Assembly (NCBI RefSeq): GCF_023585825.1
Contig: NZ_CP097751.1
Coordinates: 434,001 to 498,000 of the forward strand
DNA from: Candidatus Blochmanniella camponoti
GTDB lineage: Bacteria; Pseudomonadota; Gammaproteobacteria; Enterobacterales; Enterobacteriaceae
Reading direction: 5' to 3'
Length of the DNA stretch: 64,000 bases
How positions within the stretch are numbered: the first letter of the stretch is position 1; each line of letters begins with the position of its first letter. Both the position numbers and the translations under genes were made by a program. The notes under the pieces are model-generated. The model saw nothing but the letters and a program-made list of their open reading frames with translations. It was not told the origin of the DNA and did not search any database. Of the stretch, positions 1 to 64,000 are shown in pieces.

Positions 1-2633
1 TTATGGGGGATCTCATATTTAATGATTGTAATTTAATAATTTTTATTTTTAAACGACAAAAGATATTCTTGGAGAGATGGTTATGATTTAATATTATTGT
101 AATGATTGTTAGTTTTAACTTTTTTTTGCGTGAAATATATATTAAAATAACCAGACATTTAAGATATATAATATATAAATATTTTTAGATTATCTTTGAC
201 AAGATAATGCATAAGAAAATTGTATTATGATATACATCATAATACGGTTGTTAATACTCCATATTAATATTGCTGGCATATAATATTATATAATTTTGTT
301 TTCGTGATATACATATCTGAGGGACATTGTGTATTTTCAAGGCTTCATCTATAACAAGATCGTGCATGTTAAGTATCATTGCTAAGTTGCGTAAATAGTG
401 TTCATTATATATGAATATATTTAATGTGAACAATTGCTAGTCAATTAATGAATTTTAATGTAAACAAATTACTGTCAATTTACATAAAATTATAATTATT
501 TAATAAGCAATTAAATAAAAAACCGAATTTATTTTTAAATAGATTTATTAATGAAAATCATAATTCATATCATATATTATTTATACATAGAAAATAGATT
601 CTCAATTTTTTGATACATACTTTTAATGAAGCATTATACATATAATATCATTTTCCATTAAAAAAATCAAAATATTTTTAATAGAAAATGATACAAAAAA
701 TAATTTGTATCATAAAAATAATTATTTTTATGTGAAAATATGAAGTAGCCAAGAGTATTTTACCACTAAAAACATACGATGTATAATCTTTATATAAGGT
801 TAATTTATCATCATTTTTAATGATTATTTATGTTAAAGATTTGTTGTTATTTATTCATTAATGTGGTAGATACAGTATCAGTGATCACTTAATGAATTTT
901 TGATATTTCAATAAAAATATTAAATAAATTATATATTATACCTTATCCCATTAAGTGGATGGGTATATTTTAATTTTTTGTTTTTATAGAAAAATATTAT
1001 TTTTAAAATTAAATTATTGTTTATGATGATTGCATAGTTAAAATGTAGAGTATAAATTTTAAAAATAATAGATTATTAATAATAGATGAAATGATTGATA
1101 GTTGCATTATAAATAGAGATATAAGCGCTATGTGATTTGTTGAAAAATAAGTATTTATTTAGAGTGTATTTAAATAAAAATTATTATTATTATGATTTTT
1201 CAAAATTAAAAAAGAATTTGATCTTTAATAAAATTGAAAATTGAAAGGTATTTGAATTTTTTAAGAAAATTTTCATTTAAGGATATTTAATTATAGGCAT
1301 AAAATTACATTTATGTTAGTAATTAGATTATCCAATGTTATTTGTTGATCGATAGTGATGATTAAAGAATTATTAAAATTTTTGTTTAATTATTATTATT
1401 TTCGATGATATTAATAATTAAAAATATGCATACCCTAAAATAATTAAAGATATTATCTATCATAGATAGATAATATGAGAAATTATTAATTATAGCTGTT
1501 GATTGATTGTATGTAGTGTATTGAAAAATATAAGCAAAGTGCTATTTATTCGAGGTTTATTGAATTGATTCATTACAACATTTAATGTTTATTAAGTATC
1601 AATATGTGAATATTATTTCATTTTCATTATTTAAAATTTATTAAGATATAGGCGACATCAGTTTAAATTAGCGACCAATAATATCAGTGTGAATTAAATA
1701 ATAATTGATTGTACACTAAAGTAGTATGACTATCATAGTAAATGATATTAATCATAATTTTTATTATTTTTATTTTTGGTATTGAAATCATAAGAATACG
1801 TGTATTTGTATTGGGCAATTACAAATAGAACAGATCTCATATTTATTATAAATAAAAAATAATTTTTTAAGTTGTATAGATGCTGCTGATTATTAATGTC
1901 TTCTATTTAAGAGAAGTTGATACTTCCACACCGATATATTGTATAATAGATTATATAAATAATCAATTTTTTATTTTTATTGTAAATGAGTATAATTGTC
2001 CTGATTAAAAAGGATTATAATTGATTTTGATATATTTAAGTATATGTTTTCTTGAGATATGTTATTATGCTTTAATTAATAATTAAAATAAAACCTTTTC
2101 AGTATAGAACATTATAGCCAATAGATACAATAATATATATCTTAAAAAGAATAGTTATTTATAGTATTTATGCTAAAAAATAAAATTAGATCTTATTTAT
2201 TTTTTATATTTAGATAAATATTTTAGCAGCAAATACTGATATTGAAGGAATGAGATATATAATCATTTTTATTTATAGCTGAAAGGAGATTGTTGTATGT
2301 TTCTATTTTTTAGAAATATACAGTTTTTCATATTTATGCATATATAGTCAATTATATAAAAATATTCTGTTTAATAACGGAAATTATTGATATTTTTTGG
2401 TTATTTTGTGAATATTTTATATTGTAATTTATTTCTCAGAAAAAGTGAGAACAGCAATTAATTAATTAATTAATTTATATTAGTTATTTTAGTTTAAATA
2501 ATTTATTGTTTAAGTACAATATGAAATATAAATGATCGATGTTGTGCAATAAAAATAACAGTAGAATAATAATTCTATGGCATAAAAATATAAGAACATA
2601 ATTCTGCGTTTCGCTGTTATTATAATTATTCAA
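1..2633. other. Gene-less A+T-rich stretch at the left end
   Basis: No convincing gene, tRNA or known RNA is visible in this 2.6 kb. Open frames are short and have no recognisable product. It holds only low-complexity A+T sequence and small hairpins: 10-bp arms at 222-231/236-245 (4-nt loop), 10-bp arms at 688-697/704-713, a 22-bp palindrome at 711-732, and 11-bp arms at 1450-1460/1466-1476. An ATTA-type tandem run lies near 2457-2475. One strong Shine-Dalgarno (AAGGAG, 2283-2288) precedes a 16-codon frame at 2297-2347. E. coli has the mla operon upstream of ibaG, so this may be where mla genes decayed, but I see no remnant. Confidence 0.6.
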
Positions 2634-2645
2634 ATGGTGAAAATT

Positions 2646-2903
2646 ATGAACGTGGATGAGATTAAAAGTATTTTATTAAAAGATTTGATATTAGATAAAG
2701 CATATGTCTCTTTGTGTGAGAATAATTATCAAATTATTGCTATAAGTCATATTTTTCATGATGGCATGACTGAATTAGAACGACATAAAATTATATATGC
2801 TCCTCTTATGAAGTATATATTAAATAATGAAATTCATTCAATATCTATTCAAGCATTTAATCCTAAGGAATGGAATAAAAAGTGTGGATTGTGCGGTGTA
2901 TGA
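2646..2903 (+). CDS. ibaG: BolA-family protein IbaG
   Basis: Small BolA-like protein of 85 residues, matching E. coli IbaG (84) along its whole length, including the GM-x-ELERHK-x-IYAPLM core and the C-terminal NPKEWNKK stretch (E. coli GMSRVKKQQ..YGPLMEY and TPAEW). BolA proteins partner monothiol glutaredoxins and [2Fe-2S] clusters; IbaG is linked to acid stress. I chose the ATG at 2646 because it aligns with the E. coli start. An in-frame ATG four codons upstream (2634) is possible. It sits 48 nt before murA on the same strand, as in E. coli. The extra Cys pair near the C-terminus (KKCGLC) is absent from E. coli. Confidence 0.88.
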   Translation: MNVDEIKSILLKDLILDKAYVSLCENNYQIIAISHIFHDGMTELERHKIIYAPLMKYILNNEIHSISIQAFNPKEWNKKCGLCGV

Positions 2904-2948
2904 AGTAGTTTTTAATTAATATGAATTAATTATAATGATTAATATTAG

Positions 2949-4217
<1,269 letters not shown>

Positions 4218-4510
4218 CCTTGTTATCATGTATGTAATAATTTTTAATTGCGATGATTTCCAGTGATATTCTCAGAAGATATATTTCTTAGTTAATTAAT
4301 TATACCAAATAATCATAATTTATTTTGATATGTATTAAAAATACGATTTATGATAATTTTTAAAATACTAACTAGAATTATTCATATATTTATGATATTT
4401 AATTTTTAATGTGTTGAAATATTAATTTTTCATTGAAATGATTTCATGAAGTATAAGTTTATTATTATTATTATTTTTTAGCTGTGTCGTGGTTTAAAAT
4501 AGGGTAAAAA

Positions 4511-5884
4511 TTAACGAAGTAGTAAGAATATATTTGTATCTCCACGCATAATATTAAGCGCTATAACTGATGGTTTTTCGTTTAAAATTTTACGTAATTG
4601 AGATAAATTGTGTACTTTCGTACGATTTAGTCCGACAATTATGTCGCCTTTTTGTAGACCAATAGAGTAAGCTGGAGAATCTTTTACTACGTCTTCAACC
4701 TGCACTCCTTTTGTTCCATCTTTTAAATATCCATTACTGAGAGAAGCTCCTTGTAATGCTGGAGTTAACATTTCCTCGCTGGTACTCACAGAGGTGCTAT
4801 CATCTAATAGAACTGACACTGTTTGTATTTTTCCATCTCGTAATAATCCTAGTTTTATAATTTTACCTGGAGTAGTAGTACCTATTTTCACCCTTAATTC
4901 TGCAAAATTTTTTATTGGTTTTCCTTCTATGGATACAATAATATCCCCCGCTTTAATATTTGCTTTAGCGGCTGCAGTACCCGGTAGTACCTCGCTAACA
5001 AATGCACCGCGTTGCGCATCAATATTAAGTGCTTTAGCAATATCAGCGGTCAATTCTGTGCCTTTTATTCCTAATTGACCTCGTTTTACTTCTCCAAATT
5101 CAATTAATTGTTGGCTTAAATTTTTCACAATGTTGCTAGGAATAGCAAAACCAATACCAATATTTCCTCCTCCAGGCGCTAAAATAGCAGTATTAATTCC
5201 AATTAATTCTCCATGTAAGTTTACTAGAGCCCCTCCAGAATTTCCTCTATTTATGGAGGCATCAGTTTGTATAAAATTTTCTAATCCTTCAAGGTTTAAA
5301 CCACTTCTTCCTAATGCTGATATAATACCAGAAGTTGCTGTTTGACCTAATCCAAAAGGATTGCCAATCGCAACAGCAAAATCACCAACTTTTAAAATAT
5401 CAGAATCAGCCATTTTTATTTCAGAGAGATTTTTAAATTTTAATAATTGAAGTAATGCTAAGTCAGTTTGTTCATCATGTCCTACCAGTTTAGCGTTAAA
5501 TTCGCGACCATCATTAAGTTGTATTTTAATTTTATCTGCACCATTGACAACATGGTTATTGGTAATAATGTAGCCTTTGTTAGCGTTAATAATCACTCCT
5601 GATCCTAGTCCTTCGAATGGTCTAGATCCAAAATTTCCTCCAGGGATATCTGGTCCAAAAAAATATTTAAATTCTTTAGGCAGTGTAAGTCTTCTCGCAG
5701 GTTGAATACCTTCAACATGCACGCTTACTACTGCTGGCAGTACTGTATCTAACATGGGCGCTAAACTCGGTAAGAGTCCCGACATTTCTGTAGAAAATGT
5801 TGTATGATTTATAGAAGATTCAGCATATGAAATTCCCAATGTGAATAATATACTTAATATTTTTAGGAAATGTGTTATCTTCAT
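4511..5884 (-). CDS. degQ: Periplasmic serine endoprotease DegQ
   Basis: HtrA-family protease/chaperone of the periplasm, 457 residues (E. coli DegQ 455). The signal peptide runs to about residue 21 (cleavage after SYA). The trypsin-like domain carries His111 (TNNHV), Asp141 (QTDLALLQ) and Ser216 (GNSGG). Two PDZ domains follow, at about 260-350 and 375-457. It lacks the long Q-linker of DegP, which supports DegQ, as does the neighbourhood: zapG lies just upstream on the same strand, as in E. coli. degS, which follows in E. coli, is not here. It may be the main periplasmic quality-control protease. Confidence 0.94.
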   Translation of the reverse strand: MKITHFLKILSILFTLGISYAESSINHTTFSTEMSGLLPSLAPMLDTVLPAVVSVHVEGIQPARRLTLPKEFKYFFGPDIPGGNFGSRPFEGLGSGVIINANKGYIITNNHVVNGADKIKIQLNDGREFNAKLVGHDEQTDLALLQLLKFKNLSEIKMADSDILKVGDFAVAIGNPFGLGQTATSGIISALGRSGLNLEGLENFIQTDASINRGNSGGALVNLHGELIGINTAILAPGGGNIGIGFAIPSNIVKNLSQQLIEFGEVKRGQLGIKGTELTADIAKALNIDAQRGAFVSEVLPGTAAAKANIKAGDIIVSIEGKPIKNFAELRVKIGTTTPGKIIKLGLLRDGKIQTVSVLLDDSTSVSTSEEMLTPALQGASLSNGYLKDGTKGVQVEDVVKDSPAYSIGLQKGDIIVGLNRTKVHNLSQLRKILNEKPSVIALNIMRGDTNIFLLLR

Positions 5885-6042
5885 AGGTAATTAATTTAAT
5901 TAGTTACATTATAATCAAGAATAATATTGTTTTTAAAAATGTTCATAGAGTCTTAATGACTAAAATTCGAATTTATATTGTATTTTTGATAACTTTTAAT
6001 GTCCACAATAGATTTAGGCAGATGAATTGCCTATATTGCAGA

Positions 6043-6068
6043 TTATTATACTATGCATAGTATAATAA
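6043..6068. repeat. 26-bp perfect palindrome between zapG and degQ
   Basis: Arms TTATTATACTATG (6043-6055) and CATAGTATAATAA (6056-6068) are exact reverse complements with no spacer. It lies 38 nt downstream of the zapG stop on the minus strand and 159 nt before degQ. It could be a weak terminator or simply chance in A+T-rich DNA. There is no clear U-tract in the minus direction. Confidence 0.6.
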
Positions 6069-6105
6069 GACGCTGAATAATTTATATAAACTAAAAAAGT
6101 TTCTA

Positions 6106-6504
6106 TTATTTATTATCATGATTTTTTATTGTATTTTCCGTATTACTGGAGTAATCTAACGGCGCTTCTATTGGTAATTGTTCGTTTTGTATGGTTGTTT
6201 TTTTTGTATTAAATGTGTGTATGTTATCTTGCATATCTGTATTTGGTAAAAAAAAATTAGCGCTTCTTTTGACGTTATGATATAGGTGACGGTAATCATC
6301 TTCTATTTTGTTTAATAATTTTATAGTGTAAATAAAGTGATTACTTAATTCTTTTTGGTATTCATTTAGTTTAATTTTTTTGTTTTGTAATTCGTTATAT
6401 AAAGTTTTTTGATCATGTAGTAAATAGCGTGCTTTATAATACATTATAAATGCTCCTATAATAATTCCAATTATTAAGCTTGCGAATATACATATCCATA
6501 TCAT
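6106..6504 (-). CDS. zapG: Inner-membrane division/envelope protein ZapG (YhcB, DUF1043)
   Basis: 132 residues, the same length as E. coli YhcB/ZapG. An N-terminal membrane helix (about residues 3-21, with the GIIIGA motif) is followed by a coiled-coil stretch (Glu/Lys-rich, about 30-75) and a polar tail. E. coli YhcB links the divisome, cell-wall synthesis and envelope homeostasis. A good Shine-Dalgarno (AGGAG) precedes the ATG. Gene order zapG-degQ on one strand with divergent rplM is as in E. coli, except that zapE (yhcM) is missing from the gap. Confidence 0.9.
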   Translation of the reverse strand: MIWICIFASLIIGIIIGAFIMYYKARYLLHDQKTLYNELQNKKIKLNEYQKELSNHFIYTIKLLNKIEDDYRHLYHNVKRSANFFLPNTDMQDNIHTFNTKKTTIQNEQLPIEAPLDYSSNTENTIKNHDNK

Positions 6505-7032
6505 GATAATACTCCTAAATTTATTTTATTTATGTGTTTATTTTTTGTATGTTGACTGATTGATATATAATTTTTTGCATATGTTTATATGTTATCGTAT
6601 AATAGTTTAAGTGATCAGTATCCAATCACCGATTAGTTAAGATGCGCGTTATTCAGTACAATTTTATTCTACTTAATTTTCTTTATCAATAAGTATTTGT
6701 ATAGAATGCTATGAAGTAAGTAAATAGATAGAGGTTTTAGTAATATTTTTAAAATAAATATTTGGTTAATTTTAAAAATGAAATAATGCTAAACCGTCTT
6801 TTAGTTATATCAATTATTTGTTTTGATTGATATCTATATATTATAGAATAAGAATATTGTATGAAGTAAATACTAACGTATACTTATTTTAGATTCGAAG
6901 ATGTTAGAGAAATTTGATTTGAATAGCGGTACGCGCGCCTTACATCAATCAGATATCTTATTTTATATTTATTAATTACTTTATATTTAGTCAATATGAT
7001 TAAATTTTTATATTGAGTTGGGTTTTATCTTT
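6505..7032. other. Divergent intergenic region zapG/rplM
   Basis: No gene is seen. It must hold the divergent promoters for zapG-degQ and rplM-rpsI. A striking G+C island (GCGGTACGCGCGCC, about 6925-6938) lies roughly 95-110 nt before rplM. G+C-rich discriminators of this kind occur in stringently controlled ribosomal promoters, but I cannot place a convincing -10 box against it. E. coli zapE maps here, and no remnant is recognisable. Confidence 0.5.
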
Positions 7033-7461
7033 ATGAAAACTTTTATGGCAAAATCACATGTAATTAGGAGAACATGGCATATTATTGATGCTAAGAATAA
7101 AATACTTGGTCGTTTATCTACCATGATTTCTAGATATTTAATTGGTAAGCATAAGATAGAATATACTCCTCATGTCGATATTGGAGATTATGTTATTGTT
7201 TTAAATGCAAAAGAGGTATCTGTAAGTGGCCATAAACGTGATGATAAAATATATTATCATCATACTGGATATATTGGAGGTATTAAGCAATTAAATTTTA
7301 AAAGGATGATAAATAGATATCCTGAAAAGGTGATTGAAATTGCAGTAAAGGGTATGTTACCTAAAGGCCCCTTAGGTAGGATAATGTACTCCAGACTTAG
7401 AGTGTATTCAGGAAATGTACATGCGCATGCTGCTCAAGAACCTCAATTTATAGATTGTTAA
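7033..7461 (+). CDS. rplM: 50S ribosomal protein L13
   Basis: Early-assembly protein of the large subunit, 142 residues, identical in length to E. coli L13. Conserved blocks such as [23 protein letters not shown] and [10 protein letters not shown] are plain. I chose ATG 7033 (MKTFMAKS, like E. coli MKTFTAKP) over the in-frame TTG at 7018. No strong Shine-Dalgarno is visible. It is followed after 27 nt by rpsI in the usual two-gene operon. Confidence 0.97.
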
Positions 7462-7488
7462 TGAAGAAAAAGAGATGGAAAATAAAGT

Positions 7489-7887
7489 ATGAATTTAAAT
7501 CAATATTATGGCACTGGACGACGAAAAACTGCTTCTGCTCGAGTGTTTATTAAGTCTGGGATAAGTAATGGAAGAGTTATTATAAATAAACGTACATTAG
7601 ATCAATATTTTCCTAGAAACAATACACAGTCAATTATTATTAGGCCTTTGAAAATTACTAATTTATTAGATAAATTAGATATATATATTACTGTAAAAGG
7701 AGGAGGTATATCTGGTCAGGCTGGCGCGATATGTCATGGCATGGCACGTGCATTATTGCGGTATGATGAGAAATTACGGGGTGTATTGCGATCAGTTGGG
7801 TTAGTTACTAGGGACTCTAGAGAAGTAGAAAGAAAAAAGGTGGGTTTACGTAAAGCACGAAGGCGTCCTCAGTTTTCTAAGCGTTAA
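7489..7887 (+). CDS. rpsI: 30S ribosomal protein S9
   Basis: Small-subunit protein whose C-terminal tail reaches the P site. 132 residues (E. coli 130). The family signature YGTGRRK, the [11 protein letters not shown] block and the invariant C-terminal [17 protein letters not shown] are all present. It is the second gene of the rplM-rpsI operon. E. coli sspA-sspB, which come next, are absent. Confidence 0.97.
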
Positions 7888-9377
7888 TATTTGCTTTATA
7901 ACATATGTATTAGCTGGTATTAGCTCAACAATTATGTATAAAATTATTATCAAGAATAAAAAATTATAATAAGTATTAGATGTAATTAATTTACGGGTGT
8001 GATGTGGTTGATGATTAAAGTGGAGACATTATATTTTTATTGCGTTATATCAAAATTTGAGTGCATTGAACAAGTATTGGTTACAATTGGTAGATGCGTA
8101 TTTCTTAGAGAAGATTAGTAGAAATCTATTTTTATTTTTTTATTCATTATTTTTAGGATTGTAGCTCAAATTTAAAGATAGGCATAATATTTACACTGAT
8201 TTAACTAACTACTTTCATAATTAAACACGAAAAAAAGAATCTCGATCAAAAAAGTAGTTAGTTAAATCGCGGATACTATACTTTTTCGATGTTTATTTGA
8301 GAATAATTTAAAACGATTAGTAATAAGGATATGTTTATCACAGGATAATACATCCTTTATTATAATTGTTGTTTTATATGAAATTTTCATTATTTAGATA
8401 TATTATATAATTTATAATGGTTTTTTAATAGGGGTTACATGGGTAATCATGTGATTTTACTTGATACAACAAGTAACTATTGTTTTGTTCATACAGACGA
8501 AATTATTTTTGATGCGACAATATACGATGTTTTTAGTGAAAATTAGAATTAGTTTAATTTAAATATAAGGAGAAGACACATTTTCATCATAAAAGATGTG
8601 ATTTATATAATTTATAGAGAAGTCTCAACAATATCGCTTATATTTATTTAATTTGATGTATAGGGTGATATTATCAAAAATTTTTAATGGTATCTTTAAT
8701 TTTTATTTAATTAATTAGACGAATTATATTCATTTAGTATGAATTTATGTATTTTGTTATCATTGATTATATGTAGTAACTGTATGTAATTATTGTATAA
8801 ATTGGTATTTAGGAAGTGAGAGTTTATTCATAGTGTATCATTTTAACTATTATTAGTTTAATAAATTTAATAATTGTATTATTATTCCACAAGGACATTA
8901 TTTTTTTAAATTAGATATTTTATTAGATTGTTAAAATATATTCTCAAGAATTGATTATGGGTGTAAATGAAATCACAATATAAAATTCAAAAGATTTGAA
9001 GTTTATTGATAAAAGTATAGTTATGTTGTATATTTGTAAGTGCATTTAAAATCAAGCAAACTTATAGATGTATAAGTTAAGTATATTTATTAATTTTTTG
9101 TGTAATATGTTCTTCAATTAAAGTCGTTTTATAATTTTATCTCTGAGTCTTAGCGAACAATAGCTATTATTAAATATAGTAGGGATTAAAATATTATTTT
9201 TGTATGTAGTATTGAATGGGAATAAAGTAAAAGGTGGCTAAACCTAATAATAATATTATGAGAGTAGATATTTACATATAATATTTGTAGGTGTTATCTA
9301 CGTGTAGGCTCATGTAAAAAGTTTTAAGGATATGATAGTAGATAGTATAATGTACGATCTTATAATTACGCTAAATT
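7888..9377. other. 1.5 kb spacer without a recognisable gene
   Basis: I see no gene of known family on either strand. E. coli has sspA-sspB after rpsI, so decay of those is possible, but no SspA/SspB-like stretch is visible. The longest suggestive frame is 35 codons (8439-8546) and resembles nothing known to me. The only clear structure is the 18-bp inverted repeat at 8198-8268, listed separately. Confidence 0.55.
8198..8268. repeat. 18-bp perfect inverted repeat, 35-nt loop
   Basis: Left arm 8198-8215 (GATTTAACTAACTACTTT) is the exact reverse complement of 8251-8268; a 35-nt loop separates them. The arms contain a short internal repeat (AACTAACT). A T5 run begins about 12 nt after the right arm, so a distal terminator of rplM-rpsI is possible. 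The arm length exceeds chance expectation for this base composition. Confidence 0.75.
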
Positions 9378-9968
9378 TTAAGAAGTATAGGAAAAAGCGG
9401 TAAATACATTTTTTACTCCGGCTATTGCATGTGCTGTTTTTTCAGCGCATTTACTTTCTTCGTGAGTAACTTGTCCCAAAAGGAATACTTCTTTATTCTC
9501 TGTAATTATTTTAATATTGGAAGCATGTATATCGCTTTTTATGAAGAAGTTTAAGCGTATTTGAGTACTAATCCAAGTATCTGTAAGAATAGATTGTATG
9601 CATATTGGTTTATCTTGACGAATTGCGTTGTAAATATTCTTTGTTCCATTAATTTTCATTACTATTTTTATCGCTTCTTCAGCGAAAGACATAGAAGGAG
9701 TTTGTCCAGTCAATAACACATTACCTTGGTATACAGTGTTTTTTATTCTTGTTGATTGTTTAATATGTTTGTTTTTTTTAAGAGCATGAGCGATATGATT
9801 TTCTAAGATATTATCATCCAATTGCGTGCCTATAGTACGAGGATCGTTCCATGCTGTAGTTATAAATGCAGCAGTTCCAATAGTTAACATACCTGAACAA
9901 CAAGCTTGCAACGCTAATATAGAAAATAAAATTAATAATATCTGCGATATATGACATGAAATATTCAT
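9378..9968 (-). CDS. dolP: Outer-membrane BON-domain lipoprotein DolP (YraP)
   Basis: About 196 residues (E. coli DolP 191). The N-terminus is a lipoprotein signal with lipobox LQAC, lipidated at Cys23 counting from the ATG at 9968. An in-frame GTG two codons upstream (9974) is the alternative start. Two BON domains follow, with the conserved DPRTIGTQLDD, TYQG-like VYQGNVLLTGQ, and DTWISTQIR / TENKEVFLLGQVT blocks. In E. coli DolP binds anionic phospholipid at division sites and supports outer-membrane integrity and BAM fitness. E. coli lpoA, yraN and diaA, which lie between rsmI and dolP, are absent. Confidence 0.9.
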   Translation of the reverse strand: MNISCHISQILLILFSILALQACCSGMLTIGTAAFITTAWNDPRTIGTQLDDNILENHIAHALKKNKHIKQSTRIKNTVYQGNVLLTGQTPSMSFAEEAIKIVMKINGTKNIYNAIRQDKPICIQSILTDTWISTQIRLNFFIKSDIHASNIKIITENKEVFLLGQVTHEESKCAEKTAHAIAGVKNVFTAFSYTS

Positions 9969-9974
9969 GTGCAC

Positions 9975-10540
9975 GCACTCATGTATTCGAAACCGAAAAT
10001 ATAATACTAATGTTAGTTTTTATCAGGTTTGTGAATAGATTTGTTTTAAATACACTGTTTTGAGATATAGAGCTAGTAATAGTAATTATGTCATAGACAT
10101 AGTCTAATATAATCATTAAAGTATATGTAAAAGTTATAATATTTTTGAAAAATTCTTTTTAATGTTTAATCATATTTATAATTTGTTTTTAGAGTATACC
10201 ATATTAATAGAGGATTTCGTTGAAAAATTGTGTTATTATTAAAAATAGTTGTCATTTAATGTTGTCAAATACATCAAAAATATATTTTGAAAGCTGCAAA
10301 CTAGAAATATATTAGAATTTTTCAACAAAAATGAGATTAGTTCATTAAATTTAATACTATTTATCTGGTATATTTGTAGTGTAATTTAGTTACAACAGAT
10401 AATGGGGTGAGTTATTTGTATTTTTATAAAAATTCCATATTAGAATGATAAATTAGTATGTTAAAGCTTTTAGTAAAGAATGTGGAGATATTTTTTGTTT
10501 ATTTTATAAGTATGAGATCTATTGTAGTAGATGTTGATAT
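9975..10540. other. Divergent spacer dolP/rsmI
   Basis: No gene is visible. E. coli carries lpoA, yraN and diaA here; none is recognisable. An 11-nt element (GTTGAAAAATT near 10220) is repeated inverted near 10318 (AATTTTTCAAC), about 100 nt apart, which is close to chance level. Promoters for both flanking genes must lie here. Confidence 0.5.
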
Positions 10541-11446
10541 GTGAAGAATATGCTGCCATCAATACCCAATTTTGTATCTGCATTGTATATAGTACCGACT
10601 CCTATTGGAAATTTACAAGACATTACGTGTCGAGCTTTATCAGTATTACGTCAAGTAGATTGTATTGCGGCAGAGGATACACGTCGTACTCGTATATTAT
10701 TGGATTTTTTTTCTATTCATACATCTTTATATATATTACATCAATACAATGAATACAAAAGAATACCAATGTTAATCTCAAAGCTACAAGGAGGATTGAG
10801 TATTGCTTTGGTTTCTGATGCGGGTACTCCATTGATTAATGACCCAGGATATTGCTTAGTGAAATCTTGTCAGAAATTAAAAATTCGAGTTATTCCTTTG
10901 CCTGGACCATGTGCTGCTATTACTGCATTGTGTGGATCTGGTTTACCATCGGATCGTTTTTGTTTTGAAGGTTTTTTACCACATAAACATAAATTACGCG
11001 TAGATCGTTTACGAGATTTATCAGAAGAATCACGTACGTTAATTTTTTATGATGTAAAACATCGGATAATAGATACTTTGAAAGATATGGTTAGTGTTTT
11101 TGGGTTAGATCGTTATGTTGTGTTAGCTCGAGAATTAACTAAAATATGGGAATCTATTTATGGAGCTCCTGTTGGTCAATTATTATCTTGGGTACGAAAA
11201 GATCGTTCCCGGATTCAGGGAGAAATAGTTTTAGTTGTAGCAGGAAATTGTTTGAAAAAGAATGAATTGTCCCCAAAAATACTTCAGGTCATGCGATTAT
11301 TAGCATCTGAATTACCTGTAAAAAGAGCTGCAATTTTAGCAGGATACATATATGGTGTGAAAAAGAATATTCTTTATAAGAAGTATCTAGATGAAAAATT
11401 AAATAAAATTAACGATGAGATGTCATTGATTGATGACATAGCATAG
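10541..11446 (+). CDS. rsmI: 16S rRNA 2'-O-ribose C1402 methyltransferase RsmI
   Basis: SAM-dependent tetrapyrrole-methylase-fold enzyme that 2'-O-methylates C1402 in the decoding centre. About 298-301 residues (E. coli 286). Conserved blocks: YIVPTPIGNLQDIT, AAEDTRRTRILL, LVSDAGTPLINDPGY, PGPCAAITAL, LPSDRFCFEGFLP and the C-terminal GVKKN-LYK. The start is GTG 10541 or ATG 10550 (three codons apart); neither has a strong Shine-Dalgarno. The 3' end contains the -35 element of the rnpB promoter. Confidence 0.94.
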   Translation: MKNMLPSIPNFVSALYIVPTPIGNLQDITCRALSVLRQVDCIAAEDTRRTRILLDFFSIHTSLYILHQYNEYKRIPMLISKLQGGLSIALVSDAGTPLINDPGYCLVKSCQKLKIRVIPLPGPCAAITALCGSGLPSDRFCFEGFLPHKHKLRVDRLRDLSEESRTLIFYDVKHRIIDTLKDMVSVFGLDRYVVLARELTKIWESIYGAPVGQLLSWVRKDRSRIQGEIVLVVAGNCLKKNELSPKILQVMRLLASELPVKRAAILAGYIYGVKKNILYKKYLDEKLNKINDEMSLIDDIA

Positions 11447-11462
11447 AAAAAATGGTTATAAT
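11433..11462 (+). promoter_or_regulatory. Sigma-70 promoter of rnpB
   Basis: -35 ATGACA (11433-11438, five of six matches), an 18-nt spacer, and a perfect -10 TATAAT (11457-11462). The predicted start falls 7-8 nt downstream, exactly at the 5' end of the RNase P RNA. The -35 element lies within the last codons of rsmI. Confidence 0.82.
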
Positions 11463-11469
11463 ACTTCGA

Positions 11470-11873
11470 GGAGTTAGCTAGACAATCGCTGCTTTTTTGT
11501 GTTTACAGCGATTATATAGTTTCTGTAATTACAAATGAAGGGGAGGAAAGTCCGGGCTCCATAGGGCAGAGTGCCAGGTAACACCTGGGGGATACAATCT
11601 ACGACAAGTGCAACAGAAAGAAAACCGCCGATAATTATTTTTACAATGTGTTATAGAAAATAATATGGGTAAGGGTGAAAAGGCGTGGTAAGAGCACACC
11701 ATCCGAATTGGTAACAGTTCGTGTTATGTAAACTCCACTCGGAGCAAGGCTAAATAGAAGTTCAACAGTATGGTCCGTACTGAACTTGGGTAAGCTGCTG
11801 AAACTAGTGTGTGAATGCTAGTTTAGATGAATGATTGTCCGAGACAGAACCCGGCTTATCGGCTGACTCCTTT
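11470..11873 (+). ncRNA. rnpB: RNase P RNA (M1 RNA)
   Basis: Catalytic RNA that removes tRNA 5' leaders, about 404 nt (E. coli 377). Diagnostic blocks: GAGGAAAGTCCGGGCTCC (near 11543-11560), GGTAACACCTGGGGG, AGTGCAACAGAAAG, AACCGCCGAT, GGTAAGAGCACACC, AAACTCCACTCGGAGCAAGG, and near the 3' end GACAGAACCCGGCTTATCGG. The P1 helix pairs GGAGTTAGC (11470-11478) with GCTGACTCC (11862-11870), with one G-U. Peripheral helices are A+T-richer than in E. coli. A short T-run follows the 3' end. Confidence 0.97.
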
Positions 11874-12434
11874 TAAAATATTTTAAATATAATCAATCGT
11901 GTATGTTGTTGTTATTATGATTCATAATAATAGACATTTTTAATATTGTATATTTAAATAATGTTTCTGCAGAGAAGATTATCAAAAATTATATTTAGAT
12001 GGTAATGTAAAATTACATGTAATAATTCATAAGTTGTTGATCTTAGTATATTTTATGAGAAATGGTTGTTGTTTTTTTTAGATAGATATGTTTTAAAACT
12101 AAATTTAATAAGAATATAATAATGTATTATGTATCATAATACATTATTATATAAAAAGATATAAATAAATATCAACATTATCTGTTGATATGCGCTATAA
12201 AAAATTATAGATTGGTTGTTTTATAACGATTTTTCCGAAAAAAATTAAGCATTATAGTAATTAATTAGAAATTATTCATTTTGAAATGGAATTAGAGTGT
12301 TCTTTTAGATTCTAATGAAATAGTATATTTAAACTGTTTAAGGAAAAGTCATTTAATTAGGGTAAATTTGTTTATATAAATTATATTTATTTGAAATAAT
12401 TAGATATTTTGTGCGCTATGGAATTCAGTAGGTA
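11874..12434. other. Spacer rnpB/yqjA with two hairpins
   Basis: No gene is seen. It holds a long hairpin at 12114-12152 (separate entry) and, 16 nt later, a second one with 9-bp arms ATATCAACA (12169-12177) and TGTTGATAT (12183-12191) around a 5-nt loop. Either could end read-through from rnpB. Confidence 0.55.
12114..12152. repeat. 18-bp perfect hairpin, 3-nt loop
   Basis: Arms 12114-12131 and 12135-12152 are exact reverse complements around the loop TAT. All arm bases are A/T except one G/C pair near each end. An A-run follows the right arm, so it would look like a terminator only for minus-strand transcripts. Confidence 0.7.
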
Positions 12435-13001
12435 ATGAATATTTTAAAAGAATTACTAAACGTAGTTTTATGGCAAAACAATATTATGTTTTTTCCTAAT
12501 GTGAGATTAGCATTAGCTATTTATTCGTTAGCATTTCTTATTCTTTTTTTGGAGAATGCTATTATTCCGGCTGTTTTTTTACCTGGAGATAGTTTGTTAG
12601 TGATATTAGGAGTATTGGTCGCAAAAGGTGTTTTAAACTTTACTATTACTTTAGGAATTTTAACAATAGCTGTAAGCTTAGGAAGTTGGATGAGTTATTT
12701 ACAAGGTAAGTTTTTGGAGAATAACAAAATTTTAAAACGTTGGCTATCTCTGTTACCTAATAAATTTTATCAAAGAGCTAATTATATGATTCATAGGCAT
12801 GGATTGTCCGCTCTTTTTATTGGTCGCTTTATAGCATTTGTGCGAACAGTTTTACCTATTATTGCAGGAATATCTGGATTAAGTTCCTTTCGTTTTCAAT
12901 TATTCAATTGGATTAGTTCGTTTTTGTGGGTGTTTATATTTATTGTGTTAGGTTTTTTTTTAGAACGACTAGAATTTTTTCATATATATTATAATATGTA
13001 A
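12435..13001 (+). CDS. yqjA: DedA-family inner-membrane protein YqjA, C-terminally shortened
   Basis: Integral inner-membrane protein of the DedA/SNARE-associated family. Conserved core visible: FLENAIIPAVFLPGDSLL, SLGSWMSYLQGK, and HGLSALFIGRFIAFVRTVLPIIAGISG, which carries the functional Arg pair. In E. coli, YqjA/YghB are needed for division, proton-motive force and drug tolerance, probably through lipid or proton translocation. At 188 residues it lacks about 30 C-terminal residues of the 220-residue E. coli protein, including the last membrane helix. The stop is TAA at 12999-13001. Gene order rnpB, yqjA, ileX, rpoD follows E. coli. Confidence 0.88.
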   Translation: MNILKELLNVVLWQNNIMFFPNVRLALAIYSLAFLILFLENAIIPAVFLPGDSLLVILGVLVAKGVLNFTITLGILTIAVSLGSWMSYLQGKFLENNKILKRWLSLLPNKFYQRANYMIHRHGLSALFIGRFIAFVRTVLPIIAGISGLSSFRFQLFNWISSFLWVFIFIVLGFFLERLEFFHIYYNM

Positions 13002-13169
13002 TAAAAAATTAATTATCATCAATAATAAGAGAAATGTAGATTTTATATTTTTGATAACAAGAATGCCCATGTGTATTATTGGGTACGTGTTTGTTTATTA
13101 ATAATAAAACGTTAGATTTTTGACTGAAGAATAAATGATTCTTTTTAAAATACTTTAAAATATAAGGAA

Positions 13170-13244
13170 TGGCCCCTGCTGGATTTGAACCAGCGACCAA
13201 GCGATTATGAGTCGCCTGCTCTAACCAATCTGAGCTAAGGGGCC
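13170..13244 (-). tRNA. ileX: tRNA-Ile2 (CAU anticodon, lysidine-modified)
   Basis: 75-nt tRNA on the minus strand, nearly identical to E. coli ileX: acceptor GGCCCCT/AGGGGCC, anticodon loop CTCATAA, T-loop TTCAAAT. The CAU anticodon reads AUA once TilS converts C34 to lysidine. Acceptor and anticodon arms match tRNA-Ile2 rather than tRNA-Met, and E. coli ileX also lies beside rpoD. The 3' CCA is not encoded: the discriminator A is followed by TTCC. Confidence 0.96.
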
Positions 13245-13572
13245 TGGATGACTTTCATGATGACATAAAGAGCATTCACATTATATTGATAATCTCATCT
13301 CATGTACATAATAACTTGTTTCATTTATTAAATAAAATATTATGTATCAAAATACATAACATATATAATATAATATTTTTTATTAATTTTAATCTTTTTA
13401 CATTATATGATTTTTATTTATTGATGTTTTTGATTATTATAATGTATATCATATTTTACAATAAAAAGAATTGTTATTTTTGATGTTATGTATTGAATAA
13501 TGTATATATCAAACTATATATGGTATCATGATTATAAAGAAACGAGTAATCATGCTTTTAGATTATATTTAC
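13245..13572. other. Spacer tRNA-Ile2/rpoD
   Basis: A+T-rich and without a convincing gene. It should contain the tRNA promoter (minus strand) and the 3' trailer of rpoD. A small hairpin (TTATGTAT / ATACATAA) occurs near 13342-13361. Confidence 0.5.
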
Positions 13573-15408
13573 TTAATCATCTAAAAAGCTTCGCAATATT
13601 TCAGATCGACTAGGATGACGTAGTTTTCTTAAAGCTTTTGCCTCTATTTGACGAATACGTTCACGAGTTACATCAAATTGTTTACCCACTTCTTCTAGAG
13701 TATGATCAGTATTCATATCAATACCAAATCGCATACGCAATACTTTAGCTTCTCTTGGAGTCAATCCGGCAAGTATATCGTGAGTAGCAGTACGTAAATT
13801 ATCTGAAGTTGCTGAATCTAAAGGTAAATCATGATTAGTATCTTCAATAAAATCCCCAAGATGAGAATCTTCATCATCTCCTACAGGAGTTTCCATAGAA
13901 ATAGGTTCTTTAGCAATTTTTAACACTTTTCTAATTTTATCTTCTGACATAAGCATACGCTCTGCTAATTCTTCTGGTGTTGGTTCATGTCCTATTTCTT
14001 GTAGCATTTGTCGAGAAACTCGGTTAAGTTTATTAATAGTTTCTATCATATGAACTGGGATTCGGATAGTACGTGCTTGATCGGCTATCGATCTAGTAAT
14101 TGCTTGACGAATCCACCAAGTAGCGTAAGTGGAAAATTTATAACCACGACGATACTCAAATTTATCTACGGCTTTCATTAAACCAATATTACCTTCTTGT
14201 ATTAAATCTAAAAATTGTAATCCTCTATTTGTATATTTTTTGGCAATAGATATAACTAAACGAAGATTAGCTTCAACCATTTCTTTTTTAGCTCTTCGAG
14301 CTTTAGCTTCTCCAATAGACATACGACGATTAATATCTTTCACTTGTTCTATTGTTAGTCCTGTTTCTTTTTCAATTTGATGTAATTTTGATAAACTATT
14401 TTGTACATCTTCATCAACTTTATATAATTTTTCTGACCATGATGTGTGCATAGATAAAGCCGTATTAAACCATGTTTTATTGGTTTGGTTTCCTGAAAAT
14501 AACGCTATGAAATTTTTTTTTGGCATTTTACTAATTTCGACACATAATTTCATAATTAATCGTTCTTGTTTACGTACTCGTTCCATCATAGAGCGCATAT
14601 TGTTAACTAAATAATCAAATTGCTTTGGCACTAATCTAAATTGTTTAAATATTTCAGAGAGCTTCAAAATTTCTTTTGATGATTTAACGTGATTTCGTCC
14701 ATTATATTTAATCGTTTTACGTGTTATTTCATACTGATCACGTAGTGCTGTAAATTTTATATAAGCTATTTCTGGATCAATGTTATTTTCATCATTATTT
14801 TCTTCTTCATCGTCATCAGATATTGATTCAGTCGTAACTTCAGCAGTTATGTGATTGATGTTTGTGTGTATTGATATATTTTCATGTATATCAGGATCTA
14901 CAAAACCCGTAATTAAATCTGAAAGGCGTGTTTCACCAGTTTCTACGCGTTTGTATTGTTCTAAAAGATAAGTAATTGCTTCTGGATATTCAGAAACTGA
15001 ACATTGTACTTGATTTATTCCGTCTTCAATTCTTTTAGCAATATCTATTTCACCTTCTCGTGTTAATAATTCTACAGTACCCATTTCTCGCATATACATT
15101 CGTACTGGATCAGTTGTCCTACCTAACTCTGAGTCAACGTTAGTCAATGCTTGCACAGCTGCTTCTGTTGCATCTTCTTCATCATTAGTAGAATTAGTGT
15201 GTTCGATTAATAAAAACTCGTCGGAATTAGGGGCTTCTTCCATGACTTGAATACCCATATCATTCATCATTTGGATTATATTTTCGATTTGTCCAGGATC
15301 CACGATGTCTTCTGGCAAATGATCATTAACTTCAGAAAAAGTTAAGTATCCTTGTTCTTTCCCGAGTGTGACGAGTAACTTAAGTTGTGATTGTGGGTTA
15401 TGTTCCAT
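13573..15408 (-). CDS. rpoD: RNA polymerase primary sigma factor RpoD
   Basis: Sigma-70 housekeeping factor, 611 residues (E. coli 613). N-terminal region 1.1 (about 1-80), region 1.2 with [11 protein letters not shown], an acidic stretch ([11 protein letters not shown], about 196-206) in the non-conserved region, region 2 with the -10-recognition block [20 protein letters not shown], region 3, and region 4.2 with the -35-binding helix-turn-helix ([20 protein letters not shown]) ending LRSFLDD. Shine-Dalgarno GGGAG. It is the last gene of the macromolecular synthesis operon rpsU-dnaG-rpoD. Confidence 0.98.
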
Positions 15409-15581
15409 AAAATACTCCCACGTTTCAAAATAATATTTATATTTAAAAGTTTAATAGTGGTGTAATGCCCCATCTATCGATGATATCTAGTAAATTGTTA
15501 CAAAAATAATTTCATTCAGGAGGTATCTTCATGATTGTTTTCATTAGTGACATTAAATCCAAAGAGTTTGTAATTTTTATA

Positions 15582-17327
15582 TTAATGTTTCGATAATGTT
15601 TGATTTAATAACCATAATTCTTGACGTTCTTGCGTTGTTAGACCAAATGTACGATCATGAGCAATAAGTAGCTCTTGGCGTTTTTCAAGAGTCAGATTAT
15701 ATAATCTGGTCAAAGCATCAATAAAAGTAATCTCTATCATATCATTTGTAATTAAATGATTCCAATATGCTAGTGATTCAAGTTTTGAAAAAAATTTATT
15801 TCCACGATAATGTTCTAATAATTGCGCAGAAGTTGATATTGGATATGTTTTGCATATTTGAATTAAATCAATAAACATTACAATATCATCCTGTTTCAAT
15901 TGTTCCAATCCTTGTACACTTGGTACTAATTTAGAAAGTCGTGGATTTTGTATTAATAACCCTACCAATACACGCCCTATGTTGTTATTTATACAACATC
16001 TGTTTATTTTATTAGCATATGTAATAGGTTTTTTTGTGAGTAATTGACTTAATTTATTATCATCTAGAATCCCTATTTTGTTGCCTAATTGTTGCAGTAA
16101 ACATAATTTCAGTGTTTGCCCTGGAATTTTTTTTAGTATAGGTAATATCAGACTACTTAATTTAACTCGACCTGATAATGTTTGTAAATTTGTTTTTTTT
16201 GATAATGTTTCAAATAAAAAATTTGATAAATCTTGTGTTTGAGTTAACTTTTTTAAAAAGTTGTCTTTTCCTATTTTACGTATTAATGTATCTGGATCTT
16301 CTCCATGAGGCAAAAATGCGAAATGTATTTGACGTTCATCAGTAAGATACGGTAGAGCGGTATTTAATGTACGCCAAGCAGCTTTTTTGCCAGCATAATC
16401 GCCATCATAACAACAAATGATTTGATCAGTAATACTATACAACAATCGAATATGATTATCAGTAGTAGAAGTTCCTAAAGCAGCAACTGCATAATTAATG
16501 CCAAATTGCGTTAACGTGATAACATCAATATAACCTTCTACTAAAAGTATGCAAGAGAGATTTTTGTGTTTCATACGCGCTTCGTATAAGCCGTATAAAT
16601 GCTGACTTTTTTTGAAAATTTCGGTATCTGGTGAATTTAAATACTTGGGTATTTTTTTTTGAGTAATAACACGACCTCCGAACGCCACAATTCTTCCTGC
16701 TATATCTCGTATAGGAAACATCAATCGGTCACGAAAGCGATCATATTTATATTTTTTTGTATTATTACTAATTAACATGCCTGCTTGGTCAAGTAGTTTT
16801 TGATCGTATAATGTAAGACTAAATTTTTGTATTATATTATTCCATCTGGGCGGAGCAAATCCAATATTGAAATCATCAATGGTTTTGGTATTTAATCCGC
16901 GATTTTTCAAATATTTGTAAGCGTATAAATATTCTTTTTGGGTTAAAACACTTTTATAGTATGCGCATAATTTATTCATTAACTGATATAAGTTATTTTT
17001 TCGATAATTATTGTGCTCACAAACGTTTGGGTTTTTCTCTATTGAGATGCCGTGCATGATCGATAGTTCTTTGATAGCTTCAATAAATGTAAGTCGATCA
17101 TAATGCATCAAAAAATCTATCACATTTCCATGTGATCCACAGCTGAAGCAATAATAGAACTGTTTTTCGATATTAACAGTAAATGATGGATGTTTTTCAG
17201 TATGAAATGGACAACAGGCTACAAAATTGTTTCCTTGTCTTTTCAAAGGAACGCGTTGATTAATTAAATCAACAATATTAGTACGTGATATCAATTCATT
17301 AATTACTGTATTTGAGATTCGGGTAAT
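15582..17327 (-). CDS. dnaG: DNA primase DnaG, probable AUU start
   Basis: Synthesises RNA primers at the replication fork. The CHC2 zinc finger (CCPFH .. YYCFSCG), the TOPRIM core (VEGYIDVI, the CCYDGDYAGKKAA Asp-x-Asp block, EDPD) and the C-terminal DnaB-binding helices are present. No in-frame ATG precedes the zinc finger at a sensible place. The nearest accepted codon, TTG at 17292-17294, would remove 11 residues (TRISNTVINE region) that align with E. coli RIPRVFIND. ATT at 17325-17327 has AAGGAG five nt upstream and aligns with the E. coli Met1, giving 581 residues, exactly the E. coli length. AUU starts are known for infC. Operon position between rpsU and rpoD is conserved. Confidence 0.93.
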   Translation of the reverse strand: MTRISNTVINELISRTNIVDLINQRVPLKRQGNNFVACCPFHTEKHPSFTVNIEKQFYYCFSCGSHGNVIDFLMHYDRLTFIEAIKELSIMHGISIEKNPNVCEHNNYRKNNLYQLMNKLCAYYKSVLTQKEYLYAYKYLKNRGLNTKTIDDFNIGFAPPRWNNIIQKFSLTLYDQKLLDQAGMLISNNTKKYKYDRFRDRLMFPIRDIAGRIVAFGGRVITQKKIPKYLNSPDTEIFKKSQHLYGLYEARMKHKNLSCILLVEGYIDVITLTQFGINYAVAALGTSTTDNHIRLLYSITDQIICCYDGDYAGKKAAWRTLNTALPYLTDERQIHFAFLPHGEDPDTLIRKIGKDNFLKKLTQTQDLSNFLFETLSKKTNLQTLSGRVKLSSLILPILKKIPGQTLKLCLLQQLGNKIGILDDNKLSQLLTKKPITYANKINRCCINNNIGRVLVGLLIQNPRLSKLVPSVQGLEQLKQDDIVMFIDLIQICKTYPISTSAQLLEHYRGNKFFSKLESLAYWNHLITNDMIEITFIDALTRLYNLTLEKRQELLIAHDRTFGLTTQERQELWLLNQTLSKH

Positions 17328-17332
17328 TGTCT

Positions 17333-17338
17333 CTCCTT
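17333..17338 (-). promoter_or_regulatory. Shine-Dalgarno deciding the dnaG start
   Basis: AAGGAG on the minus strand, 5 nt before ATT 17327-17325. An in-frame TAA immediately overlaps it (17337-17339), so initiation must be downstream. The TTG at 17294 has no comparable site. Confidence 0.75.
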
Positions 17339-17487
17339 AGCTCATGTTATTGAGAACAGATAACATAATTATTATCATCATGGATAATTAAATGTCATAT
17401 ATGTAACTAAATGCGCTTTGGTATTTTATAATTAGAAAAATAAGTTTTTATTGTTTAATTTCTGCACATGAAAAACCATAAGCTTAT

Positions 17488-17703
17488 TTAATACAAGCGA
17501 ATACGTCTTAAATTTTCTCGAGATAGTTTTTTTATATGACGTTTAATAGCCGATGCTTTGGCTCGTTTACGTTCTGTAGTTGGTTTTTCATAAAATTCTC
17601 TACGACGTACTTCAGATAAAATTCCTGATTTTTCACAAGATCTTTTAAAACGACGCAACGCTACATCAAATGATTCGTTTTCACGCACTTTAATTATTGG
17701 CAT
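17488..17703 (-). CDS. rpsU: 30S ribosomal protein S21
   Basis: 71 residues, the same length as E. coli S21 and nearly identical: [39 protein letters not shown], and the basic C-terminus ending RRIRLY. S21 sits near the anti-Shine-Dalgarno and helps initiation. First gene of the rpsU-dnaG-rpoD operon, divergent from tsaD; the 163-nt gap must hold both promoters. Confidence 0.98.
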
Positions 17704-17866
17704 ATATCTGTCTCTATTATTTAAATATTTTGATTGAGGATTATTGTTATTAATATTATATAAATAACTATATTTTTACTATTTTGTAATATAACATTAA
17801 ATATTATGACGTGAAATATAAATAGTGTGAGTATTTTGTAATTGTCAATCGAATATGGAGTATTAT

Positions 17867-18892
17867 ATGCGTGTTTTAGGTATTGAAACTTCATGTGATG
17901 AAACAGGTGTAGCAATTTATGATCAACATAAAGGATTATTAGTTAATGAAATATACAGTCAAAATGATTTGCATGCTGATTATGGCGGGGTTGTTCCTGA
18001 ATTAGCTGCGCGTGATCATGTACGAAAAATAGTTCCTTTAATTTTATGCACATTAGATCGAGCTCGTTTAAAGCCAAAAAATATCAATGGAATAGCATAC
18101 ACTGCTGGGCCTGGATTGATGGGTGCTTTATTGGTCGGAGCAACTGTTGCTAGAACACTTGCATATGCTTGGAAAATACCCGCTATTGATATTCATCATA
18201 TGGAAGCGCATTTATTAGCACCAATGTTAGAAAAAAAAGTGCCTACTTTTCCATTTATAGCATTATTAGTATCTGGCGGACACACTCAACTTGTGTCTGC
18301 AAGCAATATAGGGGAATATAAAATATTAGGAGAATCTATTGATGATGCTGTTGGAGAAGTGTTTGATAAGATTGCTATATTATTAGGATTGAAATATCCT
18401 GGAGGAGCTTTATTATCAAAAATGGCTCAGCAGGGTATTTCGAAGCGTTATGTATTTCCTCGCCCTATGACTGATCGCCCCGGTTTGAATTTTAGTTTTT
18501 CTGGATTAAAAACTTTTACGGTAAATACTATTATGTCAAATTCTCATGATGCTCAAACTTATGCTGATATTGCACGTGCGTTTGAAGATGCAATTATTGA
18601 AACATTAGCAATCAAATGTCGCCGTGCCTTGAATCAAACTGGATTAAAATGTTTAGTGATATCCGGAGGTGTTAGTGCTAACCGTGCGTTAAGGTCGTAT
18701 CTTTTGAAGATGATGTATACCTTACAAGGAAGCTTGTTTTACCCTAGATCGGAGTTTTGTACAGATAATGGTGCAATGGTGGCTTACGCTGGATTAATTA
18801 GACTAAAGGCTGGGTTATTTAGTGATTTACCAATTTTAGTAAGACCACGCTGGTCATTAGAAGATCTTCCACGAATAAAGAAATCATTATAA
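17867..18892 (+). CDS. tsaD: tRNA threonylcarbamoyladenosine synthase subunit TsaD
   Basis: Catalytic subunit (Kae1/Gcp family) that transfers threonylcarbamoyl to A37 of ANN-decoding tRNAs. 341 residues (E. coli 337). ASKHA fold with GIETSCDET at the N-terminus, metal ligands His111 and His115 in [25 protein letters not shown] and the FCTDNGAM block with the third metal ligand. I chose ATG 17867, which matches the E. coli start and has GGAG at 17857-17860, over the ATG at 17855. The partner TsaE is also in this window at 40.1 kb. Confidence 0.97.
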
Positions 18893-18917
18893 TTTACGTA
18901 TTAGTAATATTTTTATG

Positions 18918-19505
18918 TTAATTACGCCAAATACGGGTTTCTTTGTGATGCCATAATCGTTTAATATTAGCTCCATGCTTTATTACAACTAAAGAAGATA
19001 TTATGATTGTTGGAAGTAAATATTGAGATTGAAAATACCAAGCATAACAAGGTATAATGAACGCAGTAACGATGGCTCCCAGTGAGGAATATCCAAAAGA
19101 TAGCACAGTCAATGCCCAGGAACTGATCATGACTATGGAAAGATTAAGGTCTATGGTTGTAAGGACTCCAAATGCGGTAGCTACACCTTTTCCTCCATAA
19201 AATTTAAAAAATATGGGATACATGTGTCCCAGACAGGAAAAAACAGCCGTGGCTCCTAAAAAAATAGGTGAAATTTTTAAATGATATCCTAACCACATTG
19301 GAATTGCTCCTTTTAATATATCAAAACAAATTACACTAATTGCAATTTTAAGACCTGCGATGCGTAAAATATTAGTAGCACCGGGATTTTTAGAGCCAAA
19401 ATTTCTTGGGTCTGGAAAACGTAATATTTTACATATTAAAATAGCGCTAGATACTGACCCTAAAAAATAAGCAAATATCGTTATTAGAATAGAAAAAAAA
19501 ATCAT
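18918..19505 (-). CDS. plsY: Glycerol-3-phosphate acyltransferase PlsY
   Basis: Polytopic inner-membrane enzyme that acylates glycerol-3-phosphate from acyl-phosphate to make lysophosphatidate. The three family motifs are present: GSVSSAIL, GSKNPGATNILR and GGKGVATAFG. About 195 residues from ATG 19505 (E. coli 205); an in-frame TTG at 19535 adds ten residues but has no Shine-Dalgarno. It converges on tsaD with only 25 nt between stops. PlsC, the next enzyme in phosphatidate synthesis, is at 26.2 kb. Confidence 0.93.
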   Translation of the reverse strand: MIFFSILITIFAYFLGSVSSAILICKILRFPDPRNFGSKNPGATNILRIAGLKIAISVICFDILKGAIPMWLGYHLKISPIFLGATAVFSCLGHMYPIFFKFYGGKGVATAFGVLTTIDLNLSIVMISSWALTVLSFGYSSLGAIVTAFIIPCYAWYFQSQYLLPTIIISSLVVIKHGANIKRLWHHKETRIWRN

Positions 19506-19625
19506 AATAATTAATTCATTGAGATTAAATAACAATTATTACATATATTTTATATATATATGTGTGTATATTAAACAGTCAATATCATTTAAATAAATAA
19601 TTTTTTATGTAATTGAATATAATAT

Positions 19626-20009
19626 ATGACGGATATCTTATTTATCGAGCGACTGACAGTCATGGCGTATATCGGTATAAATGATTGGGAAAAAAATTGT
19701 TTGCAAAAATTAATTTTTGATTTGCAATTATCATGTAATACTGAATTTTTTGCAGATCATCAAAGTATGGTGCCTTATATTGATTATACTCATGTAAATC
19801 AAGTCATACTTAGTTTAGTGAGCCAGAAACGTTTTTACTTAATAGAAGATGTTGCGAATTTAATAGCAAACACATTAATAAAAAAATTTTGTATTTACTG
19901 GGTTCGTGTAAAAGTGAATAAACCTGGTGCAATTCATAATGCTTTTAATGTTGGTATATGTGTTGAACGAAAGAATAAAATGCTTCTCAAGTATTTAAAA
20001 AAGAGTTAG
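19626..20009 (+). CDS. folB: Dihydroneopterin aldolase FolB
   Basis: Folate pathway enzyme converting 7,8-dihydroneopterin to 6-hydroxymethyl-dihydropterin. 127 residues (E. coli 122). Family blocks FIERLTVMAYIGINDWEK, QKLIFDLQL, and VRVKVNKPGAIHNAFNVGICVER (with the KPGA loop at the active site) are clear. It lies divergent from plsY and upstream of uppP, as in E. coli. Its retention suggests that the symbiont still makes folate. Confidence 0.93.
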   Translation: MTDILFIERLTVMAYIGINDWEKNCLQKLIFDLQLSCNTEFFADHQSMVPYIDYTHVNQVILSLVSQKRFYLIEDVANLIANTLIKKFCIYWVRVKVNKPGAIHNAFNVGICVERKNKMLLKYLKKS

Positions 20010-20087
20010 TTTCTTGAGAAGTGTATGGATGTATTTGTAAAATAAGAAAAATTTTTAAATAAGTATAATTATTCCTACATATTATGA

Positions 20088-20993
20088 GTGAGTAACTTGG
20101 CAGTGCATATGTCAATGATTTATATTGCGTTAAATATTATAGTTTATGTTATTGATTTTGGATCATTAATATTAAATGTACGTAAATTAGCTGTTTCATT
20201 GATCTTGGGAATAGTAGAAGGTTTGACAGAATTTCTTCCTATTTCTTCAACCGGGCATATGATATTAGTAGAAAATGTTTTAAATTGCATGGATGATTCG
20301 GTCATAGCTTTTACTGTGATTATTCAATTAGGTGCTATTTTGTCTATAACAAAAATTTTTTGGAATCAATTATATGGTATGAGTATGATTTGTATAAAAA
20401 AAATGTTTTTTAAACAACATGATGATACCAATCATTTATGTATTAGGCATATATTTTTAGGAACGTTTCCTGGAATAATGTTAGGTATGATTTTTTATGA
20501 AAAAATTGGATTGATTTTTGAGTTAACATATATTATGTATGGATTGATAATTGGAGGAATTTTTTTATTAGTTGGAGAATTATGTGTATCCAAAGAACCA
20601 CGTGTATCAGATATCAATAGTATAACTTATTTGCAAGCTTTTTTAATAGGGTGTTTTCAATGTTTAGCTTTTTGGCCGGGATTTTCTCGTGCTGGTGCTA
20701 CTATCGGGGGCGGATTAGTAGTTGGGCTTAATCGGCGTATATCATCAGAGTTTTCATTTTTTTTAGCGGTGCCTATTATATTTGGTTCTGCGGTATTAAC
20801 CTTATATCATAATAGATCTTGTATTGGTTTCATGGATGCTTTGTTATTGATAGTGGGTAGTGCCATAGCATTTTTTATAGCATTATTTACTGTAAGATAT
20901 TTTTTGAAAATAGTTCAAAATGTTTCTTTAATTCCTTTTGCTATATATCGATTTTTATTAGCAGGGGGTATTTATTGGGGGTTAATGACATGA
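20088..20993 (+). CDS. uppP: Undecaprenyl-diphosphatase UppP (BacA)
   Basis: Membrane phosphatase that recycles the undecaprenyl carrier for peptidoglycan and LPS synthesis. Signature EGLTEFLPISSTGHM and the second motif PGFSRAGATIGGG; the E. coli version reads SRSGAT, so one Ser has become Ala next to the conserved Arg. About 300 residues; relative to E. coli (273) it carries an N-terminal extension of roughly 25-30 hydrophobic residues. Candidate starts are GTG 20088, ATG 20109 or ATG 20115, and none has a strong Shine-Dalgarno. Confidence 0.92.
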   Translation: MSNLAVHMSMIYIALNIIVYVIDFGSLILNVRKLAVSLILGIVEGLTEFLPISSTGHMILVENVLNCMDDSVIAFTVIIQLGAILSITKIFWNQLYGMSMICIKKMFFKQHDDTNHLCIRHIFLGTFPGIMLGMIFYEKIGLIFELTYIMYGLIIGGIFLLVGELCVSKEPRVSDINSITYLQAFLIGCFQCLAFWPGFSRAGATIGGGLVVGLNRRISSEFSFFLAVPIIFGSAVLTLYHNRSCIGFMDALLLIVGSAIAFFIALFTVRYFLKIVQNVSLIPFAIYRFLLAGGIYWGLMT

Positions 20994-21262
20994 TTTACAT
21001 TAATGTGTTTGATCAAAATTTAAAATTATTAGATATTGGTATTGGTTAATGCGCTTTGTATTTGAGTATTAAATAGTAGAATTACTGTTATAAGGATAAT
21101 GTATTGTTGTGATTCATATAAAAGCATTACTTTTTTGTATATAAATTTAATACCATTAAAAGTAGCCACTATATGTTTTTGTAGTTTGTTTTTAGTTGTG
21201 CGTGTTTGCTTTAAGTTATTTGATTGTTTATAGTGTTTTTGAAATTTTGTATATACATATTT

Positions 21263-22489
21263 TTATATTTGTTTATTTTTCCATGAATTTAAAGCATGTA
21301 AACGTCTGGCGTATAATTCCTTACTTATGTTTGATCCGGTGAATCCATCTTTAATAATGTCTGCAGTGGAAATTTTTTTAGTAACGGTAAAGGCTGTACG
21401 TAACAAATTTTCTTGGTTACGAGAATAATTGTTATAATTCTCCCATCTTATTGTATCGGATTGACCAACCAAAATAATTTGATCTATTCTTCTTGGGCGG
21501 CGCCAACAATCAAAAACATGAAATAAGGTCATTAGCATTTCAGGTTTCAATATTTTTACATTATATAAATAGTCGTGATATTCTAAAATAATTTTTGAAA
21601 AATTACGAATTTCATGTGGTATTTTGAATCTATTGCATAAATCGTGAATTAAAGTAATCCCTAATTTTCTATGATCATGATGTTTGATATCTTTGTTTTT
21701 TTTATTGAGAGGGATTCCTTTTCCTAAATCACGACATAGAACAGAAAAACGTACATTGATATCATCTGTTAAATAAGCAGCTTTGGAAAGTGTTGTCATG
21801 GTATAACAACCAGTGTTAATTTTTGTGCAATACTGGGTTGAAGTAGGTATATCAAATAATGCATCTAATTCAGGAAATAAAATTTTTAAGGCTCCGCAAT
21901 GCCGTAAGACTGTAAAATATACTTGTGGATTATTTGTAATCAAAGCTTTTTTTGTTTCTGTCCATATACGTTCTGGAGATAGAGATAGTAATTCATGAAT
22001 CATTTGTTTCATTAAAATTAGTGTTTCTGAAGCTATAGTAAAATTCATATGTGCGAATCGCGCAGCAAAGCGAGCGACTCTTAATACTCGTAGGGGGTCT
22101 TCATAAAATGTATGAGAAACATGCCGTAACAGTCGTAATTCTATATCTCGTTGTCCGTGATATGGATCTACAAGATTTCCGTGTGAGTCATAAGCCATAG
22201 CATTAATAGTTAAATCTCTACGATACAGATCTTCTTCAATAGTAATTGAAGGGGCTGTATGACAAGTAAACCCAGTATATCCTCGGCCAGATTTTCTTTC
22301 AGTACGTGCCAATGCATATTCTTCATGGCTTTCTGGGTGTAAGAATACCGGAAAATCTTTTCCGACTTGTTCATATCCTATATTTAACATTTCTTGAGGA
22401 CTAGATCCTACTACTACCCAATCTTTTTCTTGAACTGGTAGTTTTAGTAATGTGTCTCGTACGGCGCCACCTACTAAATATGTTTCCAT
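21263..22489 (-). CDS. cca: CCA-adding tRNA nucleotidyltransferase Cca
   Basis: Adds or repairs the 3' CCA of tRNAs. 408 residues from ATG 22489 (METYLVGG, as in E. coli MKIYLVGG; an upstream TTG at 22507 is less likely); E. coli is 412. The class II nucleotidyltransferase head has GGAVRD, ERKSGRGYTGF and RRDLTINAMAYD. Two key changes are visible: the catalytic D-x-D (E. coli Asp21, Asp23) reads Glu21-Lys-Asp23, and the C-terminal HD phosphohydrolase motif (E. coli CHDLGKG) reads CRDLGKG, losing the metal-binding His. The first is conservative and may keep activity; the second should remove the phosphatase/phosphodiesterase side activity. Confidence 0.94.
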   Translation of the reverse strand: METYLVGGAVRDTLLKLPVQEKDWVVVGSSPQEMLNIGYEQVGKDFPVFLHPESHEEYALARTERKSGRGYTGFTCHTAPSITIEEDLYRRDLTINAMAYDSHGNLVDPYHGQRDIELRLLRHVSHTFYEDPLRVLRVARFAARFAHMNFTIASETLILMKQMIHELLSLSPERIWTETKKALITNNPQVYFTVLRHCGALKILFPELDALFDIPTSTQYCTKINTGCYTMTTLSKAAYLTDDINVRFSVLCRDLGKGIPLNKKNKDIKHHDHRKLGITLIHDLCNRFKIPHEIRNFSKIILEYHDYLYNVKILKPEMLMTLFHVFDCWRRPRRIDQIILVGQSDTIRWENYNNYSRNQENLLRTAFTVTKKISTADIIKDGFTGSNISKELYARRLHALNSWKNKQI

Positions 22490-22937
22490 TGAGCAATTCT
22501 CAATCAAATGATTGTATATTAAAATGCTACTGATTAATTAAAAATAAAACTATTTTATATAGAATAAAATTTTAAAAATAAAATATAGTGATTTTTTTAT
22601 TTTTATTAATTATATTAAATAAAAATTTTTAAACAATTATTTTGGTAGTAATAAATCAAGTCAATTAATTAAGATACATCAAGTTATATATAGTACAGAT
22701 AATTTCACACATAGAGCATTAATATGGTCTGAACTCTAAGACAGAATATTATTCTTAATTTTTTGAAAATATAAATTAAGTTGTATTTTAAACAGCGTTA
22801 TAAATGTACTAGGGTTGTTTGTATTATGATTTTGATTACTTACAAAATAATTTAATATGTTAATAATTTTAATTATTATTATAATAATATATAACTGATT
22901 ATGTTTTTATTTGTTCAAGATGTTTATTGGGTAAATT
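22490..22937. other. Divergent spacer cca/hldE
   Basis: A+T-rich with no gene or marked structure. E. coli glnE and ygiF-like genes of this neighbourhood are absent. Promoters for both flanking genes are expected here, but I cannot place them. Confidence 0.5.
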
Positions 22938-24374
22938 ATGACTGTTATTTTTCCAAATTTTTCTAAATCGAGTGTATTAATTGTAGGGGATGTTATGTTA
23001 GACCGATATTGGTATGGGTCTACCGATAAGATTTCCCCAGAAGCACCTGTTCCAATTGTTAAGATCGATAAAGTTATAGATCGACCAGGTGGAGCTGCCA
23101 ATGTTGCAATGAATATTGCTTCTTTAGGTGCTCGATCGAGAGTATTAGGATTAACTGGAGTTGATGAAGCAGCTAAAATTCTAAAAAAGCAACTTAACGA
23201 ATCAAATATAAAATGGAATTTTATCTCAGTTAGAACATGTCCTACTATAATTAAATTACGAGTAATGTCACGTAATCAACAAATTATTAGATTAGATTTT
23301 GAGCAATATTTTAATAATGTTGATACTACGAAATTACTTAAACAAGTTGAATTGTATTTACCAAAATATAAGGTATTAGTATTGTCTGATTATGCCAAGG
23401 GTTCTTTAAACTGCGTAGAAGAGATTATTAAATTGGCACGTTATATGAATGTACCGGTTATCGTAGACCCTAAAGGTATACAATTTTCTCGTTATAAAGG
23501 CGCTACTTTATTAACTCCTAATATATCAGAATTTGAATCGATAGTAGGATCTTGTCGTAATGAAAAAACTTTGATAAATCGAGCTCAAGAAATTATAATT
23601 GATTACGATTTATCGGCTTTATTGATTACACGCTCTGAAAGGGGTATGACTTTATGCACACGATATGCAGCCCCGTTATATTTTTCAACTCAGACAAAGG
23701 AAGTATACAATGTAACTGGTGCTGGGGATACAGTAGTTGGTGTGCTGTCAGCAGCATTGTCTTCTGGTAAAAGTTTGGAAAAAGCATGTTTTTTAGCTAA
23801 TTTGGCCGCTAGCGCGGTAATAAAAAAATCTGGGACTTCTACTAGCAATGTAACTGAAATGAAAAATATCATGAATAGCCATCATATATGTACTACTTTG
23901 CCTGTCGGTATATTAGATGAGAAAACGTTAAAACAGATAATATCTGTAGTTCGTAATAGAGGCGAAAAAATAGTCATGACTAATGGTGTCTTCGATATAT
24001 TGCATTCTGGCCATGTAAGTTATTTGACTAATGCTAAAAAACTTGGAGACAGATTAATTGTGGCCGTAAACAGTGATGGCTCAACGAGACGTTTAAAAGG
24101 TAAAACAAGACCTATAAATACTTTAAAACAACGTATGTTTATATTGGCTGCTCTAGCAGTCGTAGATTGGGTAGTGCCTTTTTATGAGGATACACCCTCA
24201 AGATTAGTTGCATACTTATCTCCAGATTTTTTGGTAAAAGGCGGTGATTATCATGTATGTGATATCGAGGGAAGCCAAGGAGTGCTGAATAGTGGAGGGA
24301 CAGTGCGTGTATTAAATTTTCAAACTGGTTGTTCTAGCAGTAATATTATTAATGCTATTAAACGTAAAAATTAA
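22938..24374 (+). CDS. hldE: Bifunctional heptose-7-phosphate kinase / heptose-1-phosphate adenylyltransferase HldE
   Basis: Makes ADP-heptose for the LPS inner core. 478 residues (E. coli 477). N-terminal PfkB kinase domain (about 1-318) with [22 protein letters not shown] and [11 protein letters not shown], where the Asp is the catalytic base. C-terminal nucleotidyltransferase domain (about 344-478) with [16 protein letters not shown] (HxGH motif) and the FLVKGGDY block. An intact fusion with no truncation implies that this symbiont still makes heptose-containing LPS. Confidence 0.97.
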
Positions 24375-25231
24375 AAAGAATGTAAGGTAATTTATTATGA
24401 ATATGTATTTTTAGTATGATATTAAAATATAGTGAATATTTAAGGTAGAGGATGCGCGTACGAGTGTGACAATGCTCGTACATGGGTAAGCCGTAAATGT
24501 ATTGATGTGATATAGAAGTCAATATAAGTATTCTATTTATGACAATGTAGTTAAAAGAGAATTGTTTTATCCATATTATTAATATGGCTGATGATTTTAA
24601 TTTATGTTTATATTGGTTTGTAATATTTTATAATTTTTTATAATTGTTTCGTTTTTATTGTAGTTTGTAATAATATTATGTAGGTACATAAAATTATTTT
24701 GATTCTCCATAATTCGTATTTACACATCTAATATTATAATAATTTTGAGATATTTCTATGTAAATTATATGTAATATTTTAAATAATGTTTGGAATAAAT
24801 GCATATGAATGACATCAAATTTTTTGATTTTTAAAATTAACATATCAATGTTATTAATTATTTTTAATATATGTAGTATATCTCATAATAAATAGTGTTT
24901 TTATATAAATTTTTGATTTATTAATACATATCAGGTGTGACATGTTTTGCATATATAGTGTCTATGTATACAGAGTAAAGATGGTTTAGTGCACACAAGA
25001 CAAGCTATATTTAATTGTAAAAATATGAATTTGACAGCGGTTATCAGTATGATTTTATGAAGATGAATTGATAGTAATCTGAATACTAGTGGCAATAGTC
25101 TAAATGAGGGATGGAGATATAGATTTTAATCGAATATACGTATATTCGATTAATAAAATTGTACTTTTGTTTGTAGTTTGATCGCATTCTTATTGCAATA
25201 AATTATGGTATTTAGTGAGGATTTAGTTATC
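24375..25231. other. Spacer hldE/ribB
   Basis: No protein gene is recognised. It contains a locally G+C-rich segment at about 24441-24500 with a hairpin (GTACGAG 24458-24464 / CTCGTAC 24475-24481, 10-nt loop), and a 28-bp palindrome at 25126-25153. The FMN riboswitch that leads E. coli ribB is not present: none of its conserved helices can be found. Confidence 0.6.
25126..25153. repeat. 28-bp perfect palindrome upstream of ribB
   Basis: Arms TTAATCGAATATAC (25126-25139) and GTATATTCGATTAA (25140-25153) match exactly with no spacer. It ends 78 nt before the ribB ATG. It could be an operator, a terminator protecting ribB from hldE read-through, or a 5' UTR hairpin. Confidence 0.75.
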
Positions 25232-25879
25232 ATGCAGCGGAGGAATGTTTTATCTGAATTTGGATCGCCTGTAGAGCGTGTCCAAAATGCGTTAAAAGCA
25301 TTACGCAATGGACGGGGTATTTTGGTAATGGATGACGAAAATCGTGAGAATGAAGGTGATATGATATTTGCCGCGGAAAACATGACAGTTGAACAAATGG
25401 CATTAGCTATTCGTTATGGCAGTGGAATAGTGTGTTTATGCTTGACAGAGGATCGATGTAAACAATTAAATTTAACAATGATGGTGGAGAATAATAGTAA
25501 TCGTTATAGAACTGCTTTTACTGTTACTATAGAAGCAGCAAAAGGTGTAACTACCGGGGTTTCGGCTGCAGATCGATTAACTACTATTAGAGCGTCTATA
25601 GAAGATAATGCAAAGCCTTCTGACTTAAATCGACCTGGGCATGTGTTTCCCTTACGCGCTCAAAATGGGGGAGTATTAGCTCGTTTTGGTCATACAGAAG
25701 CAGCTATTGATTTAACCTCATTAGCTGGATTAGGACCATTTGGGGTATTATGTGAAGTGACAAATGAAGATGGAAGTATGGCACGTATATTAGAAATAAT
25801 TTCGTTTGCGCATAGACACAGAATGCCAGTTTTAACTATTTCAGATTTGATAACTTATCGTATTCATATGACTGAATGA
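25232..25879 (+). CDS. ribB: 3,4-dihydroxy-2-butanone-4-phosphate synthase RibB
   Basis: Riboflavin pathway enzyme converting ribulose-5-phosphate to the four-carbon donor. 215 residues from ATG 25232 (E. coli 217), a start that aligns with E. coli and has GAGGA about 12 nt upstream; the ATG at 25205 has no such site. Metal-site block [13 protein letters not shown], catalytic [17 protein letters not shown] [19 protein letters not shown] and GHTEAAIDL are intact. Not fused to RibA. Regulation by an FMN riboswitch appears to be lost. Confidence 0.96.
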
Positions 25880-26208
25880 AAATTATTGCCCATTAAGTAA
25901 TAAAGTTTTAAGAATATTTTAAATATATTACATAAAGAAATTATTTAATTGATTACTATCAATAATCATTATGTTTCATGCTGTAGTTTTTGAATATATT
26001 TCAATAACATATTTACATGACAACATTTTATGTGAATAAAATTTAGTTATCTTAATCGGGACAGTGTTTTTGACTGAAATTATTATAATTTAATAATTGT
26101 TCTGACAATATTAACTATAAGAAATGATGTTGTCTGACTAAACATAAATACAATGATTACATAATTTTTATAATAACAAGTTCCTAGCGATATGTTCAAG
26201 GAGAAAAT
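25880..26208. other. Spacer ribB/plsC
   Basis: A+T-rich with no gene seen. A small hairpin (AATTATTA / TAATAATT) lies near 26080-26100. Confidence 0.45.
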
Positions 26209-26967
26209 ATGCTTGCCATTATACGTATTATTTTGGTCTTGGTATTGTCAATTAATATTTGTATATTTGGTATTATTTATTGTTTATTAAGACCGCGTCA
26301 GTCATACCACACTGCGCTTTTTGGTCGATTGTTTGGAAGTATGGCTCCTATCTTTGGTATTCAACTTAAAATACGAAATTTATCAAGTAATCAATTACCG
26401 AGACATTGTATATATATTGCGAATCATCAAAATAATTACGACATGATCACAGTATCTTGTGTTGTGAAGCCCCGTACAATAATAGTAGGTAAAAAAAATT
26501 TACTGTGGATTCCATTATTTGGGCAACTATATTGGTTATGTGGAAATATATTAATTAATCGTAATGAAAATACTCGGTCTCATAATATTTTAATACAAAA
26601 GGCTAAATCTGTTAAAACGCACGATATTTCTATTTGGGTTTTTCCTGAAGGCACACGTAGTGCCGGTAGGGGGTTGTTACCGTTTAAAATTGGTGCGTTT
26701 CATGCTGCAATTGCAGCTCAAATACCAATTGTACCTGTTTGTGTTTCTAATATTTCTAATAAAAAAATAAAATTAAATCGTTGGTCTAATGGTTTAGTGA
26801 TTATTGAAGTTATGCCTCCTATAGAAACTCAAAAATACGAACCTAATAAAGTACGTGACATGACTAAATATTGTTACGAGGTTATGAAAGTGAAAATTGA
26901 TTCATTAAATAAAGAAGTAATTGAATACGAAACACAGATATCTCGATCATTAAAAACACATGTATAA
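26209..26967 (+). CDS. plsC: 1-acyl-glycerol-3-phosphate acyltransferase PlsC
   Basis: Second acylation step in phosphatidate synthesis, at the inner membrane. 252 residues (E. coli 245). An N-terminal membrane helix (about 4-26) is followed by the acyltransferase motifs: NHQNNYD (His73-x4-Asp78, the catalytic pair), the GNILINR block, and PEGTRS, which binds glycerol phosphate. Strong Shine-Dalgarno AAGGAG six nt before the ATG. With PlsY and Psd in this window, it indicates a self-made phospholipid supply. Confidence 0.95.
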   Translation: MLAIIRIILVLVLSINICIFGIIYCLLRPRQSYHTALFGRLFGSMAPIFGIQLKIRNLSSNQLPRHCIYIANHQNNYDMITVSCVVKPRTIIVGKKNLLWIPLFGQLYWLCGNILINRNENTRSHNILIQKAKSVKTHDISIWVFPEGTRSAGRGLLPFKIGAFHAAIAAQIPIVPVCVSNISNKKIKLNRWSNGLVIIEVMPPIETQKYEPNKVRDMTKYCYEVMKVKIDSLNKEVIEYETQISRSLKTHV

Positions 26968-27128
26968 AATAATTTTTAACTGTATTGGAGTTGGATACGA
27001 TTTTTAATTGTTTGTTAGTTTGCATGTGTAAAAATTACGGGTACGTGTACAAATATTATTGATTAAATATTTTTTTAATTAATGTATAAAGATAAAAACA
27101 TTTTTGAATATCGAAGTTATTTATATCA

Positions 27129-28316
27129 CTATACATTTATGCGGTTAAGAGCATCTGATAAATCATGAATCAAATCACTAGGGTGTTCTAATCCCACATG
27201 AATTCGTACTAATGTTCCTGTAAAATCTAATGTACCGGAGGGACGTATAGGGCGTAGTTCTTCTATTTGATTAACTAAAATCAAAGATTCAAATCCGCCC
27301 CAGGAATACGCAATTTTAAAGTATTTAAAATGATTAATAAAATTAGATAATTGTAAATCATTTAAACGTTTCTTTAGAATAAATGAAAATAATCCACTAG
27401 ATCCACTAAAATCTCTTATAAAGTATTTATGTCCTTTGCATGCAGATAAAGCGGGATGATTGACTCGTTCTATTGCTGGGTGTTGAGCTAGCCAATGAGC
27501 AACATGTAGTCCATTCTCTTCATGTTGTTTTAATCTAACATATAAAGTTCGTAATCCACGTGATGCCATGTAAGCGGTATCAGCATCAACCATTTGCCCC
27601 ATTAAATAAGATTGTTCTTGTAATTGATCCCAACAACGTGCATTAGAAACCGCAGTTCCTATCATTCCATCAGAATGGCCTATGATATATTTAGTACCTG
27701 ATTGTAGAGAAACATCTACTCCGATATCTAATGCTTTAAAAAAGACTCCTGCTGACCAAGTATTGTCTAATAATATGATAATGTCTGATTTTTTTTTACG
27801 TACTGCTTGAACGATGCTAGGAACATTTTGTACCTCCATCGTTATTGACCCTGGTGATTCTAATATAACTAAGCGAGTATTATGTCGAATTAAATTAGAA
27901 ATATTATTTCCAATTAATGGATCAAACCAGGTAGTGTCTATATTCATTCTTTTTAAAACATATCGACAGAATTTCTGAGTTGGTTCATATGCAGATCCTG
28001 TCATTAATATATGGTCTCCTGGTTGAACAAAAGAAAGGATCGTATGAGTAATTGCTGCTGTACCACATGGATATAGCACGCAACCAACACCATTTTCTAA
28101 TTCAGTCATTGATTGGCGTAGGGAAAAATGGGTAATAGTTCCATATCGACCATAAAATAATTTATCAGTCGTACTATGATTGTTCACGGCTTGCTGTTTT
28201 TGCTGAATAGAATTGAATACTACTGAAGATGTTCGCTGGATGATAGGATTAATTGCGCCGTATGTATATTTCTGATCCCTTCCAGAAGTAATTAATGTAG
28301 TTTCAAATTTTCTCAT
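27129..28316 (-). CDS. metC: Cystathionine beta-lyase MetC
   Basis: PLP-dependent enzyme making homocysteine from cystathionine in methionine synthesis. 395 residues, the same as E. coli, with high similarity. The PLP lysine is Lys209 in SGTKYIIGHSD. The YGR motif (FYGRYGT), the SRGLRTL block and SWGGFESL near the C-terminus are intact. The DedA paralogue yghB, its E. coli neighbour, is absent. Supplying methionine to the host is a plausible role. Confidence 0.96.
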   Translation of the reverse strand: MRKFETTLITSGRDQKYTYGAINPIIQRTSSVVFNSIQQKQQAVNNHSTTDKLFYGRYGTITHFSLRQSMTELENGVGCVLYPCGTAAITHTILSFVQPGDHILMTGSAYEPTQKFCRYVLKRMNIDTTWFDPLIGNNISNLIRHNTRLVILESPGSITMEVQNVPSIVQAVRKKKSDIIILLDNTWSAGVFFKALDIGVDVSLQSGTKYIIGHSDGMIGTAVSNARCWDQLQEQSYLMGQMVDADTAYMASRGLRTLYVRLKQHEENGLHVAHWLAQHPAIERVNHPALSACKGHKYFIRDFSGSSGLFSFILKKRLNDLQLSNFINHFKYFKIAYSWGGFESLILVNQIEELRPIRPSGTLDFTGTLVRIHVGLEHPSDLIHDLSDALNRINV

Positions 28317-29893
28317 GGTTATTGTATTGAATGGACTAATAATAAAAACTGAATGTATTTGATTATGTTATATAATAAACATTATATTTTTTGGTATTAT
28401 TTTAGTATGTTCATATGGATTTTGTTGAATCAAAATTGAATATAATAATAACTTCATATTTCACTAATTCTAATGGATCTACATGGCGATGTCTAGTATT
28501 TAGTGCCTTACAGCATATGTTAATTTCAATTTTTAATTTTATAATAATGATAATCTATAGATAAGGGCCTATGCATGAAGATGTTTTAATACATGATGTG
28601 AATGGGTATTATTTTTTTGAAATTATTTAATTACCATACCTCTACTTGATATTAGAGGTATGGTAATTTTTTTAAAAGAAATTAAAAGGATTTAAAATGG
28701 TAAGTATGGAGTATAATTTTTTGTATTATAGAAAAGTTATTTTTTAAATAAAAATTATTTGTTTAACATCAGTGGTTATTCAATATTATATAATGCATTA
28801 CATACAATGTCTAAATTTACTTAGATCGTCGTTACACCAATTTTATTTATTATAGTCCTTTAATGTACATTAAATTTAATGGGCATTGACTATGTTAGTT
28901 TTTGTAAGCAATGAAAATTGTTATGAGTATGTATCGGAATCGAATCATATATATAGCTACACGACATACAAGATTTAGTAAATCTAGACCAGTAAGTATT
29001 GGTTAACAACATAGATTACTATTTTTGCAATGAAGAAATTAATATGTTTGTTTGTTGTGATGATCAACGATTTGGCTGTATAGAAAAAAAAATGAAATGA
29101 TCTCAATTGAATATTTTATAGAGAGCAAATGTTATTTATGAAAATAATATTTTTGAAAATAATCACAACAATTATTGTGATATATAAATAATATTAGTTT
29201 TCCTTAATGAAATTTAGGATATTAATGTTAATTTGTTACTTCATTGTTATTGAGTATAATTACAAATTATATTTTTAATGTGTTGTTTTTAACATTTACA
29301 TGTTAGTTGTTAATTTTTTAATTATATAGTTATTAAGTAGAGATAATTTTTAGTAATCTTTAGTTAAAGTATGTGGTTATTCGAATGTATGATTGTAATT
29401 GCTTAGTATTCATATTTTGAGCAATTTTAATCAGTTAATACAAAACTATCTATTAAAATATTATTGGTTATTAGTCTTCTAATAACCCTAGTAACTTGGA
29501 TTAATAAATGAGTTTGCATTGATTAAATGTAGTATTATATGCTAAGTTTGTAGAACAATTTAAAATTTATCTTTTTAGAATTTTAGATATTTTGTACTAG
29601 ATGCGTTGTTTATTTTTAGTTTTATCATAAAGTAATAGTTTTTATTTGAGTAGCTTATGATTTTTATTAATTTTAATTTTTGTTTATTTACACAAACGAT
29701 GATTTTCTACTAACACTTCATGATTGTTGAGTTTTTATTAATCTTGTTATTTTTGCTATAGAAGTATATTACAATGCTCAACAGAAGATGTCTGGAGTTG
29801 CTTTCAGTTTTATGGCAGATTGTATAGAAATGCAACAAAAATAATTATTAATTTATTTAAACGTCACATCAACTGGACAGGGTCTTTAAGATG
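28317..29893. other. 1.6 kb spacer at a synteny junction
   Basis: No protein gene is recognised. It lies between two E. coli blocks that are far apart in E. coli (metC and the pheU/cutA region), so it is probably a rearrangement junction. It contains the orphan terminator at 28630-28673, a 19-codon frame just before it (28571-28630), and a 9-bp hairpin at 29466-29487. Confidence 0.6.
28630..28673 (+). terminator. Orphan intrinsic terminator (+ strand)
   Basis: 15-bp perfect stem: ATTACCATACCTCTA (28630-28644) and its complement 28653-28667, an 8-nt loop, then a T7 run (28667-28673). This is a textbook rho-independent terminator reading rightwards, yet the gene to its left (metC) is on the minus strand. 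So it ends an unannotated + strand transcript or is the relic of a lost gene. Confidence 0.85.
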
Positions 29894-29966
29894 TGCCCGG
29901 ACTTGGAATTGAACCAAGGACACGAGGATCTTCAGTCCTCTGCTCTACCGACTGAGCTATCCGGGC
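29894..29966 (-). tRNA. pheU: tRNA-Phe (GAA)
   Basis: 73 nt on the minus strand, nearly identical to E. coli tRNA-Phe: acceptor GCCCGGA/TCCGGGC, D-arm AGCTCAGTCGGTAGAGC, anticodon loop CTGAAGA (anticodon GAA), T-loop TTCAATT. The 3' CCA is not encoded (discriminator A is followed by CAT), so Cca must add it. In E. coli pheU also lies close to cutA. Confidence 0.97.
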
Positions 29967-30330
29967 TTATTAGTTGTGTTTATTATATGCATACAAAAGA
30001 AATCTAATTGTATTATCTTTATTCTTTTGAATTCGTCAATATATTTTATCTGTTGATGATTACATTTCTATCTAAAATTATTTTCTATTTAGAAATAATT
30101 TTAGATAAGATGCTTCATTGGAAGAAAGTTTTATATGTTCCTATTTGTATAGGAAGATTTGGAGAAATTTTAATATAAGATGGTATTTTCTTTTTTAATT
30201 TTTAAATATTACGATTGTAATAAAATTTAAAAATAAAGTTTATTTTATATAGTATATTCGGCGGTGATTATATTATTGGTGTTGCGTTATCAATGATTGC
30301 GCTGTGTTTTTTGTATTCATAGAATATTAG
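29967..30330. other. Spacer tRNA-Phe/cutA with hairpins
   Basis: E. coli dsbD lies here; no trace is recognisable. A long hairpin (15-bp perfect arms, 30069-30083 and 30093-30107, 9-nt loop) and a smaller one (TTCCTAT / ATAGGAA, about 30138-30155) lie downstream of cutA on the minus strand and could end its transcript, though neither has a clear U-tract. Confidence 0.55.
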
Positions 30331-30648
30331 TTAGTGTTTTCGTAATACAGATTGCATCCATGATAAATAATTTGACTCCCCATCTATAATGGGGAGCACT
30401 AAAAATTCTGGAATTTTGTAGGGATGTAATTGTTGAATTGTGTTTAACACCGCTTCTTTTAAGGAACTTCGTGTCTTGATTAATAATTGTAATTCATCCT
30501 TTTCTTTCAAAGCGTTGTCCCAATAATAAAACGAGCGAACTTCATGTAATAAAGTTATGCATGCCGCTAATTTGTGATGCAATAAAGTTTTCGTTAAATT
30601 CAAAACAATGGACATATCGTTAGGTGTGGTACACAAAATTATTATCAT
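30331..30648 (-). CDS. cutA: Divalent-cation tolerance protein CutA
   Basis: Small trimeric ferredoxin-like protein, 105 residues (E. coli 112, which has about nine more at the N-terminus). Family blocks: LCTTPND, KLAACITLL, SFYYWDN, KTRSSLKEAVLN and HPYKIPEFLVLPI, with the conserved Cys and His residues implicated in copper binding. The exact role is unsettled even in E. coli. Position between tRNA-Phe and groS follows E. coli after loss of dcuA, aspA and others. Confidence 0.92.
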   Translation of the reverse strand: MIIILCTTPNDMSIVLNLTKTLLHHKLAACITLLHEVRSFYYWDNALKEKDELQLLIKTRSSLKEAVLNTIQQLHPYKIPEFLVLPIIDGESNYLSWMQSVLRKH

Positions 30649-30927
30649 TTTTCTCTGTAAACAATTTGGTTAGGTATTTTTTAGTTATATCTATATCGTT
30701 ATGGTGAAATTTTCTAAACAACAGAAAAGAAACGGTTTACCTGATTATTTTAATTGTATATTCACTTTAATAAATGGCATAGTGTTTATATTATTGTTTG
30801 TTTATTATACTAGATAATGATTGTGTGTGAAGTATTAAGTAAATAAATATTAACTTTTCTTAATTAAAAGCAGATGTGCTTATGAAGGTACGAATATGGA
30901 CACATATAAAAAATTTTCTTGCCCCCC

Positions 30928-30955
30928 CTTGAAGCAATCTTGAATGCCCCCATTT
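30928..30955 (+). promoter_or_regulatory. Sigma-32 heat-shock promoter of groSL
   Basis: -35 CTTGAA (30928-30933) preceded by a C-run, a 14-nt spacer, and -10 CCCCATTT (30948-30955). This matches the sigma-32 consensus (CTTGAAA, then CCCCATNT) and resembles the E. coli groE promoter. It stands out as a G+C patch in A+T-rich DNA and leaves a 5' UTR of about 105 nt. It implies that RpoH is still encoded elsewhere. Confidence 0.9.
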
Positions 30956-31067
30956 TAGGTATTGTCCTGAAGTGGTGAATATTAATAAAGTTTGCATATG
31001 ATGTTTAATGTCATAATTTATTAATGTAGGATGCGAATAGTTAGATAACATAATTAGGGAGCATTAA

Positions 31068-31361
31068 ATGAAAATTCGTCCATTGCATGATCGTGTAATT
31101 GTTAAACGTAAAGAGGTTGAATCGAAGTCTGCGGGAGGTATTGTGTTGACTGGATCTGCAGCAGGAAAATCTACTCGCGGAGAAGTATTGGCTGTTGGTC
31201 ATGGCCGCGTTTTGGAAAACGGGGGGGTAAAAGCTTTAGATGTGCGTATTGGTGATACCGTAATTTTCAATGACGGGTATGGCGTAAAAGTGGAGAAAAT
31301 TGATAATGAAGAAGTATTAATTATGTCAGAAAGCGATATCCTTGCTATCGTTGAGAAATAA
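31068..31361 (+). CDS. groS: Co-chaperonin GroES
   Basis: 97 residues, the same as E. coli GroES and nearly identical, with the mobile loop ([16 protein letters not shown]) and the C-terminal [11 protein letters not shown]. Shine-Dalgarno AGGGAG eight nt before the ATG. It forms the lid of the GroEL chamber. Transcribed from the sigma-32 promoter with groL 49 nt downstream. Confidence 0.98.
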
Positions 31362-31380
31362 TTCGCGACTAACTTATTAA

Positions 31381-33048
<1,668 letters not shown>

Positions 33049-33057
33049 TTGAGATCA

Positions 33058-33135
33058 ATTTTACGATAATCACTGAAACAAACACCCCTGATCTAATTAG
33101 ATCAGGGGTGTTTGTTTCAGTGATTATCGTAAAAT
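33058..33135. repeat. 78-bp perfect palindrome between groL and efp
   Basis: The left arm 33058-33096 (39 nt) is the exact reverse complement of the right arm 33097-33135, with no spacer. The central part (CACCCCTGATC .. GATCAGGGGTG, then TTTGTTT) looks like a bidirectional intrinsic terminator, but the match continues far beyond it through GTTTCAGTGATTATCG. With a 2-nt bulge, four more pairs can form outside (33054-33057 / 33138-33141). It starts 10 nt after the groL stop and ends 41 nt before efp. Confidence 0.95.
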
Positions 33136-33176
33136 GTTGATTAATTTTTTTACAGATTTCATTCATAATAATTTTT

Positions 33177-33743
33177 ATGGTATTATACAGCATTAATGAA
33201 TTTAGAACTGGACTTAAGATCATTCAAAATAGAGAACCGTGTGTTATCATTAGTCACGAGTCCATAAAACCTGGAAAAGGACAAGCTTTTAGTCGTGTAA
33301 GGCTTAGACAAATAATTTCTGGTAAAATCTTAGAGAAGACTTTCAAGTCTGGAGATTTTTTAGAATCAGCTAATATCACGGAGATCAGATTGGTTTATGT
33401 CTATCATGACAATGAATTTTGGTATTTCATGGATGAAAAAAATTTTGAAGAAATCGCAGTTGCTGCAAAAATAATAGGGACGAACATAAAATGGATTACA
33501 ACTCAATTACATTACATAGTAACTCTATGGAACAAAGTACCAATTCTTGTAACTCCTCCTGATTGTATAGAATTAGAAATTATAAAAATTACTCCGATAA
33601 AAAAGAATAGCACTGGATCGTCTGGTGTTAAATTAGCTACCGTCAGCACTGGCGCTGTAGTTAAAGTCCCATTTTTTATTCAATTGGGAGAATTAATTAA
33701 AATTAATACTCGTTTAGGCACATATATGTCCCGAGCAAAGTAA
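33177..33743 (+). CDS. efp: Translation elongation factor P
   Basis: Relieves ribosome stalling at polyproline. 188 residues, the same as E. coli. The modification-site lysine Lys34 is conserved in [11 protein letters not shown]-like N-domain and two OB domains ending [12 protein letters not shown]. It is more diverged than its neighbours. The modifying enzymes are not here: E. coli epmB (next to efp) and epmA (between efp and mscM) are both absent from this window. It converges with mscM, with 14 nt between stops. Confidence 0.95.
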
Positions 33744-33757
33744 AGCATTGATAATAC

Positions 33758-36700
33758 TTATGTTATTGTGTAATAATTTGTGTTCGGGTAGTTAGAATCA
33801 AAATTATTAATAGACAGTTGATTATTATAAAGATAATTAGGTATGCATGGTAATTTTATTCCATTATTTTGATAATATTCTATAATTAACATATGCATTT
33901 GATGACATAGAGGCATACGCAGTTTTATATCTGATATATGTATTCGTATTTCAAACATAGGTAGTCCTTGTTGCAAATCTACTAAATATACTTCTGGAGG
34001 CGGGGTATTTAAGGAAAAAGAAGAATTTTTTGCTATTTGTAATAAAACTTTTACTATTTTTTTCATATCTGTTTGAAAAGGAGCAGGTACACGTAGTACT
34101 ACTCGTGTTAATGTATCCGATAAAGACCAATTAATGAATTGTTTTGTAATAAATTCTTTATTTGGAATAATGATTTCTTTATGATTCCAATCAGTAATAA
34201 TAGTTGCACGAGTGTTAATTCGAGTAATATTACCGGTAAGTTTGTTAATAGTTACAGTGTCACCAATACGAATTGGTTTTTCAAAAAGTATCATTAAACC
34301 AGATACAAGATTAGCAAATATTTCTTGCAATCCAAAACCTAATCCAACACCCAATGCTGCTATTAACCATTGTATTTTAGTCCATTCTATGCCTATCAAA
34401 GAACATCCTATTATTCCGCCAAGGAACATCAATATGTACTTAATTAATGTGGTAATAGCATATCCTGTACCTGGTGTGAGGTCTAAATGTTGTAAAACGG
34501 TAAGTTCTAAAAACGCTGGTAAGTTTTTCACTGTTTTTGTGGTAATAACAATTACTAGAATAGCAATAAGAAATGAATTTAATGTTATAGGTTGAATATT
34601 GTCTACCCCTTTTATAGTAGAAGTGACATCCCATAATGTAATATTTTCTAAAAAAGAAAATGAAGAATGTAATTCAGACCACAATAAAGTCATTAATAAT
34701 AAGGCAATAATAGTAATAATAGATCGTATCAATTGTAATGATTGTGTGCTAATAGTATCTAAATCTAAAATCTTGCTATTTTTTTCATCATTAGATACCA
34801 ATTTATTAGTTTGTAGTAGTTGAGAAGAATTAGATTCATTATGTGTTCTTAGAGTTAATTGTAGAATTCGTTTTTGTTTGGCGCGTTCGAAAGCAATACG
34901 ACGTCGTTGGATCGATGTCCATCTACGAATTATATGGTATACGATTAATGATATAATCCAAATGAATAACGATGTTTCCAGTCGCGCTAATAGTTCTTGC
35001 GCGATAAATAAATAGCCTAATATACAAGAAATTGCTGCTATTACTGGTGCACATATTATTATATTCCATAAACCATGATTGATGATATTGTCAGAAGAAT
35101 CGTGTTTGTTTAAATATAAAGGCAATCCAGAATGTTTTAGGTTATTGGTAATAAAAGTTAAATAAATACATAATAGAATAAAACATAAACGACCCAAAGT
35201 ATTGGAAAACTCTCTATCGTTATAATTATTAAATATAGTTAGCATCATTATTAAAAAAACAATTGTTCCAACAGCCCAGGTATAATGATGCGAAAAAACT
35301 TTTTGAACTCTTTTTTTAGACCAACCAAAATGAACAATAAATAATCCTTTTGAAGACGAGAAATAAGCGCCTACTATGGATATCCATAATATGAAAGTTG
35401 TAACCTTAATTCCATCATTAATTGCAACAGAAACAGGATATAGCCAATCATGGTTCAAACTATACCCTACGAACGCCCATAATATCGGGATTGGTAAAGC
35501 TATCAACATTGAATACCATATATTATAAAAAGTGAGCAAGAAACTATCTTGATTTACTTTTCCTATTTTTTTACTAGATTGTTCTAAAAATGTTTGATAA
35601 TGATAATGTATAGCACAATACAATCCAGTTGATATTATAATACACGATATTATTAGTATCAGTGTTTTGCGCATAGTACAGATCCTATTTAACAAAGATA
35701 TTATTTGGTAATTAGACTCATCTGAAGTTAATAGTTTGTATAAATCTTGATAAACGTTTAAAGGATAAGATATAGTAATTGGATGAAAATCAGCAATCCA
35801 AAATAAATGGCGATGTGCAGTTTTTTGTACATCTTGTAGTGCTTCTTTAAGTTGTCTGTGAGCAATTTTTAATTTTGTTAATTCTAAAATTTGTGCATCA
35901 AAACTATTCAACAATGAAGTGATAAGGTTACGTTGTATGGTGAGTTGTGTCTCCAGAATATGTTTGTGGGGGGCTGTTAGTGGTGTGCCGTCGTCTTGTT
36001 TAATTTGTGATGATAGTGGTATTATTTTCTTCAATTGATTTTCATATTGTAGACGTTTAGTTCTTAGTTGCGCCATATCATGATCTAGTTGTCGAGATTT
36101 AGGTATTTCTGGCAACTTAGAGACTTGAGAACGCAGTGTTTCTTTAAGAACTGAAGATGCATCTAACCACTGTGCTTGTTCATTTAAGTTGTTGAAGGTC
36201 TGGCGTACTTGTAATATACATGACGCAACTTCTTGCTTGTTCGACTCGATACTGTTTATGCGATGTGTCTGTTGATTTAGAATAATTGAAAGATCACGAT
36301 TGATTTGTAATTGTTTTTCGATGGATTTTGGCAATGTGTTATTATGTTCTGTTAATGTTTTTTTGATATAATCAATGGATTGGTTTTTTCCTTTTTGACA
36401 TAAATAATTTAACTGGTGTCTTAGTGTGTGTGCTTCATTGTTTATATAATTGTATTTTTTTTTAAGCAATTCTATGCGTAGCCGGGATAATTCTTTACGA
36501 TTGTTGATGCTTAGTTCAGCAAGCTTAAGCTCGGCCACTTTTAGCTGTCTAGCTGTTTGTTCTGATTGTAACACAGCAAATTTAGATTGTTCTATTAGAG
36601 TATTTGCATTTGTATATAATATTTGTCGTTGCTCTAAATTATTTAATATATTTTGAGCTGCAACTTGTTGTTGCGGTAGTAATATTAATAATTCATTGAT

Positions 36701-37144
36701 AGAACGTACATGATTATGTTCTTGCTTTAATTGTTCTGACAAATCTGTTAATTGATTATCAATGCGAAATAATTTTTGTTTTAGTTCATTCTCAGAAAGA
36801 TTTTTATCAATATCAATGATGGTATTGGATGTATTATTATACTCTTCATATAATTGAAGAGTTATGTATGAAAAGTCGTTTATGATTTTTTGGTATTCTT
36901 GAATTTTAATGTTAGAATGTTTTTGTTCAGAAATAAAATGCAACGCAGATTGTAGATTATCTATAATGGCTTTTTGATGAGCATTTATATGCTCTTTTTT
37001 CTGCGCATATTGTAAATATTTTTTTATTTCTTGTTCATTTAAGAAATTATAAGAAAATGTTACTAATGGAAGTAACCATGTTATTATGTATGTCAATAAA
37101 AAAAAATATTTAAAAAATATAGTTTTCTTTTGAATAGTAACCAT
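33758..37144 (-). CDS. mscM: Miniconductance mechanosensitive channel MscM (YjeP)
   Basis: Large MscS-family channel of the inner membrane, 1128 residues (E. coli MscM 1107). An N-terminal signal/membrane segment (about 12-30), a long Gln/Leu-rich coiled-coil periplasmic region (about 35-480), a cluster of membrane helices (about 490-930), and the C-terminal MscS domain with GLGFGLQEIFANLVSGLMIL and the RIGDTVTI beta-domain. It follows psd on the same strand, as in E. coli, which identifies it as MscM rather than MscK. It protects against osmotic downshift. Full length retention of so large a gene in a reduced genome is notable. Confidence 0.93.
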   Translation of the reverse strand: MVTIQKKTIFFKYFFLLTYIITWLLPLVTFSYNFLNEQEIKKYLQYAQKKEHINAHQKAIIDNLQSALHFISEQKHSNIKIQEYQKIINDFSYITLQLYEEYNNTSNTIIDIDKNLSENELKQKLFRIDNQLTDLSEQLKQEHNHVRSINELLILLPQQQVAAQNILNNLEQRQILYTNANTLIEQSKFAVLQSEQTARQLKVAELKLAELSINNRKELSRLRIELLKKKYNYINNEAHTLRHQLNYLCQKGKNQSIDYIKKTLTEHNNTLPKSIEKQLQINRDLSIILNQQTHRINSIESNKQEVASCILQVRQTFNNLNEQAQWLDASSVLKETLRSQVSKLPEIPKSRQLDHDMAQLRTKRLQYENQLKKIIPLSSQIKQDDGTPLTAPHKHILETQLTIQRNLITSLLNSFDAQILELTKLKIAHRQLKEALQDVQKTAHRHLFWIADFHPITISYPLNVYQDLYKLLTSDESNYQIISLLNRICTMRKTLILIISCIIISTGLYCAIHYHYQTFLEQSSKKIGKVNQDSFLLTFYNIWYSMLIALPIPILWAFVGYSLNHDWLYPVSVAINDGIKVTTFILWISIVGAYFSSSKGLFIVHFGWSKKRVQKVFSHHYTWAVGTIVFLIMMLTIFNNYNDREFSNTLGRLCFILLCIYLTFITNNLKHSGLPLYLNKHDSSDNIINHGLWNIIICAPVIAAISCILGYLFIAQELLARLETSLFIWIISLIVYHIIRRWTSIQRRRIAFERAKQKRILQLTLRTHNESNSSQLLQTNKLVSNDEKNSKILDLDTISTQSLQLIRSIITIIALLLMTLLWSELHSSFSFLENITLWDVTSTIKGVDNIQPITLNSFLIAILVIVITTKTVKNLPAFLELTVLQHLDLTPGTGYAITTLIKYILMFLGGIIGCSLIGIEWTKIQWLIAALGVGLGFGLQEIFANLVSGLMILFEKPIRIGDTVTINKLTGNITRINTRATIITDWNHKEIIIPNKEFITKQFINWSLSDTLTRVVLRVPAPFQTDMKKIVKVLLQIAKNSSFSLNTPPPEVYLVDLQQGLPMFEIRIHISDIKLRMPLCHQMHMLIIEYYQNNGIKLPCIPNYLYNNQLSINNFDSNYPNTNYYTIT

Positions 37145-37202
37145 ATATACACAATATTATTGTGTGATTCTGAAAATATATAATGTAAATTACGTGTAAT
37201 TA

Positions 37203-38081
37203 TTATTTTTGACTATATCCTTGCGCTAAGGGCAAGCCAATACGAGCAATATCATACGGTTGTAGTAGATTGTTTAAAATAACTTTTTTATCACCGAACA
37301 AATTAATAACAGTAGATCCTAACTTGAATAAACCCATTTCATCTCCTTTTTGTAATATTATTGAATCATCGGTATTTGTATTATTTGATGAATAACGCCA
37401 ATGTCTAACAATACCTTCGCGTGGCGGGGTAATGGTGCCTAGCCATGTAGTTTCAATACTCCCTACTATTATAGCACCAATTAAAATTTGAGCCATATAA
37501 CCAAAATCTGTTTCAAATAAACAAATGATTCTTTCATTACGAGAAAATATATTAGGCATGTTTTTAGTAATTTTTGGATGTACTGAAAATAAATTACCCG
37601 GTATATATAGCACTTCACGGAGTGTGCCTGTGCAAGGCATGTAGATACGATGGCAGTTTTGTGGGGGTATATAAATAATAACGAAACTTCCATTAACAAA
37701 ATACTTAATGATATTGTCATGACCTGCTAGTAACCCATCTAAATGATAAGGGGTATTTTTTACCTGAAAGATATTTTTTTGGCTTATTTTTCCTATTTGA
37801 GTGATGATCCCATCAGCTGGGATAATTAACGTAGATGGGTTGGCATCGATAGGTCGGGCATTTTTATGTAGCTTTCGAGTAAAAAATGCATTAAATGTTG
37901 TATAATCGGTTAAATTAGGTTTATCGGATTCTTTCATGTCTATTTTATAAATATGGATGAATAGCGCAATAGCATAACGTGTTATCCATCCACCTTTCCA
38001 TGAGGCTCCAAGTCCTACCAAATAAGTAATCCAGTACTTTGGTAGTAAATATTGCAATAAAATCTGTATTTTTTCTAACAT
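37203..38081 (-). CDS. psd: Phosphatidylserine decarboxylase
   Basis: Makes phosphatidylethanolamine in the inner membrane. 292 residues (E. coli 322, which has a longer acidic tail). The self-processing site is LGST (Gly255-Ser256), where serinolysis creates the pyruvoyl group. Asp90 (IPADG) and His144 fit the Asp-His-Ser processing triad, and [10 protein letters not shown] is conserved. It is transcribed ahead of mscM, 58 nt apart. Confidence 0.96.
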
Positions 38082-38795
38082 AATGTATACCTAATTTGGA
38101 GATTAATTTGTAATTATGAGATAATGATTAGATTATGTATTTCGCTGTTAGATTGCGTTGGAAATTCATATTTCTTCTAAAAATGAGTATAACATATAGT
38201 ATGTTATTAATCGCATAAAAGTTGTAAAAGTTGTCTACAGTTTCACTGTAGAAATAAAGTGAATTGTATTGTCGATAAAAATCGATGAAGTCATATTGAT
38301 TATTAATGACATAGTTTTTATTGATTTTTTTAAGGATGTATGTAGTTATACATTTTATAAATGTAGTTACGCGAAATCTTTATGATCATGAATTTATTTT
38401 AAATTTGAGATAAAAAGTAATTATTCACGTTTGTAGTATTATTTAAAATTTATAGCTGAAATTGTTTGTGGTTTGTTGGTAATCAATTTTATTTTTTCTG
38501 AAATATTGTAAAAATGAAATTTGTAAATAATAAATCTGTAATTTTATTTAAATAATGCGATGATTTATTTTTAATATTTGATGTGTGTTTACAGAATATG
38601 TTAATATCAATCTACACTTTTAAAAATGTAGATTGATATTTGTTAGCATCATATATAAACAGTATTAGATAAATTTCATAAATATTTAGTATAGATTAAG
38701 AATAATGTGAGTAATATGAATTAAATAAGTTTAGCACTGTAGTGATGTCATTTATTTGAAGCAGAGATTCAGTATATAAGTGTAAGCGGGGTTTT
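38082..38795. other. Spacer psd/orn (site of lost rsgA)
   Basis: In E. coli rsgA lies here on the psd strand; no RsgA motif is recognisable. The one clear structure is a 14-bp perfect inverted repeat, AATATCAATCTACA (38603-38616) and 38627-38640, around a 10-nt loop. No U-tract adjoins it. Confidence 0.55.
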
Positions 38796-39335
38796 ATGCG
38801 TGATGATAATTTGATATGGATTGATCTAGAGATGACTGGACTAAATCCAGAATGGGATCGTATTTTAGAAATAGCTACTTTAGTTACCGATAGTAAATTG
38901 AATATTTTATCGGAGGGTCCTGTTATATCAATACATCAATCTGAATCTCAACTGTTATTAATGGATGATTGGAACACACGCGTTCATAGTGCTACTGGAT
39001 TAGTAAAAAAGGTGAGATGTAGTACATTGGATGAGATTAGTGCATCTAATTTGACAATAAAGTTTTTAAGAAATTGGGTCGGTTTTAAAAAATCACCGAT
39101 ATGTGGAAATAGTATAGCTCAGGATCGTCTATTTTTATTCCGATATATGCCAGAGTTAGAATCATATTTTAATCATCGTTATTTAGATGTGAGCACGATT
39201 AAAGAATTAATGATTCGTTGGAGACCAGATTTGATATCTGGATTACGGTTACAGAAAACCCATTGTGCATTGGATGACATTCGCGAATCTGTTTCAGAAT
39301 TAATGTATTATCGCAAGCATTTTATCCAATTATAA
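38796..39335 (+). CDS. orn: Oligoribonuclease Orn
   Basis: 3'-5' exonuclease that degrades diribonucleotides. 179 residues (E. coli 181). DEDDh motifs: Asp10 and Glu12 in WIDLEMTGL, the second Asp in [16 protein letters not shown], and His..Asp in [14 protein letters not shown]. Essential in E. coli. GGGG lies six nt before the ATG. It is followed by tRNA-Gly, as in E. coli. Confidence 0.96.
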
Positions 39336-39490
39336 GGCGCCATAAAATTAATAATATAGATATTATTTGAAAGCGTAAGAAAAATCAATTAATAAAATGG
39401 TTAGTTGGTGTAGTTTGTAACTGTTGCTAAATCTACGATGTAGATTCATTGAAATATAATTATTATATTTTTATTTTTTATTTAAAGTAA

Positions 39491-39566
39491 GCGGGAATAG
39501 CTCAGCTGGGAGAGCACAACCTTGCCAAGGTTGGGGTCGCGAGTTCAAATCTCGTTTCCCGCTCCA
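39491..39566 (+). tRNA. glyV: tRNA-Gly (GCC)
   Basis: 76 nt including an encoded CCA, nearly identical to E. coli glyVXY: acceptor GCGGGAA/TTCCCGC, D-arm AGCTCAGCTGGGAGAGC, anticodon loop TTGCCAA, T-loop TTCAAAT. E. coli has three tandem copies after orn; here there is one. It is the only one of the three tRNA genes in the window with CCA encoded. Confidence 0.98.
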
Positions 39567-40146
39567 TTTTAGTATTTGCTTTTATATCATTGATACTGTC
39601 ATATATTTTAGTCCTAAATGAAGTTTAAAATAAGCGTATTATTAATACATTTTAAAGTGGTTAATTATATATAAATCAGGAATTATTTGTTGTTTAAAAA
39701 TAAATTGAGCATCAATATTTATTGATACGGTAATGAGTTGGCAAATCAATGGATAGCGAATATGACAACATTATTTGCGGTCTTACGAGAAAAGATATAG
39801 TGTATGATTTTTTTCAATATATTTGATTAGACATTTATTTGCTTTACTCTTTATATCAAATTACAACATTGATATAAAGAGTAAACCTTTTCTGGTATAA
39901 TCTATAGTAATTTAAATTAATTTTAAATGTGCTCAGATTATTATTTTTAATTTTAACTAAAAATTTTATTTAATGTAGAGTGATGTAATTAGTATTTTTT
40001 TATAATTTTGGATTTGTTATATAAGTTTTATATATATTGTTATGTGCCTACAAAAATTAATTGAATAATAAATGATTATGTTAAGATTTCTTATATTATT
40101 TTACTTATAAAAATACTTTGGTGTATAAGATCTTAAATTTATATTA
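39567..40146. other. Spacer tRNA-Gly/tsaE
   Basis: E. coli queG and nnr lie here and are not recognisable. The region holds the 17-bp hairpin listed separately and otherwise only A+T-rich sequence. Confidence 0.5.
39843..39890 (+). terminator. Long A+T-rich hairpin downstream of tRNA-Gly
   Basis: 17-bp perfect stem: TTTACTCTTTATATCAA (39843-39859) with 39869-39885, a 9-nt loop, then CCTTTT. It could end a long tRNA-Gly transcript, but it lies 277 nt beyond the tRNA and the U-tract is only four long. Confidence 0.55.
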
Positions 40147-40635
40147 ATGATGAAGAAATATGTATTGGTGTTATCTGACGAATTAAAAACTCTGTCATTA
40201 GGTGCTACTTTGGCTTCTGTTTGTGTTCAAGGTTGTGTAATTTATTTAAATGGCTATGTAGGATCAGGAAAATCTGTTTTTTGTAAGGGATTTTTACATG
40301 CATTAGGACATAATGGACATATACATAGCCCTACTTACACTTTAATTGAATCTTATATTTTGACACATTGGCGTGTGTGTCATTTTGATTTTTATCGGTT
40401 AATTTCTTCAGAAGAACTGGAGTACATGGGAATTAGAGATTATTTTGATGGGCGTACTGTATGTTTAATAGAGTGGCCAAAACAAGGAATGGGAATTTTA
40501 CCGAAAGAAGATATTGCAATCACTATAAATTATTATAATCGTAAAGAATCTAGGCAAGTTATTATAGAATCTTTTAGTAATTTAGGTCACAAAATGTTAG
40601 ATGCTTTGTTAGCATGTTGGAAGCTAGACACATGA
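40147..40635 (+). CDS. tsaE: tRNA threonylcarbamoyladenosine biosynthesis ATPase TsaE
   Basis: ATPase partner of TsaD in t6A37 synthesis. 162 residues (E. coli 153). Walker A GYVGSGKS (residues 36-43), HSPTYTLIESY, HFDFYRL, EELEYMGIRDYF and the Trp block LIEWPKQG are clear. Its stop overlaps the amiB start (ATGA at 40632-40635), so the two are translationally coupled, matching the E. coli order tsaE-amiB. Confidence 0.96.
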   Translation: MMKKYVLVLSDELKTLSLGATLASVCVQGCVIYLNGYVGSGKSVFCKGFLHALGHNGHIHSPTYTLIESYILTHWRVCHFDFYRLISSEELEYMGIRDYFDGRTVCLIEWPKQGMGILPKEDIAITINYYNRKESRQVIIESFSNLGHKMLDALLACWKLDT

Positions 40636-41900
40636 AGTTAAAATACGAAATAATTTTCGTAATGACAATATTTTCAAGATATTTATGTGTTGAACCAGTT
40701 ATAGCATCAACTCTTAGTTCAATTTCTGTTACCAATAATGCAAATCAAGCTATAGTAACATTAGACAGCTCTGTTGTTCCCGTGTATATGATATTTTCCT
40801 TACATAACCCGGAAAGAATTGTAATAGATCTTTTAAAAATATCTAAAGTTCAAAAAAATATATTTCCAATAAATTTTAATGGTACTAATTTAGTTAAATG
40901 CATTCGAACAAATACATCTCTTAATCACCAGAGTATACGTATAGTATTAGATCTAACCTTTCCTTCAGATATAGGAACAGTAACACAAAAACAAATAAAA
41001 GAACATTATCGTATTATATTAACAATTTTGAAAAAAAAATTTACTATTCCTGAGGTAAATACTCGCAAAACATCACCCATTATACATCGTAAAGTTCATG
41101 TTAATCCCGGTCAAGTGATAAATAATCAAAAGAGAATAATAGATACGCAATTTAGAAAAAATCAGAATCACAATAAGATATTATCTCCTATTATTGTAGC
41201 TATCGATGCTGGACATGGAGGGCAGGACCCAGGAGCTACAGGTCACCATGGAATATATGAAAAAAATATCACAATTAACATAGCTAAAAAACTAAAAATA
41301 TTATTGGATTTAGACCCGAGTTTTAAAGCTGTTATGATTCGGGATGGAGACTATTTTCTATCGGTCATGGAACGCTCTAATTTGGCTCGAAAAAGAGAAG
41401 CGAATGTATTGGTGTCTATTCATGCAGATTCTGCTTCAAACACTAATGTTAGAGGGGCGTCAGTTTGGGTGTTATCTAATCGTCGTGCTAAAAGTGAAAT
41501 GATACATTGGCTACAACGCAGTGAGAAACACGCAGAGTTATTAGGAGGATTGGGAGATATACTGACCAGCTATCATAGTGATCCGTATTTTAATCATTTA
41601 GTTTTAGATTTGCAATTTGGTTATGCTCAACGAGCAGGGTATGATATTGCAGCACATGTTTTACATCAATTAAAAAATATTACTCCTTTACATAAGGATA
41701 TACCTGAGTATTCTAGTTTTGGTATATTACGATCCCCTGATATTCCGTCTATTTTAGTAGAGACCGGATTTATTAGTAATGTAAAAGATGAATTTCTGTT
41801 GGTTAGTAGTGGATATCAAGAAAAAATAGCTAATGCTTTGTACAAAGGCTTACGTTCTTATTTCATAATGTCACAACAAAAATTATTGGATCATTCATAA
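40632..41900 (+). CDS. amiB: N-acetylmuramoyl-L-alanine amidase AmiB
   Basis: Periplasmic zinc amidase that splits septal peptidoglycan. 422 residues from ATG 40632 (coupled to tsaE; E. coli 445). Signal peptide at about 1-24 (cleavage near VIASTLSS), AMIN domain (about 25-125), a short linker without the proline run of E. coli, and an Amidase_3 domain (about 175-415) with Zn ligands in DAGHGGQDPGA, YEKNIT and SIHADSA and catalytic Glu in VETGFI. The helix EMIHWLQRSEKHAELLGG corresponds to the autoinhibitory segment relieved by EnvC. E. coli mutL, the next gene, is missing. Confidence 0.95.
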   Translation: MKLKYEIIFVMTIFSRYLCVEPVIASTLSSISVTNNANQAIVTLDSSVVPVYMIFSLHNPERIVIDLLKISKVQKNIFPINFNGTNLVKCIRTNTSLNHQSIRIVLDLTFPSDIGTVTQKQIKEHYRIILTILKKKFTIPEVNTRKTSPIIHRKVHVNPGQVINNQKRIIDTQFRKNQNHNKILSPIIVAIDAGHGGQDPGATGHHGIYEKNITINIAKKLKILLDLDPSFKAVMIRDGDYFLSVMERSNLARKREANVLVSIHADSASNTNVRGASVWVLSNRRAKSEMIHWLQRSEKHAELLGGLGDILTSYHSDPYFNHLVLDLQFGYAQRAGYDIAAHVLHQLKNITPLHKDIPEYSSFGILRSPDIPSILVETGFISNVKDEFLLVSSGYQEKIANALYKGLRSYFIMSQQKLLDHS

Positions 41901-42115
41901 TCTTAAAAAAATGTATTTACTGTAAATTAATAAATGAAAAAGCAACAATTATTATATTAAATAAGTTATTATACATGCAGTTTTTCCAGAAATAATTATT
42001 AATGTTTTTTGCATATACTTATATATAAGAGTTAACATGCGTCTCTAAATAATTGAATTTTTTGATAAATTATAGAAATGATTTCAGGTAATAACATTTT
42101 TGATTTTATATAATT

Positions 42116-42120
42116 AAGGA
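42116..42120 (+). promoter_or_regulatory. Shine-Dalgarno deciding the miaA start
   Basis: AAGGA, extended by AG, lies 8 nt before ATT 42129-42131. No ATG, GTG or TTG exists in frame between the upstream stop (TAA 42111-42113) and the ATG inside the P-loop. Confidence 0.65.
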
Positions 42121-42128
42121 AGAATTTT

Positions 42129-43073
42129 ATTAAACATCGACCATTAGTTATATTTTTAATGGGTCCTACGGCTTCTGGAAAAACAAGTTTAGCTGTAGCT
42201 TTAAAAAAAAGAAAAGAAAAAGTAGATATTATCAGCGTTGATTCGGCTTCGATATATCGTGATATGGATATCGGTACAGCTAAACCTGTTGCTGAAGAAT
42301 TAAAATTAGCCCCGCATAAATTGATAGATATTCGTGATCCAGTTGAATGTTATTCAGCGGCAGATTTTTATCATGATGCGAATAATGAAATGGAAAACAT
42401 TATACAGTCTGAACATACACCTTTGTTGGTAGGTGGAACGATGTTATATTTTAAAACTCTGCTAGAGGGGTTGTTTTTTTTACCAGCACCTAACCAAAAA
42501 ATTCGTGATGATCTGAAATATGAAGCAAAAAGAACGGGATGGATAAATATACACGGTTTATTAAAACATATTGATCCGATTTCGGCCAACAAAATTCATT
42601 TAAATGATCATAAGAGAATAATCCGAGCATTAGAAATTTTTTTTATTTCTGGAAAAACATGGACAGAATTAAAACTAATTAATAGTCAAAAACTGAAATA
42701 TCGATTTCACCAATTTGCTATTGTTCCATCAAGTCGTGATTTATTACATAAACGAATTGAGAAACGTTTCCATAGAATGTTAGATATCGGATTTGAAGAT
42801 GAAGTTATCAGATTATTTAATCGAGCTGATTTACATACAAAAGAAGTAAAATCGTCCATTTCTTGTGTAGGTTATCGTCAAATGTGGGAGTATTTATCTG
42901 GTGATATTAACTATAATCAGATGATAATTAAAGGAATTTGTGCTACTCGGCAACTTGCGAAACGACAATTAACCTGGTTACGTAGATGGCCGAATTTATG
43001 TTGGTTAAATAGTGATAATTTATCTGATGCAACTGATAGTATATTGAAGATATTAATTAAAAAATCCATTTAA
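42129..43073 (+). CDS. miaA: tRNA dimethylallyltransferase MiaA, probable AUU start
   Basis: Transfers a dimethylallyl group to A37 of UNN-decoding tRNAs. P-loop GPTASGKT, IDIRDP, GGTMLYFK, the CVGYRQMW block and ATRQLAKRQLTWLR are present. The first ATG (42159) lies in the P-loop itself and would delete beta-strand 1 (LVIFL), which E. coli has as AIFLMGPTASGK. Starting at ATT 42129 restores it and gives 314 residues (E. coli 316). The Shine-Dalgarno site is well placed. Lies upstream of hfq as in E. coli. Confidence 0.93.
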   Translation: MKHRPLVIFLMGPTASGKTSLAVALKKRKEKVDIISVDSASIYRDMDIGTAKPVAEELKLAPHKLIDIRDPVECYSAADFYHDANNEMENIIQSEHTPLLVGGTMLYFKTLLEGLFFLPAPNQKIRDDLKYEAKRTGWINIHGLLKHIDPISANKIHLNDHKRIIRALEIFFISGKTWTELKLINSQKLKYRFHQFAIVPSSRDLLHKRIEKRFHRMLDIGFEDEVIRLFNRADLHTKEVKSSISCVGYRQMWEYLSGDINYNQMIIKGICATRQLAKRQLTWLRRWPNLCWLNSDNLSDATDSILKILIKKSI

Positions 43074-43166
43074 TATATAAAATTTAAAAAAAATTAAATT
43101 TGACAGTTATCTGCTTTATTTAGACCGTTTAGAATAATATAAAATTAATTTTTAAGGAAATTGAAA

Positions 43167-43412
43167 ATGCACAAAGTTCAATCATTACAAGATCCATTTT
43201 TGAACGTATTACGTCGCGAGCGCATTCCGGTTTTTATTTATTTGGTAAACGGTATTAAATTACAAGGAGAAATTGAGTCTTTTGATAAATTTGTTATTTT
43301 GTTAAGAAATACAGTGAATCAAATGATTTATAAGCACGCTATATCTACTATTGTTCCTTCCCGTGTTGTTTCATATTATGTTGGTCGTGCTGGCAATCAC
43401 ACTACATTCTGA
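43167..43412 (+). CDS. hfq: RNA chaperone Hfq, short tail
   Basis: Hexameric Sm-like protein that pairs small RNAs with mRNAs. 81 residues (E. coli 102). The Sm1 ([24 protein letters not shown] split by a turn) and Sm2 (YKHAIST) motifs and the QSLQDPF proximal-face residues are intact; the long disordered C-terminal tail is reduced to about 15 residues. ATG 43167 has AAGGA upstream and aligns with E. coli; a TTG two codons earlier is not needed. Next to hflX, as in E. coli. Confidence 0.96.
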
Positions 43413-43563
43413 TCGTTTGTTTTAGAGACTTTTTAATCTTTTAAAGTATGATTATGCATTAAACGTAGTATTATCGAATACTATTAAGTATGATATACTA
43501 TACGCGTGATAACTTTATCATATGTGATTATATATGTATAACTTATTTATGGAGTAGCTTTTA

Positions 43564-44850
43564 TTGTGTGATTCAGGTTATTCGGCTAATCAATCTATTT
43601 TAGTCCATACTTTTTTTGCTAAAAAAAAACAAAATGAAAATTTCAATTTACAGGAATTTTTATCTTTGGCATCTACGGCAGGCATGGAGGTATTGGATAT
43701 TCTTACTAGTAATTGTAAGACTTGTCACGCTAAATATTTTATCGGGATCGGAAAAACATTAGAACTTGAACGAATGATTCGAAATCATTCTGTATCTATT
43801 GTGTTGTTTAATTGCATTTTATCTCCTCATCAAGAACGGAATCTTATGTGTTTATTGAAATGCAAGATAATTGATAGAAATCAACTGATTCTCAACATTT
43901 TTGCGCAACGTGCACGTACGTACGAAGGTAAATTGCAGGTGAAATTAGCTCAACTGAGGTATTTAAATTCTCGTTTAGTACATGAATGGAGTCATCTTGA
44001 GCGCCAAAAAGGAGGTATTGGTTTACGAGGGGGAGCAGGAGAGATGCAATTAGAAAGTGATCGCCGTTTATTACGTAAGGAGATGAACCAGATTTTATTG
44101 CGTCTAAAAAAAATAGAAAATCAACGGGAACAGGGCAGGCGACATCGTGTTAGAATTGGAGTACCTACTGTTTCTTTAGTAGGATATACAAATGCTGGAA
44201 AATCTACTTTATTTAACACAATGACCGCATCGCATGTGTATACATCATCGAAACTGTTTGCCACTCTTGATCCTACAAGTAGACGTATTGTATACAAAGG
44301 TGTACATGACGTTATATTAACAGACACGGTAGGTTTTATTCAAAATTTGCCACGCGGTTTAATATCTTCTTTTAAGGCGACTCTACAAGAAACAGTACAA
44401 GCAACTTTATTATTACACGTTGTAGACGTTGCTGATGAAAGATTTGAACAAAATATTAACACAGTACATTGTGTTTTAAGTAATTTGAGTGTTCATAATG
44501 TTCCAAGGATTTTGGTGATGAACAAGATAGATCAATTAAAAAAAATAGTGCCACGTATTGACCGAGATAATCATGGTTGTCCAATACGGGTCTGGATATC
44601 AGCTCAAAATAATTTAGGTCTTTCTTTATTGGTACAAGCTATTAATGAATTGCTATCAAATTATATGATTTCTTATGAATTACGAATGCCTATAAGTAAC
44701 GGTTTATGCGAGAAGTTATATAAACTACAAGTTGTTAAACAATATTGGGTTGAAGATCATAATTATATTAGGTTAAAAATATATTTATCTTCTGTAAATT
44801 GGGGTCGTTTATTAAAAAATAATAAATTATTGATAGATTATATTGTTTAA
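43564..44850 (+). CDS. hflX: Ribosome-associated GTPase HflX
   Basis: GTPase that splits stalled 70S ribosomes. 428 residues (E. coli 426). N-terminal HflX domain, coiled-coil linker with GGIGLRGGAGEMQLE, then the G domain: G1 GYTNAGKST, G3 DTVGFI, G4 NKID. The start is TTG 43564, which aligns with E. coli Met1 and has GGAG nine nt upstream. An A9 run (43621-43629) near the 5' end is in frame but prone to slippage. Confidence 0.95.
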   Translation: MCDSGYSANQSILVHTFFAKKKQNENFNLQEFLSLASTAGMEVLDILTSNCKTCHAKYFIGIGKTLELERMIRNHSVSIVLFNCILSPHQERNLMCLLKCKIIDRNQLILNIFAQRARTYEGKLQVKLAQLRYLNSRLVHEWSHLERQKGGIGLRGGAGEMQLESDRRLLRKEMNQILLRLKKIENQREQGRRHRVRIGVPTVSLVGYTNAGKSTLFNTMTASHVYTSSKLFATLDPTSRRIVYKGVHDVILTDTVGFIQNLPRGLISSFKATLQETVQATLLLHVVDVADERFEQNINTVHCVLSNLSVHNVPRILVMNKIDQLKKIVPRIDRDNHGCPIRVWISAQNNLGLSLLVQAINELLSNYMISYELRMPISNGLCEKLYKLQVVKQYWVEDHNYIRLKIYLSSVNWGRLLKNNKLLIDYIV

Positions 44851-44905
44851 TATTTTTAAAATAAAGGAAATATATAGATCACTCATATAATGTGTGAGGA
44901 AAAAT

Positions 44906-46201
44906 ATGATTTGTAATCATCTTAATAACTATAAATATATTCATGATCCATGGGGACATCATGATAAGAATGATGTAGATCGTTCTTCTATCGAAGGTAA
45001 GAAGAAATCTGAATTTAATATATTAGATTCGGATAAATATTTGGATAAAATAACTGACAAATTCAATATATTTAGCAAGAAAAATAAAGATTCAGAAAAA
45101 TTTCCTAAAAATAGAAATTTTTTTATAATGTTAATGTTAATTATTGTTGTTTTTGCGTGGATTATTAGTGGTTTGTACACGATTAAAGAAGCAGAACGAG
45201 GGGTAGTTTTAAGATTTGGAAAATATCATCATTTAGTACAACCAGGTTTAAATTGGAAACCTACTTTTTTTGATGTTGTAATTCCAGTAAATGTAGAATC
45301 AGTACGTGAATTAGCAGCTTCTGGTATGATGTTGACTTCAGATGAAAATGTAGTCCGAGTAGAGATGAATGTACAGTATCGTGTAACTGATCCAAAAAAC
45401 TATTTATTTAACGTTATTGATGCTGACGATAGCTTGCGTCAAGCTACTGATAGTGCTTTGCGTGGAGTTATTGGGAAATATAATATGGATCGTATTTTAA
45501 CAGAAGGACGCACGGTGGTACGTAGCGATACTCGAAGAGTGTTAGAGAAAACGATATATCCTTATAATATGGGTATTACTTTATTAGATGTAAACTTTCA
45601 AACAGCTCGCCCCCCAGAAGAGGTAAAAGCAGCATTTGATGATGCTATTGCCGCCCGAGAAAATGAACAACAATATATTCGTGAGGCTGAAGCTTATGCC
45701 AATGAAGTACAACCACGCGCCAATGGACACGCGCAACGTATTTTAGAGGAAGGTCGTGCGTATAAAGCACGCACTATCTTGGAAGCACAAGGTGAAGTAC
45801 AAAGATTTACTAAAATTTTGCCAGAATATAAAGCAGCTCCTGAAATTACTCGTGAGCGATTATATATTAATTCTATGGAGCGTGTGCTAAGCAATACTAG
45901 AAAAATATTTGTAAATTCAAAAGATACACGGAATGTACTATTACTACCTTCAGGTCAATTAAAACAGATCAAAGATAACAATGATATTGTATATTCTGAT
46001 AGTATTGATAATACTGATGACGCTTTGAATTTAAATCAAATATGTGCTACTAGTGATGCCAACATGAATAATGCGCAGTTAATATCAAAAAGTAACCATC
46101 TGTCTCGTCATACAAATGCTATACCTAAAGAAAAAGCATTAGACCAAAGACAGGCTAATATACAACGTGTTGATATTGCACGCAAAGGGAGAGAGTCGTA
46201 G
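44906..46201 (+). CDS. hflK: FtsH modulator HflK
   Basis: SPFH/prohibitin-family inner-membrane protein that, with HflC, encloses FtsH and restrains its proteolysis. 431 residues (E. coli 419). A cytoplasmic N-terminal tail with HDPWG, one membrane helix (about 73-94), then the periplasmic SPFH domain (EAERGVVLRFGKY, ASGMMLTSDENVVRVEMNVQYRV) and a long helical region (AREN-EQQYIREAEAYANEVQPRA). ATG 44906 is preceded by GAGGA. The glycine-rich tail of E. coli is replaced by a Lys/Asp-rich one. hflC follows with no gap. Confidence 0.95.
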   Translation: MICNHLNNYKYIHDPWGHHDKNDVDRSSIEGKKKSEFNILDSDKYLDKITDKFNIFSKKNKDSEKFPKNRNFFIMLMLIIVVFAWIISGLYTIKEAERGVVLRFGKYHHLVQPGLNWKPTFFDVVIPVNVESVRELAASGMMLTSDENVVRVEMNVQYRVTDPKNYLFNVIDADDSLRQATDSALRGVIGKYNMDRILTEGRTVVRSDTRRVLEKTIYPYNMGITLLDVNFQTARPPEEVKAAFDDAIAARENEQQYIREAEAYANEVQPRANGHAQRILEEGRAYKARTILEAQGEVQRFTKILPEYKAAPEITRERLYINSMERVLSNTRKIFVNSKDTRNVLLLPSGQLKQIKDNNDIVYSDSIDNTDDALNLNQICATSDANMNNAQLISKSNHLSRHTNAIPKEKALDQRQANIQRVDIARKGRES

Positions 46202-47230
46202 ATGATACGAAATTTTTTTTCATTTGTTATATGTGTAATAATAGTATTATTTTTCTCTTTATTTACAATAGAAGAGGGGCATAAGGGTATTATATTGCGT
46301 TTTGGTAAAGTATTACGCGATGCAGATAACAATTCATTAATTTATAATCCAGGATTGCATATAAAAATTCCATTTATTGAAACAATAAAAATTTTAGATT
46401 CACGTATTCAGACTATGGACAATCAAGCAGATCGCTTTGTTACTATGGAAAAAAAGGATTTGATTATTGACTCTTATGTAAAATGGCGTATTAGCGATTT
46501 GAGTCGATATTATTTAGCAACAGGAGGAGGGGATATTTGCCAAGCAGAAGTACTGATAAAACGAAAATTTTCCGACCGTTTACGTTCAGAATTAGGGAGA
46601 TTGAATGTTCAAGGTATTGTGACAGATTCTCGAAATAAATTAATGACTGATGTACGTGCATCGTTAAATCATGGAACTTCAGGAGAGGAAGCGCCAGAAT
46701 TTCATTTTAATAATAACATTAAACAGTTTAATTTTCATGCGAAAAATTATGATTCGTCAATGCAAGAACAATATCGTGTTTCTGATTTGGTTAATCCAAA
46801 CAGTATGGCTGCGTTGGGCATTGAGATAGTGGATGTACGAATTAAGCAAATTAATTTGCCAACAGAAGTGTCTGATGCAATTTATCAACGTATGCGTGCA
46901 GAACGCGATGCTGTTGCTAGACGTCATAGATCACAGGGACGAGAAGAAGCGGAAAAATTACGTGCTACAGCAGATTATGAAGTAACACGTACTTTAGCTG
47001 AGGCTAAACGTCAGTCATTAATCATTCGGGGTGAAGCTGACGCAGAAACTGCTAAACTATATGCTACTACTTTTAATGAAGATCCTTCATTTTATGCTTT
47101 AGTACGTACCTTACGTGCATATGAAAATAGTTTTAAGAAAAACAATAATGATCTTATGGTGTTAAGCGCAGAAACTGATTTTTTTCGTTTTATGAAATCA
47201 CCAAAAAGTACTACCGGGATTAACAATTAA
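46202..47230 (+). CDS. hflC: FtsH modulator HflC
   Basis: Partner of HflK in the ring around FtsH. 342 residues (E. coli 334). N-terminal membrane helix (about 4-22), SPFH domain with EGHKGIILRFGKVLRD, DNQADRFVTMEKKDLI, GIEIVDVRIKQINLP, and a C-terminal coiled coil (RHRSQGREEAEKLRATADYE). Its ATG directly abuts the hflK stop codon, so coupling is likely. The target protease gene ftsH begins at the right end of this window. Confidence 0.95.
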   Translation: MIRNFFSFVICVIIVLFFSLFTIEEGHKGIILRFGKVLRDADNNSLIYNPGLHIKIPFIETIKILDSRIQTMDNQADRFVTMEKKDLIIDSYVKWRISDLSRYYLATGGGDICQAEVLIKRKFSDRLRSELGRLNVQGIVTDSRNKLMTDVRASLNHGTSGEEAPEFHFNNNIKQFNFHAKNYDSSMQEQYRVSDLVNPNSMAALGIEIVDVRIKQINLPTEVSDAIYQRMRAERDAVARRHRSQGREEAEKLRATADYEVTRTLAEAKRQSLIIRGEADAETAKLYATTFNEDPSFYALVRTLRAYENSFKKNNNDLMVLSAETDFFRFMKSPKSTTGINN

Positions 47231-47379
47231 TTATGTAGTTAAAGAGTTCGTATATTCTTGGATAGTTATTATTCGTTATATTTGATATATAGAGTATATA
47301 TTATATATGGTGTATGTCATAGAAACTATATATTTAATTTTATCACAAATAGTTAATTTGAATTAATAGGCGACTTTAA

Positions 47380-48681
<1,302 letters not shown>

Positions 48682-48912
48682 TTAATATGAAGAAATTGAT
48701 ACACTTATTTTGAATAGAAGATTATTTGTGTGGTAAATAAATATTAAACTATATTTCTAATTATATTAGACATACGGTTACGATAAATAAAATATTTAAA
48801 TAAATCATCTTAATTATTATTTAAATTGATGACTCTCATAATAATGGTATATGAAATACTTTAAAAATTTATTGTAATACTGTGTGTTGAAGTAATTATT
48901 TTAATAAATGAA

Positions 48913-49656
48913 ATGAGTGAATTAGTATACGGCATACATGCAGTAAAATCAGTTTTAGATAATTATTCACATCGAATTTTGTCTGTATGTATTATGCAGA
49001 AATCTAAAGATTTGCGTTTGAAATTGTTAATTGATCAAATAAAACAACGCCGAATTAGCATTCGAGAATGTAGTCGTCGACAGTTAGATATTCAAACGCA
49101 AGGTGCGCTGCATCAAGGTATTATTGTTAAAATAGTTCCAAACGATTGTATGAAAGAAAATGATTTACCGAATTTTTTAATGCAATGTAAAACTACACCA
49201 TTATTAGTGATATTAGATGGAGTGACTGATCCACATAATTTGGGTGCATGTTTGAGATCTGCAGATGCAGCTGGGGCACATATAGTTATTGCACCACGTA
49301 ATCGTTCAGCATGTTTAAATGGAACGGTTAGAAAGGTGGCCAGTGGATCTGTAGATAATATACCTTTTATGCAAGTAACTAATTTAATTAGAACGTTACA
49401 ATTACTTCAAAAATATAATATCTGGATTATTGGCACTGTAATGCAATCACAACGTCTAATTTTTAACAGCAAATTAATTAGGCCGTTAGCTTTTGTAATG
49501 GGTTCCGAGGGGAATGGTATTCGTTATCTGACTCAGAAAAAATGCGACGAACTAGTTACTATCCCAATGTTAGGAGCTGCGACATCGCTTAATGTATCAG
49601 TAGCTACAGGAATATGTTTGTTTGAAGCATTAAGACAGCGTTGGCAATATAAATAA
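48913..49656 (+). CDS. rlmB: 23S rRNA 2'-O-methyltransferase RlmB (Gm2251)
   Basis: SpoU/TrmH-family knotted methyltransferase acting on G2251 in the peptidyl-transferase region. 247 residues (E. coli 243). An N-terminal substrate-binding domain (YGIHAVKSVL, GALHQGIIVK) and three SpoU motifs: DPHNLGACLRSADAAG, VMGSEGNGIR, and SLNVSVATGICLFEA. E. coli nsrR and rnr, which precede it, are absent. Confidence 0.95.
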   Translation: MSELVYGIHAVKSVLDNYSHRILSVCIMQKSKDLRLKLLIDQIKQRRISIRECSRRQLDIQTQGALHQGIIVKIVPNDCMKENDLPNFLMQCKTTPLLVILDGVTDPHNLGACLRSADAAGAHIVIAPRNRSACLNGTVRKVASGSVDNIPFMQVTNLIRTLQLLQKYNIWIIGTVMQSQRLIFNSKLIRPLAFVMGSEGNGIRYLTQKKCDELVTIPMLGAATSLNVSVATGICLFEALRQRWQYK

Positions 49657-49829
49657 TGATGCTTGATATTATGTATGGTATGGTCTTTTTCATAGAAGAT
49701 GAAGTTTGAGAACTTATATAAAAAATTATTTAATAAGGATAAACACGTAAAAATATATATCTATAATTTTTTAAGAATGTTGTTACTTTCAATAAAAGCG
49801 GAAGATTTATAATGAAAGGAAAATAATAT

Positions 49830-50183
49830 ATGCGTTATTATGAAATAGTTTTGATGGTACATCCTGATTTTAGCGAACAAATATCTAGTATAATCAATCG
49901 CTATACAACAATTGTTACTAATGCTCAAGGTAAAGTTCATCGCATAGAAAATTGGGGACGTCGCCAATTAGCATATCCAGTTAATAAGCTTTATAAAGCT
50001 TATTATGTTCTGTTAAACATAGAAGTATCTCAAGATACTGTTAAAGAACTAAATGATGATTTTCATTTTAATAAAAATATTATACGTAGCATGATTGTAC
50101 GAACTAAATATGCGGTAGTTGAACCATCTCCTATGATGAAAAAAAGAGAAGAAAAGCAAGAGCATTATGCACCTAATACATAG
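49830..50183 (+). CDS. rpsF: 30S ribosomal protein S6
   Basis: 117 residues (E. coli 131; the acidic C-terminal tail that RimK extends is shortened). Conserved [35 protein letters not shown] and the [12 protein letters not shown] block. AAAGGAAAA precedes the ATG. E. coli priB lies between rpsF and rpsR; here the 236-nt gap has no PriB-like frame. Confidence 0.96.
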
Positions 50184-50419
50184 TATAATGAAATACACAT
50201 GGCCTCAAGTACGAAATAAATAAGTTGATAGTTTTATTGAAATAAATTTAGTATTGTGTTGGTCTAATGTATTTTTGTAAATTTTTTGTAATAAAAACAA
50301 TAATTGCAAGTATAGAAATACATTGATTAGATTTTTAATTTGAAGGAAGATAACAATTTTAATTGTAAAAAAGTTGATAGCACTTATATGTATTTTTATA
50401 ATGAAGTATGGAGTTAATT

Positions 50420-50647
50420 ATGGCACGTTTTGTACGTCATCGCAAATTTTGTAGGTTTACAGCGGAAAAATGCGTTAATATTGATTATAAAGATCTTGTC
50501 ACAATACAGCATTCTATTATAGAAAGTGGAAAGATCATTCCAAGTAGAATCACTGGAACACGAGCAAGATATCAACGGCAGTTAGCGCGTGCCATTAAGA
50601 GAGCACGTTATCTGTCTTTACTACCGTATACTGATCATCATCAGTAA
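50420..50647 (+). CDS. rpsR: 30S ribosomal protein S18
   Basis: 75 residues, the same as E. coli S18. [24 protein letters not shown] and [15 protein letters not shown] are near identical. I chose ATG 50420 (MARFVR, E. coli MARYFR) with GGAG six nt upstream, not the ATG at 50408. S18 pairs with S6 on the platform of the small subunit. Confidence 0.97.
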
Positions 50648-50701
50648 AGTGTAATTCTTTGTGAATGAATATGATTTGTATATTTTATAATGGAAGTAAC
50701 A

Positions 50702-51172
50702 ATGAAGATTATTTTGCTGGATAATATTGATAAACTTGGAAATATGGGATCAGAAGTTATTGTGTGTTCAGGTTATGCCCGTAATTTTTTAATACCAAAA
50801 TCTAAAGCAATGCCAGCTACAAAAAAAAATATTGAAATATTTAAAGCACAACAACTTGAATTACAATCTAAAGCTATAGAGGCGCAAACTCAGGCTGAAT
50901 TTTGCGCAAAAACCATTAATAGATTAGGTAGTATTATTATTAAAGCTAAATCGGGTGTTGAAGGAAAATTGTTTGGTTCCATCGGTTCTCGTGATATAGC
51001 TACTGCAATTACAGAAGCTTCTGGTTTTAGTATTTCTAAATCTCAGATTAGATTACCTAATAATGATGTATTAAGAACTATTGGTACATATAGCATAAAT
51101 ATTCATATTTATAATGATATTTTTTCTAAAATAAACGTCATTATTATTGATGAAATACTTAAGAGTAAATAA
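50702..51172 (+). CDS. rplI: 50S ribosomal protein L9
   Basis: 156 residues (E. coli 149). N-terminal rRNA-binding domain (MKIILLDNIDKLGNMGSE, GYARNFLIPKSKA), long connecting helix, and C-terminal domain (GKLFGSIGSRDIA, RLPN). ATG 50702 has GGAAG five nt upstream and matches the E. coli start; the ATG at 50690 is unlikely. Last gene of the rpsF-rpsR-rplI cluster. Confidence 0.96.
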   Translation: MKIILLDNIDKLGNMGSEVIVCSGYARNFLIPKSKAMPATKKNIEIFKAQQLELQSKAIEAQTQAEFCAKTINRLGSIIIKAKSGVEGKLFGSIGSRDIATAITEASGFSISKSQIRLPNNDVLRTIGTYSINIHIYNDIFSKINVIIIDEILKSK

Positions 51173-51213
51173 TTATAAGTAATACAATAATTTTTATCAT
51201 TATTTATCGTAAT

Positions 51214-51235
51214 AAAAAGTTTAATAAACTTTTTT
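51214..51235 (+). terminator. Putative terminator of rplI
   Basis: Hairpin AAAAAGTTT (51214-51222), loop AAT, AAACTTTTT (51226-51234), running into a T6 run (51230-51235), 41 nt after the rplI stop. The stem has only one G/C pair, so it would be weak. Confidence 0.45.
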
Positions 51236-51436
51236 ATTTATTAAAACACAAGAATATATAAAGTATATATGTTTTGTTGAAAGAGATATAAACACGAATC
51301 TGCATATCTTTTATTTCAATTAATAATTATAATATATGATTGGTTAAAGCTAAGTATATATTTTATAAATCTCTTGTTACTATATTGTGTTTTCGAATTT
51401 ATGCTATAGAGTGAGCAAAAATTTATTAAGGTATAC

Positions 51437-52213
51437 ATGATGATTTTTTGTTATAAAATGGTTGAAAAAATAAGTTGTATTGCTCGTAAAGCTGGAATAG
51501 AAATTATGAGGATTTATAATGGAGGTTTAAATTTAAACGCGTATAAAAAGTTGGATACATCTCCTGTAACTAATGCTGATTTATTCTCTCACAAGGTGAT
51601 CGTGTACTATTTAAAAAATTTGACACCTGAAATCCCAATTTTATCTGAAGAAGATATTACTACATGGCAGAAATGTAGAGATAGAAGTTGTTTTTGGCTA
51701 ATAGATCCTTTAGATGGAACGAAAGAGTTTTTATTACGCAATGGCGAATTTACTGTTAATATTGCTTTCGTTGAGTACGGTCAACCTATTATGGGAGTAG
51801 TGTATGTTCCTGTGTATAATGTGTTATATGCTGCAGATAATGGACGAGTATGGAAGATTAATGCTAGAGGAGAACGTATAAATATTGCAGTACGTATGTC
51901 TCGTTATCCAATTATAGTGATGAGTCGTAGTAATTTTTGTTGTGATCAATATAAGTTATACAATTTTTTAAACAGGTTGAAAAACTATAAAATTGTTAAT
52001 ATTGGATCTTCATTTAAATTTTGTTTAATAGCAGAAGGTAGTGCTCAATTTTATCCAAGATTTTCTTGTACTAAAATTTGGGATACGGCTGCTGGGCATG
52101 TAATAGCTAGAACAGCTGGCGCCGTTGTTAATGATTGGAATGGTAATCCCTTGCATTATAAAAATATCAATCAGTCTTTTTTAAATCCTGGTTTTCAAGT
52201 TTCATCGCATTGA
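51437..52213 (+). CDS. cysQ: 3'(2'),5'-bisphosphate nucleotidase CysQ
   Basis: Inositol-monophosphatase-family enzyme that hydrolyses PAP (3'-phosphoadenosine-5'-phosphate) from sulfate assimilation and phosphopantetheine transfer. 258 residues (E. coli 246). Metal-site motifs: SEEDI, DPLDGTKEF, and the WDTAAGHVI block. ATG 51437 has AAGG six nt upstream; an internal ATG (51458) aligns better with E. coli Met1. Its retention fits a symbiont that still reduces sulfate, as metC also suggests. Confidence 0.94.
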   Translation: MMIFCYKMVEKISCIARKAGIEIMRIYNGGLNLNAYKKLDTSPVTNADLFSHKVIVYYLKNLTPEIPILSEEDITTWQKCRDRSCFWLIDPLDGTKEFLLRNGEFTVNIAFVEYGQPIMGVVYVPVYNVLYAADNGRVWKINARGERINIAVRMSRYPIIVMSRSNFCCDQYKLYNFLNRLKNYKIVNIGSSFKFCLIAEGSAQFYPRFSCTKIWDTAAGHVIARTAGAVVNDWNGNPLHYKNINQSFLNPGFQVSSH

Positions 52214-52220
52214 TTGATTA

Positions 52221-52285
52221 TAAACATTGATAGTGATCATTTATATTGGTTAAATAAATGATCACTATCAATGTTTAGATTTTTT
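52221..52285 (+). terminator. Strong intrinsic terminator of cysQ
   Basis: 23-bp perfect stem (52221-52243 with 52255-52277), an 11-nt loop, then a T6 run at 52280-52285, starting 7 nt after the cysQ stop. Stem length is about twice that of a usual bacterial terminator. Confidence 0.88.
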
Positions 52286-52467
52286 AATTTATTAATATGT
52301 TTTGTCAAATGGGTGTTATGTTTTAAAATTATAAAACATGTTTATATCACATTTAATAATGTAAATTATATACTATGTTTTTACTAGGGTTATATATAAA
52401 TATGGTGTATTAATAGAATATGAAAATTACTTCATTTAAAGCTTGGATATAGTCAAGGATTCGATAT

Positions 52468-54233
52468 ATGTTTAAGGATCTTAAAAAGTATATGACAATA
52501 CGATTGTATTTAATAATATATTTTTTTATGCCACTAATATGTAATAGTAGCATCAATTTAAAAGTAGAAGGATTAAATAGTGAATTAGATTATAATGTAC
52601 GTCAAAAATTATTGCATATACATACTAATGTAAAGTATGTAGATTCAGATTTAAAAAAAAAATAGACAATGCAATTAGAACTGGACTACGCCCCCTAGGT
52701 TATTACGCCCCTACATTGATTTTTTTTCCACTTAAGTCTTTGAATAAAAACTCCGATCTATTAGTTATTAAAGTTGAACCTGGGGATCCAGTTGTAGTTA
52801 CTGAAGTAAATGTCGTTATACGAGGAGATGGTATAAAGGATGTTGATTACCAGAAACTAATAAAAGATAGCAAATCTTTTATTGGGAAAAGATTGAATCA
52901 CAACGATTATGAACAGTTTAAAAATAAACTATATGACTTAGCTTTATTTAAAGGATATTTTGATGCCAAGTTCCAAAATAGTCAACTTATTGTCATGCCT
53001 TCTCGTTGTCAGAGTGTTTGGAACATAGATTTTTATAGTGGTCAGCGTTATGTTTTTGAAAGAATTAAGTTTCATGGTAGTCAAATTAAGGAAGATTATT
53101 TAAAAAATATATCTAATATACGATCGGAAGAATATTACAGTGCTGCATCCGTTATGGAATTAAATCGCCGATTTTCTTACACTAATTGGTTTGAATCAGT
53201 ATCGATTTCTTCAGATTATATGCGTTTTCAACAAAAAAAAAAAATAATGTTAGATATTTTTCTCTATCCTTGTGCAAAAAATAATTTTGCAACCGGATTT
53301 GGTTATACTATCGATACAGGCCCTAGAACTAAAATCATTTGGAAAAAACCGTGGATTAATGCACATGGACATAGTTTAGAAACTAATTTTAGTTTATCTA
53401 AGCCAGAACAATTTTTTGACTTAAGTTATAAAATTCCACTGTTTTCCAATCCATCAGAAAAATATTATTTATTACAGGGAGGGTTGATACATGAAGATAC
53501 ACATAATGGTCAGTCTAGTGTCACGACTATAAATATAGCTCGTTATTGGAATTATTCCCATAAATGGCAACGTTCAATTAATGTGCATTGGCACTTTAAT
53601 AATCATTGTTCTAATAATTATACCATTAAAAATGTAATGTTAATTTATCCAGGGATAAATGTATCTCGTATTCGAAAACGTGGAGAAATAATACCGTATT
53701 GGGGAGATAGTCAGCGTTACTCAATCAATATATCTAATAATTGTTGGAAATCGGATGTTAATTTTATTGCTGTGCAAGTTCAAAATATTTGGGTTCGGAC
53801 ATTATTAAAAAAACATCGTATTTTGGCTCGTGGAAACTTAATTTGGATAGATACCAACAATGTTTCATCTGTTGATTTAATGTTGCGATTTTTTTCCAAT
53901 GTAAATAATGGTATCCGTGGATATAAATATAAATCTTTATATCCTTATGGTAATGCTGCATCTTTTATAGGTATCGCTACTAAACTGATTACTACTACAT
54001 TTGAATATCAGTATAATGTAATTAATAAATGGTGGGGAGCTATTTTTATAGACGCAGGAGAGATTACTAATGATATCAAATGGAATAGTTTTAAATCTGG
54101 TATAGGTATTGGAGTGCGCTGGCAATTACCAATAGGTCCTATAAAGTTGGATGTAGCAACACCATTGATTCATAAAGGCAAGATAAATCATCAGTTTTTA
54201 TATTTATACGTCAGTTTAGGACCAGATTTATGA
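52468..54233 (+). CDS. tamA: Outer-membrane assembly factor TamA, interrupted by a poly(A) frameshift
   Basis: Omp85-family partner of TamB. The reading frame is split: codons 1-65 (52468-52662) end at TAG 52663-52665, right after an A10 run (52653-52662). The remainder continues in the -1 frame from 52662. One extra A would restore LKKKIDNAIRTGLRPLGYY, which matches E. coli VDDAIREGLKALGYY, and give about 588 residues (E. coli 577). Signal peptide at about 9-25, POTRA domains, then a 16-strand barrel with RGYKYKS (the conserved L6 RGY) and the final GPIKLDVATPL. The 5' and 3' parts show no other damage, so I favour rescue by polymerase slippage over a dead gene. AAGGA precedes the ATG. Confidence 0.88.
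52653..52662 (+). other. A10 slippage tract in tamA
   Basis: Ten consecutive A residues at the exact point where the frame breaks. A transcript carrying 11 A restores the frame; genomic A10 gives a stop at the next codon. Confidence 0.85.
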
Positions 54234-57200
54234 TTTTTATAAAAAAAATCTGTGTTATTTTTTTATTATGGATATCAATAGTATGCGGATTTTTTGTGTT
54301 TTTATTCGGTACTAATATAGGAACATATTTAACTTTTACAGGTATTACGTATTGTATTCCTGGTTTGAAATTTGATTCTGTTTCTGGCAGTTGGGGTAAT
54401 TTTAATATAACTCATGTGGTATATGAAACCTCGATAGGTGTAATTAATGTTGATAAATGTGATGTTTTTTTTAATCTAAAAGACATATGGAATAAAAAAA
54501 TATATATTAATCATCTTTTTTTGGAAGATGTTTGTATAAAAATAAAAAAAAACGATGCGACGAATAAATCACATAAAAAATACGAAAGAATAAAAATAAA
54601 CAATATTCTTTCTATCCCATTTGTCATAATATTAAAGAATATAGTATTGAATAATACTTGTATTTATTTAAATAATATTACGTTTGAAGTAACAAAATTA
54701 GATACTGAATTAACATTTCAAGATAATTTATTGACAGTTTCACCTGTAAATATTGAAGGGGCAGTTTTAAATATTCCTGATGCAAATGCATTAAATATAA
54801 CAACCAATGCGATAGATATATATAAGTATAGTAATCAACGGAATATAAAGTGTTTATTAAAATTATTGTCTAGTAAATTTTTAATAAAATTACCTTCTTT
54901 TAATCTTCCTATAAATATAATTCTCAAGGATATAATAGGAGAGAATTTTTATATTTTTGATAATAATACTTCTTATATTATTAATTATTTTTATTTACAG
55001 ACATATTTATATAATCAGACTGCAAATATTAAGTTGAATCTTAAATGTCCATATGGACAGCTTAATGCAATAGGTAGCATAATATTTAAAGAGTATTACC
55101 CAATAAATATAACCCTCAATTATACGAAATATCATTTTAATACTGGTAGTAATTCTACCAATATAAAGAAAAAGGACGTAAGTAAAATAAAATTAGTTAT
55201 CGTAGGAGAATTATATAACGAAATACGCCTTTGTTGTGATTTTTTAGGTGTTATTTCTACAGTACATGTATTATTAAAAACTAAGATAATACAATTTGGC
55301 ACGCCCATCACTATATCTATAGTTGGTAGAAAAATACCCCTTTCTTTTTTAGGAAAGAATGATTCTTTAATAGAAGAGCTTGATGTATCTGTTAATGGTG
55401 AAATAAAAAATTATTCCATTCAAATAACATCTCAATTAAGTAGCGCTCAATTTTCATCATTAGTACATATAGTTATGAGCGCTCAGGGAGATGTTAATAG
55501 TTGTTCTATTTCTAAATTAAAAGTGACTGCATTAGAAGAATGTCTTGATATACAAGGAATGGTTAATTGGGGGGGTGATACGATTAGTTGGGACAGCATA
55601 TGTGTGTTAAACAAAATAAATATTTTTCAAAAGTGGTTAAAATATCCTATAAATTTGTCAGGTAACATCAATATGCAAGGACATGTATGTTCTGATGCTT
55701 GGGACATAACAATATCTGATTTAAATCTCAATGGGAGTATAGAAAATAATAGCATTTCATGCATAGGCGTATTATATAACAATTCGACTGGTACATGGAA
55801 AATACCCGCATTACTAATTAAATGGGGTCCTAATGTGTTAAAAATACAAGAAGACTTGAAAAGAGATGCTATTTTTAACATTGTGTTTGCGGCGCCAGAT
55901 TGCAACGTGCTTATACCTGGATTAAATGGTAGCGTATATGGGAAATTTAAATTATATAGTCCCGCTAAATATTCTCCTAGATTGTTGTTAAATATTGATG
56001 CATGTTCCTTGTATTGGCACGATAAAAACCTTTTTTTTGACAAAATAATGATAAACGGAGATATTTGTTACGATACTGTCATACAAAGCAAAATTTTTTT
56101 TCAAGCAAATCAGATAAAGTGTGGAATTTTATCGTTACGTAAATTAATTATGCAAGGACAAGGTAATATTAAAGAACATTATTTAGATTTAGTTGCTTAT
56201 GGAGATATGTTATCTGGTCAAGTAAAACTTTTTGGAAATTTAGATCTTTTTCATAAAACTTGGCATAGTAAGATTAACAAAACAAACCTTGTTACTTCAA
56301 CAGGAACATGGAAATTAATGCAAGATATTGTCCTTACTTATCAATATTTAACTCGAAAAGTTATCCTTAATTCACATCACTGGGAAATTGTTGATTGCAC
56401 AATCCCTATTTCTCATGTTTTAAAGGAGAACATATTGAATAAAGTGAATGATGTGTTTAAAAATTTTAATGTAGTTTCTTTAAAAATTTTATTACCAAGA
56501 TTAATGAACATGCATACTGTTCGTATATATTGTACAGATTGTTATTGGATATTAGGAACCTTATTACCTAAGGGTATAATTTCATTTTCAGTAAAACAAT
56601 TTAACATTAAATCTGTTATTGAAGAGCCTGAAAGTTTTCCGATTACAATAAATAACATAACTGCAAAAATCGTATTGACACAAACTACTTCGTATTGCAA
56701 GTGGTTCATGAACATTGGAGATGATGATCAAATCCATGGATTATTTAAAATAACTAAGTTAGATAATACATCTAAATTAGTAGGAAATATACATGTTAAA
56801 AATGCTTCGTTAGTATCTTTTTGTAATTCATTGATTTCGTTACAAGAACCTATAAATGGATTGTTAAATTTAAATATTGATTTTTATGGATATAAACGTC
56901 ACCTAAAAATTTTTGGTACAGCTCAATTAAAAAATTTTAATGTTAATAAACCTGATACGCTATTTTTTGTGAAAAATGGTCAATTATTTATAAAATTCTT
57001 TGGAGATCATGCTGTATTAAATGGAACAATAGATACGGATTACGGATACAGATTGCATGTAAATGGAAATATTATGAACTTTGATTCTATTAGTAATATA
57101 CGTGCATTTTTTAAAATACGAGGCAACCAAATTAATTTTTGTATGTCTCCAGAAATCAAAATGAAGATATCTCCTGATTTTAATTGCACAATTACTTCAG

Positions 57201-58069
57201 AAAAAATTCATATAGAAGGCAACATTGAAATCCCTTGGGCTCATATTGAAGTGAAGGAGTATTCAAAAAATATAACAAATATTTCTTCAGAGGAAATTTT
57301 GCTAGATGATAATTGTCAACTTATTTTAAATAATTCTAAAAATTTATTTATTTCTTTTTCTGCTAATATTAACGTGTGCCTTGGTAATGATGTTAATTTT
57401 AACGGATTGGGTTTTCGTACAAAATTAAGAGGTAATTTAGAAATTGAATACAATAAAAATCACTTGGCATTAACAGGCCATATTGATATACCTTCTGGTT
57501 GTTTTCAAGCATATGGACAAAATTTGATAATACGAAAAGGACAATTATTGTTTTCTGGAGCGATACACCAACCATATATCGATATTGAAGCAATTTGTGA
57601 CCCTGCTAGTATTAAAGAAGGGAGTATAGTTGGTATACGGATTACTGGTACTTTTAGTCAACCAAAAATAGAAATTTTCTCTGATTCATTATCCCTTTCT
57701 CCGCAAGAGATAACATCTTATTTATTGGGCGGCAGTAAAAATGTAATTCCTTTGAATACAGATACGAACATAGTAACATCGCTGTTAATCGGAGCAACTG
57801 TTAGGAATAGCGAGAAGTTTATTAACAAAATAGGGAAGATATTTGGTGTTCAAGATTTAACATTAAATACTCAAGATATTGGTAGTGCACCGTTGGTTGC
57901 GTTAAGTGGATATATTGCTCCTGGTCTACAAATTAAATATGGAATTGGCATTTTTGATTTATTGACAACAATAACGGTACGTTATTGTTTATGTCCGCAA
58001 CTATATTTAGAAGTTACGTCCGGCAGTAATCAACAAGCGGTTGATATATTGTATAAGCTTGATTTTTAG
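54230..58069 (+). CDS. tamB: Translocation/lipid-transport protein TamB
   Basis: AsmA-like protein spanning the periplasm from an inner-membrane anchor to TamA at the outer membrane. 1279 residues (E. coli 1259). N-terminal membrane helix (about 7-29), a long beta-rich groove that in the family moves phospholipid, and the conserved C-terminal DUF490 domain (GHIDIPSGCFQAYGQNL, IRITGTFSQPKIEIFSD, SYLLGG). Its ATG overlaps the tamA stop by ATGA (54230-54233), so translation depends on ribosomes that finish tamA; this makes the tamA frameshift matter for tamB too. The middle is very A+T-rich and poorly conserved. Confidence 0.95.
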   Translation: MIFIKKICVIFLLWISIVCGFFVFLFGTNIGTYLTFTGITYCIPGLKFDSVSGSWGNFNITHVVYETSIGVINVDKCDVFFNLKDIWNKKIYINHLFLEDVCIKIKKNDATNKSHKKYERIKINNILSIPFVIILKNIVLNNTCIYLNNITFEVTKLDTELTFQDNLLTVSPVNIEGAVLNIPDANALNITTNAIDIYKYSNQRNIKCLLKLLSSKFLIKLPSFNLPINIILKDIIGENFYIFDNNTSYIINYFYLQTYLYNQTANIKLNLKCPYGQLNAIGSIIFKEYYPINITLNYTKYHFNTGSNSTNIKKKDVSKIKLVIVGELYNEIRLCCDFLGVISTVHVLLKTKIIQFGTPITISIVGRKIPLSFLGKNDSLIEELDVSVNGEIKNYSIQITSQLSSAQFSSLVHIVMSAQGDVNSCSISKLKVTALEECLDIQGMVNWGGDTISWDSICVLNKINIFQKWLKYPINLSGNINMQGHVCSDAWDITISDLNLNGSIENNSISCIGVLYNNSTGTWKIPALLIKWGPNVLKIQEDLKRDAIFNIVFAAPDCNVLIPGLNGSVYGKFKLYSPAKYSPRLLLNIDACSLYWHDKNLFFDKIMINGDICYDTVIQSKIFFQANQIKCGILSLRKLIMQGQGNIKEHYLDLVAYGDMLSGQVKLFGNLDLFHKTWHSKINKTNLVTSTGTWKLMQDIVLTYQYLTRKVILNSHHWEIVDCTIPISHVLKENILNKVNDVFKNFNVVSLKILLPRLMNMHTVRIYCTDCYWILGTLLPKGIISFSVKQFNIKSVIEEPESFPITINNITAKIVLTQTTSYCKWFMNIGDDDQIHGLFKITKLDNTSKLVGNIHVKNASLVSFCNSLISLQEPINGLLNLNIDFYGYKRHLKIFGTAQLKNFNVNKPDTLFFVKNGQLFIKFFGDHAVLNGTIDTDYGYRLHVNGNIMNFDSISNIRAFFKIRGNQINFCMSPEIKMKISPDFNCTITSEKIHIEGNIEIPWAHIEVKEYSKNITNISSEEILLDDNCQLILNNSKNLFISFSANINVCLGNDVNFNGLGFRTKLRGNLEIEYNKNHLALTGHIDIPSGCFQAYGQNLIIRKGQLLFSGAIHQPYIDIEAICDPASIKEGSIVGIRITGTFSQPKIEIFSDSLSLSPQEITSYLLGGSKNVIPLNTDTNIVTSLLIGATVRNSEKFINKIGKIFGVQDLTLNTQDIGSAPLVALSGYIAPGLQIKYGIGIFDLLTTITVRYCLCPQLYLEVTSGSNQQAVDILYKLDF

Positions 58070-58089
58070 TTTCTTTATATTTACATACA

Positions 58090-58114
58090 CTCAACATATT
58101 TTAAATATGTTGAG
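58090..58114. terminator. Hairpin between convergent tamB and ppa
   Basis: 12-bp perfect arms CTCAACATATTT (58090-58101) and 58103-58114 around one base, between two convergent genes. Probably a bidirectional terminator, though T-runs on both sides are poor. Confidence 0.5.
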
Positions 58115-58140
58115 ATTTAATATAAAATGAAAGTGTGATA

Positions 58141-58674
58141 TTACATTTTTTTTTCAAAACGTTTAAAGGAGTTTAAAATTTCCGTTTTAGCAGCGTTAAT
58201 ATTGCTCCAGCCTTTTATTTTTACCCACTTTTTGGAATCTAATTCTTTGTAATTTTTAAAAAAATGACTAATTTGATTGCGTAATAAAATTGAAAAATCA
58301 TTTATATCTTTTACTAGTGAGTATTGTTCTGATATTTTCTCATGGGGCACTGCAATTATTTTTGCATCTTCTCCAGATTCATCTATCATATTAAGCATGC
58401 CTATAGGGCGACAATGTATTACACAACCTGATCGTAAAGGGTATGGGGTAGGTACTAAGACATCTACTGGATCTCCGTCCAGCGATAAAGTATTATTAAT
58501 ATAGCCATAATTGCAAGGGTAAAACATAGGTGTTAATAAAAAACGATCAACGAATATTATTCCTGTTTTTTTATCAATTTCATATTTAATTGGGTCAGAA
58601 TTAGCTGGAATTTCAATAATCACATATATATCTTCTGGAATATTTTTTCCCGCTGGTACTTGATTAAAATACAT
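58141..58674 (-). CDS. ppa: Inorganic pyrophosphatase
   Basis: Family I soluble pyrophosphatase, 177 residues (E. coli 176). Substrate and Mg-binding residues lie in [29 protein letters not shown] (DxDPxD signature) and the EDAKIIAVP block. AGGAA precedes the ATG. It pulls biosynthetic reactions forward and is essential in E. coli. Last gene of the block that follows E. coli from pheU. Confidence 0.97.
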
Positions 58675-58901
58675 TTATATTTCCTATATATGCAAATAAT
58701 AAATTTAAAAAACAATCATATGTTATATATGTTTTATTATCAATATGTTTGTTAACATAACATGATTGCGTTTATTATAATTAATAAAAATATTTACATA
58801 CTTTTTTAAAAAAAGTATTTATATGTTTATAAGCATCATAATTTTATATTTTATATATAATTTTAAGTGTCAAATGTATTTGTGATTTTAAAGATGAAAA
58901 T

Positions 58902-59873
58902 CTAATAAATTCTTTGAATCGTATAAGCTGCTAAACTTGCTAATGCTTGTCGATAAGGAGAAGGAGGTAAAATATCAAGACAAGAAATAGCTTTTTTGAT
59001 TTCTGTTTCAGCGCATTGTCGAGTGTATTCTAATGATCCATGTTGATGCATTGTATCTAAAATTATATTTAACAAGTGACGATGGTTACCTTTTTTAATA
59101 GATTGAATTATAAGTGATGCTTGTTTTGAGGTGCTATGATGAATAGCGTGTAGCAAAGGAAGAGTGAGCTTTCCTTCATTTAAATCGTTTCCGACATTTT
59201 TCCCAAATATTGTTTCTGAGGCAGAATAATCTAATATATCATCAACTAGTTGAAAGGCTATTCCCATATATCGCCCATAATTACGCAATGCTTTTTCTTG
59301 ACATGCATTGGCATCAGCTAAAATAGCAGATGATTGAGAAGCTACTTCAAATAAACGAGCGGTTTTACTATAAATAATTTTCATGTAACTATCGATAGTA
59401 ATAGTGGGGTCATTACAATGTGTTAATTGCAATATTTCACCTGCTGCAATTATATTGACCGCATCTGCCATCAAAGATAATATTCGCAAGGATTCTAATT
59501 CAGTCATCATTTGAAAGGCTCGTGTATATATAAAATCCCCCACCAATACACTAGCAGCATTACCAAAAATTATATTAGTAGTTCTCCTACCGCGTCTCAT
59601 GTGTGATTTATCCACTACGTCATCATGCAACAAAGTAGCAGTATGAATAAACTCTATTAATGTAGCAATGGTAACATGTTGTGTTTTTTTATAGCATAAC
59701 GCCCTTGCGGTCAACAAGGTAATCATGGGTCTAATTCGTTTTCCTCCACTATCTACAATGTATTGAACAAGTTTGTTAATTAAAGTAATTTCAGATGCTA
59801 ATCGCGTGCGAATTTCTGCATTCACATCTTCCATATCTTGTTCAGTTAGTTCGGAGATTTGATCAATATTCAT
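58902..59873 (-). CDS. ispB: Octaprenyl diphosphate synthase IspB
   Basis: trans-Prenyltransferase that makes the C40 side chain of ubiquinone. 323 residues, the same as E. coli. The first Asp-rich motif is LLHDDVVDKSHMRRG and the second is LVDDILDY; GGKRIRP near the N-terminus binds IPP. Divergent from rplU-rpmA, as in E. coli. A 10-bp hairpin at 58798-58818 lies downstream on its strand. Confidence 0.96.
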   Translation of the reverse strand: MNIDQISELTEQDMEDVNAEIRTRLASEITLINKLVQYIVDSGGKRIRPMITLLTARALCYKKTQHVTIATLIEFIHTATLLHDDVVDKSHMRRGRRTTNIIFGNAASVLVGDFIYTRAFQMMTELESLRILSLMADAVNIIAAGEILQLTHCNDPTITIDSYMKIIYSKTARLFEVASQSSAILADANACQEKALRNYGRYMGIAFQLVDDILDYSASETIFGKNVGNDLNEGKLTLPLLHAIHHSTSKQASLIIQSIKKGNHRHLLNIILDTMHQHGSLEYTRQCAETEIKKAISCLDILPPSPYRQALASLAAYTIQRIY

Positions 59874-60068
59874 TAATATTATTATAAATATAAAATGTTG
59901 ATGTATTTATATATTACTTACGTACGTAATTTGGTTTTTGTTAAGTTAAACTACACTTGTGAGTATGCAGTAAAATTTTATTATTGTGTTGAGAAACATT
60001 TTTTTTTAATGTATAAGAATATGTATAGAAATAATATCAGATTATAAACAAGAGATGGATTATTATTT

Positions 60069-60395
60069 ATGTATGCAGTTTTTCAAACTGGTAGTAAACA
60101 GTATCGTGTTGTTGAAGGCCAAGTGATTCATATAGAACGGATTGATATTGACGTTGGTAATCAAGTTGAATTTAATCAAATATTACTCATTGAGTCTAAT
60201 GAATGTCTTCACATAGGGGGTCCTTTTATAAAAAAGGGGCAGATTATAGCGGAAATTATAGCTCAGAGTCTTAATAAGAAGATAAAGATTATTAAATTTA
60301 GACGTCGTAAACATTTTCGTAAATTTCAAGGACATCGTCAGTGTTTTACAACAATAAAAATAATAAGCATAAGCAATTGCAATCCAAATCATTAA
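60069..60395 (+). CDS. rplU: 50S ribosomal protein L21
   Basis: 108 residues (E. coli 103). MYAVFQTGSKQYRVVEGQ, the KIKIIKFRRRKHFRKFQGHRQ basic block and the C-terminal TTIKI are typical. It is followed by rpmA after 16 nt in the standard rplU-rpmA operon. An AGAGATGG stretch lies upstream of the ATG. Confidence 0.96.
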   Translation: MYAVFQTGSKQYRVVEGQVIHIERIDIDVGNQVEFNQILLIESNECLHIGGPFIKKGQIIAEIIAQSLNKKIKIIKFRRRKHFRKFQGHRQCFTTIKIISISNCNPNH

Positions 60396-60411
60396 GAAAT
60401 AAGGAATAAAA

Positions 60412-60672
60412 ATGGCACATAAAAAAGCTGGAGGCTCTACTCGTAATGGTCGAGATTCACATAGTAAGCGTTTAGGAGTTAAATGTTTTGGAGGTGAATG
60501 TGTATCGTCAGGCACTATTATTGTGCGCCAACGAGGTAATACATTTCATCCAGGAAAATACGTAGGTTGTGGGAGGGATTATACTCTTTTTGCTTTAAAA
60601 TCTGGGAAAGTTTTATTTGAAAAAAGGGGAGCATTGCGCCGCAAGTTTATTAGTATCGTTTCTCAGAAATAG
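60412..60672 (+). CDS. rpmA: 50S ribosomal protein L27
   Basis: 86 residues (E. coli 85). N-terminal [16 protein letters not shown], whose tail reaches the peptidyl-transferase centre, then [16 protein letters not shown] and [23 protein letters not shown] precedes the ATG. No N-terminal prepeptide of the Firmicute type. Confidence 0.97.
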
Positions 60673-61024
60673 AAACGTAATTTGTTAATGTTACTTAATA
60701 ATTAAAATTTTTAATTTTATGAATAAAAAATTAATCGCGCCTAGGTATTTTGGAGTTGTACAGTTATGAGCGATGATTGTATTAGTATTTTAAAAATGAC
60801 ATATGTGTTTTTTACAAGGTTCAAGAATCATTAAAAATGTTCATGTGTTTATACATGATTTGAAAGGTAAATAACTGTGCATATTGATAACGACAGAAGT
60901 AACAAAAATACTAAAAACGTTATTTAACAATATAGAATAAATTTTATCATTACAAATTTACACTAATTTATTAAATGATAAGATGTATATACTATCAATA
61001 CAGACGATATCTTAGAGATATGTT
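60673..61024. other. Spacer rpmA/obgE
   Basis: E. coli yhbE lies here and is not recognisable. A small G+C patch (TCGCGCCTAGG, about 60734-60744) stands out from the A+T-rich surroundings; no other structure is convincing. Confidence 0.5.
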
Positions 61025-62080
61025 ATGAAATTTGTCGACATGACCAATATTACGGTTATTGCTGGTAACGGAGGGAATGGATGTATCAGTTTTCAAAAAT
61101 CGGGAAGAAGAGCTTCTTTTTTGAAAAAACCTAATGGTAGTAATGGAGGAAATGGTGGGGATGTTTGGTTATTGGCAGATCCTAATATTAATACTTTAAA
61201 TTATTTTCATTCTAATTGTGTTTTTAGAGCTGGGCATGGACAATGCGGGCGTAGTCGTGGTTGTACTGGTAAAAGAGGCAAAGATGTTATTGTGAAAGTC
61301 CCGTGGGGAACTAGAGTAAGCTATAAAAAAACAAATAAATTATTGGGAGACATGGGTATTCATCACAAGCGGTTGATGGTAGCTAAAGGAGGGCGCCATG
61401 GTTTGGGAAATGGACATTTTAAATCTTCTTTACATCGTAAGGCACTTAATACGCATGGGTCAACGGGAGAATTCCAACATTTGCTATTAGAATTACTTCT
61501 AATAGCAAATGTTGGAATATTTGGATTACCTAATTCTGGAAAGTCTAGTTTTATTCGTATAATATCGTCAGCGAAACCAAAAGTAGCAGATTATCCATTT
61601 ACTACATTAGTACCGTATTTAGGTGTAGTACAAATTAATAACTATGACAGATTTGTTATTGCGGATATTCCTGGTATTATTAAAGGTGCTTCTCATGGTT
61701 TGGGATTAGGAATGCGATTTTTGAAGCATTTAGAACACTGTCAAATTTTACTGCATTTTATTGATATTGCGCCTGTGGATAATTCTGATCCATTAGAAAA
61801 TATTATTACTATTCAGAATGAATTAAGTAATTATAATGAAAATTTAGTTAGAAAACCTTGTTGGTTAATATTCAATAAAATAGACTTATTGGAACGACAA
61901 GTGGCGGAAAAAAGGATTAACCATGTTATTAGTTCTTTACAATGGAAAGGGCGCTATTACCCTATATCTTCTATGCATAATACTAATGTATTATCGCTAT
62001 GTAACAGTATTATGAAGTTTATTATTCATCATACTCAAAGTCAAGAATCAACTCTTATGTATGCACAAGACAATGAGTAG
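61025..62080 (+). CDS. obgE: Ribosome-assembly GTPase ObgE
   Basis: GTPase acting in 50S assembly and the stringent response. 351 residues (E. coli 390, which has a longer acidic tail). N-terminal glycine-rich OBG fold (GNGGNGCISFQ, GSNGGNGGDVW), then the G domain: G1 GLPNSGKSS, G3 DIPGI, G4 NKID, G5 ISS. G1 has Ser where E. coli has Ala-Gly-Lys-Ser-Thr (PNAGKST). The linker between the two domains is encoded by a perfect 22-bp hairpin, listed separately. Confidence 0.96.
   Translation: MKFVDMTNITVIAGNGGNGCISFQKSGRRASFLKKPNGSNGGNGGDVWLLADPNINTLNYFHSNCVFRAGHGQCGRSRGCTGKRGKDVIVKVPWGTRVSYKKTNKLLGDMGIHHKRLMVAKGGRHGLGNGHFKSSLHRKALNTHGSTGEFQHLLLELLLIANVGIFGLPNSGKSSFIRIISSAKPKVADYPFTTLVPYLGVVQINNYDRFVIADIPGIIKGASHGLGLGMRFLKHLEHCQILLHFIDIAPVDNSDPLENIITIQNELSNYNENLVRKPCWLIFNKIDLLERQVAEKRINHVISSLQWKGRYYPISSMHNTNVLSLCNSIMKFIIHHTQSQESTLMYAQDNE
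61471..61518. repeat. 22-bp perfect hairpin inside obgE coding sequence
   Basis: Arms 61471-61492 (begins ATTCCAACATTTGC) and 61497-61518 are exact reverse complements around the loop TTAC. It encodes the end of the OBG domain and the first strand of the G domain (HLLLELLLIANVG), which is conserved in E. coli (LTLELMLLADVG), with no insertion. Confidence 0.95.
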
Positions 62081-62382
62081 GAATCAAGATTAGCTAATTC
62101 TATTGTCATTTTAAAACAATACACATAATATACCGTTAAGTTTAAAAAAATTTTAATATGATGATATCATAATTCATGATGTTTTATAAACATAGCTATT
62201 TATAAAATAGTCTATATACATATTAAGAGAGATGTTTTTTTTGATAAAGTTTTTAAAAGCTAGGTAATAACAATTTTTGTTTTTTAAAAAGATAAAAATA
62301 TATAATGTTTCATTAAATCATGCTTTTGTATGTAGTGTGATTGTTTATTGTTTAAATGTATGCAATATAATAAAGGTACAAC
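62081..62382. other. Spacer obgE/greA
   Basis: E. coli dacB lies here (opposite strand) and is missing. Nothing else is recognisable; a greA promoter must be present. Confidence 0.45.
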
Positions 62383-62859
62383 ATGAAGCGCATACCAATG
62401 ACTTTACGTGGAGCTGAAAAGTTGAGAGAGGAACTGGATTATTTAAAAAATGTTCGTCGCCCAGAAATTATAAAAAATATTTCTGAAGCGCGGGAGTATG
62501 GCGACTTAAAAGAAAATGCTGAATATCATGCTGCTCGAGAACAACAAGGATTTTGTGAGGGTCGTATTCAAGAAATAGAATCTAAGCTTTTTAATGCACA
62601 TATTATAGATATTGCCAAACTAACTACTGACGATAAAGTAGTTTTTGGTGCTACGGTTGGTGTTGAAAATTTGGATACAACATATAGACAAACGTATAGT
62701 ATTGTAGGAGATGATGAGGCAAATCTTAAAGAACATATGATTTCTATCAATTCTCCTATTGCTAGAGGTTTGATTGGTCATAAAGAAGGAGATATTGTTC
62801 GAATTAATACTCCAAAAGGGAAAGTAAGATATAAAATACTCCAGGTTAAATATTGTTAA
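62383..62859 (+). CDS. greA: Transcription elongation factor GreA
   Basis: 158 residues, the same as E. coli. N-terminal coiled coil with the tip acidic residues in [19 protein letters not shown], which promote RNA cleavage in backtracked polymerase, and the C-terminal FKBP-like domain ([24 protein letters not shown]). AAAGG precedes the ATG. Confidence 0.97.
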
Positions 62860-63239
62860 ACATGTTTTTATTTTATTGTTTATTTTAAATTTTTTACAAG
62901 ATGATGATTATGAAAGTAAAAAAAAATGAAATGTTACTTGTAGTCGCTATATTAATTACTGTTAATAACACAAATATATGATGCTATTAACATTATTACT
63001 AATAAGTTTATATTTTTACTTTCATTTGTTTTGAAATATTTATTATTTACAATTAGATATATTTTTTATGCACACTATTTGTAATAGTTGGAAAAATATA
63101 TAAAAATTGGATATACACAAAAATTTATTTATTTTTATGGAATTTTTATTTTTTGTTTAAGTAAGATTGAAAGAAATACAAGTTATCGTCATTTTATCAA
63201 TGTTGTTTATTCAAAAAAATATTTGAGAAGTAACCTGAT
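62860..63239. other. Spacer greA/rlmE
   Basis: E. coli yhbY lies here on the opposite strand and is not recognisable. A 26-codon hydrophobic frame (62901-62981) has no convincing ribosome-binding site. Confidence 0.45.
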
Positions 63240-63866
63240 ATGGTACATAGCAAACGTTCTATGCGTTCTTCAGGATGGTTACAAAAACATTTCAAAGACC
63301 AGTATGTGAAAGCAGCACAAAGACAGAAACTGCGGTCACGGTCTTGGTTTAAGCTTGATGCAATAAATCGCATGGATGCATTGTTTTCTACTGGTATGAC
63401 AGTAATAGATTTGGGATCAGCGCCTGGTGGGTGGGCGCTTTATGTAAAAAATAAAATAGGAAAGACAGGGTGTATTGTAGCGTGCGACATATTGTCTATG
63501 CGTAATATTTCTGGAGTGAATTTTTTAAAAGGAGATTGTTCTAATCCTAATATTTTCAAAATATTATGTAAATGGGTAGAACAAAAACAGGTTAATGTGG
63601 TTTTATCTGATATGTCTCCTAATACAACCGGTATATCAACAATCGATGTAAGTCGGTCTATACATCTTGGGAATTTAGCGTTAAATATATGTCGTAGCGT
63701 ATTAATGCGTAGAGGCGCTTTTTTAGTGAAAGTTTTTCAGGGAAAGGGTTTGGATAAATACTTGTGTGATGTGCATTCCTTATTTAACATAGTAAGGATC
63801 CGCAAACCAGATGCCTCTAGGTCTCATTCTCGTGAGGTTTATATTGTAGCGAAAGAACGTAAGTAA
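63240..63866 (+). CDS. rlmE: 23S rRNA 2'-O-methyltransferase RlmE (RrmJ/FtsJ)
   Basis: Methylates U2552 in the A loop, a late step in 50S assembly. 208 residues (E. coli 209). SAM site DLGSAPGGW and the full catalytic tetrad at the same numbers as E. coli: Lys38, Asp124, Lys164, Glu199. ATG 63240 matches the E. coli start. It lies directly upstream of ftsH, as in E. coli. Confidence 0.97.
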   Translation: MVHSKRSMRSSGWLQKHFKDQYVKAAQRQKLRSRSWFKLDAINRMDALFSTGMTVIDLGSAPGGWALYVKNKIGKTGCIVACDILSMRNISGVNFLKGDCSNPNIFKILCKWVEQKQVNVVLSDMSPNTTGISTIDVSRSIHLGNLALNICRSVLMRRGAFLVKVFQGKGLDKYLCDVHSLFNIVRIRKPDASRSHSREVYIVAKERK

Positions 63867-63927
63867 GCATAATTTATTGTAGATATGTTAAAATTATTTA
63901 AATTTTGTTGTAATGCGAGGTAATCTT

Positions 63928-64000
63928 TTGAGTGACATGGCGAAAAATCTGGGTATCTGGTTAGTCATTGCAGTAGTCTTGATGTCTTTATTCCAGAATT
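63928..64000 (+). CDS. ftsH: ATP-dependent zinc metalloprotease FtsH, 5' end only
   Basis: Partial gene running off the right edge. The visible part reads SDMAKNLGIWLVIAVVLMS, matching E. coli (MSD)MAKNLILWLVIAVVLMS, the first membrane helix of FtsH. Start is TTG 63928, with GAGG seven nt upstream, or ATG 63937; E. coli has the same TTG-AGT-GAC-ATG arrangement. FtsH is the target of HflK/HflC, encoded at 44.9-47.2 kb. Confidence 0.93.
   Translation, partial: MSDMAKNLGIWLVIAVVLMSLFQN

Follow-up and report, generated by a model that had tools for sequence, protein, structure and literature searches.

A perfect 22-bp palindrome within the obgE reading frame of Blochmannia, probably made and kept by template switching during replication

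The obgE gene of Candidatus Blochmanniella camponoti, encoding the GTPase Obg/CgtA (351 amino acids), occupies positions 61025-62080 on the forward strand of the window analysed here, a stretch of 64,000 nucleotides taken from a genome of 790,946 bp, and has a match in all 14 genomes of the genus. The named proteins closest to this ObgE come from Blochmannia, a genus of ant symbionts. Wholly enclosed by this reading frame lies a hairpin whose arms, at 61471-61492 and 61497-61518 of the forward strand, form 22 of 22 Watson-Crick pairs without a mismatch. Between them is the four-nucleotide loop TTAC at 61493-61496 (same strand), represented by TTAC, TTGC, CTGC or TCTC across the six genomes that possess the hairpin. 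The left arm runs from codon 149 (third base) through codon 156 and spans F150, Q151, H152, L153, L154, L155 and E156; the right arm extends from the second base of codon 158 to the second base of codon 165 and spans L158, L159, I160, A161, N162, V163, G164 and I165. Pfam assigns residues 4-157 to the Obg domain and residues 162-285 to the GTPase domain, which places hairpin codons 149-165 at the junction. An initial annotation had described a perfect 22-bp hairpin with a 4-nt loop inside obgE, placed where the OBG and G domains meet, and the pairing, the reading frame coordinates and the domain limits bear this description out. Immediately outside the stem, the flank at 61468-61470 (forward strand) offers one G-T and one mismatch in the window genome, and is fully paired in one relative (G006), which carries E149V.

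The obgE hairpin is real and is not the product of chance. Ten replicates of the window under a third-order Markov model each held zero or one perfect inverted repeat (arms of at least 14 bp, loops of up to 20 nucleotides), against ten in the real window. The longest arm to arise in 1000 synonymous-codon shuffles of obgE was 13 bp, and when the protein was held fixed and codons for the hairpin stretch were drawn at random 200,000 times, not one draw rose above 20 of 22 pairs. The annotation was thus right to call chance negligible, and its accompanying premise, that nothing in the protein demands the pairing and that the odds are about one third per position, requires adjustment. The protein does help: with random codons, a mean of 13.1 of the 22 positions are paired in the hairpin register, and a figure of one third therefore understates chance pairing; the observed 22 of 22 nevertheless stays far outside what the protein provides. 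It might still be proposed, given those 13.1 expected pairs, that the peptide LLLELLLIANVG simply self-pairs when encoded in an A+T-rich gene and that codon drift finished the stem. Such a coincidence is scarcely credible, being refuted by the codon draws and by the synonymous expectation described below, as far as those null models go, and two relatives (G007 and G006) pair perfectly or nearly so using different bases. Fold-back chimeras can generate perfect palindromes, which lends a sequencing or assembly artefact some general plausibility, but the hairpin is found in six genomes with lineage-specific bases and with no stop codon in the stretch. Unless all six share the same artefact this explanation is refuted, and we attach practically no weight to it.

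Comparison across the genus revealed a sharply divided distribution. In the hairpin register, 21-22 of 22 positions form Watson-Crick pairs in six of the 14 genomes (G000, G008, G010, G003, G007 and G006), against 5-13 of 22 in the other eight. A tree was derived from 47 gene families (15,494 columns, obgE excluded) for 11 of the 14 genomes; the tree, the synonymous expectation and the covariation counts all refer to these 11, the set of syntenic stretches covering all but G001, G004 and G005. In it, G000, G008, G003 and G010 group together and are joined in turn by G007, by G006, and then by G011/G013/G009 and G002/G012, and the six hairpin genomes constitute a clade relative to the five others. 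Pairing in the five non-hairpin genomes tested lies at synonymous expectation (P 0.30-0.93 for Watson-Crick pairs; P 0.13-0.61 with G-T included). As it is no better than codons predict in these five, the imperfect palindrome seen in relatives can be ascribed mainly to the protein.

Within the clade, individual stems depart from perfection in different places: the second pair counted from the loop is gone in G008, the outermost pair of G003 is G-T, and G006 has a single T-T mismatch. Two further pairs covary. Their left partners, at 61472-61473 on the forward strand, are positions 1 and 2 of codon 150 (TTC in the window genome, TCC in G007, ACC in G006), and their right partners, at 61516-61517 on the same strand, are position 3 of codon 164 and position 1 of codon 165. 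At 61473-61516 the four close genomes pair T with A, whereas G007 and G006 pair C with G, a difference that exchanges Phe for Ser or Thr on the left and leaves Gly in all on the right. The pair 61472-61517 is T-A except in G006, where it is A-T and both codons change meaning (Thr150, Leu165). In G006, codon 149 moreover reads GTA for GAA and the stem grows outward to 24 of 25 pairs, placing Val at a residue that is otherwise nearly invariant as Glu among 24 proteins. In obgE, codons 150 and 164-165 accordingly differ in a mirrored fashion, each change being the reverse complement of the arm it faces, and G006 adds the outward extension. Codon 162 (61508-61510, forward strand) is AAT (Asn) in the six hairpin genomes and GAT or GAC (Asp) in the eight other genus genomes; AAT gives an A-T pair where an Asp codon would leave G-T. 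Among the aligned proteins, the one from the window and the four most closely related to it (P0001-P0004) have Asn162, and the other 19 have Asp; outside the clade, Steffania has Asn too. P0002, an 87% identical protein, combines Asn162 with Arg154; the codon CGA at 154, if used, could still be matched by ATC, an alternative Ile codon, at position 160, and the stem may thus be kept or lost there.

When 48 window gene families were scanned in six of the 11 genomes, two or more always-paired covarying columns were found in 87 of 94,890 registers. obgE is among these 87 and has the highest overall pairing (0.77, followed by 0.52), although the proportion of about 1 in 1000 serves as a rough yardstick, given that obgE rests on two pairs and that background registers are mostly unpaired. 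Synonymous constraint as a proof of function was considered and dropped: among amino-acid-invariant codons, 2 of 10 in the arms are variable against 95 of 224, and the reduction in synonymous change is not significant (Fisher P 0.20; the core used, codons 150-155 plus 157-162, is one codon off, the right core of 151-156 plus 158-163 having 2 of 12 variable). The annotation had looked to one clustered burst of matching substitutions on a single branch as the sign of template switching and to covarying codons as the sign of function. A one-burst origin in obgE was dropped, as six of the 14 genomes share the hairpin and the mirrored differences are spread between lineages; judged from these alignments, pairing is kept within the clade, but not through a single burst on a single branch. 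Covariation, for its part, does not discriminate between the two readings, because template switching yields covariation too.

Nine of 11 genomes of the genus contain 8-15 perfect palindromes per 100 kb whose arms measure 14 bp or more (G002 has 1.5 and G012 has 4.5), against 0-0.3 per 100 kb in Markov controls. High palindrome density is not special to the genus. Ten other genomes of the family served as controls; among these, the small genomes G020, G034, G060 and G028 have 10-20 per 100 kb, G051 and G029 have 5, G046 has 2.5, and G066, G049 and G022 have none in 40 kb each. A 160-kb sample of six genomes contained 112 palindromes, 81 of them between genes and 26 wholly coding. Coding palindromes of at least 14 bp were present in at least one genome for 17 of the 162 gene families sampled (48 window families and 114 of a second sample), and ten of 19 coding registers were confined to a single genome. 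In the window set, coding arms of at least 12 bp number 2-4 per 44-45 kb in ten of 11 genomes (G002 has none), against means of 0.17-0.83 in synonymous shuffles of family coding sequence, which covered the 48 window families only and not the 114 of the second sample.

Several of these palindromes can be followed between species. In purA, a four-genome clade has a 15-bp hairpin (48448-48493) in which TGTGTA stands where six of the seven other genomes have TTAGAA or TTAGAG (TTAGAR). The change converts Leu-Glu to Cys-Val, the new right arm matches the left arm, and the register holds 6-8 of 15 pairs in the seven other genomes; we read the purA right arm as a clear template-switch-like burst. An MscS-family channel gene has a coding hairpin of 27 bp in one species only. 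Four covarying pairs are present in each of the coding palindromes of pepA and a RidA-family gene in the second sample, where no other register out of 239,244 has more than two. The pepA palindrome (PF00883; L119:9964-10013) is a perfect coding palindrome of 25 bp near the 3' end of the gene and measures 20-25 bp in all six genomes compared. Its covariation is mostly silent, and its core resembles a bidirectional terminator (AAAA, a G+C-rich stem, TTTT) within the reading frame. In the RidA-family gene (PF01042; L119:4994-5043), the palindrome measures 16-25 bp in five of six genomes and involves amino-acid changes. The gene at L117:3843-4727, which we take to be metA, has two distinct coding hairpins (up to 17 bp), the first shared by G000, G010 and G007 and the second present in G006.

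Between genes, a perfect 39-bp palindrome with no spacer (33058-33135) begins 10 bp past a groEL-family reading frame (31381-33048). The four close genomes show six mirrored double changes at this site, where only the innermost pair is broken, in one of them, and in G007 the site has 45 bp with a 6-nt loop. Right past the reading frame at 51437-52213, a 24-bp palindrome (52221-52277) has four mirrored double changes in the four close genomes. The window palindromes at 12114, 25126 and 30069 are imperfect in close relatives, and those at 38603 and 39843 in some of them, a pattern compatible with gain or decay alike.

On comparison of these genomes, the obgE palindrome was probably made, and has probably been kept perfect, by template switching during replication (quasipalindrome correction), and is probably not a selected RNA element. 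At a slowed replication fork, the nascent strand of one arm would occasionally fold back onto the other arm, be extended on it and then return to its template, with the outcome that the reverse complement of one arm replaces the sequence of its partner. Any point mutation in the stem would then either disappear or be transferred to the second arm as well. In the protein, such overwriting would be tolerated at variable positions (150, 165) and on occasion at conserved residues (149, 162), and the loss of hairpin-processing and recombination genes may let palindromes form and persist in the genus. Given the recurrence of palindromes in unrelated genes, the absence of the obgE hairpin from outgroups and the changes to conserved residues, a mutational process fits better than selection. 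The suggestion in the annotation that a template switch perfected an imperfect palindrome has in this respect proved the better of its two ideas and fits the wider pattern, although not in the form of a single-branch burst.

Its other idea was that of a useful mRNA hairpin, which might slow ribosomes before the G domain folds or protect the mRNA, selection keeping the pairing and mutations being compensated singly; this includes a mixed form, in which template switching created the stem and selection then preserved it. The surrounding 111 nucleotides do fold very stably as RNA (-39.4 kcal/mol, z -6.5), the stem is located between the Obg and G domains, and pairing is retained in six genomes with two covarying pairs. 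However, the structure is not conserved wherever obgE is, with eight of 14 genus genomes lacking it and the five tested matching synonymous expectation. The stem also employs Watson-Crick pairs where G-U would be enough, as when the Asn162 codon supplies A-T in place of the G-T left by Asp, and in stems with GGG the G is faced by C, a pairing that replaces Phe with Ser or Thr. A-C and G-T mismatches are equally likely on DNA, whereas selection on RNA should favor G-U, and the ratio of G-T to A-C was therefore used as a discriminator. Nine coding hairpins common to more than one genome (162 pairs, counting only genomes that retain 80% or more of the pairs in a gap-free stem) contain 14 mirrored double changes, and their imperfect columns comprise 8 G-T, 13 A-C and 10 others, with no excess of G-U; obgE alone contributes one G-T and no A-C, from few columns. 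A comparison of ten window palindromes across the four close genomes (194 pairs, those of obgE and purA among them), counted on the forward strand whichever way the intergenic ones are transcribed, gave 15 double changes, 18 G-T, slightly more than the 14 A-C, and 20 others. Neither pooled count carries a clear RNA signature, and similar palindromes, often restricted to a single species, occur in unrelated genes and between genes. The stable fold and the junction location thus speak for the mRNA idea, while the mismatch and recurrence tests lean away from it, and we judge it unlikely.

Less likely still is a DNA or transcription element, be it a protein-binding site, a cruciform or an intrinsic terminator. 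A simple scan does flag the stem as terminator-like (two overlapping sites, against a shuffle mean of 0.5), and the terminal coding palindrome of pepA indeed resembles a terminator. In obgE, however, the scan counted 20 pairs, of which only 6 are G-C, the tail ATTTGGATTA has no T run, and ending transcription there would truncate the gene ahead of its GTPase domain; an intrinsic terminator, flagged by a loose scan only and devoid of a U run, was dropped. A 201-base stretch searched against the genome matched only itself and its own reverse arm, leaving no second genomic copy to speak for a DNA element. Rfam returned no family at the gathering threshold, the best of five sub-threshold matches scoring 29.8 bits against 72. 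An Rfam RNA and a repeated element were dropped on these sub-threshold matches and this single copy.

None of the 14 genus genomes has a match to RecA, SbcC, SbcD or LexA. The large subunit of ExoVII (XseA) exceeds the cut-off in none of the 14 either, three weak matches lying inside frames of more than 1100 amino acids. RecB, by contrast, is kept in all 14 and ExoI in 13; G002, the sole genus genome without an ExoI match, has few palindromes, as have the control genomes G046, G066 and G049, which have no SbcD match. Loss of repair genes as a sufficient cause was dropped for these reasons, and the link between palindromes and gene loss is only suggestive. A single open frame of about 650 amino acids in G010 and G006 is represented in G000 (G000:C1:307504-309302) by separate weak matches to the recB profile, which are probably the remains of a decayed gene for a UvrD/Rep-type helicase.

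The published literature describes comparable events. In E. coli, template-switch mutations at a quasipalindrome 'universally perfect the palindromic sequence', one arm serving as template for the other; the constitutive rate is not raised in recA mutants and RecA is not needed for induced events, whereas the constitutive rate is up 9-fold when SOS is blocked (lexA3), and recB mutants show a 13-fold rise (PMC6357072). Those events were measured in an 18-bp lacZ reporter, whereas the Blochmannia events are deduced from species comparison. Furthermore, Blochmannia retains RecB, unlike the E. coli recB mutants, and a lack of both RecA and LexA does not equate to lexA3. In RNA genes, long perfect stems and mirrored compensatory changes have been explained by arm-to-arm copying (PMC8794818); there the stems, of rRNA and microRNA, are functional and the authors call the role in maintenance less clear, whereas obgE is protein-coding DNA. 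The arm homogenisation described in yeast protein-coding genes gives clustered nonsynonymous changes and parallel evolution, and purA resembles it, the yeast events being between strains (PMC8604942).

In nematomorph mitochondrial genes, perfect inverted repeats lie within conserved coding sequence, with concerted arms and with gains and losses between species, and the authors offer repeat conversion as an alternative to function (PMC6649704). obgE, the ridA-like gene and pepA conform to this type in their concerted arms, although coding arms here reach at most 25-27 bp compared with up to 284 bp there. The obgE register corresponds to nematomorph phase 1, the least constraining, whereas among the sampled Blochmannia genes phase 3, the strictest, is the commonest (9 of 20 registers, with 7 in phase 2 and 4 in phase 1, a tally that counts ridA twice owing to an alignment gap). 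Large palindromes in Blochmannia were themselves noted in 2010 (PMC3017870): those of at least 30 bp number 6 in B. pennsylvanicus, 10 in B. vafer and 20 in B. floridanus, all but two are at least partly intergenic, and their presence was argued to be favored by selection. The obgE palindrome differs in being coding and in falling below that cut-off. More broadly, palindromes are over-represented in almost all bacterial phyla and generally normal in coding regions, in a survey of shorter repeats by genome-level counts that cites template switching as a proposed source of short inverted repeats in coding sequence (PMC4060949). Among the matches listed in our search of the open-access literature, none was a report of palindromes within Blochmannia coding sequence.

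The obgE case is unusual in that it concerns a core bacterial gene, is common to several species and is still co-changing, although close published parallels exist. It is tempting to speculate, and here we stop a little short of even confidence, that a chromosome-wide and continuing template-switch conversion in the genus keeps many palindromes perfect across species and rewrites conserved residues of core proteins (ObgE, PurA and RidA-like), such that the apparent 'compensatory evolution' of mRNA structure may arise mostly as a by-product of mutation following the loss of repair genes. That an RNA structure is functional is usually proved by its covarying base pairs. obgE presents a covarying coding palindrome that is confined to one clade and belongs to a set without G-U excess, and proof by covariation may therefore mislead. 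For the published claim (PMC3017870) that selection keeps the palindromes of Blochmannia, there would now be a mutational alternative. The genus may thereby provide a natural system in which to consider how far template switching pushes protein sequence without recombination and hairpin-processing genes.
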